From positions 1 through 24,543 of the IMG/VR virus record IMGVR_UViG_3300046692_000311: a DNA stretch of 24,543 nt. One strand, 5' to 3'. The notes beneath the pieces are model-generated. The model did no database searches. It saw nothing but the letters and a program-made list of their open reading frames with translations, and was not told where the DNA came from. The DNA is from a virus. This document shows, piece by piece, positions 1 to 24,543 of the stretch; within the stretch, counting starts at the first letter, position 1; each line of letters begins with the position of its first letter. The position numbers were made by a program, and so were the translations under genes.

Positions 1-219
1 GGTGTAGACCCTGCAAAACGTCTGGCGCTTATTTCTCAGTGCGGTAAAGGTATTTCATCCCTTGCACAAGCATCTATTGGTCAAAAAAAATGGATGCTGG
101 ATGTTCGAGATCGCGTTGAAAAAGCGGCTAAAGCTGTTGACAGTATTGTTAAAAAAGGTGGCCTTTCGTCAGATGCAGCTGATGTTATCCGTAAAGAAAT
201 TCTAGGAATTGCACAATAA
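1..219 (+). CDS. Small terminase subunit, Mu gp27-like (DUF3486), 3' end only
   Basis: Frame 1 is open from the first base to a TAA at 217-219 and gives 72 residues ending in a helical segment, GLSSDAADVIRKEILGIAQ. This resembles the C-terminus of the DUF3486 family (phage Mu gp27), the DNA-recognition partner of the large terminase. Its place two bases before the large terminase start matches the Mu order 27-28. The 5' part lies outside the window, so length and the DNA-binding N-terminus cannot be judged. The call rests on this short tail plus the gene order. Confidence 0.75.
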   Translation, partial: GVDPAKRLALISQCGKGISSLAQASIGQKKWMLDVRDRVEKAAKAVDSIVKKGGLSSDAADVIRKEILGIAQ

Positions 220-221
220 CC

Positions 222-1748
222 ATGAATGCTCCAGTTTCTCCGATTCTAACGCCTGACTTTAATAGCTCTAGCCCTGCTGTTTTATTGCCTTATCAGCAGG
301 CTTGGATTACAGATAAAAGCCAACTTAAGGTGGCTGAAAAGTCACGTCGTATCGGATTGACTTGGGCTGAAGCCGCAGATGTTGTATTGCAAGCCATGTC
401 TGAGGGCGGACAAAACGTTTACTACCTTGGTTATAACAAGGACATGACCGTTGAATTTATTCAAGCTTGTGCAATGTGGGCTAAAGCATTTAATGCCGCA
501 GCTATGGAAATTGAGGAAGGCGTTTGGGAGGATGGTGATAAGCACATTCAAACCTTCATCATTCGCTTTCCAAACTCTGGTAAACGAATTGAAGCACTGA
601 CCAGCCGACCATCTAACCTTCGTGGTCGGCAAGGTATTGTTATTTTGGATGAAGCGGGTTTCCATGAAAACCTTGATGAATTATTAAAGGCGGCATTAGC
701 CCTTTTAATTTGGGGTGGATCTGTTCGTGTCATTAGTACCCATGATGGTGAAGATAATCCATTTAATGAATTGATTAAGGAAATTCGTGCAGGTAAACGT
801 AAAGGTACAGTGCATCGCACTACCTTTAAGGAAGCGGTAGAACAAGGTCTGTACAAACGCGTTTGTTTACGTAAAGGTATCGAGTATAACCCCATAGAAG
901 AGCTGGCTTGGGTAGATGATGTTTATAGTTTTTATGGTGATGCAGCCGATGAAGAGTTGGATGTTATTCCAAGTAAAGGCGGTGGTCGTTGGTTAAGCCA
1001 AGCATTGCTAGAACAGCGTCAGAAAGAAGTGCCTATTATTCGCTGGTCTGCACCTAAAAACTTTGAGCAGTGGTCTGAAGAAGCACGTCATAATGAAATT
1101 GAGTTGTTATTTAATGATGTAATTAAGCCATTAATTGAGACTTTGCCTAAAAAGGTAAAAAGCTTTTATGGTTTGGACTTTGCTCGTCGGTCTGATCTTT
1201 GTGTATTTTGGCCTTTGATTGAATACCAGGACACCCGTAAGCACTGCCCTTTTGTGCTTGAACTTTCCAATATGCCTTATAAGCAACAGGAACAATTATT
1301 TAAACTGATTGCTAAGGCATTGCCGAACTTTAGCAAAGGCGCGCATGATGCAACAGGTAACGGTGGTTATTTAGCTGAAGCAATGCAGTTAGCATTTGGT
1401 GAAAAAATTGAAGCAATACATTTAAGTGAAGGATGGTATCGAGAACATACCCCGCACTTTAAAGCAGCGTTAGAAGATGGTGATATTGTAACTATACCTA
1501 AAGATAAAGACATTATGGATGATCACCGTGCCTTTGTACTGGTGAATGGTGTTGCACGGATTCCACAGAAAAGAGCTACAGGCTCAGACGGCTTAAAGCG
1601 ACATGGAGATAGTGCGATTGCCCATCTTCTTGCTGACTATGCCAGCAAGAATCCGACTGGGACGATTGAGTTTATTCCACTTCAAAATAAAAACTCTTTG
1701 GAGTTAGAAGATCATATCGAATCAGATAAATCCAATTACTGGATGTAA
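222..1748 (+). CDS. Large terminase subunit, Mu gp28-like
   Basis: This 508-residue protein is the ATP-driven motor and nuclease that packages DNA into the prohead. A Walker A-like segment SRRIGLTW lies at residues 41-48, Walker B IVILDE at 139-144 followed by AGFH, and a coupling-type motif ISTHDG at 171-176. The C-terminal RNase H-like nuclease has the expected acidic residues: D319 (YGLDFARRSDL), D376 (HDATGNGG) and D463 (HGDSAIAHLLA). Length and motif order are those of the Mu gp28 family. The start follows the small terminase stop after two bases. The last 27 bases overlap, tail to tail, the end of the minus-strand moron at 1722-2534, so the accessory block abuts this gene without disrupting it. 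Confidence 0.92.
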   Translation: MNAPVSPILTPDFNSSSPAVLLPYQQAWITDKSQLKVAEKSRRIGLTWAEAADVVLQAMSEGGQNVYYLGYNKDMTVEFIQACAMWAKAFNAAAMEIEEGVWEDGDKHIQTFIIRFPNSGKRIEALTSRPSNLRGRQGIVILDEAGFHENLDELLKAALALLIWGGSVRVISTHDGEDNPFNELIKEIRAGKRKGTVHRTTFKEAVEQGLYKRVCLRKGIEYNPIEELAWVDDVYSFYGDAADEELDVIPSKGGGRWLSQALLEQRQKEVPIIRWSAPKNFEQWSEEARHNEIELLFNDVIKPLIETLPKKVKSFYGLDFARRSDLCVFWPLIEYQDTRKHCPFVLELSNMPYKQQEQLFKLIAKALPNFSKGAHDATGNGGYLAEAMQLAFGEKIEAIHLSEGWYREHTPHFKAALEDGDIVTIPKDKDIMDDHRAFVLVNGVARIPQKRATGSDGLKRHGDSAIAHLLADYASKNPTGTIEFIPLQNKNSLELEDHIESDKSNYWM

Positions 1749-2534
1749 GCTGACAAATACATAATTAAATTTCATATTTTTATTTACTTCAATATGAAAG
1801 TTTTTTTTGTAGAATTTACCCAAGACGTCCGCATAATTTATAGTAATATTTTTTGTAAACTTATTGCCTGAATTAATACTATCCAAGTCTTCTCCCATAT
1901 ATTCAAAATCAATAGTTATACACTCTCCAACTTCAGCTTGGAAAACCGACTTTAAAATTCCTCCACTTTTGATATCATCAACTTGGATTCTTCGAGCTTC
2001 ATTACTTTTAATTTCTATTAACAGACTAAAAGAACCAATTTCAACAGTTACTTCATTTACTTGCTCGTCATTATTATCAAATATAGGGAAATCTACATCC
2101 TTAGTTTTAAATTCAGATAACTTAACCACTAAATTTGGTTCATTTTGAAAATGCCGTTGTACCATTTCATCTGTTGCAAGCTTAACTAATTGTTTCTGGC
2201 CATCAGCTGTAGATTTTAATTCTGTTGCCTGTAAAGCAAGAGCTTGAGAAGACTTTTGAAGCTCCTGTGCCTGTATATTCAAAGCCTCAGAGTTTTGTTT
2301 AAGCCCTTTACCTTGTTGATAAAACCCCCTTACCAACCAAAAAAATGCTAAAGGGGCAAATGCCCCTGCAACAAAATCACCAAACTCATTTAAGCTAGAA
2401 GGTAATGTCCCATTCTTAATTTTGAGGTAAATAAAAATCAACCAAGCAAATGTAATAGCCCAGGACAAGCAACTACCTAAATTATTCTTAATAAAATTAT
2501 ATATAATTTTTAATTTACCCACTGTTACTTTCAT
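1722..2534 (-). CDS. Membrane-anchored coiled-coil moron protein, paralogue A
   Basis: This 270-residue protein has two hydrophobic N-terminal segments (about 22-38 and 53-72), a long coiled-coil-like stretch (about 75-130) with repeated LQAQEL/LQATEL units, then a soluble beta-rich C-terminal domain. The segment GDFVAGAFAPLAFFWLV followed by YQQGKGL is nearly the same as in its upstream neighbour (2531-3313), so the two are paralogues. Its start overlaps the neighbour's stop in an ATGA junction, which implies co-translation. The orientation is opposite to the structural genes. The function is unknown. The two-helix plus coiled-coil layout, with a GDF motif, superficially recalls putative AbiC-type phage-exclusion proteins, so a role in superinfection exclusion is a hypothesis only. 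The reading frame runs 27 bases into the 3' end of the terminase gene. Confidence 0.8.
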   Translation of the reverse strand: MKVTVGKLKIIYNFIKNNLGSCLSWAITFAWLIFIYLKIKNGTLPSSLNEFGDFVAGAFAPLAFFWLVRGFYQQGKGLKQNSEALNIQAQELQKSSQALALQATELKSTADGQKQLVKLATDEMVQRHFQNEPNLVVKLSEFKTKDVDFPIFDNNDEQVNEVTVEIGSFSLLIEIKSNEARRIQVDDIKSGGILKSVFQAEVGECITIDFEYMGEDLDSINSGNKFTKNITINYADVLGKFYKKNFHIEVNKNMKFNYVFVSLHPVIGFI

Positions 2535-3313
2535 GCTTTTGTATCTTCAAATAATCCATATAATGTGGTAAAGCTATGTTCCTCATTCATCATCATTGAA
2601 GGAGATACATCTATTGTGGCAACTTGTTCAACTCTAACTCCATTTTCAGTCATATAGCTGACTAAAACTTTAAATAAAATATATTTATCTAATAATAAAA
2701 TATATTCATTGTCATTTAACTCATACTCTAAATTTAAAGTTTCCTTATATTCCCAACTAGGAAACTGGTTAGATATTGCATTATCAGAATTAGTTATTCT
2801 TACAGTAACTTTATGAACAACTGCCCCTACATTAATCAGTTTAAATTTTAAAGTACAATTTCTAAGATACGGTGCTTGTCCTAAAGCTAAAGCGAAACCA
2901 TCGACAGCTTTTTTATCTTGCACAAATAAACTAGATATCTCAAATTTTGCTCTTGCTTTATAGTTCCTTTCATCTAGCTCTAATTTATAAAATTTAGATA
3001 TTTCTTTCTGCTGATCAACTGATGCTCTCATCTCTTGAACTTGTAAATTAAGGGCTTCAGTACTTGCTTGTAACTCCTGTGCCTGCAAATTAAGTGCATG
3101 TGAGTTTTGTTCAAGACCTTTACCTTGTTGGTAAAAGCCCGCCACAAGCCAAAAAAAGCCCAGGGGAGCAAACGCCCCAGCTAAGAAATCACCAATAGAA
3201 TTTAAATCAAGATCTGTCAATGTTTGCCTTTTTAATACAACTAAACAAGCCATTACAACTATCCATAATAGGGATATTGATGCTACATATTTTTCTGAAA
3301 ATATTTTATTCAT
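2531..3313 (-). CDS. Membrane-anchored coiled-coil moron protein, paralogue B
   Basis: This 260-residue protein is the promoter-proximal gene of the minus-strand pair. It has hydrophobic segments at about 11-27 and 42-60, the motif GDFLAGAFAPLGFFWLV, then YQQGKGLEQN and a coiled-coil-like stretch to about residue 125 with repeated LQAQEL/LQVQEM units. The C-terminal half (about 120-260) is soluble and differs clearly from that of paralogue A. The conserved anchor with a diverged C-terminal half suggests duplication followed by change in the effector or sensor part. Transcription probably starts in the 171-base divergent spacer 3314-3484. The function is not recognised. Expression from the prophage independent of late genes is likely, given the opposite strand and its own spacer. 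Confidence 0.8.
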   Translation of the reverse strand: MNKIFSEKYVASISLLWIVVMACLVVLKRQTLTDLDLNSIGDFLAGAFAPLGFFWLVAGFYQQGKGLEQNSHALNLQAQELQASTEALNLQVQEMRASVDQQKEISKFYKLELDERNYKARAKFEISSLFVQDKKAVDGFALALGQAPYLRNCTLKFKLINVGAVVHKVTVRITNSDNAISNQFPSWEYKETLNLEYELNDNEYILLLDKYILFKVLVSYMTENGVRVEQVATIDVSPSMMMNEEHSFTTLYGLFEDTKA

Positions 3314-3356
3314 AAGCTTTTATTTAAGGTAAAGTCCCATATTCTTAATGGGCTAA

Positions 3357-3362
3357 ATTATA
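3357..3362 (-). promoter_or_regulatory. Candidate -10 box for the minus-strand moron pair
   Basis: Read on the minus strand this is a perfect TATAAT preceded by TG, 44 bases upstream of the ATG at 3313. The -35 region about 17 bases further upstream (TTAGCT) is a poor match to TTGACA, and a G/C-rich run near 3372-3377 lies between. It is the best promoter candidate for the 3313-1722 pair in an otherwise very AT-rich spacer, where chance TATAAT matches are common. Confidence 0.4.
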
Positions 3363-3484
3363 CACTTCTAACGGGGGAGCTAATGAAATTTATAAATATA
3401 ATCAAAATTGATTTCGCAAATTTTTAATTTAATTAAAAAAGAATTAAGATAATTAAAAATTTTAAACAAAGCTAATGAGGGGTT

Positions 3485-3943
3485 ATGAAATCAGTTTTTA
3501 GATGGGTGCTACTACTTATAGGCGCTTTGGCTTTAGGATTTGTACTAGTGATAGCTTCTTTAGCAACAAAAGATGCATATTTGACCCAAAGAACATCACT
3601 CTTCATATTTATTTTTATGTGGCTTGTTGTTTGGCTTGGCACAGGTTTTTTTCTCAAAAAACAAGGGAAAGTTAAACAACCTTTCGCTCAAGGCTTTTTG
3701 CCAGGAATGATAGTTTCGGGTGTATTTTTATCTGCATTAAGTTACTTAACCCCATCTCACGAAGAATTACTTGAGAAAGCTCAGAAAGCGGAACAGGAGT
3801 ATTTTCTATTATCAGCAGGGTCTTTAAACCACAATCGTATATGTAGTGCAGCTAGAGAAGCTTATTTGAATTACGACAAAGCAAAAATGGAAGATAAAAC
3901 TAAGCTCTTTGAATACATTATCATTACAGATAAATGTTTATAA
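3485..3943 (+). CDS. Small three-helix membrane protein, unknown
   Basis: The 152-residue product has three hydrophobic segments, at about residues 4-29, 38-58 and 70-88, then a polar helical tail (about 90-152) with cysteines near residues 119 and 151. A GAGGGG run at 3477-3482 sits just before the ATG and supports the start, although the spacing is short. It is transcribed divergently from the membrane-protein pair and is followed by a 210-base spacer and the methyltransferase gene. The family is not recognised. It lies between terminase and portal, far from where Mu keeps its lysis genes, and has no holin-like dual-start pattern, so I read it as a moron rather than a holin. A role in host envelope alteration or exclusion is possible but not shown. 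Confidence 0.65.
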   Translation: MKSVFRWVLLLIGALALGFVLVIASLATKDAYLTQRTSLFIFIFMWLVVWLGTGFFLKKQGKVKQPFAQGFLPGMIVSGVFLSALSYLTPSHEELLEKAQKAEQEYFLLSAGSLNHNRICSAAREAYLNYDKAKMEDKTKLFEYIIITDKCL

Positions 3944-4020
3944 ATTAGAGTTTCTGCTGCGCAATAAATTTGGATCTATTTCCAAAAATTTTAATGTCAT
4001 TTCTAATTAAAAATAAGAAC

Positions 4021-4141
4021 ACGGGGTGACTGACCTTGCGCCAACAAGATCAGCCCCTCTCGACAATCAACCTGTCTAAAGCTAAGCCCCGTTGCCATGT
4101 ACATAGCAACGTTAGGCTATCAAAAAATCTAACGCTTTTTT
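4021..4141 (+). promoter_or_regulatory. Structured leader upstream of the Dam gene, ending in a terminator-like hairpin
   Basis: This spacer can form an unusually long hairpin: GGGG 4023-4026 with CCCC 4054-4057, CTGA 4030-4033 with TCAG 4050-4053, and CTTG 4035-4038 with CAAG 4045-4048, around a six-base loop. A TGA bulge and one C-A mismatch interrupt it. ACGGGG (4021-4026) can instead pair with CCCCGT (4087-4092). Downstream, CGTTGC 4090-4095 pairs with GCAACG 4106-4111, and CGTTAG 4110-4115 pairs with CTAACG 4129-4134, followed by six T. The last two stems share two bases and so compete. This is the layout of an attenuator or structured regulatory leader. I do not recognise a known riboswitch class. 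Confidence 0.5.
4110..4141 (+). terminator. Candidate intrinsic terminator or attenuator before dam
   Basis: The stem CGTTAG/CTAACG (4110-4115 with 4129-4134) has a 13-base loop and is followed by CTTTTTT. The stem is short and the loop large, so strength as a terminator is uncertain. It would end transcripts coming from the small membrane gene or attenuate the dam transcript. Confidence 0.4.
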
Positions 4142-4153
4142 ATAGGTAATTGT

Positions 4154-4921
4154 ATGAAAACTAGCCCAATCGTACCGTGGCTTGGTGGTAAACGTCGACT
4201 TGTGTCGCAACTTGTAAAAAAAATTCCAGATCATCAATGCTATGTTGAACTTTTCGCTGGTGGAGCTGCACTATTTTTCATGCGAGAAGATGGTTCCAAA
4301 ATTGAAATCATAAATGATATTAATGGGGATTTAGTAAACCTTTACCGTGTAGTTCAGCATCATCTCGAAGAATTTATACGACAATTCAAATGGGCCTTAG
4401 TCAGCCGTCAAATGTTTGAATGGCTCAAAAAATCAAATACTGAGTTAATGACTGATATTCAACGAGCTGCTCGTTTCTATTATCTACAGCAGCTAGCTTT
4501 TGGTGCAAAAAGCACTGGTCAAAGCTTTGGAACTGCAACCACGGCTAGACCCATAAATCTACTGCGTATTGAAGAAAAATTAAGTGAAGCCCATCTTCGC
4601 TTATCAGGTGTAACAGTTGAACATTTAGCTTGGGATGCTTGTTTAGAAAAATATGATAGACCTCATACCTTTTTTTATGCAGACCCACCGTATTGGCAAC
4701 TTGCTGGGTATGGAGTTGATTTTGGTATTGAGCAGTATCAAAAATTAGCGGATTTAATGAGCAACTGTCAGGGTAAAATTATGCTTTCAATTAACGACCA
4801 CCCAGACATCCGCGAAATATATAAGCATTTCAACATCCATGAAACCGAAATTTCTTACACTGTAGGCCGTAATAGTCAAAGCCGTAGTAAAAAGAAAGAG
4901 CTGATTATTACCAACTATTAG
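4154..4921 (+). CDS. dam: DNA adenine methyltransferase, Dam/D12 class
   Basis: This 255-residue N6-adenine methyltransferase uses S-adenosylmethionine to methylate DNA. Motif X is PWLGGKRRL (residues 8-16), motif I VELFAGGAALF (31-41), the acidic S-adenosylmethionine-binding strand NDINGDLVNLY (54-64), and the catalytic motif IV DPPY at 177-180. The order and length are those of the D12/Dam class, and nothing key is missing. No restriction enzyme gene is adjacent, so it acts as an orphan methylase. In a Mu-like phage it may shield the DNA from host restriction, a job done in Mu by the unrelated mom system. GATC specificity is likely for the class but is not proven by sequence. It sits alone between a structured leader and its own downstream hairpin. 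A weak AGG lies 7 bases before the ATG. Confidence 0.9.
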   Translation: MKTSPIVPWLGGKRRLVSQLVKKIPDHQCYVELFAGGAALFFMREDGSKIEIINDINGDLVNLYRVVQHHLEEFIRQFKWALVSRQMFEWLKKSNTELMTDIQRAARFYYLQQLAFGAKSTGQSFGTATTARPINLLRIEEKLSEAHLRLSGVTVEHLAWDACLEKYDRPHTFFYADPPYWQLAGYGVDFGIEQYQKLADLMSNCQGKIMLSINDHPDIREIYKHFNIHETEISYTVGRNSQSRSKKKELIITNY

Positions 4922-4932
4922 GAAAGACTTCC
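4921..4932 (+). promoter_or_regulatory. GGAANNACTTCC site 1, upstream of portal
   Basis: The sequence is GGAAAGACTTCC; its first G is the last base of the dam stop codon. It lies 74 bases upstream of the portal ATG at 4995. It is one of four exact matches to GGAANNACTTCC in the window, all intergenic and on the same strand. A -10-like TACAAT lies at 4967-4972. The interpretation as a late-activator site is inference from position and conservation. Confidence 0.7.
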
Positions 4933-4964
4933 ATCCCTATTCACAACTAAAGACCTTCAAACTA

Positions 4965-4992
4965 AGTACAATATCCGTATTGTGCTTTTTTA
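4965..4992 (+). terminator. Hairpin with T-tract between dam and portal
   Basis: AGTACAATA (4965-4973) pairs with TATTGTGCT (4978-4986), with one G-T pair and a TCCG loop, and is followed by a run of T ending three bases before the portal ATG. It has the form of an intrinsic terminator for dam. The candidate -10 TACAAT (4967-4972) is inside its left arm, so a transcript starting about 7 bases downstream would lack that arm and escape termination. Confidence 0.6.
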
Positions 4993-4994
4993 TT

Positions 4995-6557
4995 ATGGCT
5001 AAAAAATCTCAGAAGCAAGAACGTAGTGCGTTAGAAACGTCTCAGACTGCATCAGTTACATGGTTAGATCATCAGTGGCAAGAACACCCTGTTGTCGGCT
5101 TAACCCCTGCTCGTCTTCACCAGTTGCTTACTGGAGCTGAACAAGGTGACCTTATGGCACTTGCTGATCTAGGTGCAGATATGGAAGAGCGAGATGGTCA
5201 CATTTTCAGTGAATTGACCAAACGTAAACAAGCAGTGAATAGCTTGGCTTGGAATGTTCGCGCACCAAAAAATGCCTCTGAGCAAGAAAAAAAAATAGCT
5301 GCCGAAGTTGCTGAATGGATTGATGACATCAAAGATTTTGAAATGTTTCTATTTGATGCTTTAGATGCAATCGGTCACGGATATAGTTGTCAGGAAATTA
5401 AATGGCATCAACTAGGGAGTCTATGGCTACCAGAGTCTTTTGAGCACCGCCTAGCACGTGAGTTTAAGACACCCCAATTTAACCGTAACGAACTACGTCT
5501 GAATGACGGCTCAATGGACGGTGCTGAGTTTTGGGATTTTGGTTGGGTGGTCCACAGACATAAAGCCAAGTCAGGTTATATTGCCCGCACAGGTTTGCAC
5601 CGTGTTCTGGCTTGGCCTTTTCTCTTTAAAAACTATGGTATCCGTGATGTCATGGAGTTCTTGGAGATTTACGGACTGCCGATCCGCTTGGGTAAATATC
5701 CTGAAGGTGCTACTGCTGAAGAAAAAATGACTCTGTTACGGGCCGTCATGAGCATCGGACGGAATGCAGGTGGTGCGATCCCCAAAGGCATGAGCATTGA
5801 CTTTGAAAATGCGGCCAATGGTGACACTGAAAACCATATGGGCTTGATTAAATGGTGTGAGCAAACGCAGTCTAAAGTGATTGTGGGTGGGACTTTACTC
5901 AGTCAAGCCGATGGTAAAACCAGTACCCACGCGCAGAGTAAAACACATGAAAATCAGTTTGATATGATAATTGAATCGGATGCTAAGCAATTAGCACGTT
6001 CTTTGAACGATACATTGATCAACTATCTGATGCGTTTGAATTATCCCAATATCACCGCTGACCGTTACCCAGAGTTTTATTTTGACTTAACAGAAACAGA
6101 AGACTTAGCAGAGTTCAGTACCTCCTTGGATACGTTAGTTGATACAGGTTTAAAAATCCCAATGTCTTGGGTCTATGAGCGCACAGGTATCCCAATGCCC
6201 GAAGGTGACGAGCCTATTCTAACGAAACAAGCTAACGCTCCTATCCTTGCAGCTAATGCCTATCAACCACAATTGATCAACCAAAGCCTTGCAGCTAATA
6301 GCGTACAAACCCCACTCGAAGATCAAGCCATACATCTTAGGTTGAATACCGAGCTAGAAAGCAGTCAAGTGATCTCTGAGAACTGGTTAAATACTTTAAT
6401 TGCTGATATTCAAGCTGGAGCAAATGAAAATCAAGTTTTGACCGTACTTTCACAGTTACACCCGCAAGATGATGAACCTGCGCTACAGGCCAAACTTACT
6501 CAAATCATTTTTGCTTGTGATGTATTCGGACGTTTAAGCGCTCAGAGTGAGATGTAA
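4995..6557 (+). CDS. Portal protein, Mu gp29-like (DUF935)
   Basis: This 520-residue protein forms the portal ring through which DNA enters and leaves the head. The N-terminal segment GLTPARLHQLLTGAEQGD and the following MEERDGHIFSELTKRKQAV are typical of the DUF935 (Mu gp29) family. The middle part GYSCQEIKW, FGIRDVMEFLEIYGLP-like (here YGIRDVMEFLEIYGLPIR), and the ESDAKQLARSLNDTLI helix also fit. I chose the ATG at 4995 because the family usually begins with a short basic stretch (MAKKSQKQ); a TTG at 4980 would add five hydrophobic residues encoded by the T-tract of a hairpin. No clear Shine-Dalgarno precedes the ATG. It heads the operon portal-gp30-gpG. Confidence 0.9.
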   Translation: MAKKSQKQERSALETSQTASVTWLDHQWQEHPVVGLTPARLHQLLTGAEQGDLMALADLGADMEERDGHIFSELTKRKQAVNSLAWNVRAPKNASEQEKKIAAEVAEWIDDIKDFEMFLFDALDAIGHGYSCQEIKWHQLGSLWLPESFEHRLAREFKTPQFNRNELRLNDGSMDGAEFWDFGWVVHRHKAKSGYIARTGLHRVLAWPFLFKNYGIRDVMEFLEIYGLPIRLGKYPEGATAEEKMTLLRAVMSIGRNAGGAIPKGMSIDFENAANGDTENHMGLIKWCEQTQSKVIVGGTLLSQADGKTSTHAQSKTHENQFDMIIESDAKQLARSLNDTLINYLMRLNYPNITADRYPEFYFDLTETEDLAEFSTSLDTLVDTGLKIPMSWVYERTGIPMPEGDEPILTKQANAPILAANAYQPQLINQSLAANSVQTPLEDQAIHLRLNTELESSQVISENWLNTLIADIQAGANENQVLTVLSQLHPQDDEPALQAKLTQIIFACDVFGRLSAQSEM

Positions 6558-6559
6558 TT

Positions 6560-7879
6560 ATGCCTACACCACAGCGCCCAGAGTTAAATGTATTATTTGA
6601 TCGGCCTCCAGTTGAGGCCATAGAATACTTAAAAAGCAAGGGCTACAAGATTGGTTGGGACTGGCATCAAACCTTAGATGATGCACATAGCCGTGCTTTT
6701 ACTGTCGCAAAAGTGGCAAAGCTAGATTTACTTCAAGACATCCGTAAATCATTGATTAATTCTTTAGAGCAAGGACAAAGTCTAGAGAAATGGAAAGCTG
6801 AAATAACACCCTTACTTCAACAAAATGGATGGTGGGGGAAAAAGACCGTTATTAATCCTGAAGGACAAGAGCAAGAAGTACAGCTTGGATCGCCACGCCG
6901 CTTACGTACCATTTATCATACTAATATGCGTTCAGCTTATTCAGCTGGCCGCTATAAGGCCATGCTAGAAGCTTCTGATACACACCCATTTTGGGAGTAT
7001 CGCCACGTCACAATGGTGAACTATCGAGAAGAACATAAAAGTTGGAATGGCATTATTTTAAGAGCAGATGATCCGTTTTGGTCATATTCATATCCACCAT
7101 CCAAATTCGGTTGTAACTGCCGTGTCATTGCGAGATCAGCCCGATATATAGAGGGTAAAGAAGTATTGAGCAGTGACGGCTATCAAACCCAATATAGTGA
7201 AAAGATTGGTGTCGATAGCTTCACGGGGGCTGATGTATACGGCACTCGGCAACGCTTTGATATTCCGACACAGGACGGCAGTATTATTAGTTTTAGTCCC
7301 GCTGCGGGGTTTAATAATTCGCCTGCAACAAGCTATGCAATTGACCAAGTACTGGCAGATCGGGCGAGAAAATATCTGGGAGATGCTGAAGGGTTAAAAC
7401 AAGTTCAGCAAATCATCACAGCTCCAGTACGACAAAAAGCCCATAACGCATTTATTGAAAACACTTTAAGTTTTGGTAATTCTCAGGGTAAATCAAGCAC
7501 GGTTGGCGTGTTCCAAGCACAAGAAATTGCTTATTTGCTCAACAAAGGGCAGCAAATCGAAAGTCCTATTATGACTATTGATGATCGCTTATTAATTGGA
7601 AAGAAAGCAAAACGTCATGAATCTGCTGGAGATGCTTTAAGCATTGCCGAATGGCAAGAGTTACCCTTACTCATCTCGCAAGTCAAAATGGTCGTATACG
7701 ATGTCAAAAATGACAGCATTCTCTATTTAATAAATAGCTTGGATGAGGATAAGCAAAAACTAATTAAGCTTTCAATTCGTCCAAGAAAAGGCGTTATTCA
7801 AATTGTCAGCGTTTTTAAAATATTAGAGGGGGCAATCAAGGACGGATTAAATGCTTCGCACTATGAGCTAATTAGATAG
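6560..7879 (+). CDS. Head morphogenesis protein, SPP1 gp7/Mu gpF family, with probable C-terminal nuclease-toxin domain
   Basis: Residues 1 to about 200 are a minor head protein of the SPP1 gp7/Mu gp30 family, which binds the portal and aids prohead assembly. The family signature is seen as YREEHKSWNGIILRADDPFW (155-174) followed by YPPSKFGCNCRV (178-189) with C185 and C187. The protein is 439 residues long, and the segment from about 315 to the end has the style of the phage-carried Barnase/EndoU/ColicinE5/RelE-like nuclease domains that are known at the C-terminus of Mu-F-like proteins: KRHESAGDALSIAEWQELP, then VVYDVKNDSILYLIN, then beta strands. H353 is a plausible catalytic residue. The domain call is from memory of the family and needs a profile search. 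It begins two bases after the portal stop. Confidence 0.85.
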   Translation: MPTPQRPELNVLFDRPPVEAIEYLKSKGYKIGWDWHQTLDDAHSRAFTVAKVAKLDLLQDIRKSLINSLEQGQSLEKWKAEITPLLQQNGWWGKKTVINPEGQEQEVQLGSPRRLRTIYHTNMRSAYSAGRYKAMLEASDTHPFWEYRHVTMVNYREEHKSWNGIILRADDPFWSYSYPPSKFGCNCRVIARSARYIEGKEVLSSDGYQTQYSEKIGVDSFTGADVYGTRQRFDIPTQDGSIISFSPAAGFNNSPATSYAIDQVLADRARKYLGDAEGLKQVQQIITAPVRQKAHNAFIENTLSFGNSQGKSSTVGVFQAQEIAYLLNKGQQIESPIMTIDDRLLIGKKAKRHESAGDALSIAEWQELPLLISQVKMVVYDVKNDSILYLINSLDEDKQKLIKLSIRPRKGVIQIVSVFKILEGAIKDGLNASHYELIR

Positions 7880-8029
7880 TGAGATGGCGGCTGACTTGCA
7901 CAGCATAATACTGAATAGCTTTAAAGCTAACCGTAACCATTCTATTTGGAAACTACCATCTCAAGCTTGAGTATAAATTATGTACTACCTATTTATCAAT
8001 AAAGTCTTTTTACAGCACTGGGGGACTTG

Positions 8030-8569
8030 ATGAGTTACATTCAAATCACGGATGATGCACTGTCGCGCATGCTCTATAAAGTCTCTGCAAAAATGCAGCG
8101 TCCACGTGAGCTGACAGCAGCCATTTCTGTTTCATTTCTTACGATTACTGAAGACAACTTTGATATGCAGGGTCGCCCTGCATGGGCAGGTTTAAGTGCT
8201 GCTTATTTGAAAATTCGGAAACAAGGCAAAATACTCAGTCAGTCTAATCAACTCCGCGATAGCATTCAGCCCTTTCATAGTGATACAGAAGCAGGAATTA
8301 GCTCCAACCTTCCATATTCAGCCATCCACCAATTTGGCGGAACAATTAAACATCCTGGCGGGACACGTTACCAAGTGATTGGCAGCGGCATGGCCGTTTT
8401 TGTAAGCAATGCTTTTTCAGGTCCAACGACTGGTGTGACCAAGCCGCATGACATTCCAATACCCGCACGTCCCTATATGCCTATGGATGAAGATGGCAAT
8501 TTACAGGCTGAAGCTTCAGCTGCAATTTACGATGATGTTGTTTATTTCTATGAAAAACTCTTTGACTAG
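8030..8569 (+). CDS. Virion morphogenesis protein, Mu gpG-like
   Basis: The 179-residue product matches the phage virion morphogenesis family (Mu gpG, related to P2 gpS tail completion protein). The segments RPAWAGLSAAYLKIRKQGKIL and LSQSNQLRDSI, then YSAIHQFGGTI, are the hallmark of the family, and the C-terminal PARPYMPMDEDG is also typical. It acts in joining heads and tails or completing the tail end. The ATG at 8030 follows GGGGA (8021-8025) with good spacing; a TTG three bases earlier is less likely. The 150-base spacer from 7880 shows AT-rich sequence with no clear site. The position between gp30 and protease I is that of Mu. Confidence 0.88.
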   Translation: MSYIQITDDALSRMLYKVSAKMQRPRELTAAISVSFLTITEDNFDMQGRPAWAGLSAAYLKIRKQGKILSQSNQLRDSIQPFHSDTEAGISSNLPYSAIHQFGGTIKHPGGTRYQVIGSGMAVFVSNAFSGPTTGVTKPHDIPIPARPYMPMDEDGNLQAEASAAIYDDVVYFYEKLFD

Positions 8570-8702
8570 CCTTTATATAGCGTTAGATAGCCGTTAGATG
8601 ATTGCATGTTGTATCTTTATTTTAAGTTTGAGTGATTGTTCATCTTGATGATGAACTGAGCTTAAACCGCATAACAAGAAGAATTAAGAATTTTGAAAAT
8701 TA
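8570..8702. other. Intergenic spacer with inverted repeat
   Basis: Two CGTTAGAT copies (8581-8588, 8592-8599) lie close to the gpG stop. GTTCATC (8638-8644) can pair with GATGAAC (8650-8656), and TTTAAG upstream can pair with CTTAAA downstream around it. There is no T-tract, so this is not a classical terminator. I see no gene here. Confidence 0.35.
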
Positions 8703-8714
8703 GGAACGACTTCC
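8703..8714 (+). promoter_or_regulatory. GGAANNACTTCC site 2, upstream of protease
   Basis: The sequence is GGAACGACTTCC, 72 bases upstream of the protease ATG at 8775. In phage Mu a C-activated late promoter (PI) sits at the equivalent place in front of gene I, which makes a late promoter here plausible. The motif itself does not resemble the Mu C site. Confidence 0.7.
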
Positions 8715-8774
8715 ACCGATAAAACCCCCTCATCTTTTTTATGCTCAAGTCTCATTAATTATTGATGCAATGGC

Positions 8775-9845
8775 ATGAAGATCAAACCCCTTATTGCTGC
8801 CTGTGCAATGAGTTTATCCACTGAGTCTAATCGTTTAGTCGTTATCCCTGACGGTGAATTTCGTGGCGTAGATGGTCGTCCGTTTGATGCACCTGCTTGG
8901 CGCTTAACTGCTGCCAATGCTGAAAACATTATAGCCAAATTATCAGGTCTAAAAATTGATCTGGTCATTGACTATGAACACGCAACATTAAAAGCGTTGG
9001 AAACGGGCAAGCCTGCACCTGCATCGGGTTGGTTAAAGCCAAATGGCTGGGAATACATACCAGGAGTCGGCATATGTAGTACTCAATTCGAATGGACTGA
9101 TAAAGCCAAAAACTTTATTGAGTCGGGTGAATACAAATATCTCTCCCCTGTTTTGTTCTATCAAGAAAATGGGGATGTCATTGGGCTGCATTCGTTAGCC
9201 CTTGTAAATAAACCTAATTTAGACACTCTGCCTGAAGCGCAACTGGCCGCTGCGGCACAAGACTATATAACTGCAACGATAAAGGACTCATCAATGGATG
9301 AATTACTAGAACAGTTGCGCTGGATGTTGAACTTACCATTGTCTGCTACTGCTGAAGAAGTATTGGCAGAATTGAATAAGTTGTCAGTGCAAATTAAAGA
9401 AAAAACTGGTGTTGTAGTCGCTGCAAATGGGCAAAACCTGTTTGATGTTTTAAGCGAACTGCAAACCAAAATTGCTGCAAATTCTCAGGCTTCACCAGAT
9501 CCGAAACAATGGGTTCCGATGGCTGTGTACCAAGAAGCTGTTGCTGCACGTGCTTCGATTGCATCCAACACTCAAGAAAAAGAACTTGAAGACGCGATTA
9601 CAGCGGCTTGTTCAGATGGCCGTCTAACGGGTGAAGCCACCATTGCTTGGGTACGTGACCGTGGTAAGACCGATGCAGCAGGAACGCTTACCTACTTAAG
9701 CGAATTACCCAAAATTGCAGCTTTAACCCAACAACAAACGCAACAGACACAGATTGCGGCAAATCATCAACATCCCGCTTATACCCCTGAAGCATTAGAA
9801 GTTGCAGCGGCAATGGGGGTTGAATTACCAGGAGTAAATCCATGA
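8775..9845 (+). CDS. Prohead protease, Mu gpI-like, with C-terminal scaffold
   Basis: The 356-residue protein is the maturation protease that cleaves scaffold during head assembly. The Mu I peptidase region spans about residues 15-155: RLVVIPDGEFRGVDGRPFD, LVIDYEHATLKA, ASGWLKPNGWEY and the C-terminal KYLSPVLFY and GLHSLALVNKPNL. The H in DYEH and the serine in KYLSPV are candidates for catalytic residues by family analogy. From about residue 174 the protein becomes helical, charged and Ala/Gln-rich as expected of a scaffold. No good Shine-Dalgarno is seen before the ATG; several ATG triplets lie within the preceding 10 bases but only this one is in frame. It follows site 2 of the repeated motif. 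Confidence 0.88.
   Translation: MKIKPLIAACAMSLSTESNRLVVIPDGEFRGVDGRPFDAPAWRLTAANAENIIAKLSGLKIDLVIDYEHATLKALETGKPAPASGWLKPNGWEYIPGVGICSTQFEWTDKAKNFIESGEYKYLSPVLFYQENGDVIGLHSLALVNKPNLDTLPEAQLAAAAQDYITATIKDSSMDELLEQLRWMLNLPLSATAEEVLAELNKLSVQIKEKTGVVVAANGQNLFDVLSELQTKIAANSQASPDPKQWVPMAVYQEAVAARASIASNTQEKELEDAITAACSDGRLTGEATIAWVRDRGKTDAAGTLTYLSELPKIAALTQQQTQQTQIAANHQHPAYTPEALEVAAAMGVELPGVNP
9294..9845 (+). CDS. Nested scaffold protein, Mu gene Z-like, in-frame internal start
   Basis: An ATG at 9294, in frame with the protease (its residue 174), is preceded by a near-perfect Shine-Dalgarno AAAGGA at 9281-9286 with 7-base spacing. Translation from it gives a 183-residue helical protein beginning MDELLEQLRWML, the scaffold part without the protease. 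Mu gene Z is nested in gene I in the same way, providing free scaffold around which gpT assembles and which the protease then destroys. The ribosome binding site here is better than that of the protease itself, fitting the need for more scaffold than protease. Confidence 0.75.
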   Translation: MDELLEQLRWMLNLPLSATAEEVLAELNKLSVQIKEKTGVVVAANGQNLFDVLSELQTKIAANSQASPDPKQWVPMAVYQEAVAARASIASNTQEKELEDAITAACSDGRLTGEATIAWVRDRGKTDAAGTLTYLSELPKIAALTQQQTQQTQIAANHQHPAYTPEALEVAAAMGVELPGVNP

Positions 9846-10252
9846 GCAGTATTTTAAGCGGTGCTGATCGACAAACACCTCGTCGAGACTTGGGACTTGT
9901 GCGTGTAGGTGTAAAAGCCAATGCCATCGTTTTGGCTGGGCACATTGCTGTAGTAGATACGGCAGGTTATGCAGAACATGGAAAGGTAGCAACCGATCTC
10001 ACCTATTTAGGTGTATTCGATGAAACCATTGATAACACAGGTGGCGCAGATGGAGACGTTTCAGTTTTAGTACGTACTCATGCTGCTTTCCTTTTAGATA
10101 ACGACGAAGCCGATGCTGTAGACCAAGCATCTGTCGGTATGAAGTGTTACATCCATGATTCAACAACGGTCAGTAAAACATCAGCAACTGATACAAAGTC
10201 TCTATGCGGTGTTGTTTTAGAAATCACAGATGAAGGGGTATGGGTAGCATGA
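9842..10252 (+). CDS. Head decoration (capsid cement) protein
   Basis: This 136-residue beta-rich protein starts in an ATGA overlap with the protease stop, with GGAG (9830-9833) eight bases upstream. The sequence ADRQTPRRDLGLVRVGVKANAIVLAGHIAVVDTAGYA and the later LGVFDETIDNTGG are typical of small capsid cement proteins of the DUF2190 type. Such proteins sit on the outside of the capsid and stabilise it. Its place between protease and major head protein supports the role. The exact family is assigned by look, not by search. Confidence 0.75.
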   Translation: MSSILSGADRQTPRRDLGLVRVGVKANAIVLAGHIAVVDTAGYAEHGKVATDLTYLGVFDETIDNTGGADGDVSVLVRTHAAFLLDNDEADAVDQASVGMKCYIHDSTTVSKTSATDTKSLCGVVLEITDEGVWVA

Positions 10253-11160
10253 AGATTAATGGTGCAGTAATTGCGGGGCTATTTATTGGCCTAAAAACAG
10301 CGTTTACCAATGCCTTTGCTGCGGGGGAAGCTGAATGGCCTGAGATTGCCTCAGAGGTTCCAAGTACGACCAAGGCCAACGATTATACATGGTTATCTAA
10401 CTTCCCTGGCATGACCGAATGGGTGGGTAAAAAACAAGTCAAAAAGTTGTCTGAGTACAACTATGTGATTGTCAATAAATCCTATGCGTCTACCGTTGCA
10501 GTAAAACGCGATGATATTGAAGACGACCAGTTGGGAATTTACAAAACGCAAGCTGAAGGTGCTGGGCATGCAGCTAAGCAATGGCCTGATGAACTTGTCT
10601 ATGGGGCAGTAAATAACAGCTTTACTAAGAGTTGTTATGACGGCAAACCATTTATTGCATCCAACCACCCGAACGGCAATAAATCCACAGCCAGCAACAA
10701 AGGAACCAAAAAGCTTTCAATTGAAACTTTTGCGAAAGCGCAGGCGTCCTATGGTGCTGCACGTACAGCAATGATGTCATTGAAAGATGAAGAAGGTCGT
10801 CCTTTGAATGTACGTCCAAACATTTTACTTGTGCCTCCTGCATTAGAAGCTGTCGCTAACTCTTTAATGACTCTTGATAAGCTCGAAGATGGCAAACCGA
10901 ATCCATTCAAAGGCACGGCAAAAGTGAAGGTTTCTGGCCGCTTAACTAACTCAACTGCCTGGTTCTTATTAGACACCACCAAGCCGTTGAAACCGTTTAT
11001 TTATCAGCCGCGTAAAAAACCAGTTTTTGTACAGCAAACTTCTATGGATTCTGATGCAGTGTTTATGGAGGGCGAATTCAAATTTGGTGCTGAAGCACGT
11101 GGTGAAGCAGGTTTTGGTCACTGGCAGCTAGTGTTTGGCTCTGACGGCACTGTGGACTAA
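10249..11160 (+). CDS. Major head protein, Mu gpT-like
   Basis: The 303-residue product is the main capsid subunit. The N-terminus MKINGAVIAGLFIGLKTAF matches the start of the Mu gpT family, as do WPEIASEVPSTTKANDYTWL, FPGMTEWVG and the DGKPFIASNHPNG loop. The C-terminus with EFKFGAEARGEAGFGHWQL is also typical. The ATG at 10249 overlaps the preceding stop in an ATGA and matches family starts; an in-frame ATG at 10240 would add MGS only. AAGGGG at 10232-10237 serves either start. Unlike some relatives no long N-terminal extension is present, as expected when scaffold is supplied by the protease/scaffold gene. Confidence 0.93.
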   Translation: MKINGAVIAGLFIGLKTAFTNAFAAGEAEWPEIASEVPSTTKANDYTWLSNFPGMTEWVGKKQVKKLSEYNYVIVNKSYASTVAVKRDDIEDDQLGIYKTQAEGAGHAAKQWPDELVYGAVNNSFTKSCYDGKPFIASNHPNGNKSTASNKGTKKLSIETFAKAQASYGAARTAMMSLKDEEGRPLNVRPNILLVPPALEAVANSLMTLDKLEDGKPNPFKGTAKVKVSGRLTNSTAWFLLDTTKPLKPFIYQPRKKPVFVQQTSMDSDAVFMEGEFKFGAEARGEAGFGHWQLVFGSDGTVD

Positions 11161-11174
11161 TTAGGAGTACAGAC

Positions 11175-11603
11175 ATGTTTGCAACTCTAGACGCAATGCG
11201 TGACAAATTTGGTGAAAATGAGTTGATTGAGCTTACTGTTACTGAACCCCCTTATGTACAAGAAATCAATATGACTCGTTTGAATGCTGCTATGCAACAG
11301 GCAAACAGTGAAATTGAAGGCTACATTGGTGCACGTTACCCATTGCCGTTGCAAACGGTCCCTCCTTTCCTTCAGTCGATAGCGTGTGATATGTCACGCT
11401 ATCACGCCTCCACAGGTGCAATGTCTGAAAATGGTCCAATCAAAACCCGTTATGAAGCTGCCCTTAAAACATTGAAGGAAATTTCAAAAGGGACAATTCA
11501 AATCGGTGGCAATCCGACAGGCCAAGCTACCCCTATCAAGTCCTCTAACAACTCTATTGTCATGACTGTTGGGCGTAGACATTTTGGAGGGCAAAACTGG
11601 TGA
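11175..11603 (+). CDS. Head completion/connector protein, Mu gp36-like (DUF1320)
   Basis: The 142-residue product fits the DUF1320 family (Mu gp36, gene J): the N-terminal helix DAMRDKFGENELIELT, then RLNAAMQQANSEIEGYIGARYPLPL, then the IACDMSRYHAS helix. Members attach below the portal and prepare the head for tail joining. AGGAG at 11163-11167 is well placed before the ATG. The 3' end overlaps the next gene in a GTGA junction. Confidence 0.87.
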   Translation: MFATLDAMRDKFGENELIELTVTEPPYVQEINMTRLNAAMQQANSEIEGYIGARYPLPLQTVPPFLQSIACDMSRYHASTGAMSENGPIKTRYEAALKTLKEISKGTIQIGGNPTGQATPIKSSNNSIVMTVGRRHFGGQNW

Positions 11604-12205
11604 TTGGCTATGACGACATCGAGCAAGGCATAAAAGACCTCTGTGATCAGCAAAAAACTTCAGGCAAATGGCCTTGGCTTGCCGCTGTTAAAAGTTATGG
11701 CGGTGAGTTTGATGAAGACCTGCTGGATGTTGTAAAGCGCTTCCCTGCTATTTGGGTTACGACTGCTGGTTCAGATGGTTCACCAGAAAAACTATCCCAT
11801 AACAAAGTAAAAGATTCGGTCAAAGTTGTTGTTCTGGTAGGTGCTTCATCTGTACGGAATGAAGAAGCCCGACGACACGGTGCAGGTGCTGACATTGGTA
11901 CTTATTCGATGTTAAAGCATGTTCGTAAACTTTTTACTAATAACACACTTAAAAGTGTCGGACTTGAAGGCTTAGATCCATTAGAACTAGGCAAAACTAA
12001 AACCATCTTCAACACGATAGTTCGCGGAAAATCAATCAGTGTAATCGCCCAAGAGTTCACCACAGGATTTATCTTCAAAGCGTCAGATCGTGATCGTGAA
12101 GATGAAGACACTGAGGCAGAAATCCAAAAAATCAATATTGACTATTACTATCAGCCAAACGACGGACTCGTCGATGAAAGTGATCTAGTCGAATTAAAAC
12201 GATGA
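11600..12205 (+). CDS. Mu gp37-like protein (DUF1834), probable tail terminator
   Basis: The 201-residue protein starts with GTG in a GTGA overlap, with GGAGG at 11586-11590 nine bases upstream. The sequence FPAIWVTTAGSDG and the VVVLVGASSVRNEEARRHG, then the region around GTYSMLKHVRKLF, match the DUF1834 (Mu gp37) family. It is predicted by gene order to cap the head-proximal end of the tail. The role is inferred from Mu synteny; sequence alone gives only the family. Confidence 0.82.
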   Translation: MIGYDDIEQGIKDLCDQQKTSGKWPWLAAVKSYGGEFDEDLLDVVKRFPAIWVTTAGSDGSPEKLSHNKVKDSVKVVVLVGASSVRNEEARRHGAGADIGTYSMLKHVRKLFTNNTLKSVGLEGLDPLELGKTKTIFNTIVRGKSISVIAQEFTTGFIFKASDRDREDEDTEAEIQKINIDYYYQPNDGLVDESDLVELKR

Positions 12206-12213
12206 GATAGAAA

Positions 12214-12882
12214 ATGAGTTTAAATATTCAAACTGAGGTTAATTTAGATATGACAGTTCGTATTACTGGACGCGACCAAGTCACTGGTGCAGATATCGGT
12301 AAATTAAATGCACTCTTTGAAGCCGTAGAAAGCTTGGGTGGCACCATCAATTATCCAAATCCTACAACTCCAGTGACTCCTGACTTTATCAACTGTACCT
12401 ATGATGGAGATGTACTGAGCTACACAGGCGGTACAGTCCACATTGGTGATATGACTGTTGCAGGTTTAGTTGGTGCAATGGACTTCCCTGTGGGGGCTAC
12501 GGCACGTTTTCGTCTAAGCAAGACAAGCCATGAGCAAATGCTTTTATCTTTTGGTACTGCAAATGCACAAGCCCAAAATGACCGAAATAATGCACTGACC
12601 ATTAGTTCTGTTTCTCCATCGGCATTGACCTTACAGATTTCAAAACATGGAAATGATTTGGAACCCGTCCGTCTAGATGAAATAGATGCCTATAAAATTA
12701 CTGCTCATCGTGCAACAGCAACATCTATATTCTTAAATTTCTATGACTCAGCAGATGAGCTTCTTGGAATGCGTGAAGTAATGGACGTGGAAGCCAACCG
12801 TTTCTGGTTGGGTGTGACTTTGGCTTCAGAACAATCCGTTTTTACCTCAGAGATTTTTATCTCCACACCAGCTGAGTCTTAA
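12214..12882 (+). CDS. Unrecognised beta-rich structural protein
   Basis: The 222-residue product has no family I recognise. It begins with a short charged helix-containing part (about 1-45), a Pro/Thr linker PNPTTPVTP near residue 50, and then alternating hydrophobic strands that look like one jelly-roll or lectin-like beta domain (about 55-220). It sits tightly between gp37 and the sheath, in the slot of the small Mu gp38, but is about three times longer. Its ending eight bases before the sheath gene's Shine-Dalgarno region implies one operon. A virion surface or tail decoration role is reasonable from the position and fold type. The start is supported only by weak GAGA. Confidence 0.6.
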   Translation: MSLNIQTEVNLDMTVRITGRDQVTGADIGKLNALFEAVESLGGTINYPNPTTPVTPDFINCTYDGDVLSYTGGTVHIGDMTVAGLVGAMDFPVGATARFRLSKTSHEQMLLSFGTANAQAQNDRNNALTISSVSPSALTLQISKHGNDLEPVRLDEIDAYKITAHRATATSIFLNFYDSADELLGMREVMDVEANRFWLGVTLASEQSVFTSEIFISTPAES

Positions 12883-12891
12883 GGGGGAATT

Positions 12892-13545
12892 ATGCCTATT
12901 CAAAAAGGTATTCGTACACCAGGTATGTATACAGACGTCAATATCAATACACAGCGTACAGGCTTACCCGCAAACACGCACAAGGTATTGTTTGTGACGC
13001 CAGATGCTGCTGTTGAAGAATTGACTAGCCCTGTCAGTATTTATAACCGTAATGAAGCAGACCAAAGTTTTGGTCGAAATTCAGTCATGGGGCGAATGAT
13101 TACAGCCGCGATTCAAACCAATCGCCTAGTCGATGTACAGGGATTTTCTGATTCGTCAGAGTTTCAAATTAGCTGTGCAGATGCTCGTTCAACCATTTTC
13201 TTTAGCCCGTTTGACCTTAGTGAATCTTCATTTGAAATTGAACTAGATGGCGTTACTTATACTGATGGTAGCGGTGAAATTGGTTACTACATTAATAACC
13301 ATCCAGTTTTGAGTCAGGTATTAGATGCTGATCAGGATGGCTATTTAAGAGTTGATAATCTAGATACCCAAAAGTTTCATCGAGTTCGAATCAATTTTAC
13401 AGGCTTACTTCCAGCTTCACATAAGATTGGGATTGCTAACCCTCCTAATACAGCTTATTCAATTGAACATGATGACGGTGCTGTGAAATCTATCTCGTTC
13501 TGCTTAGCACCAGTTGAACCTATCGGCCCACTTCCTCAAGGGTAA
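12892..13545 (+). CDS. Tail sheath, N-terminal subunit of a split sheath
   Basis: Residues 1 to about 90 match the N-terminal domain of Mu/P2-type tail sheath proteins: PGMYTDVNINTQRTGLPANTHKVLFV, then VSIYNRNEADQSFGRNSVMGRMITAAIQTNR. From about residue 95 to 217 the protein departs from the family and becomes a beta-rich domain of unknown type (SSFEIELDGVTYTDGSGEIGYY and onward), ending with a TAA. The expected sheath body is not in this frame but in the next gene. A strong AGGGGGA at 12882-12888 precedes the ATG. The 47-base spacer to the next gene has stops in both relevant frames, so this is not a simple frameshift. The split looks natural. Confidence 0.8.
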   Translation: MPIQKGIRTPGMYTDVNINTQRTGLPANTHKVLFVTPDAAVEELTSPVSIYNRNEADQSFGRNSVMGRMITAAIQTNRLVDVQGFSDSSEFQISCADARSTIFFSPFDLSESSFEIELDGVTYTDGSGEIGYYINNHPVLSQVLDADQDGYLRVDNLDTQKFHRVRINFTGLLPASHKIGIANPPNTAYSIEHDDGAVKSISFCLAPVEPIGPLPQG

Positions 13546-13592
13546 TTTAATTTAAAAATTCACAGGAATTTATCCAAATTGGGAAAAATGAA

Positions 13593-14393
13593 ATGAGTAT
13601 TCAAGAAAAGATTGCCCCGCTGGGACATACGATTATTGCGCTTTCTGAGCCGCCAAAAACACCGTTAGAGATTTTGGCATGGATTGATCATTTAAATTCA
13701 GTCAGTGACCCAATTAACCAAAAGCCTGCGATTTTAGTTGTGCCATTCTCTAATGTAGAAGACGCTGAAGACTTTGCCGCTGGACCTCCAATTAAAACCA
13801 GCTATCGCGTGGTTTGTGTTTGTTACCATGGTGCACATGGTGAAGAACCTGAACTTGCAGCTGCAATGGCTGCGGCATTGGCGGACTCTAACGATCCAGC
13901 TCTACCATTCAACGGTGTGAACTTAAATGGTATTACGCCCGTTGAGGATCAATACAAACTGACCTTTGAGCGTGTTGAAGCGGCACTTCGTAAAGGTGTT
14001 TGTATGATTCAAACTGGTGCTGATGGTGTACCAGAGATTGTTCGTGCTATCTCAACCTATCGTACGAATCCTGATACTGGCATTGATGATGACATTATGC
14101 TCGACATTAATGGCGTACTAACCATTGACTATGTACGTCAAGTCATGCGGATTGCCGCTTCAAAAGAACGTCGTCGTAAGAATACAGAAGCTGCTCGTCG
14201 TAACCTACGTTCAATTTTCTTAGTTGAGGCTCTTAAGCTTGACCGTGCTGAAATTTTACAAAATGTTGAAGCAACTAAAGACGAGCTAACTGTGACTGAA
14301 GACCCAACTGATCGCTACCGTGTCAATGCGGCTATTCCTTCAGATTGGGTGCGCGGTATGCACATCGTTGCGACTACACTGAACGTTTATTAA
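13593..14393 (+). CDS. Tail sheath, C-terminal body subunit of a split sheath
   Basis: The 266-residue product carries the contractile sheath body: a Rossmann-like part (HTIIALSEPP to VVPFS, about 12-52), then DPALPFNGVNLNGITPVED (101-119), ALRKGVCMIQ, RAISTYRTN (151-159), the LTIDYVRQVMRIAASK segment and the C-terminal arm NAAIPSDWVRGMHIVATTLNVY. These are the most conserved stretches of Mu gpL-type sheaths. It has its own GGGA (13581-13584) and ATG. Together the two parts are 483 residues, close to a normal single sheath. It ends before a bidirectional terminator shared with the convergent moron. Confidence 0.85.
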   Translation: MSIQEKIAPLGHTIIALSEPPKTPLEILAWIDHLNSVSDPINQKPAILVVPFSNVEDAEDFAAGPPIKTSYRVVCVCYHGAHGEEPELAAAMAAALADSNDPALPFNGVNLNGITPVEDQYKLTFERVEAALRKGVCMIQTGADGVPEIVRAISTYRTNPDTGIDDDIMLDINGVLTIDYVRQVMRIAASKERRRKNTEAARRNLRSIFLVEALKLDRAEILQNVEATKDELTVTEDPTDRYRVNAAIPSDWVRGMHIVATTLNVY

Positions 14394-14403
14394 TGTTATA
14401 TAG

Positions 14404-14431
14404 AAAAAAGCCACATTTAAGTGGCTTTTTT
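14404..14431. terminator. Bidirectional intrinsic terminator
   Basis: The stem AAAAAAGCCAC/GTGGCTTTTTT (404-414 with 421-431 in the 14 kb line) has a six-base ATTTAA loop and T-tracts on both strands. It separates the sheath operon from the convergent minus-strand gene at 14437-14937. Confidence 0.9.
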
Positions 14432-14436
14432 AATTA

Positions 14437-14937
14437 TTACATACTATTTAATACTTGGGAAAGATATGGAATTAAATGCGGAATATTTTCCATACCTTTA
14501 TCTAATACACGAGTCATTACATGTCTTAATCCATCTGCGGGGAGTTCTTCAACAGCTTTCATAAGCTCACTTTTCTTTTCAGCTTCAATATCGGCAGAAT
14601 TTATCTTTGAAGTTAATAGTGCTTTTAATGTATCAGGCTCAAATCTAACGGTCACAACATTTAGTATTGCAGATAAACCACCATCTTCTTGTAAAAAATC
14701 CATTCCTCTACTAGTAATTTTTACATTACCAAGGCTTATTTGATTATCAATACTAAAAAAAATAGCATCTTTATCAAGAAATTTATTTTCTACTAAATAC
14801 TGCAATTCTCTGGCTAATTCTTTTTCATCTGTATTTTTCCATATTCCAGATGATAATTCTTCATAACTCAATGCAAATGGATAAGCATTTGCTGTTTGAA
14901 TTAAAATTTCTTGTTGTAAAGCTCTATTTAAAATCAT
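14437..14937 (-). CDS. Winged-helix-like moron protein, unknown
   Basis: The 166-residue product has an N-terminal part (about 1-85) that reads as a winged helix: helices ILIQTANAYP, SYEELSSGIW and ELARELQYLVENKFL, then strands and the ITSRGMDFLQEDGG wing region, as in phage DUF2513/YjcQ-like proteins. The C-terminal part (about 90-166) is helical with VVTVRFEPDTLKALLTSKI. It is antisense to the tail genes, has its own terminator, and lies between sheath and tube. A TATAAT on the minus strand at 14950-14955 could serve as -10, but only about 12 bases before the start. It may be a prophage-expressed regulator or a moron. The family similarity is by eye. Confidence 0.7.
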   Translation of the reverse strand: MILNRALQQEILIQTANAYPFALSYEELSSGIWKNTDEKELARELQYLVENKFLDKDAIFFSIDNQISLGNVKITSRGMDFLQEDGGLSAILNVVTVRFEPDTLKALLTSKINSADIEAEKKSELMKAVEELPADGLRHVMTRVLDKGMENIPHLIPYLSQVLNSM

Positions 14938-14985
14938 TTAAACACCAATATTATATAAACCGAGTTGATCCTATAATTAATTTAA

Positions 14986-14997
14986 GGAATTACTTCC
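14986..14997 (+). promoter_or_regulatory. GGAANNACTTCC site 3, upstream of tail tube
   Basis: The sequence is GGAATTACTTCC, 72 bases upstream of the tail tube ATG at 15058. This is the same distance as for site 2. A new promoter is needed here because the antisense moron and terminator separate the tube from the sheath operon. Possible -10 boxes (TATAGC 15028-15033, TATTAA 15036-15041) follow. Confidence 0.7.
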
Positions 14998-15057
14998 TTA
15001 TAAATAACAGCAAAAATTAATAAAAACTATAGCCATATTAAATTAGAGGTTTAACAA

Positions 15058-15429
15058 ATGGCTGAAGAAGTCGTTGGTACGATTGTACTGAGCATTGACG
15101 GGACAGAATATGACTGTACCTCATGCAACCCGTCCGAAGTTACAGGAAACCGCCCAGTTCCCACCATGAACCGACAGCGTCGTACAAAGTACGTTGCCAA
15201 AGGCAATAAGGCATATAGCCTATCCATTGAAACTGTTATTCCATTGGCTGGATCAATTGACTGGAGTTCGGTTGAAAATGCACGGCTGACTATGGAGTCT
15301 GAAGACGGCAGTTACCGTGAAACATACATCGATTGTTGGCCTCAAGAAATTGGTACATCAACAGGCGTAGAAGCGAATAATGCTGGTCGCTCTATTAGTT
15401 TATTTGCATTAGACAAAATCATTGAGTAA
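15058..15429 (+). CDS. Tail tube protein, Mu gp40 (gpM)-like
   Basis: The 123-residue protein forms the inner tube of the contractile tail. It matches the tail tube family in size and pattern: VVGTIVLSIDGTEYDCTS, NRQRRTKYVAKGNKAYSLSIETVIPL, then SWSSVENARLTMESEDGS-like (here DWSSVENARLTMESEDGSYRE) and a final short strand. AGAGGT upstream supports the ATG. It is the first gene after site 3 and starts a tail operon running to the tape measure. Confidence 0.88.
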   Translation: MAEEVVGTIVLSIDGTEYDCTSCNPSEVTGNRPVPTMNRQRRTKYVAKGNKAYSLSIETVIPLAGSIDWSSVENARLTMESEDGSYRETYIDCWPQEIGTSTGVEANNAGRSISLFALDKIIE

Positions 15430-15434
15430 TTATA

Positions 15435-15764
15435 ATGGAACGTACAAAAATTGAAGGCACATTGCCTGTTGCTATCCACTTGGTTGTAGAGCAACAGCCC
15501 CTTAAATTAAAAAAAGTCGTGATGACTCAGTTAAGTGGTATTGAGAGTATTCAAGCTCAAATAGCATTGAATGAAGGTCAATATATTCCCATTGGTGAAT
15601 TAGCCTTTATGACGAGTCTAGTCGATGCTGAAGGAAAAGAACACAAGTTAACTTATGATGCATTGGGTCATTCATCACGCATAAATTATGATTATTTAAC
15701 AGAATTACGCAATCAACTAGATGCAAAGGAAAAGGCCGAAAACTCAGAGAACGAGCAGAGCTGA
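15435..15764 (+). CDS. Tail assembly chaperone, Mu gp41-like
   Basis: The 109-residue product is in the position of the tape-measure chaperone between tube and tape measure. The sequence TLPVAIHLVVEQQPLKLKKVVMTQLSGIESIQAQ and ALGHSSRINYDYLTELRNQ fits the tail assembly chaperone families of Mu/P2 type. Such chaperones coat the tape measure until the tube forms around it. Its last 73 bases overlap the -1 frame of the following ORF, which lacks its own ribosome binding site, suggesting that part of the ribosomes shift frame. Confidence 0.75.
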   Translation: MERTKIEGTLPVAIHLVVEQQPLKLKKVVMTQLSGIESIQAQIALNEGQYIPIGELAFMTSLVDAEGKEHKLTYDALGHSSRINYDYLTELRNQLDAKEKAENSENEQS

Positions 15765-15973
15765 TTCGTACCCTTATGAGCATTGGTGTGCCATATCAAA
15801 ATGCATGTGATATGCCGATTGATATGGCACTCGCACTTTTGAGCGAAGACGAGCGGCAAAGTAATAATACTCGTCAAATTGAAAAATCAGCCCCACCGAC
15901 TCCAGTAAAAAAAGCTTCAGGTAAAACCTACGTTGCTTCACGTTTTAAAAATTCTAAAATGAGTAAGCCATGA
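15692..15973 (+). CDS. Tail assembly chaperone frameshift extension (gp41'-like)
   Basis: The -1 frame relative to the chaperone is open from 15692 to the TGA at 15971-15973. The first ATG, at 15776, has no Shine-Dalgarno, and the sequence just upstream (ERAELIRTL) reads smoothly into MSIGVPYQNACDMPIDMALALL, as one helical domain. This is what is expected for a product made by programmed -1 frameshifting, as is general in tail chaperone pairs of long-tailed phages. The A/G-rich stretch at 15725-15735 in the overlap is a possible slip site, but no perfect slippery heptamer is seen. The stop overlaps the tape measure ATG. If made alone from 15776 it would be 65 residues. Confidence 0.65.
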   Translation, partial: LFNRITQSTRCKGKGRKLRERAELIRTLMSIGVPYQNACDMPIDMALALLSEDERQSNNTRQIEKSAPPTPVKKASGKTYVASRFKNSKMSKP

Positions 15974-18177
15974 GCAAAAATACTACCGTTTCTTTAACAC
16001 TTCAGGTCAAAGGCAACGCGGGTGCTGAGCTAAAACGTATAGCGGATCATCAGCTTAAAGCTGTTCAGAAGATTAATTCTGAACAACAAAAGCTCAAACC
16101 GTTACAAGAAGGTCAAGTCACCGCTGCAAAGAAATTACTGGATGAAATGCGTAAGCAAGGCACAGCCCTTGCTACTCAAAAAAAGGAAGCTCAGGCTGTA
16201 GATTTAGTACGAAAACTTGGTATTCGTACTGAGCAACAGATTCGTCAGGAAGTCACTAAAACTCAAGCCACATACCAAAAGTTAAGCATCCTGCAACGTC
16301 AAGGTGTTATTAGCGCAAAAGATATGGAACGCGCCTATTCCTCAATGAAGGCTAAGGTTACCCAACTGAATGCAGAATTGGGCAAAACAGCCCAGCAAGA
16401 GAAGCAGATCCAACAAATCCAAAGAACAGGTGGCAGCGGCAGCCGCTTCCAAGGTGCTGTTGCAGTTGGTGGTGCTATAGCAGCGGGTGGTATGGTGTTA
16501 TCTAACGCCTTACAAAAACCGCGTGACTACCAACAGCAAATGACCTACATCATGGCCACTGCTACAGGTGGTCAGGGATTAAGTACGAAGCAACGAATTG
16601 ATCAAGGTAATTCATTACACCAATATGTAAAAGATGCAGTTCGGACTGGTGGTGGCACACGAGAGGATGCAGCTGCTGCATTAAATGAATTAATTGCATC
16701 AGGTAAATACGATGTTGGAAATGTTGCCCCTGCCTTAAATGCATCAACACGCACAGCATTTGCTGCTGGAGCAGATGCTGTCGATGCAGCTAAAATGACT
16801 TTAGCCATGCAAAATTTTGGTGTTAGAGATATTTCACTTGGGCAGGATCGTGCGATGCGCGCTGGTCAAGTCGGATCATTTGAATATCGTGATATGGCAA
16901 AATTTTTGCCTGAACAAATGGCAATGGCCAAAGCATCTGGCTACAGCGGCGATGATGGTTTAGTCAAACTTTTGGCTCTAAATCAAATGGCAAAAACTAC
17001 AGCCTCTGATAGCTCAAGTGCGGGCAATAACGTAGTGAACTTGCTACAAAAACTTTCATCAAGAGAATTTAGTGATTCAATTGCTGACTCGGTTAGAGTT
17101 GCGTCAGGCGATCCAACAAGAGTAAAGGGTACAAAAAAACCTAAACAGGTTTTTGATTGGTCAAGCTATTCGATTCAACAACGTGAGCAAGGGGTATACG
17201 GTGTTGAAGCATTTGTAAAATTATTGGAACGTCAGCTTGCTGGTAATACTCAATACACCAAGTTGCAAGCTCAAGCCCGCAGTGCAAAATCGAATGAAGA
17301 ACGTAAGGCCCTACTCGGCGATATGAGTAATATTGCAATGGGTTCAGAAATGGGACAAATCATAGCAGACCGACAAGCACTTATGGCTGCTATGGCCGCA
17401 GTCTATAATAAAGATACTGCATCACAATTAGAGTCAGAAATTTCAGGTGCTAAAGGTACAGTTAATTCAGATTTAGAATTAATTAAATCGCAAGAATGGG
17501 CTAAAGACCAAGCTATGAATCAGGAAAAGCTCTTTGCTCAATCCAAAGCATATGACTCCGTATCTGGTGTATTAGGTAATTTAAAAGACAATGTCACACA
17601 AGCGGCTCAGGGAAACGAAGCCCTTGCTGCGGCTGCATATAGTGCCGCAACTGCTGTAGCTGCATTAGGTGCAGCAAGCGCAGTGGGTAGCGTACTTGGC
17701 GGCGGTAAAGGTGGTGCTATAGCTGGTAAAGCTGGTGGCTTACTCGCCAAGGCAGGAGGAGTTGCACGTGCGGGAGCTGGTCCAGCTGGTGCAGTATTAG
17801 CCTCTGGAGCTGGCGGATATATGGCTGGTTCTATCATTAATGAAAAATTCGTTGAAGGTACTGCATTCGGTGACAAATTAGGCGAAACCATTGCTAAGAC
17901 CTTAGCATTTTTCGGTAATGATGAAGCTAAAGCCGCTGTAGAAGCCCAAGCAGCTTATGAAGCCATGCTTTCTGAACAATCCAAAAGTAATCAATTATCG
18001 CAAGACCTTGTATCAAAAATTGGCACGTTAATTAATGTGACTCGCGACAATAAACCTATCCCATTTCAATTCGGAGGTGGTTCTCTGGCAGAAGCATTTG
18101 GTCGACCTGAGACTGCCTCTCAAGAAAACCGTCACGGCGCGCCTAAGCCATTTATGTTGACACACACAGGCCGTTAA
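15970..18177 (+). CDS. Tape measure protein, Mu gp42-like
   Basis: The 735-residue protein sets tail length and passes through the tube at infection. Residues 1-155 are a long charged helical/coiled-coil region, followed by a hydrophobic Gly/Ala segment at 161-181, a globular phage tape-measure domain with NELIASGKYDVGNVAPALNA, then a large Ala/Gly-rich hydrophobic stretch at about 550-625. These are typical for the tape measure, including membrane-inserting parts. At about 0.15 nm per residue a tail near 110 nm would be expected, which is an estimate. It starts in an ATGA overlap with the chaperone extension. The segment around 365-440 (SREFSDSIADSVRVASG to GVYGVEAFVKLL) matches tape-measure relatives in style. 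Confidence 0.9.
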   Translation: MSKNTTVSLTLQVKGNAGAELKRIADHQLKAVQKINSEQQKLKPLQEGQVTAAKKLLDEMRKQGTALATQKKEAQAVDLVRKLGIRTEQQIRQEVTKTQATYQKLSILQRQGVISAKDMERAYSSMKAKVTQLNAELGKTAQQEKQIQQIQRTGGSGSRFQGAVAVGGAIAAGGMVLSNALQKPRDYQQQMTYIMATATGGQGLSTKQRIDQGNSLHQYVKDAVRTGGGTREDAAAALNELIASGKYDVGNVAPALNASTRTAFAAGADAVDAAKMTLAMQNFGVRDISLGQDRAMRAGQVGSFEYRDMAKFLPEQMAMAKASGYSGDDGLVKLLALNQMAKTTASDSSSAGNNVVNLLQKLSSREFSDSIADSVRVASGDPTRVKGTKKPKQVFDWSSYSIQQREQGVYGVEAFVKLLERQLAGNTQYTKLQAQARSAKSNEERKALLGDMSNIAMGSEMGQIIADRQALMAAMAAVYNKDTASQLESEISGAKGTVNSDLELIKSQEWAKDQAMNQEKLFAQSKAYDSVSGVLGNLKDNVTQAAQGNEALAAAAYSAATAVAALGAASAVGSVLGGGKGGAIAGKAGGLLAKAGGVARAGAGPAGAVLASGAGGYMAGSIINEKFVEGTAFGDKLGETIAKTLAFFGNDEAKAAVEAQAAYEAMLSEQSKSNQLSQDLVSKIGTLINVTRDNKPIPFQFGGGSLAEAFGRPETASQENRHGAPKPFMLTHTGR

Positions 18178-18181
18178 ATTG

Positions 18182-18193
18182 GGAAGCACTTCC
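18182..18193 (+). promoter_or_regulatory. GGAANNACTTCC site 4, upstream of gp43
   Basis: The sequence is GGAAGCACTTCC, a perfect five-base inverted repeat with a two-base spacer, 68 bases upstream of the ATG at 18250. It starts five bases after the tape measure stop codon. It opens the baseplate operon. Mu has a late promoter (PP) close to this place, before gene P. Confidence 0.7.
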
Positions 18194-18224
18194 AGACAAC
18201 AAGCTAAGATTCTAACGGCAAACT

Positions 18225-18249
18225 AACCTCATTCATTTGAGGTTTTTTT
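18225..18249 (+). terminator. Hairpin with T-tract abutting the gp43 start codon
   Basis: AACCTCA (18225-18231) pairs with TGAGGTT (18238-18244) around a six-base loop, and the T-run continues directly to the A of the ATG at 18250. It has the form of an intrinsic terminator for the tail operon. There is no Shine-Dalgarno between it and the start codon, as also seen at portal. Confidence 0.6.
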
Positions 18250-19467
18250 ATGGGCTGGAAAGACGAATTACATGATGCTTCATTTCGTGGTGTGCAGTTT
18301 GAATGTACATCCGTCAGTGGCTCTCAAGCTAAAACTGTAGCCATCCATCAGGCTCCTTACTCAAATGATGCCACCGTCGAAGATATGGGTAATGACGCGC
18401 GTCGTATCACGATTAATGCAATATTCACTGGTGATGACTATCTAACATGGCGTAAAGCACTTGAGGCTGCAATTGCGGTCACAGGTCCTGGCGAATTCAT
18501 ACACCCAACTGAGGGCATTCTACAAGTTCAAGTGCTTGATTATAGCGTGAATGAAGACGCTGAAAGTCCTGATTTCTGTAGCTTCAGCATTAACTTTTTG
18601 GTAGTCAAAACTGAAAAACGTGAGCTTTTTATTCCTGTTAAAACGGCTACAGAATTGACCGCTTTAGATGTCATTGAGTCCCCTGCTTATCAATTTAAAA
18701 AGACCCTAGAAAAACTAAAAGCACTGCAACCAGAGCAGTTTTATAGCGTTGTAAAAGATGTTAGAGATGCTTTGCAAAGCGTTAGAACTGGACTAAATTT
18801 AGCAAAAGCCACCAGTATAGATATTCTAAGTCCAGATGCCTGGGCGACTGGTCTTGTAGATGATATTAGTCGTCTTGTGAATTTTGATTATTCTATTTCT
18901 GCTTTGTCTCAATGGCGTGATGTCATTAAACGTGTCGAGCGTTTTGATAATATTTTTGATGAAACATCCAACCCAAAAGAGTTAAAACAACTTTGGCGTG
19001 CAACACAAGTGGCTTCAGTTATTGGTATGACTCAGCAAGTCATTCAAAAAACACGTGATGAGATGCTGGAGTTACAAGGTAAGCCAGTCCAAGACCCAAC
19101 GACACAGCAGAACCAAATTAGCATGACTCCAATGGATCTTGCCAAAGTTCGTGCGAGTACCCGTGAAAAGATTCAAGCCGCTATTCAGGCTGAGCGTGAA
19201 TATGGCAGTCTTGATATAGAAGCAGTTTCATTAATCCAAAATTACAAGCACATCGCTGATCAAGTCCATTTACAGATCCAAGAACTTATTGAGGTTCGTC
19301 CACCGATTATTACAATGGTTATCCCTGTGCCTTGTACCTTCCACTGGTTAGCACATTATCTTTATGAAGATATGACACGTGCATCTGAAATCCGTCGTTT
19401 AAATCAGGATATCGAGAACCCTGCGCTACTTTTAAAAGGTATGGAGGTCTCAGTTTATGCCCAATAA
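18250..19467 (+). CDS. DNA circularisation/tail protein, Mu gp43 (gpN)-like
   Basis: Residues 1 to about 115 match the DNA circularisation protein N-terminal family (Mu N): WKDELHDASFRGVQFECTS, AIHQAPYSNDATVEDMG, ARRITINAIFTGDDYLTWRKAL and the GEFIHPTEGILQVQVLDYSV part. The rest of the 405 residues is mainly helical, as in Mu gp43. The protein is part of the tail/baseplate, between tape measure and hub. The ATG follows a T-tract directly, with no Shine-Dalgarno, and a WKDEL-type start is typical of the family, so the start is firm. The 3' end overlaps the next gene by 11 bases. Confidence 0.88.
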   Translation: MGWKDELHDASFRGVQFECTSVSGSQAKTVAIHQAPYSNDATVEDMGNDARRITINAIFTGDDYLTWRKALEAAIAVTGPGEFIHPTEGILQVQVLDYSVNEDAESPDFCSFSINFLVVKTEKRELFIPVKTATELTALDVIESPAYQFKKTLEKLKALQPEQFYSVVKDVRDALQSVRTGLNLAKATSIDILSPDAWATGLVDDISRLVNFDYSISALSQWRDVIKRVERFDNIFDETSNPKELKQLWRATQVASVIGMTQQVIQKTRDEMLELQGKPVQDPTTQQNQISMTPMDLAKVRASTREKIQAAIQAEREYGSLDIEAVSLIQNYKHIADQVHLQIQELIEVRPPIITMVIPVPCTFHWLAHYLYEDMTRASEIRRLNQDIENPALLLKGMEVSVYAQ

Positions 19468-20497
19468 AAAAGTACGTCTGATCATTGCTGGGTTTGAGAT
19501 CAATACATGGGATATGGCCTCAATTGACAGTTCTATTGATACACCCGCGGACGGTTGGTCATTTTCTCTGTTTGATGAGCAAGATCATGTATTACCCGCT
19601 GGCGTTAGAAAAGGTGCAAAAGTACAGCTTTATTATGGCAAAGAACTGTTACTCACTTCAGTAGCCGATCAAGTTCAAGAAAAGGTTGACCGCTCTGGTT
19701 ATGCCCTTTCTATTTCAGGGCGTGATTTGGCAGGTCAATTGATCGATTGTTCAGTTCCTATATTTAATGGCCGTCAAATGACGCTTGATGAATTGGTCAA
19801 TAAATATGTGATGGGAGGTGATTTAAAAGGCCTCTTTAATGGGACAAATATCCAAAATAATGCATGGCTAAAAAATAAAGTAAGTGTTGAACCAGGAGAG
19901 AATATTTGGGATGCAATTGTTAAAGCAGCAGCCGTGACTGGGCAGCATGTTTGGCTTGAACCTGACGGTACTTTGTCTATTGGTAACCCGTTTATCAAAG
20001 CATATAAAGTCGCATCTGCTCTACGTTTAAATAAGCCTGATAACAACAATAATGCCTTGAGCGCAGAATACACTGAGGACGCATCTAACGAATATTCAGA
20101 GATTAAATTGCTAGGCCAAGATGGTAATGCCAAAAACTTGAGTGCGTCCTTTAAATCCAATTTTAGTACACACAATCGCTTAAAAATTATCACGATGGCA
20201 GATATTGAAACTCAAGCTGAAGCCGATACTACGATTGATAAAATTATGAAAGACAACGACCTTCAAGCCTATCGTCTTTCATCTTCAGTTCAAGGTTGGG
20301 AGGTCGACGGACGAGCTTGGTCAACTGGTTTTTATGTAAATTTTGAAAGTAATCGAATTACACGAGCTACAGCCAAGTGGGCCGTCATGGGACGCACACT
20401 CACCTTATCTCGTAGTGCAGGCATGTTGACTCAACTTAGAATGCAACGCCAGGGCGACTGGGCTCAGCCTTTACTGCACAAGGAGCAGCGTAAATGA
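19457..20497 (+). CDS. Baseplate hub protein, Mu gp44 (gpP)-like
   Basis: The 346-residue protein forms the trimeric baseplate hub that holds the spike. The family pattern is seen in VRLIIAGFEINTWDMASID, WSFSLFDEQ, LLTSVADQVQEKVDRSGYALSISGRDLAGQLIDCS, then GENIWDAIVKAAAVTGQHVWLEPDGTLSIG and VMGRTLTLSRSAGMLTQLRM. GGAGG at 19443-19447 precedes the ATG by nine bases. It overlaps the spike gene in an ATGA junction, with AAGGAG just before. All this fits Mu gpP (P2 gpD / T4 gp27 fold). Confidence 0.9.
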   Translation: MPNKKVRLIIAGFEINTWDMASIDSSIDTPADGWSFSLFDEQDHVLPAGVRKGAKVQLYYGKELLLTSVADQVQEKVDRSGYALSISGRDLAGQLIDCSVPIFNGRQMTLDELVNKYVMGGDLKGLFNGTNIQNNAWLKNKVSVEPGENIWDAIVKAAAVTGQHVWLEPDGTLSIGNPFIKAYKVASALRLNKPDNNNNALSAEYTEDASNEYSEIKLLGQDGNAKNLSASFKSNFSTHNRLKIITMADIETQAEADTTIDKIMKDNDLQAYRLSSSVQGWEVDGRAWSTGFYVNFESNRITRATAKWAVMGRTLTLSRSAGMLTQLRMQRQGDWAQPLLHKEQRK

Positions 20498-20994
20498 TTG
20501 ATGCAATTCAGAAGCAAGTCAATAAAGGCCTTGGTCAGATCCGACAAGCATTTCTAGGACTTGTTTCCCGTGGCGGTTCCAGTTCTGTTCAATTGAAGGG
20601 TTACAGTGATGAAGTGCTGGAAGACGTCGAGGTCATTCAACACGTAGGTTTTGCATCATACATCCCTGAAGAAGTGAAAGTTGTACTGATACCTCAGCAA
20701 GGAAAAACCTCTAAGGCCATTGTGGTTGCAACTAAAGGCGGTGCAATCGTGGTTGACATTGCCACAGGTGAAACCTGTATTTATGACCAATTTGGGCATT
20801 CTGTTTGGCTCAAAGAGGACGGAACGCATATAAAGGGTAATTTGTATGTCGATGACGGTGATGTATTTGTCACTAATGGCAGCGTTACTGCGTCTGAACA
20901 TGTGAGTGATAAGAAAAGTAGCATGCAAGAAATGCGGGATATTTACAACATCCATAATAATGGCAATACACCACCTCCAACTCAGAAAATGTGA
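20494..20994 (+). CDS. Baseplate spike protein, Mu gp45-like
   Basis: The 166-residue protein is the membrane-piercing spike. The N-terminal OB-fold part has GGSSSVQLKGYSDEVLEDVEVIQHVGFAS, typical of the Mu gp45 family, and the C-terminal beta-helix part has alternating strands (about 85-140) and VSDKKSSMQEMRDIYN. In related spikes the tip carries an HxH motif that binds iron; here the place reads YNIHNNGNTPPPTQKM, with H154 but N156 in place of the second His. So the metal site may be absent or changed. AAGGAG at 20480-20485 gives a strong ribosome binding site. Confidence 0.88.
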   Translation: MIDAIQKQVNKGLGQIRQAFLGLVSRGGSSSVQLKGYSDEVLEDVEVIQHVGFASYIPEEVKVVLIPQQGKTSKAIVVATKGGAIVVDIATGETCIYDQFGHSVWLKEDGTHIKGNLYVDDGDVFVTNGSVTASEHVSDKKSSMQEMRDIYNIHNNGNTPPPTQKM

Positions 20995-21001
20995 GGTTTA
21001 C

Positions 21002-21364
21002 ATGGCAAAGATTGATTTTTCTAAAAAAGACTATGAGTTAACCAGCTTGGATGAGGCTTTTACTCAGGACGAAATTCAAAGTGTTTTGATCTGTCTATAT
21101 CAGCACCGAGGTAAGCATTTTGCACGTCCTGATCAAGGTAGCTATCTATATAAATTACGTCGTTCCAAAGATGTAGAACGCAATAAAGTTTTAGCCCGCC
21201 AATATGCTGAACAAGCACTTCAGCATTTTGTTCCAAGTCGCTTTCGCTCCATCGAAGTCAGTGCCAGTCGCAGTGAATCAGGTCGTATTGATCTAAGCAT
21301 TAATTTAGTCAAGCTCACAGGCCAATCACAAGTCATTCACTATTTTGTTCCTGTAGGTGTCTAA
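21002..21364 (+). CDS. Baseplate protein, Mu gp46-like (T4 gp25/P2 gpW type role)
   Basis: The 120-residue product from the ATG at 21002 matches the GP46 family: a short acidic N-terminus, TQDEIQSVLICLYQHRGKHFARPDQGSYLYKL, then the helix VLARQYAEQALQHFVPSRF and strands EVSASRSESGRIDLSINLV. It likely starts sheath assembly at the baseplate. I chose 21002 over the upstream 20906 frame start because GAGG at 20993-20996 is well spaced and the upstream part overlaps the spike gene. The stop abuts the next start. Confidence 0.85.
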   Translation: MAKIDFSKKDYELTSLDEAFTQDEIQSVLICLYQHRGKHFARPDQGSYLYKLRRSKDVERNKVLARQYAEQALQHFVPSRFRSIEVSASRSESGRIDLSINLVKLTGQSQVIHYFVPVGV

Positions 21365-22414
21365 ATGTTCCCGATCCTAAACTTTTATCAAGTTCACCAG
21401 ATCATTGTTCAAGAAATCCGTAATCGCAAAGGCTTGAGCATTACGGCTGATTCTGATGCTTCAATTCGTGCTGACGGAACAGCTTCAGTTGTTGAAGGTC
21501 TGTATCAACATCAGAACTACATTCAGCGTCAACTTTTTGCTCAAACTGCTGATGAGGCTTATTTATATATTCATGCTGAAGAAGTAGATGTACCACGTGC
21601 TCCAAGTGGACGAGCTTCAGGTTCTGTAAAAGCCACTTCTAATGTTGAAATCACTCTATCTGAAAATCAAAAAATTACTGATGGTAAAGGACATTTTTAC
21701 ACAGTAACTCATGCTGTTTTGTTGGCGGCAAACCATGAAACTATTGTTTCAGTTGAAGCAGATCAGATGGGTGCTGCTTGGAACTTTAGTGGCGATCAGA
21801 TGATTTGGGTCAGTCCACCAGCAGGTTTACGAGGGACAGCTAACGTAATTTCAATTGGTGGCGGTACGGATGTTGAAGAAGTAGAAACGTGGCGTGAGCG
21901 TATTTTGACTCGAAAGCGTTTAGGTTCACATCGTGATCGGGCATTAGACATAGAGACTGATTTAAAAGAAGTGCCTGGCGTAAAGCACGTTTATGTTTAT
22001 CCAAAACGTCGTGGACTTGGTTCAATGGATGTAGCTATTACTGCTGCGGGCAATCCTCCTGCTCCACCTAGCCCTGCATTGATTTCAGCAGCTCAACTTG
22101 TACTTGATGCAACCACAGGGTTTTGGGCTGACAGCCGCATATATTCGCCTACGATCCAGCTCATTGATGTAAGTGCAGCTATTTCTGGAACAGGTGTCGA
22201 CTTAGAAGAAGTACGTGGAGTAATTCGAAATTATTTTGCAGAGATTGCACCTGCTCAAGGCTACCAAGAGTCAGTATTAAATGCGCGGATCATGAACGTA
22301 TTAAATGTTGTCGATGTTGTTTTGTCTCCTTCAACCAACGTTGTTCCTATCGTCAATTGGATGCATACCCATTGGTTACGGCTTGGCGCGTTAGATGTGA
22401 GATATTCGGCATGA
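21365..22414 (+). CDS. Baseplate wedge protein, Mu gp47-like (baseplate J family)
   Basis: The 349-residue protein is a baseplate J-like wedge component. The pattern LYQHQNYIQRQLFAQTADEAYLYIHAEEVDVPRAP, followed by the strand-rich domain, then EEVETWRERILTRKRLG, DLKEVPGVKHVYVYPKRRGLGSMDVAITA and the C-terminal domain with PTIQLIDVSAAISG, is that of the family. The ATG follows the gp46 stop directly, and the 3' end overlaps gp48 in an ATGA. It joins gp46 and gp48 to form the wedges around the hub. Confidence 0.9.
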   Translation: MFPILNFYQVHQIIVQEIRNRKGLSITADSDASIRADGTASVVEGLYQHQNYIQRQLFAQTADEAYLYIHAEEVDVPRAPSGRASGSVKATSNVEITLSENQKITDGKGHFYTVTHAVLLAANHETIVSVEADQMGAAWNFSGDQMIWVSPPAGLRGTANVISIGGGTDVEEVETWRERILTRKRLGSHRDRALDIETDLKEVPGVKHVYVYPKRRGLGSMDVAITAAGNPPAPPSPALISAAQLVLDATTGFWADSRIYSPTIQLIDVSAAISGTGVDLEEVRGVIRNYFAEIAPAQGYQESVLNARIMNVLNVVDVVLSPSTNVVPIVNWMHTHWLRLGALDVRYSA

Positions 22415-22950
22415 GTTTAGAGAAAACAACAGAATTATATGCCTCTGTTTTGCGTCAGCTTTTGCCCGAAGGAGTTTATTCCCCTGCTCAAACGACCAAC
22501 ATTTCAGATGATATATACGCACATGCAAAGGCATTAGCACAGGTTGATATTGATGCTCATCGCTTATTCCAAGTATTGGAATCAATTCCACTAGAGTTGC
22601 TATCAGAGTACGAGCGAGAATATGGATTACCGATGAAATGTCTAGTGCCAGGAAGTCAAAGTATCGAAGAGCGTATTAGCGTTTTAAGGTGGATTAGACA
22701 GCACCGCAACGTTATGAACCGCGAATACCTAGAGCAAATTCTAGCCTTGTTCGGGGTTAGGCTTTTAGCACTTACAAGATTCGAGCCGATGCAATGTACC
22801 GAAACTTGTACAGCCCCCGTGAATACTGAGCTGCTTAGGTACAAAGTAAGGTTAATTATTCCAACTGATGCGGTAGCAGACGTTGGGTGCATTATAGAAA
22901 ATTATCTACCCGCATTTATTCGTTATGATTTTTATGTGGTTGAGGCTTAA
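22411..22950 (+). CDS. Baseplate wedge protein, Mu gp48-like (DUF2313)
   Basis: The 179-residue product matches the DUF2313 (YmfQ, Mu gp48) family: YASVLRQLLPEGVY near the start, DIDAHRLFQVLESIPLELLSEYEREYGLP in the middle, ERISVLRWIRQHRNVMNREYLEQILALFG, and a Cys-containing C-terminal domain with YKVRLIIPTDA. It connects wedge and tail fibre. The ATG at 22411 overlaps the gp47 stop; an earlier in-frame start at 22357 would overlap gp47 by 58 bases and lacks family support. Confidence 0.87.
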   Translation: MSLEKTTELYASVLRQLLPEGVYSPAQTTNISDDIYAHAKALAQVDIDAHRLFQVLESIPLELLSEYEREYGLPMKCLVPGSQSIEERISVLRWIRQHRNVMNREYLEQILALFGVRLLALTRFEPMQCTETCTAPVNTELLRYKVRLIIPTDAVADVGCIIENYLPAFIRYDFYVVEA

Positions 22951-24270
22951 ATGGAACGGATTAATAGTGTAAATGCACGCCCTGACGTTAACGGGCTTGG
23001 TAAAAGAGGTTTTCATGATAATGAAGATTTACCAGGACAAGATGCAACATATTTGACCCCTATCTGGTTGAACACTATTCAAGAAGAACTTTGTGGTCTC
23101 CTTGAAAAACATGGTATCCAACTTGACCCTAATGACAGCTCTCAGCTCTATAAACTCTTAGCAACAGACTCAGACTTACTCGCCCTTGCTGAAGCTGTTG
23201 AGCAACGAATTATTGGTGTAATTGCACTAATGGCAACAAAGTCGGCATTAAACCAAGCTATTGATTATGTCGCTGGAAATCTACAACAACACAAAGATGC
23301 TAAGAACCCACACCCCCAGTACTTATTGGCTTCAACATTTGGAGTTGATTTACTGATGGCCGCCAGTACCGAAACACCTATCGATGACGCTCATAATGTT
23401 TTTGGGTGGGACGGATCAGCGGGAAGCACGTCCTTTTCAACTGGTACGATCTCATGGCATAAATCACGATCAGGAACAATCAGTTTTAAGCCCTTCCGTG
23501 CATACGGAGAATTTTTATTTAATGCCGAGATCACCACAGCAGACGAGTATCGCTTTACATTCAAAGTTTACAACGCACAAGACGCTTTAACTCAGACTTT
23601 TGATTCAGCAATTTATTACTCTGGTGGGTATAGATCGAGACGAGAACAATATGTATTCATCTTGCCAAAAGGTGGCCGTGTCGAAATTGATTGGTATATC
23701 CGTGCTGGCGGCGTTAAGAAAACAGATTTTAGATCGGCAATTTATGTTGATGATCGACCTGTTGCTTTCTCCCCTGTAGGTTATACATCGGTAGCAAATA
23801 GTTCTAATGATAGTGGGACATCGTCTGATATTGTTGACGACGGATATAATATTTACCCGAATTACACTTGGTTCTACTACAGCAATATGGGTTCTGAATA
23901 CATTCAACTCAGTGATCTAAGTACACTAGCTAGTCCAGTTCTTAATACCCCTCACTTCCATAGAACAAAATTTGCTGGAGTACACGATACTGAGCTGTGG
24001 GTAATCCTTGAAGTGGCCCTACAAACCGTAGAACTACCAACGAGTGACTACTCACCTGTTGATGTTCAAGTGCTGAGAGCATCTACAGACGAAGATGGTG
24101 ATGTTGTAGTCGAGATACCTTTTGCTATGCGAAATATTGAAACACCCAATAACGAAACATTGGTCTACACTATCGCTTATTACTCATCTGAAGTTACAAA
24201 GACCATTGAGGAAGATAACTTTCCCGAAAATAGTATGGATGGTCAGAGAAAGATATTTGTACGCCCATAA
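22951..24270 (+). CDS. Tail fibre / receptor-binding protein
   Basis: The 439-residue protein is in the Mu gp49 (S) position after gp48. The N-terminus INSVNARPDVNGLGKRGFHDNEDL, then TYLTPIWLNTIQEELCGLLEKHGIQLD, is a common baseplate-attachment domain of fibres. HKDAKNPHPQY at residues 114-124 is a tail-fibre repeat unit seen once. From about 130 to 439 the protein is beta-rich (many Tyr, Ser, Asp), without any family I recognise, and likely forms the receptor-binding tip. No fibre assembly chaperone gene follows, and there is no invertase or inverted fibre segment as in Mu. GAGG precedes the ATG. A terminator follows five bases after the stop. Confidence 0.85.
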   Translation: MERINSVNARPDVNGLGKRGFHDNEDLPGQDATYLTPIWLNTIQEELCGLLEKHGIQLDPNDSSQLYKLLATDSDLLALAEAVEQRIIGVIALMATKSALNQAIDYVAGNLQQHKDAKNPHPQYLLASTFGVDLLMAASTETPIDDAHNVFGWDGSAGSTSFSTGTISWHKSRSGTISFKPFRAYGEFLFNAEITTADEYRFTFKVYNAQDALTQTFDSAIYYSGGYRSRREQYVFILPKGGRVEIDWYIRAGGVKKTDFRSAIYVDDRPVAFSPVGYTSVANSSNDSGTSSDIVDDGYNIYPNYTWFYYSNMGSEYIQLSDLSTLASPVLNTPHFHRTKFAGVHDTELWVILEVALQTVELPTSDYSPVDVQVLRASTDEDGDVVVEIPFAMRNIETPNNETLVYTIAYYSSEVTKTIEEDNFPENSMDGQRKIFVRP

Positions 24271-24274
24271 TAGG

Positions 24275-24304
24275 AAAAGCCACGTTCATAACGTGGCTTC
24301 TTTT
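24275..24304 (+). terminator. Intrinsic terminator of the late region
   Basis: GCCACGTT (24279-24286) pairs with AACGTGGC (24290-24297) around a three-base loop, with AAAA before and TTCTTTT after. It closes the baseplate-fibre operon right behind the tail fibre stop. Confidence 0.9.
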
Positions 24305-24399
24305 AGTGCAGAATAACTGCAAAATACTTAGTGCAGAATAAAAAACAAAATAGTGCAAAATAGGCCGAAAACTTACAAATTGCTTACATAGTGCTTACA
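24303..24399 (+). repeat. Direct repeats TAGTGCARAATA; candidate prophage right end
   Basis: TAGTGCAGAATA starts at 24304 and 24329, TAGTGCAAAATA at 24351, and a partial copy TAGTGCTTACA at 24389; a weaker ACTGCAAAATA lies at 24316. The spacing between the second and third is 22 bases, like neighbouring MuA sites. CTTACA occurs three times near 24372-24399. The last, ending at about 24399, would give a terminal CA (TGTAAG read inward), as in Mu-like and Tn7-like ends. The sites could be transposase-binding sites of the right end, or integrase arm sites. The exact end cannot be fixed without the left end. Confidence 0.5.
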
Positions 24400-24410
24400 A
24401 GAAATTAACT

Positions 24411-24447
24411 ATAAAAAACCACTTAGGATTAATACACCTAAGTGGTT
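24411..24447 (-). terminator. Terminator of the tRNA gene
   Basis: Read on the minus strand, AACCACTTAGG and CCTAAGTGGTT (24447-24437 with 24427-24417) form a perfect 11-base-pair stem with a nine-base loop, followed by TTTTTTAT. It starts nine bases after the tRNA CCA end. Confidence 0.88.
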
Positions 24448-24455
24448 GATATGTA

Positions 24456-24532
<77 letters not shown>

Positions 24533-24543
24533 TAATATGCTGA

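Follow-up and report, generated by a model that had tools for sequence, protein, structure and literature searches.

To our knowledge, the contractile sheaths of phages are regarded as single chains, and type VI secretion systems are the exception. The −1 frameshift site of lambda G/GT is G GGA AAG, and the products of these genes are tail assembly chaperones rather than virion proteins. Mu gpL and other single-chain sheaths of the Phage_sheath_1/1C type form one continuous chain, in which each subunit contains the extra domain, placed internally. The protruding domain I of T4 gp18 is inserted at chain residues 98-188 (PMC3004832). In TssB/TssC (VipA/VipB), two proteins make up each subunit: TssB supplies two core strands, and the break falls in outer domain 3, which is inserted in domain 2 after the two strands from TssB (PMC5807055). 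Phage PaBG also has two sheath gene products, and these are full-length paralogues that arose by duplication (PMC7412058). Recoding, for its part, is known to add domains to tubes and capsids (PMC9022992). In SPP1 gp17.1/gp17.1* and similar proteins with recoded Ig domains, a fraction of the repeating subunits is decorated (PMC9022992, PMC5009743), the unextended tube or capsid protein is already complete, and the shifts are +1 or −1. Five classes of virion proteins bearing Ig-like domains have been reviewed, sheaths not being included (PMC9022992), and extra domains of Ig-like type are described in a survey of sheaths, whose text, when searched, mentions neither a split nor a frameshift (PMC9230969). 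A search of the open-access literature yielded no report of a split or frameshifted sheath, nor any published precedent for the combination of split sheath, modules and frameshift described below.

The window analyzed here is the whole 24,543-nucleotide stretch of the IMG/VR virus record IMGVR_UViG_3300046692_000311. An earlier note, made from its letters alone, had claimed that the tail sheath is encoded by two separate genes, and the open reading frame list bears this out. The N gene (12892-13545, + strand) encodes 217 amino acids and the C gene (13593-14393, + strand) 266. The 47-base spacer between them (13546-13592, + strand) has stops in both frames, again as claimed: the N frame ends in TAA at 13543 and next meets a TGA that overlaps the C gene start, and the C frame contains a TAA inside the spacer. 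The sheath of the window is thus not a single polypeptide. Each gene had also been credited with its own ribosome binding site. This holds for the N gene, which has a strong Shine-Dalgarno sequence, AAGGGGG (12881-12887, + strand), whereas all that precedes the C gene is a weak GGGA, about 10 nt away. A candidate heptamer in the spacer, TTGGGAAAA, was rejected because it lies past the N stop, and its likeliest role is that of a weak ribosome binding site.

Both products are recognizable as sheath. The N-part (12892-13152, + strand; approximately residues 1-87) would form the N-terminal arm and the first two core strands. Its residues 2-84 match phrog_5292 (E 1e-27), a 129-position family named tail sheath, and also positions 8-89 of phrog_165 (E 6e-11). 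The C-part, comprising the body and the C-terminal domain, matches positions 237-491 of that same family (E 8e-53), with Phage_sheath_1C (PF17482) above and Phage_sheath_1 (PF04984) below the Pfam cut-off, and is 52-86% identical to its relatives. A beta-rich surface module (13159-13542, + strand; residues 90-217) is fused in frame to the N-part. The surroundings are those of a Mu-like structural operon, with Gp36 and Gp37 families upstream and, downstream, a tail tube protein (15058-15429, + strand; phrog_185, E 4e-19), which would be expected to partner the sheath. One opposite-strand gene separates the tube gene from the sheath C gene. The earlier note had held that a second full sheath gene would count against its claim; none was found in the 24,543-base record, which may be a fragment.

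We consider it quite probable that a single explanation covers the split subunit, the modules at its seam, their decoration level and a role in glycan binding. The two genes would yield two chains of one contractile sheath subunit, with the N chain and the C chain, which forms the rest of the subunit, folding together. The break would fall in a loop of the fold conserved among sheaths, just where Mu gpL and T4 gp18 bear extra outer domains. It would leave the N chain with a free C-terminus at or close to the outer face, a mounting point for additions that do not disturb the core. In most relatives, a short N chain would be made, and a −1 slip at G GGA AAG in a fraction of passes would add modules. 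Frameshifting would then set the share of decorated subunits, only some of which would carry a module. With its in-frame fusion, the window would be expected to carry a module on every N chain. In a third arrangement, a large gene lies between the halves, several of these genes being fibre- or enzyme-like. The best reading of the window genes is therefore a two-chain sheath that is topologically TssB/TssC-like and whose seam mounts variable surface modules.

Related loci were gathered by scans with C-part and N-part queries (20 of 176 Acinetobacter and 3 of 105 Psychrobacter species genomes). Removal of near-copies at a k-mer similarity threshold left 64 distinct N-bearing loci including the window, a count that depends on the dereplication threshold and on public contigs that are partly metagenomic. 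Among these, 29 are of the frameshift type, 18 have a large gene between the halves, five carry the module in frame (the window, L036, L162, L168 and, less cleanly, L083), 11 have one intact sheath gene of about 360 amino acids, and L075 is unclassified. The earlier note had advised looking for the same split in related prophages, and it recurs at the same point in approximately 53 of the 64 non-redundant loci, in both Acinetobacter and Psychrobacter. The split is shared by this many loci and both halves are conserved as coding sequence, which gives strong support to the claim that the sheath has two genes and an additional surface domain where they meet. Phage and plasmid records yielded distant sheaths only, and those inspected are full-length single chains.

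AlphaFold2 models the window module as eight strands and two short helices (pLDDT 82.6), in keeping with the beta-rich extra domain that had been proposed for the N-part. The module is homologous to the −1-frame modules of L026 (phmmer 2e-14) and L015 (7e-6), and the window therefore seems to hold an in-frame version of the same device. Its Foldseek matches are weak (best E 0.014, TM 0.41), a cyanophage sheath coming first and Ig V-type domains next, and no match was found in phage records. The family's modules are mosaic. A repeated domain that opens with (S/G)C-x-GA and closes with FCL(A/S)P makes up many of them, and others consist of LRR_5 or DUF285 repeats or are unrelated. The gene that lies between the halves in 18 relatives is 2-4 kb long and has its own start, and several such genes resemble those for fibres, esterases or sialidases. 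Four of these genes were inspected (L050, L024, L070 and L028), and all are large and fibre- or spike-like; one has a BNR_4 domain, one has GDSL lipase domains and one has a weak SASA esterase match. Three that were compared with PHROGs are at least partly like phage fibre families or phage families of unknown function.

Two further observations concern individual loci. In L005, the −1 module ORF (1642-2172) stops early and is followed by a second module ORF (2183-3976) with its own Shine-Dalgarno sequence, which suggests that modules can also turn into separate genes. In L035, a Psychrobacter prophage, an ORF between the module and the sheath C gene (3196-3765) looks glycosyltransferase-like by eye, without Pfam support, and perhaps its product modifies the module.

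The modules probably help virions to bind cell-surface glycans. Adhesion, which has been suggested for extra sheath domains generally (PMC9230969), is the likeliest use of the modules. The same survey names stabilisation as an alternative role of extra Ig-like sheath domains (PMC9230969), and it is conceivable that the modules chiefly stabilise or shield the sheath and do not bind cells. We regard this as somewhat unlikely, given that the modules are unusually diverse and mosaic, with LRR_5 and DUF285 repeats among them, and that genes of large size, encoding GDSL lipase, SASA esterase or BNR domains, occupy this seam in other loci. Returning to adhesion, the sheath appears to be a display surface as well as a spring. 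A bolder proposal, which we put forward only tentatively, is that the sheath is a tunable, hypervariable receptor-binding array, with frameshifted modules, or fibre- or enzyme-like proteins from separate genes, attached over the full length of the tail to the free end that a broken sheath subunit provides. If this were true, the contractile spring would itself be an adsorption organelle.

In the 29 relatives of the frameshift type, the N gene stops 0-12 codons past an in-frame, lambda-type slippery heptamer, TTGGGAAAG (G GGA AAG), whose preceding codon is TTG, GTG or CTG. From the heptamer, the −1 frame is open for 122-628 codons, with one exception of about 30 codons at a contig end, and the −1 ORF usually ends no more than 30 bases from the C gene. 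These relatives thus combine a heptamer, a prompt 0-frame stop and a long, constrained −1 ORF, as is expected of −1 frameshifting, and in E. coli G GGA AAG has been rated a highly shift-prone sequence (PMC5009743). The heptamer is how this group was initially identified. When loci were recounted without the motif, by overlap alone, the heptamer was present in 28 of the 29 loci in which a −1 ORF of at least 100 codons has an overlap of over 10 nt with the N stop, the exception being L075. The heptamer is absent from all 18 loci whose halves are separated by a large gene.

Codon usage and substitution patterns point in the same direction. All 29 sites use GGA, compared with 11% of glycine codons elsewhere, and all 29 use AAG, compared with 27%. 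These are the sole fully conserved degenerate codons common to the 29 N genes, which are related sequences whose counts are not independent trials and whose pairwise dS is commonly 0.5-1.6. For the −1 modules of the three closest pairs, dN/dS is approximately 0.08, 0.18 and 0.23, and the substitutions in these pairs pile up at third positions of the −1 frame. Judged by these sequence comparisons, the −1 regions encode proteins under purifying selection. The N genes of these relatives are predicted to give two products, one short and one extended by −1 frameshifting. Neither a consistent downstream RNA structure (mean z −0.62) nor a conserved upstream Shine-Dalgarno stimulator was found at the heptamer sites, and efficiency may therefore be low, as for lambda G/GT. 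If few ribosomes enter the module, then the 0.4-1.9 kb before the C gene would be largely untranslated, inviting polarity.

The window itself has no canonical slippery heptamer at its junction. The segment equivalent to the G GGA AAG of the relatives (13138-13149, + strand) reads CAG GGA TTT TCT, and because the module is fused in frame, a single N product is predicted. The same heptamer is also absent from the tail-chaperone region of the window. The Psychrobacter-type in-frame loci L162, L168, L036 and L083 retain G GGA AA(G/C), and there the −1 frame stops within approximately 1-4 codons. Since the module of these loci lies in frame 0, a shift would produce the short form. This small sample of four loci suggests that selection keeps two forms of the N chain rather than a particular frame.

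Perhaps the module ORFs are instead independent genes that start within the N gene, by translational coupling or reinitiation, and are not −1 extensions at all. In many relatives the −1 reading is indeed preceded, four codons earlier, by a start codon that is usually ATG (in a CAATGC context), and an ATG occurs within the scanned region in 17 of the 29. However, 12 of the 29 have no ATG and four have no start codon of any kind there, while the heptamer is found in every one. A Shine-Dalgarno sequence accompanies only 1 of 29 module starts but 39 of 51 C genes, and reinitiation offers no explanation for the immediate −1 stops in L162, L168, L083 and L036. We therefore consider independent starts improbable and favor extension by frameshifting. 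Because a module often lacks its own start codon, module genes are easily misannotated.

Evidence that the two halves belong to one fold comes from the relatives with a single gene. In the 362-aa sheath of L006, L007 and L010, residues 1-81 correspond to the N-part and residues 97-362 to the C-part, with a short linker between them. An AlphaFold2 model of the L007 chain (54-row alignment; pLDDT 85.7, pTM 0.86) places the seam in the loop between strand 79-83 and helix 96-106, and the N-part gives core strands 31-35 and 79-83. The best PDB match of this model is the Mu sheath gpL (9khy, E 1.7e-15), and diffocin and other phage sheaths match as well. A profile search recovers gpL too and aligns the N-part with its residues 13-94 and the C-part with 310-486, or with about 256-486 over all comparisons to gpL, and gpL therefore has additional residues at this seam. 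The order of secondary-structure elements leads us to infer that the seam positions in Mu gpL, T4 gp18 and TssB/TssC are equivalent.

The C-part comprises the bigger conserved body together with the C-terminal domain of sheaths, and the genes for the N-part carry adhesin-like modules, so one could imagine that the C-part builds the sheath alone and that the N product is a minor decoration or adaptor. This is highly improbable, since the N-part supplies two core strands of the fold, the single-gene homologues hold the same residues in one chain, and, of the 83 loci in the first scan, all but five have the N-part, a contig end cutting off the upstream side in at least three of these five. A subunit formed by both chains remains our preferred reading.

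In a maximum-likelihood tree of the C-part, all single-gene sheaths form one clade (98/96) nested among split lineages, and for this reason the single state is probably derived in this sheath family. The window adjoins the frameshift-type L004 (91/95). On a parsimonious reading of the tree, in which many deep forks are unresolved, the split would be the older state among these sheaths, and the single gene would represent either a derived fusion or a retention. That the split instead reflects recent breakage of an ordinary single sheath gene, through mutation, assembly error or prophage decay, is scarcely credible despite the intact gene of about 360 amino acids in close relatives (L006, L007, L010 and others), given the shared split position in both genera, the open frames of both halves, the low dN/dS of the N-part and modules where measured, and the nesting of the single-gene forms. 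A pseudogene or an assembly error is rejected on the conservation of the split, the low dN/dS and the tree. The earlier note had likewise seen decay in neither half. It had also named, as grounds for abandoning its claim, close relatives with a single gene and a split present only here; such relatives do exist, as one nested clade, but the split is not confined to the window.

The described systems each share some features with this sheath. Mu gpL and its single-chain relatives have the same fold, and gpL too has an extra stretch at the seam, but their chains are continuous. The parallel with TssB/TssC that the earlier note had drawn stands as a matter of topology, both splits falling after the second core strand, the site at which outer-layer domains are inserted, although the split here is known from genes. 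It does not extend to homology specific to TssB/TssC, which was not found, the nearest relative being Mu gpL. None of the 50 matches listed is TssB/TssC, all being phage sheaths, and the surroundings of the window are those of a Mu-like phage, not a type VI secretion gene context. The split phage sheath also shows no visible ClpV-recycling feature, and TssB/TssC have no frameshift-added modules. Decoration of a fraction of repeating subunits is predicted here and known from the SPP1-type proteins. However, what carries the extension in our case is half of a split sheath, with modules that are multiple and varied in kind. The heptamer is that of lambda G/GT, but those chaperones are not part of the virion. 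Like PaBG, the window has two sheath gene products in one phage, but they are two halves of one fold and not paralogues.

A two-chain sheath in a family of Acinetobacter and Psychrobacter phages that resemble Mu implies that phages can give rise to the split, or retain it, and offers a natural comparison for asking why type VI secretion systems split their sheath. The conserved frameshift site would place the sheath among the few virion proteins decorated in controlled proportion by recoding. The seam is an apparent hot spot for the exchange of probable adhesins, which is relevant to host-range prediction in Acinetobacter.

Several minor observations deserve mention. A vesicle proteome of A. 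baumannii includes a sheath-like product of a Mu-like prophage (PMC6118003). The opposite-strand gene between the sheath C and tube genes of the window (14437-14937, − strand) matches phrog_3983, a family of unknown function, and is moron-like. Immediately upstream of the N gene, a gene for 222 amino acids (12214-12882, + strand) belongs to no Pfam or PHROG family, and its homologues were found only upstream of the N gene in the frameshift-type loci L001, L034, L042, L029, L017 and L016. Finally, two adjacent, similar proteins of 270 and 260 amino acids with hydrophobic N-terminal segments are encoded beside the terminase gene (1722-3313, − strand), and this pair resembles a duplicated cargo pair.
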